A DNA stretch of 6,264 nt from JALTID01 sp027004335 [NCBI: bacterium]. Its GTDB lineage: Bacteria > JALSQH01. Location of the stretch: positions 1-6,264 of the forward strand of contig JALTID010000069.1 in assembly GCA_027004335.1 (NCBI GenBank), given 5' to 3'. Position numbers and translations under genes: made by a program. Below are positions 1-6,264 of the stretch, piece after piece. How positions within the stretch are numbered: position 1 is the stretch's first letter; each line of letters begins with the position of its first letter. Below the pieces are notes generated by a model. It had not been told where the DNA came from. It worked only from the letters and a program-made list of their open reading frames with translations, and did not search any database.

Positions 1-121
1 CCTGTTTTGCATGAGCAGTGTATGCAAAAGTGTAAGCTTTATCAACAAGAAGAAGATCTTCTGGAGCAACATTTTCTGAAAGTTTTTCTTTTATGTCATC
101 AATTCTTATAGGTAACGGCAT
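1..121 (-). CDS. rel: RelA/SpoT-family (p)ppGpp synthetase/hydrolase, N-terminal fragment
   Basis: Only the first 40 codons are in the window; the gene continues past the left edge. The reading frame starts at an ATG on the minus strand (bases 121-119), preceded by AGGG six bases upstream. The translated start contains LLLVDKAYTFAYTAHAKQ, which matches the opening helix of the HD hydrolase domain of Rel/SpoT enzymes (family pattern: a KAY-x-FA-x-x-AH-x-x-Q segment just before the catalytic HD motifs). Family members make and degrade the stringent-response alarmone (p)ppGpp in the cytoplasm. The catalytic motifs lie outside the window, so whether it is bifunctional or hydrolase-only cannot be judged. 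It lies 72 bp downstream of engB in the same direction and may be co-transcribed with it or use its own weak promoter. An alternative is another HD-domain protein, but the KAY/AH-x-x-Q pattern argues for Rel. Confidence 0.8.
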   Translation of the reverse strand, partial: MPLPIRIDDIKEKLSENVAPEDLLLVDKAYTFAYTAHAKQ

Positions 122-136
122 ATATGACCCTACTTA

Positions 137-162
137 AAAGTTTATTTTATCATAAAAACTTT
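137..162. repeat. AT-rich inverted repeat upstream of rel
   Basis: AAAGTTT (137-143) and AAACTTT (156-162) form a perfect 7-bp inverted repeat separated by 12 bases. The spacer holds the candidate -10 box of the rel promoter. It could be an operator or a weak hairpin in the rel leader. Arms this short and AT-rich also arise by chance in such intergenic DNA, so functional meaning is uncertain. Confidence 0.3.
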
Positions 163-172
163 AAAAAGAGAA
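144..172 (-). promoter_or_regulatory. Weak candidate promoter for rel (extended -10)
   Basis: On the minus strand, TAAAAT (149-144) is preceded by TGA, giving an extended -10 of the form TGnTAAAAT. A poor -35 match, TTCTCT, sits 17 bases further upstream (172-167). The element lies in the 72-bp gap between engB and rel, and transcription would begin about 15 bases before the rel start codon. The gap is AT-rich, so chance matches are likely. Confidence 0.3.
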
Positions 173-193
173 GGAAGTGCAGAATATTTTCAC

Positions 194-796
194 CTACCTT
201 AATTTTTCCCTGACTGATTCTGGCAAGAAATTTAGAATGGCTCCCCAGATTTCCTCATTTCCGATCTTCTCTTTTGCAGAAGAAACAATAAGTTCCTCAT
301 CAGGGATTTTCAACTCTCTTGCAATGATATTTCTCATCCTCACCTGCTGGTTTTTACTCAATTTATCAGCCTTGCTAAGCACCACCCTAAAATTTATTGG
401 TATGGAAAGCAGAAGATCAATCAACATTCTATCGTTTTTACCCGGTGGATGTCTAATATCTATAAGACACACTGCCCCCTGAATACTGGGATGATATAAA
501 AATTTTCTAAGTGCATCCTCCCACTTTTTTCTCATCTCCTTTGATACCTTTGCGTATCCATATCCTGGGAGATCCACAAAGGCAATAAGATCATTGATGG
601 CAAAAAAGTTTATTATTCTCGTCTTCCCTGGAGATTTCCCCACATGTGCCACTTTTCTCTGCAGAAGCATATTTAGAAGAGAAGACTTCCCCACATTGGA
701 TCTCCCGGTAAAAAGAATATATGGTAGGTCAGGGAGATTTTCCTTGTAGGGTGTCAAAGTCCCACCCCAGTATTCAACTTTTTTTATTTTAGCCAT
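194..796 (-). CDS. engB: Ribosome-assembly GTPase EngB (YsxC/YihA)
   Basis: A 200-aa TRAFAC-class GTPase of the EngB/YsxC family, which acts in the cytoplasm in maturation of the large ribosomal subunit. All G motifs are visible: G1/P-loop GRSNVGKSS (residues 31-39), the G2 region PGKTR with Thr59, G3 DLPG (75-78, within the family-typical DLPGYGYAK), G4 SKAD (141-144, where most members have TKAD), and G5 SSA (172-174). Length fits the family (about 195-210 aa). I chose the ATG at 796, giving MAKIKKVEYW, rather than one ten codons upstream. It has an AAGG-type ribosome site and overlaps the end of the aminotransferase gene by 8 nt (ATGGCTAA), a typical translational-coupling arrangement. The upstream start would push the overlap to 38 nt without a clear ribosome site. 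Function is secure from motifs. Confidence 0.95.
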   Translation of the reverse strand: MAKIKKVEYWGGTLTPYKENLPDLPYILFTGRSNVGKSSLLNMLLQRKVAHVGKSPGKTRIINFFAINDLIAFVDLPGYGYAKVSKEMRKKWEDALRKFLYHPSIQGAVCLIDIRHPPGKNDRMLIDLLLSIPINFRVVLSKADKLSKNQQVRMRNIIARELKIPDEELIVSSAKEKIGNEEIWGAILNFLPESVREKLR

Positions 797-1940
797 TGAA
801 ACCAAACCTTTCTCTGAGAAACTCAACTAATTTCTCAACACCTTCCACAAGGGAATTCTCATCCACAGTATACGCCAGCCTTATCATCCCTTCAGCAGCT
901 TCACCAAAATCTATTCCGGGAGTAACCCCTACTTTCTTTTTCAATAAAAGTTCCTTTGCAAACTCAAGGGAATTATTCATCCATTTCCTTAAATCCACCA
1001 TAACATAAAAGGCACCTTCTGGCTCTACCGGAGGAGCAAGGCCATATTTACCTAAAACATCTAATAACACCTTTCTTCTACTCTCAAATTTTTTTCGAAG
1101 TTCCTCTCTTTCTTTTTGAGCAGATTTTAAAGCCGTAATTCCACCCCATTGCACAAATGAATTGGCTGAAATGAAAAAATTCTGGTGAATATTTTGAATT
1201 ACCCTTCTATACTTTTCTGGGAAGATCATGTATCCAAGTCTGAATCCTGTCATTGCGTAAGCTTTTGAAAATCCATTTATCACAAAAGCGTTATCTGTAA
1301 ACTCAAGAATGGAATGGGCTTTTCTCCCATAGGTAAGACCATGATATATTTCATCGGATAGAATTGTCACCCCAAATGATGATAGCTCAGAAAGTACCTT
1401 CTCTGGATAAAGAGAGCCTGTAGGATTATTTGGAGAATTTACTATAAGCAACCTGGATTTGGGAGAAATCAACTTTTTTACTCTTTGCACTTCTGGCACA
1501 AACCCATTTTCTATGATGAGAGGAACCCCAACAGGTTTTGCTTCCACAATTTTTATAAAATTTTTATAACAGGGATAGGCAGGTTCTGTCACCAGAACTT
1601 CATCCCCTTTCCCCACCAGGGTGAGAAACGCTATCAGCATAGCAGGAGAGGTACCTGAAGTAATTAAAACATTCTCAGGATCTACATCTATCCCATACTG
1701 ATTTTTGTAGTGCTCAGCTACAGATTCTCTCAATTCAGGTATTCCCATACTGTTTGTGTAAAAAGTCTCACCACGATCAATGGCCTTTTTCACAGCTTCT
1801 TTTATAATCGGGGAAGTCTGGAAATCAGGCTCTCCTACTTCCATATGAATGATCTCCTCTCCCCTCTTCTCAAGCTCTTTTGCAAGCTCCAAAATCTCCA
1901 TCACATAAAAAGGAGTTAAGCCTTCTGTTCTTTTCGCCAT
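789..1940 (-). CDS. PLP-dependent class I/II aminotransferase (aspartate aminotransferase-like)
   Basis: A 383-aa fold-type I aminotransferase. Visible landmarks: the substrate-side MEVGEPDF segment (33-40), SGTSPA near the phosphate site (95-100), NSPNNPTG (168-175, with the cofactor-ring Asn172), SDEIYHGL (195-202, with Asp196 contacting the pyridine nitrogen and Tyr199), the Schiff-base lysine Lys226 in GFSKAYAMTG, the phosphate-binding Arg234 in GFRLGY, and the substrate carboxylate-binding Arg354 near the C-terminus. These are all expected for an active enzyme transferring amino groups between an amino acid and a 2-oxo acid. The DEIYHGL and SKAYAMTGFR patterns fit the broad Igamma aminotransferases of bacteria and archaea. 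Substrate (aspartate, alanine, aromatic or methionine) cannot be assigned. The start at 1940 has GGAGG five bases upstream. An in-frame ATG at 1973 falls about where transcription should begin and is rejected. First gene of a cluster with engB and possibly rel. Confidence 0.92.
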   Translation of the reverse strand: MAKRTEGLTPFYVMEILELAKELEKRGEEIIHMEVGEPDFQTSPIIKEAVKKAIDRGETFYTNSMGIPELRESVAEHYKNQYGIDVDPENVLITSGTSPAMLIAFLTLVGKGDEVLVTEPAYPCYKNFIKIVEAKPVGVPLIIENGFVPEVQRVKKLISPKSRLLIVNSPNNPTGSLYPEKVLSELSSFGVTILSDEIYHGLTYGRKAHSILEFTDNAFVINGFSKAYAMTGFRLGYMIFPEKYRRVIQNIHQNFFISANSFVQWGGITALKSAQKEREELRKKFESRRKVLLDVLGKYGLAPPVEPEGAFYVMVDLRKWMNNSLEFAKELLLKKKVGVTPGIDFGEAAEGMIRLAYTVDENSLVEGVEKLVEFLRERFGFNG

Positions 1941-1960
1941 TAATGCCTCCGCTACCGCAA

Positions 1961-1989
1961 TTGATTTTAACACAATAATATATTATACT
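1961..1989 (+). promoter_or_regulatory. Promoter for the lipoprotein gene
   Basis: TTGATT (1961-1966) and TATACT (1984-1989) are separated by exactly 17 bases, a good sigma-70-type match. Transcription would start near 1996, leaving a short leader with AGGAGG (2013-2018) four bases before the ATG at 2023. Its -10 box overlaps the -10 of the oppositely directed promoter. Confidence 0.6.
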
Positions 1990-2010
1990 AAAATTATTGA
2001 AGTAGATTAA
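1982..2010 (-). promoter_or_regulatory. Promoter for the aminotransferase-engB cluster
   Basis: On the minus strand a consensus -10, TATAAT (1987-1982), is preceded at 17 bases by TTAATC (2010-2005), a weak -35. Predicted transcription start is near 1975, giving a leader of about 35 nt that carries GGAGG before the ATG at 1940. The -10 shares bases 1984-1987 with the opposing promoter, so polymerase could probably occupy only one at a time. Confidence 0.5.
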
Positions 2011-2022
2011 AGAGGAGGTAGT

Positions 2023-3246
2023 ATGAAAAAATTGAAAATAATCTCAATTTTAACCCTCCTTGCAGGAATGATCCTTATAATTTCCTGTCAGGGGCAGCAG
2101 AACCCGGTTATTTTCAGGGGTTCTGTGACCGACTTCCTTCACCCTGATGCTCCAATCGTATTGGGACTGTGGCCAGCATCTGCCACTCCAGCGACAGGCA
2201 AGTTTCCCCTCTTATACAAGCAACTTGATGGCGCAGGTGAATTCAATTGGGCGATCTGGGAAAATCTGGATGGTAAATTTGCCATGGCTGCATTTGAAGA
2301 TTTCAACAACAACCTTCTCCCTGATAAAGATGAAAGATTGAGTTATGCTGACATTACTCCATTGGAGATATCTTCCTCCAACCATAAATTTGAAAACCTT
2401 GTAATATCCATAAGCACAAGGGCTCCAAGATGGTCAGATGTATCAATAAACCTGTTAGATAAATTTTTCAAGGAGTTAAACGAAAAAGACCCTCAAATTG
2501 TTAATCTTTTTCATCCAATAAGATACTATGACATTTTTTATTATGACTATGATGACATCATTAAAAATATAAAAAACTACTTTTTCCCTCCTACCTCTGA
2601 AACATATTTATCTCACTCCTATAAACTTATAGGAACCAATGCATCTGGAAATGTTGGTGAAGCAACTATAGAATGGATAACTCAGCTACCCAAAACCTAT
2701 ATACCTGACAAGGCCAATACAAATACCACAATTGTGATGTACATGGAAGAAAACAGGCCATATATCACCGCAATTATCCCTAACTGGGAAAATAGAGGAA
2801 TAAAATTCAATGCAGGTGCAACAGGTGTTGATTCAAATACCCTCCTTGCTGTGGACTGGGTGGATGAATCAAATATCCTTCCCAATCCAACATTTGATAT
2901 TGAACTGAGTGTATATTCAACCCCGTCATCCTGTGTAACAGATCTCTATAGCAAACCTATTACACCTCATACATGGTCAAAACCCTTTACTTTTTACAAT
3001 AACGATGGGACACTCTTATATAAAACCGAAGGGATATCTCCTCCCTTCTATTTCTATGATAAAACTGCAGGAAACAAGCCGTTAAAATTCAAAACAGCAG
3101 ATGGGAGCCTGCAAAATTTTCATTTTAACCCGTACTGTCTCTACAGAGTAAAGGTATGGATCCACAGTGATGATGCAAAATCCGATGCGATGTACAGAGA
3201 TAAAGGACCATTCGGGATCCTGTATCTCACGGGGACAAAAAGGTAG
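2023..3246 (+). CDS. Hypothetical lipoprotein with an EF-hand-like loop
   Basis: A 407-aa protein I cannot place in a known family. Residues 1-21 are a lipoprotein signal peptide: basic MKKLK, a hydrophobic core, and the lipobox IISC with the lipidated cysteine at Cys22. Gln follows the cysteine, with no Asp inner-membrane retention signal, so an outer-membrane or cell-surface location is plausible. Residues 93-104 (DFNNNLLPDKDE) have D, N, N, D and E at positions 1, 3, 5, 9 and 12 of an EF-hand-like loop and follow an AMAAFE strand, as in many secreted Ca-binding beta domains. Residues 168-178 are unusually rich in Tyr and Asp. The C-terminal half alternates aromatic and polar residues, suggesting beta structure. 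Cys304 and Cys372 could form a disulfide. The ATG follows AGGAGG. Probably transcribed alone; the signal peptide and lipobox are secure, the function unknown. Confidence 0.85.
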   Translation: MKKLKIISILTLLAGMILIISCQGQQNPVIFRGSVTDFLHPDAPIVLGLWPASATPATGKFPLLYKQLDGAGEFNWAIWENLDGKFAMAAFEDFNNNLLPDKDERLSYADITPLEISSSNHKFENLVISISTRAPRWSDVSINLLDKFFKELNEKDPQIVNLFHPIRYYDIFYYDYDDIIKNIKNYFFPPTSETYLSHSYKLIGTNASGNVGEATIEWITQLPKTYIPDKANTNTTIVMYMEENRPYITAIIPNWENRGIKFNAGATGVDSNTLLAVDWVDESNILPNPTFDIELSVYSTPSSCVTDLYSKPITPHTWSKPFTFYNNDGTLLYKTEGISPPFYFYDKTAGNKPLKFKTADGSLQNFHFNPYCLYRVKVWIHSDDAKSDAMYRDKGPFGILYLTGTKR

Positions 3247-3251
3247 GAGAG

Positions 3252-3280
3252 TTGCGTGAACACACTTAAAATGATATATT
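3252..3280 (+). promoter_or_regulatory. Promoter for the tRNA-Val gene
   Basis: TTGCGT (3252-3257) and TATATT (3275-3280) lie 17 bases apart. TGA directly before the -10 makes it an extended -10 (TGnTATATT). Predicted initiation at the GGG beginning at 3287 leaves a 5' leader of only about 4 nt before the mature tRNA. It begins 5 bp after the lipoprotein stop codon. Confidence 0.5.
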
Positions 3281-3290
3281 GAATCCGGGT

Positions 3291-3365
3291 GGGCGATTAA
3301 CTCAGCGGGAGAGTGCCACCTTCACACGGTGGAAGTCGCAGGTTCGAGTCCTGCATCACACACCA
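3291..3365 (+). tRNA. tRNA-Val, anticodon CAC
   Basis: A 75-nt cloverleaf including an encoded CCA. D arm: ACTC/GAGT around AGCGGGA. Anticodon arm: CCACC/GGTGG with loop TTCACAC (3321-3327), anticodon CAC at 3323-3325, reading the valine codon GTG. Variable loop AAGTC. T arm: GCAGG/CCTGC with TTCGAGT. T8, A9 and discriminator A73 are in place. The acceptor stem is imperfect: GGGCGAT pairs with ATCACAC only at five of seven positions, with G2-A71 and C4-A69 apposed. The 5' strand matches the usual valine form, whose partner would be ATCGCCC, so the 3' strand appears to carry two substitutions. The gene may be functional, degenerate, or affected by sequence error. No terminator is visible; the 3' end is 3 bp from the convergent ferredoxin stop. 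Confidence 0.85.
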
Positions 3366-3368
3366 TTT

Positions 3369-3701
3369 TTATCCCCATCTAATTTTGGAAACAAAACTGA
3401 TAACTCTTGTTGGACATTTAACTCCACAGATCTGACAATCAGGATCACATGCCATAGGATTGGCAACAACAGGAAATCCATTTTTTATCTCAAATACCTG
3501 ATTGGGACACAACTTAACACACACCATGCATTTAATACAGTTATCGTAATTTATTACCGGGTAGAAGACCCTCACAGGTTCTGAATTTTCTTTTCCCTCA
3601 GCTGGAGAGGTTTCCCTCTGGTAGGTTTCCTTAATCTCCTTTTTCATCTCCCTGTAATTTTCCTTCGCCCTGCCCACCAGATTTTTCACTTTTCTCAACA
3701 T
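3369..3701 (-). CDS. 2[4Fe-4S] ferredoxin-like protein with basic helical N-terminus
   Basis: A 110-aa small electron carrier or cluster-handling protein, last gene of the Fe-S operon. The C-terminal half has two cluster motifs: Cys55, 58, 61, 65 (CxxCxxCxxxCP) and Cys85, 89, 92, 96 (CxxxCxxCxxxCP), the second with an extra residue in its first spacer. Residues 1-30 are a Lys/Glu-rich probable amphipathic helix, followed by a polar linker to about 44. That extension is absent from classical ferredoxins and may dock onto a partner. Start choice is uncertain. The ATG at 3701 has GGAGG eight bases upstream and is preferred. ATGs at 3707 (two bases from the same site) and 3725 (no close site) are poorer. 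An ATG at 3647 would remove the helix and nearly all of the overlap. From 3701 the gene overlaps the DUF59 gene by 71 nt in another frame. Confidence 0.88.
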   Translation of the reverse strand: MLRKVKNLVGRAKENYREMKKEIKETYQRETSPAEGKENSEPVRVFYPVINYDNCIKCMVCVKLCPNQVFEIKNGFPVVANPMACDPDCQICGVKCPTRVISFVSKIRWG

Positions 3702-4032
3702 CTTCATTGCCTCCGTCCTTAACATATTTTTTTCTTCGCTCCATCTCGATCTCTTCTATAAGCTGGTTAATCTGCTCAGCATACACATAATCAGTTACTT
3801 CCATATCAATCTCTCTTATAGTCTCATCCTGGGCCACAGCATAGTAAACTTCCAGTGCCAGCTTATGCCCTATGGGACAGGTGGGAACTGTTGGTTTAAA
3901 TTTAAAACTAACACTCATGTTTTCATCATCAACATCAAGATCATAGACCAGCCCCAGCGTGAGAATATCCATATTAACCTCAGGATCTATGACCCTGGAC
4001 CATCTATATATTAACTCATGCCCCAGACTCAT
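3631..4032 (-). CDS. DUF59 (MIP18/SufT/PaaD-like) Fe-S assembly protein
   Basis: A 133-aa protein. Residues about 5-85 form a DUF59 domain: VIDPEVNMDILTLGLVYDLD (14-33) is the family opening, followed by the PTVPTCP segment with the single cysteine, Cys52, at the conserved position. Family members include SufT, PaaD and eukaryotic Cia2, which take part in Fe-S protein maturation; Mrp ATPases often carry this domain fused at their N-terminus. Here it is separate but directly follows two Mrp/MinD-type ATPases, which supports a shared role. Residues 86-133 are a highly charged Glu/Lys/Gly tail beyond the usual length of about 100 aa; much of the tail is encoded in DNA that also encodes the ferredoxin N-terminus. 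Start: the ATG at 4032, with AGAGG six bases upstream, overlaps the preceding ATPase gene by 17 nt. A TTG at 4038 is less likely. Confidence 0.88.
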   Translation of the reverse strand: MSLGHELIYRWSRVIDPEVNMDILTLGLVYDLDVDDENMSVSFKFKPTVPTCPIGHKLALEVYYAVAQDETIREIDMEVTDYVYAEQINQLIEEIEMERRKKYVKDGGNEDVEKSEKSGGQGEGKLQGDEKGD

Positions 4033-4903
4033 CAACAACCTCTCTGAGGAGAGAAAAAGCCTTCTCCCAGATCTCTTTTATTATCTCTGACAATTCACAA
4101 TCACAATATTCGGGAACAGATTTTCTGTCTACCACCGATTCAACTGCTCTTTCATCAAAGGGAATTTTCCCCAGTAATAGAATTTCATTTTCTCTGGCAA
4201 AATTCTCTATTTTCTCTGTCATCTCAGGATTAATATCATATTTGTTTATTACGACAGTTGGTTTAATCTTAAACTGTCTTATCACCTCTACAACCCTCTC
4301 CAGATCATGAATCCCTGATAGTGTTGGTTCAGTTACGACAACCGCTAAATTCGTACCGGTAATGGCGGAAGTTACAGGGCATCCGGTACCAGGTGGTCCA
4401 TCTATTATCACAAGATCCTTATTCTTTGTACCACATGTTATCTTGGCAAACTGCCTTACAAGAGAAACAAGTTGCCCGGAATTCTCTTCACCTGGAAAGA
4501 GACGAGCATGTATAAGAGGACCATACCTGCTTTCAGATAGATACAGTTCCCCCGCCTGAGTTGGAACCATCTCAATAGCATCAACTGGACACACTATCTT
4601 ACAAACTCCACATCCTTCACATTTTATCGGATTGATCTGATTTATATCTGTAATGGCATCAAATCTACATTCATCTACACAGATACCACATAGAGTGCAT
4701 TCTTCCTCAATAACCTTTGCCTTTTTCCTGCCCGTATAGGGCTTCACCTGCTTTATCTCTGGCTGAAGGATCAAATGCATATCAGAAGCATCAACATCAC
4801 AATCAGCAATAACTTTGTTTTCAGATAGATAGGCAAAAGATGAAGCAAGGGTGGTTTTACCAGTTCCACCTTTTCCACTTACAACAACCAGTTCCTTAAG
4901 CAT
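4016..4903 (-). CDS. MinD/Mrp-superfamily ATPase with inserted 2[4Fe-4S] domain (second copy)
   Basis: A 295-aa cytoplasmic SIMIBI-class P-loop ATPase of the ferredoxin-containing MinD type (COG1149-like). The deviant Walker A is GKGGTGKT (10-17) with the signature Lys11. The A' motif is IADCDVD (32-38) and the switch II segment is DGPPGTG (168-174). Between them sits a ferredoxin-type insert: Cys69, 72, 75, 79 and Cys95, 98, 101, 105, with the last followed by Pro, so two 4Fe-4S clusters are expected. The TEPT...GIHDLE segment (191-202) is typical of the group. An additional CDC pair (Cys267, Cys269) near the C-terminus is absent from the sister ATPase. Likely a nucleotide-gated cluster scaffold or transfer factor; the target is unknown. 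The ATG has GGAG six bases upstream, placed in the end of the previous gene, with only 3 nt between the two genes. Confidence 0.92.
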   Translation of the reverse strand: MLKELVVVSGKGGTGKTTLASSFAYLSENKVIADCDVDASDMHLILQPEIKQVKPYTGRKKAKVIEEECTLCGICVDECRFDAITDINQINPIKCEGCGVCKIVCPVDAIEMVPTQAGELYLSESRYGPLIHARLFPGEENSGQLVSLVRQFAKITCGTKNKDLVIIDGPPGTGCPVTSAITGTNLAVVVTEPTLSGIHDLERVVEVIRQFKIKPTVVINKYDINPEMTEKIENFARENEILLLGKIPFDERAVESVVDRKSVPEYCDCELSEIIKEIWEKAFSLLREVVDESGA

Positions 4904-4906
4904 CTT

Positions 4907-5767
4907 TTACTCCATCCCTTTATTAACAAATTCTTCTATTGATTCAAATAATTGAACAAATTTCTCCCTATATTGAGGCAAAGCCTCAACCACGGGAACA
5001 CCTTTTGAGTAGGCCTCAGCGATCTTCCTATCAAAGGGGATCTCCAGAAGAATTGGTATATTTTCATCCTCAGAGTATTTCCACAATTCTCTATCACCCA
5101 GGTCTGATCTATTTACTACAATCCCCATGGGTAAATTCATCCTTCTCAAAGTATCAACAGCAATCTTTAAATCATGCAGCCCAAAAGGAGTGGGCTCTGT
5201 AGCAAGTATTACAAAGTCTGAATCAATAACTGCTTCTACCATGGAATCTGAATTCCCGGGGGGAGAGTCAATTATTGTAATTCCTTCACCGGGGATTCTC
5301 TTCTTAAGCTGTGCAATTACGGGAGTAGGCATTGGTTCACCCAGATTTAACTTCGCATGAACAAGATGAATATCACTTTTTGCAGGCCCCTCCTCTAATT
5401 TAGCAGTTTCTCTTAAAACCATGGTGATCGCATCCTTGTGAGGCTTACATACTATCTGACAAGCATAACAACCATGGCATAATTCATCAAAGATCATCAA
5501 TTTTTTCCTCGCCACCAAAATAGCACTGTATTCACACGCATCAGCACACATCCCGCAGTAATCGCAACGGGTGAAATCTACCCTGGGTACCATGATCCCG
5601 AGGGGTTCAGTATTATTAAATTCAGGTTTTAAAAAAATATGGGCATTGGGTTCTTCCACATCACAATCAAAATAGTAAATGGGCTTTTTTTCTATGGAAA
5701 GGGCAAGATTCACAGCAACAGTGGTTTTCCCGGTACCCCCTTTTCCGCTGGCAACAGCTATTCTCAC
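4907..5767 (-). CDS. MinD/Mrp-superfamily ATPase with inserted 2[4Fe-4S] domain (first copy)
   Basis: A 286-aa homologue of the next ATPase in the operon, clearly diverged, so the two probably form a heteromeric pair rather than being a recent duplication. Walker A GKGGTGKT (8-15, signature Lys9), A' motif YFDCDVEEP (32-40), switch II DSPPGNS (167-173), and TEPTPFGLHDL (190-200). The ferredoxin insert has Cys68, 71, 74, 78 and Cys97, 100, 103, 107. The usual proline after the last cysteine is Lys108, and HCHGC-type spacing is otherwise normal. Both nucleotide- and cluster-binding residues look intact. Translation starts at GTG (5767), with GGAGG six bases upstream; no better ATG fits that site. 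It lies 17 nt after the NifX-like gene. In orange-protein loci of Desulfovibrio, pairs of such ATPases are found with a NifX-family protein, which supports a related assembly here. Confidence 0.92.
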   Translation of the reverse strand: MRIAVASGKGGTGKTTVAVNLALSIEKKPIYYFDCDVEEPNAHIFLKPEFNNTEPLGIMVPRVDFTRCDYCGMCADACEYSAILVARKKLMIFDELCHGCYACQIVCKPHKDAITMVLRETAKLEEGPAKSDIHLVHAKLNLGEPMPTPVIAQLKKRIPGEGITIIDSPPGNSDSMVEAVIDSDFVILATEPTPFGLHDLKIAVDTLRRMNLPMGIVVNRSDLGDRELWKYSEDENIPILLEIPFDRKIAEAYSKGVPVVEALPQYREKFVQLFESIEEFVNKGME

Positions 5768-5784
5768 TCTGTTCCTCCATTCAT

Positions 5785-6162
5785 TCAGTGATGATGATGC
5801 TCATGTCCTTCAGGGGGTTCAGAAGGTTCATGTATCTCTTCAAGCTCACCTCTATTGAAAGCATCCACAGCTTCTTTCACAGTCATGCCTTTTTTAGCTC
5901 TGTAAACTTTTACTTCAAATTCCTTAAGCACATCCCACGCTTTGGGTCCTACATTGATTCCGATAATGACATCTGATCCCTCTTTGATCAAATCCTGTGA
6001 GGCACCTGTACCTGCGCCCGAGGTTTTATTTGCATTCTGATTTACAACGGCCTTAAATTCCATGGTATCTGAATCAACAATTATAAGATATGGAGCTCGT
6101 GCATATCTTTCATCTACAAGGGAATCAATATTTGCCCCAGCAGCTGTGACTCCTATCTTCAT
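5785..6162 (-). CDS. NifX/NifB-like (dinitrogenase Fe-Mo cofactor family) protein with His-rich tail
   Basis: A 125-aa protein of the Nitro_FeMo-Co family, which includes NifX, the C-terminal part of NifB and the orange protein that holds a Mo-Cu-S cluster. The fold signature is visible: MKIGVTAAG at the start, the DERYARAPYLIIVD segment (17-30), the GAGTGASQDLIKEGSDVIIG loop and strand (49-68), and the VGPKAWDVL helix (71-79). It has no cysteine, so it would hold a cluster through other residues or only transiently. The last six residues are HEHHHH and His111 is nearby, giving a probable metal-binding tail. This is natural: the tail grades into an acidic linker and ends at its own TGA. GGAGG lies seven bases before the ATG, and the start overlaps the upstream stop codon by 4 nt (ATGA). 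No nitrogenase genes are visible, so a role in FeMo-co synthesis should not be assumed. Confidence 0.9.
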   Translation of the reverse strand: MKIGVTAAGANIDSLVDERYARAPYLIIVDSDTMEFKAVVNQNANKTSGAGTGASQDLIKEGSDVIIGINVGPKAWDVLKEFEVKVYRAKKGMTVKEAVDAFNRGELEEIHEPSEPPEGHEHHHH

Positions 6163-6264
6163 CTTTTCTCCTCCTTTTTGCTTTTGTAGCTTTTAAATTT
6201 TTTCTTTTCCACATCAAATTCCATAAAATACTCCATCTCTCCGTTTAGAAGTTTCTTAATAATC
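6159..6264 (-). CDS. C-terminal fragment of an unidentified protein
   Basis: An open frame enters from the right edge on the minus strand and ends at a TGA (6161-6159) that overlaps the ATG of the NifX-like gene as ATGA. The 34 visible residues include LLNGEMEYFMEFDVEKKK and end in a Lys/Glu/Ser-rich tail. The other two minus-strand frames have stops within this stretch, and the 4-nt overlap is the classic sign of a coupled upstream gene, so it is probably real. The family cannot be recognised from so short a tail. By position it is an earlier member of the iron-sulfur operon, whose promoter therefore lies outside the window. Confidence 0.6.
   Translation of the reverse strand, partial: IIKKLLNGEMEYFMEFDVEKKKFKSYKSKKEEKR

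Follow-up and report, generated by a model that had tools for sequence, protein, structure and literature searches.

What might a DUF59 protein do beside a pair of Fe–S ATPases and a protein of the NifX family? The question is raised by five consecutive open reading frames on the minus strand, from 6162 to 3369, of the window (the whole 6,264-nt stretch of DNA analysed here, positions 1 to 6,264 of a 12,677-nt contig, from an assembly that is 80% complete), as given by the open-reading-frame list and matched by Pfam to PF02579, two CbiA/ParA P-loop ATPases with Fer4 inserts, PF01883 (DUF59) and Fer4 (Table 1). The operon may well be a variant of the ORP-type metal–sulfur module of anaerobes in which the DUF59 protein takes the place of an Mrp carrier.

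Table 1 Features of the operon and its surroundings (coordinates beyond 6,264 are those of the contig).
Feature	Coordinates	Strand	Basis or remark
tRNA-Val gene	3291-3365	+	Its end is 3 nt away from the run's final stop codon
Ferredoxin-like protein, 8 Cys	3369..3725	-	ORF, Pfam Fer4, Cys motifs
DUF59 (PF01883) protein, one Cys	3631..4038	-	Pfam, subfamily signature, model
ATPase 2, MinD-type P-loop with two inserted 4-Cys ferredoxin motifs	4016..4903	-	ORF, Pfam, motifs
ATPase 1, MinD-type P-loop with two inserted 4-Cys ferredoxin motifs	4907..5767	-	ORF, Pfam, motifs
NifX/ORP-family protein (PF02579), no Cys, C-terminal GHEHHHH	5785..6162	-	ORF, Pfam, solved relatives
Second NifX-family gene	3' end in window 6159..6264; whole gene 6563-6159	-	PF02579, 38.8 bits
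MFS transporter gene	7738-6560	-	Upstream of second NifX-family gene

The first-pass annotation had described five consecutive genes including two P-loop ATPases and a cofactor-family protein, and the open-reading-frame list and Pfam bear this out: the genes are real and tightly packed, their identities were correct (CbiA/ParA matches for the ATPases, a PF02579 match for the cofactor-family protein), and the 24 cluster-type cysteines assigned to three proteins are divided 8 + 8 + 8 among the two ATPases and the ferredoxin. Its spacing of at most 17 nt between neighbours holds for one choice of start codons and fails for others. From the ORF coordinates, the gaps are 17 nt (NifX to ATPase 1) and 3 nt (ATPase 1 to ATPase 2); the ATPase 2 and DUF59 genes overlap by 23 nt, or by 17 nt with a DUF59 start at ATG 4032; and the DUF59 and ferredoxin genes overlap by 95, 71 or 17 nt with ferredoxin starts at the first ATG, ATG 3701 or ATG 3647, respectively, the start at 3701 (110 aa) being the probable one given a GGAGG 8 nt upstream. 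The run begins upstream of the window, which truncates a longer co-directional series: ahead of the five genes, in the same orientation, come an MFS transporter gene and then a second NifX-family gene, which overlaps the first by 4 nt and contains a 10-N gap (6265-6274). Promoter-like sites in the sequence were no commoner than chance (16 found, shuffled mean 15.2).

The core of the operon is ordinary. An ATPase pair was present in 128 of 386 same-domain genomes, a NifX-family ORF occurred in 98 of the 120 fetched loci, and this core resembles the ORP complex of Desulfovibrio. The two window ATPases are 35% identical to each other and, in their own 80%-complete assembly, were the sole matches to an ATPase 2 query. 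Both pass PF10609 (49.2 and 59.2 bits, cut-off 27.1), as against 317–341 bits for ten Mrp-type proteins, and both carry GKGGTGKT, in which the T is not clearly hydrophobic, compared with the deviant Walker A motif GKGGhGK[ST] of Mrp, Nbp35 and Cfd1. In both sequences, a motif scan found CXXC only within the inserted ferredoxin motifs; a conserved CXXC, which binds a bridging [4Fe-4S] cluster, is a mark of Mrp/Nbp35 proteins (PMC6345978). The genomes searched include one other member of this phylum, which gave a ferredoxin-type match alone to the ATPase 2 query, so that vertical history is untraceable.

By description, not by sequence, we liken the operon to the ORP complex of Desulfovibrio vulgaris (Orp3, Orp4, Orp5, Orp8 and Orp9/MrpORP). 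Both combine two P-loop ATPases bearing two [4Fe-4S] motifs each, as found here, with a small Fe–S protein and a NifX/ORP-family protein (here 57.3 bits to PF02579, cut-off 26.3, with solved relatives 1rdu, E 5.7e-19, and 2wfb, named ORP, E 6.8e-17). They appear to differ in layout, the ORP complex being encoded by two divergent sigma54-dependent operons and the genes here lying in one co-directional run, and in the small Fe–S protein, a homologue of a [2Fe-2S] protein in Orp5 and here one with 8 Cys in two 4-Cys ferredoxin motifs (CX2CX2CX3C then CX3CX2CX3C); they differ also in the presence here of two NifX-family genes, an MFS gene and a DUF59 gene directly 3' of ATPase 2. The ORFs of the 12.7-kb contig include no MrpORP gene, as judged from translations and profile scans. 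In MrpORP, the Mrp domain is able to pass its cluster on to aconitase and to Orp proteins, and the maturation actors of ORP proteins were described as unknown before the MrpORP study (PMC6345978).

Two other readings of the whole operon were weighed. First, since the ORP complex is putatively involved in cell division (PMC6345978) and the ATPases have a MinD-related P-loop fold, the pair might act like MinD in a positional or cell-division regulator, with the other proteins sensing redox or metal state; to this we give very little credence, because partners of the DUF59, Mrp and NifX types suggest a cargo of clusters and not a role in positioning. Second, the operon might assemble one particular heterometal cofactor, such as a Mo–Cu sulfide or one with another metal, on the NifX proteins for an unseen enzyme, with the MFS transporter and the histidine-rich tail handling the metal or a precursor. 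The tandem NifX-family genes with an MFS gene upstream would fit, as would the homology of Orp8 to proteins with a Mo–Cu sulfide cluster (PMC6345978) and the GHEHHHH tail, which is no family trait (1 of 114 NifX-family neighbours has at least four His in its last 20 residues). Metal specificity, however, is not readable from sequence; a search of the other 177 loci with the MFS protein gave no matching ORF, and we therefore rejected the transporter as part of the module; and, in agreement with the first-pass annotation, none of the contig proteins that were scanned (a subset of its ORFs) was recognisable as a target enzyme. We regard the heterometal reading as improbable.

The informative element is the DUF59 gene, whose adjacency to the pair we assessed across 120 other pair loci. 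This survey left out L060–L082 of an 80-locus set (short, mostly ferredoxin-type matches) and L058, which is without ATPase 2, and all but 10 of the 127 further genomes with a pair were fetched; DUF59 genes two genes on (L161), on the opposite strand (L169) or 3.2 kb away and of another type (L257) were not counted as adjacent. Under these rules, seven loci from five families have a DUF59 gene that overlaps ATPase 2 at its 3' end, against a chance expectation of 0.08 for a 3' DUF59 (with an assumed figure of 1.5 DUF59 genes per 2,300-gene genome), so that the adjacency is not confined to this genome. DUF59 was absent from all 56 loci of a second set, and, of 49 genomes of the 80-locus set, 15 have a DUF59 elsewhere in the genome (20 of 22 places fetched, on contigs whose lengths differ from those of the pair contigs). 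On a tree of ATPase 2, the DUF59 label (9 of 121 rows) changes seven times on the best tree, at least three of these forced by starred branches, and 13 of 500 shuffles gave as few changes; repeated gain or loss of DUF59 beside ATPase 2 is likely, on a tree that was built quickly and has weak support at 54 of its 118 inner branches.

The slot directly 3' of ATPase 2 is shared among the 120 loci by Mrp-type (18), NifX (14) and DUF59 (7) genes. An Mrp-type gene and a same-strand DUF59 gene never occurred together (0 of 120; Fisher P = 0.052, borderline), neither was present in 73 loci, and a tree-aware test of their exclusion, with three supported independent pairs, had no power. The Mrp pattern was strict and missed a third ATPase beside ATPase 2 in L257, the locus with a DUF59 of another type 3.2 kb away. 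In one genome outside the 120, ATPase 2 and DUF59 stand in a row with an Mrp that has a DUF59 of its own. Ten Mrp-type proteins were scanned, of which nine, chosen for a length of at least 390 aa, all carry a C-terminal PF02579 domain, and the MrpORP cut-off was passed by four of five Mrp-type proteins scanned. Most slot Mrps are plain: only 5 of the 18 reach at least 390 aa, so that MrpORP itself is a minority in the slot.

A DUF59 domain is also fused to a NifX-like domain in four genomes, all of one family (f14) and all carrying the ATPase pair, in parallel to MrpORP, which joins Mrp to NifX. The fusion gene lies near the pair only in G014 and on separate contigs in G449, G441 and G448, and just one of the four NifX-like parts scores above the Pfam cut-off. 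Within the phylum of G014, the pair is present in all five genomes with the DUF59 subfamily, compared with 22 of 54 genomes overall; because four of the five are one family, we place little weight on this co-occurrence. Together, the shortness of most slot Mrps and the distance of three of the four fusions from the pair slightly lower the odds that DUF59 substitutes for Mrp. An Mrp gene could also be missing from the 80%-complete assembly, which counts against the substitution.

Is this DUF59 protein specific to the module? It is a member of PF01883 (34.8 bits, gathering cut-off 23.5) and shares that domain and a conserved Cys with SufT-type DUF59s (TIGR02945; TM0487, PDB 1uwd). It might be a general SufT-like maturation factor for all SUF clients, merely co-transcribed and without a specific role in the ATPase/NifX module: it is the single PF01883 match in its 80%-complete genome, two SufBD-family matches lie on a contig other than the operon's, and a DUF59 protein that stands alone has been described as SufT, its gene frequently located with sufBC, in a paper that calls the role of the DUF59 domain unknown (PMC4982691). 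Its score against the SUF-associated equivalog TIGR02945, in contrast, is 45.8 bits (cut-off 143.4), with one DUF59–NifX-like fusion protein at 56.4 bits, also below the cut-off; and, unlike SufT-type proteins, it has the subfamily signature FxP[AST]xxxCP and, in the model (confidence below 50 at residues 110-127 and 132-135), a C-terminal helix, and is linked to the ATPase/NifX pair. A subfamily profile, made from nine pair-linked rows, separates this group from other DUF59s by a fall in score from 98.6 to 75.6 bits. Fifteen hits score at least 98.6 bits, of which five lie outside pair loci, as a general factor would predict; two of those five sit in genomes without a pair match, and three of the five non-seed subfamily genomes in the 386-genome set have the pair. 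With its place directly 3' of ATPase 2 recurring in five families, we think a purely general SufT-like role somewhat unlikely.

The first-pass annotation had seen in the operon a combination of orange-protein and Nbp35/Cfd1–Cia2 elements; the ORP-type pair with NifX and the recurrent DUF59 are supported, and the CIA side, as put there, is not. An ATPase pair with a DUF59 protein does recall the eukaryotic CIA pathway (Nbp35/Cfd1, CIA2), but the ATPases here lack the additional CXXC and the DUF59 protein is 17–18% identical to CIAO2B, as against 30% over 80 residues to 2cu6 and 26% over 85 to 1uwd (all from structural alignment). NifX proteins are not known from the CIA pathway. DUF59 profile scores were 60.3 bits for TM0487, 31 for galla-2 and 27 for FAM96A, and Foldseek ranked 2cu6 first and CIAO2B third for the model. 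Judged by sequence, the protein appears closer to its bacterial counterparts than to those of the Cia2 type, though VIA-align puts CIAO2B first (Z 11.9 over 101 residues; 2cu6, Z 9.7 over 80). A likeness of the model to the MamM C-terminal domain (VIA-align Z about 7) was taken as fold noise.

The ferredoxin, which had been proposed as a further member of the module, fared less well beyond this genome. A raw filter for small ferredoxins was passed by nine of the 120 loci, of which two looked spurious on inspection, and DUF59 and a ferredoxin are credibly together only in L157; the association with the module is weak and nearly lineage-specific. The refuting outcome named in the first-pass annotation, adjacency in this genome alone, is thus nearly reached for the ferredoxin, though not for DUF59. 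About 50 N-terminal ferredoxin residues are not common to the three relatives aligned.

Tentatively, it is possible that the DUF59 subfamily is a dedicated cluster carrier for a class of ORP-like complexes, replacing the Mrp ATPase and occurring free or fused to a NifX-like domain in a two-part design like that of MrpORP. By analogy with the ORP complex, the two Fe–S ATPases would form the ATP-driven core of an assembly of these proteins, and the NifX-family proteins would hold or receive a non-covalently bound metal–sulfide cofactor (that at 5785..6162 being without Cys), perhaps with a metal besides iron. The DUF59 protein, having no ATPase itself, would most likely load the ATPases or the NifX partners with Fe–S clusters made by the SUF system of the genome, and the ferredoxin would probably supply electrons or be a lineage-specific client. 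The single Cys of the DUF59 protein, fewer than in most described carriers, counts against a carrier role; SufT has also been noted as having fewer Cys than most of these (PMC4982691).

In the open-access literature searched, a scope outside which most subscription papers lie, we found no description of a link between DUF59 and MrpORP, an orange protein or a MinD/ferredoxin operon. A DUF59 protein in the Mrp slot suggests a simpler way of loading the same machinery, and its recurrence there, with fusions that parallel those of Mrp to NifX, offers a small and defined set of partners with which DUF59 may be tested as a carrier in its own right.

The five minus-strand genes that the first-pass annotation had described as an operon were confirmed by ORF, Pfam and NCBIfam scans, and a recount returned the same 24 cluster-type cysteines. 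The contig (12,677 nt) extends past the window, and the same-strand run starts upstream of it, with genes for an MFS transporter and a second NifX-family protein (table below). The latter gene is broken by a 10-N gap immediately past the window edge, which leaves the reading frame through this point uncertain; farther upstream is a groES-like gene (name assigned by eye).

Features of the gene run (run members in 5'→3' order) and its surroundings, in contig coordinates
Feature	Coordinates	Strand	Remark
Terminator-like hairpin	8172-8154		Between groES-like gene and run
87-residue ORF	7722-7985	-	Contains Cys; immediately upstream of MFS gene; possibly belongs to run
MFS transporter	7738-6560	-
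Second NifX-family protein	6563-6159	-
NIFX2 (NifX/ORP family)	5785-6162	-
NIFX2 C-terminal tail	5785-5832	-	Natural, His-rich (GHEHHHH)
ATPase 1	4907-5767	-
ATPase 2	4016-4903	-
DUF59 (PF01883)	3631-4038	-
A7 heptamer	3733-3727	-	In-frame A AAA AAA in DUF59, ending at codon 104
Ferredoxin	3369-3725	-
tRNA-Val (CAC)	3291-3365		Convergent with run, whose last stop codon is 3 nt away
407-residue ORF	2023-3246		N-terminus lipoprotein-like by eye; unmatched in Pfam and NCBIfam (E 0.01)

ATPase 2 was searched against 386 genomes (its own and others of the same domain), matching 128 at E 1e-25; for 117 of the 127 other matching genomes, the neighbourhoods of the best hits were fetched, 120 loci in all. 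ATPase 1 lay near ATPase 2 in 99 of these loci, and 98 contained a NifX-family ORF. Another search had given 80 loci, of which 57, from named archaea and bacteria (more archaea, by title), served as a second set; ATPase 2 was present in 56 of these 57, with ATPase 1 nearby in 42 of the 56 and a NifX-family ORF in 43. A His-rich tail like that of NIFX2, with at least four His within the last 20 residues, occurred in only 1 of 114 NifX-family neighbours from the 120 loci. Small Gly/Arg-rich proteins starting like MPRGDGTGP were encoded on the ATPase strand in 67 of 121 loci (L155-L274 plus the window's contig; median distance ~1.9 kb upstream of where ATPase 2 begins); visual inspection of the window's run showed none.

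An HMM built from 15 DUF59 proteins, including the window's, detected DUF59 in 10 of the 120 loci (E < 1e-5) and, at the same threshold, in none of the 56 second-set loci. In seven loci (L157, L178, L188, L197, L206, L229 and L259, from genome families f2, f258, f106 (two), f96 (two) and f118), DUF59 was the same-strand gene immediately 3' of ATPase 2, with an overlap of 4-68 nt when the longest ORFs are taken; the chance expectation is 0.08 adjacent genes in 120 loci, assuming 1.5 DUF59 among 2,300 genes. The other three were two genes past ATPase 2 (L161), 2 kb away on the opposite strand (L169), and of another type, 3.2 kb away (L257).

The position directly 3' of ATPase 2 held a Mrp-like gene in 18 of the 120 loci, NifX in 14, DUF59 in these 7, weakly ATPase-1-like genes (perhaps further Mrp) in 3 and other genes in 57, with none found in 21. 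Overall, 40 loci had a Mrp-like ORF by a strict motif, and in 39 of them it shared the strand of the ATPases. Judging by length (at least 390 aa in 15 of 40 overall and 5 of 18 in this position) and domain scans, plain Mrp occupies the position more often than MrpORP, its fusion to NifX: among ten Mrp-type proteins scanned, the nine picked from the long ones all had a C-terminal NifX domain, which the short one lacked, and four of five scanned passed the NCBIfam MrpORP cut-off, three of the four from this position. None of the 120 loci combined a Mrp on the ATPase strand (39 loci) with a DUF59 on that strand at a distance of up to 2 kb (8 loci) (Fisher p = 0.052, ignoring kinship; a phylogeny-aware test allows no conclusion). 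Among a further 54 genomes from the phylum of genome G014, 22 had ATPase 2, and among that phylum's loci, with ~1.5 kb of flank, DUF59 adjoined it in one genome, G471 (L320:1-1824), where DUF59 is followed directly by a Mrp with its own N-terminal DUF59. This arrangement speaks against strict replacement of Mrp by DUF59 and for a shared DUF59/Mrp pathway.

A profile built on alignment A1 (nine DUF59 proteins, the window's among them, the others from the DUF59-bearing loci of the 120), searched over the 386 genomes, gave 15 matches of at least 98.6 bits, the next scoring 75.6. Nine were profile seeds and the tenth (G291) is directly 3' of ATPase 2; as the remaining five (G399, G269, G127, G221 and G025) lie outside ATPase-pair loci, with no pair match to the ATPase 2 query in G399 or G269, the subfamily is not confined to the module. 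The structural model of the window's DUF59 (mean pLDDT 83.4, with values below 50 for most of the tail beginning at residue 110) matched CIAO2B at 17-18% identity (Z 11.9, 101 residues) and the bacterial protein 2cu6 at 30% identity (Z 9.7, 80 residues); Foldseek ranked the two third and first, respectively, whereas the sequence profile placed TM0487 (60.3 bits) far ahead of galla-2 (31) and FAM96A (27). The comparison with Cia2 drawn earlier holds for the fold and may extend to the role, but not to family membership. A -1 shift at the A7 heptamer would end DUF59 at 106 residues (unfused relatives in alignment A1, 96-114); the remaining 31-residue tail, of low model confidence, overlaps the ferredoxin N-terminus. 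The heptamer may reflect a sequencing error, slippage or chance.

DUF59 and a NifX-like domain were also found within one protein. In four f14 genomes (G014, G449, G441 and G448; L276, L317, L318 and L319), PF01883 precedes a PF02579-like domain in proteins of 205-214 residues, with the latter domain above the Pfam cut-off (26.3) in G441 only (36.3, against 24.8, 19.5 and 25.5 in the others). All four genomes carry the ATPase pair, near the fusion gene in G014 only and on a different contig in the others.

The ferredoxin, previously proposed as a module member, proved occasional rather than conserved. Its relatives (E 1e-12) occurred in 3 of 365 other genomes and share the C-x3-C-x2-C spacing of its second motif; in G127, an ArsR-type gene separates the relative's gene from a NifX-family gene, and one 117-residue ORF separates it from a DGC-domain gene. 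A raw small-ferredoxin filter was passed by 9 of 120 loci, of which seven were judged credible (L157, L158, L159, L165, L184, L213 and L231) and two spurious (L176 and L197). DUF59 and ferredoxin were both credible in L157 only, and in L213 a small ferredoxin and the ATPase pair adjoin the protein most closely related to the second NifX protein (66 bits). ORFs of 104-129 residues between NifX and the ATPases in L321, L322 and L339 (G014 phylum; weak ATPase 2 match) may be small ferredoxins.

Of the systems in the literature examined, the Desulfovibrio vulgaris ORP complex comes closest; according to PMC6345978, it comprises Orp3 and Orp4 (two [4Fe-4S] motifs each), the orange-protein homologue Orp8, the small Fe-S protein Orp5 and the carrier MrpORP (Orp9). 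Clusters for the module studied here would possibly come from a SUF-type source, via the SufBD homologues present in the genome. Our best account is an ORP-like module with DUF59 in a position often occupied elsewhere by a Mrp carrier.
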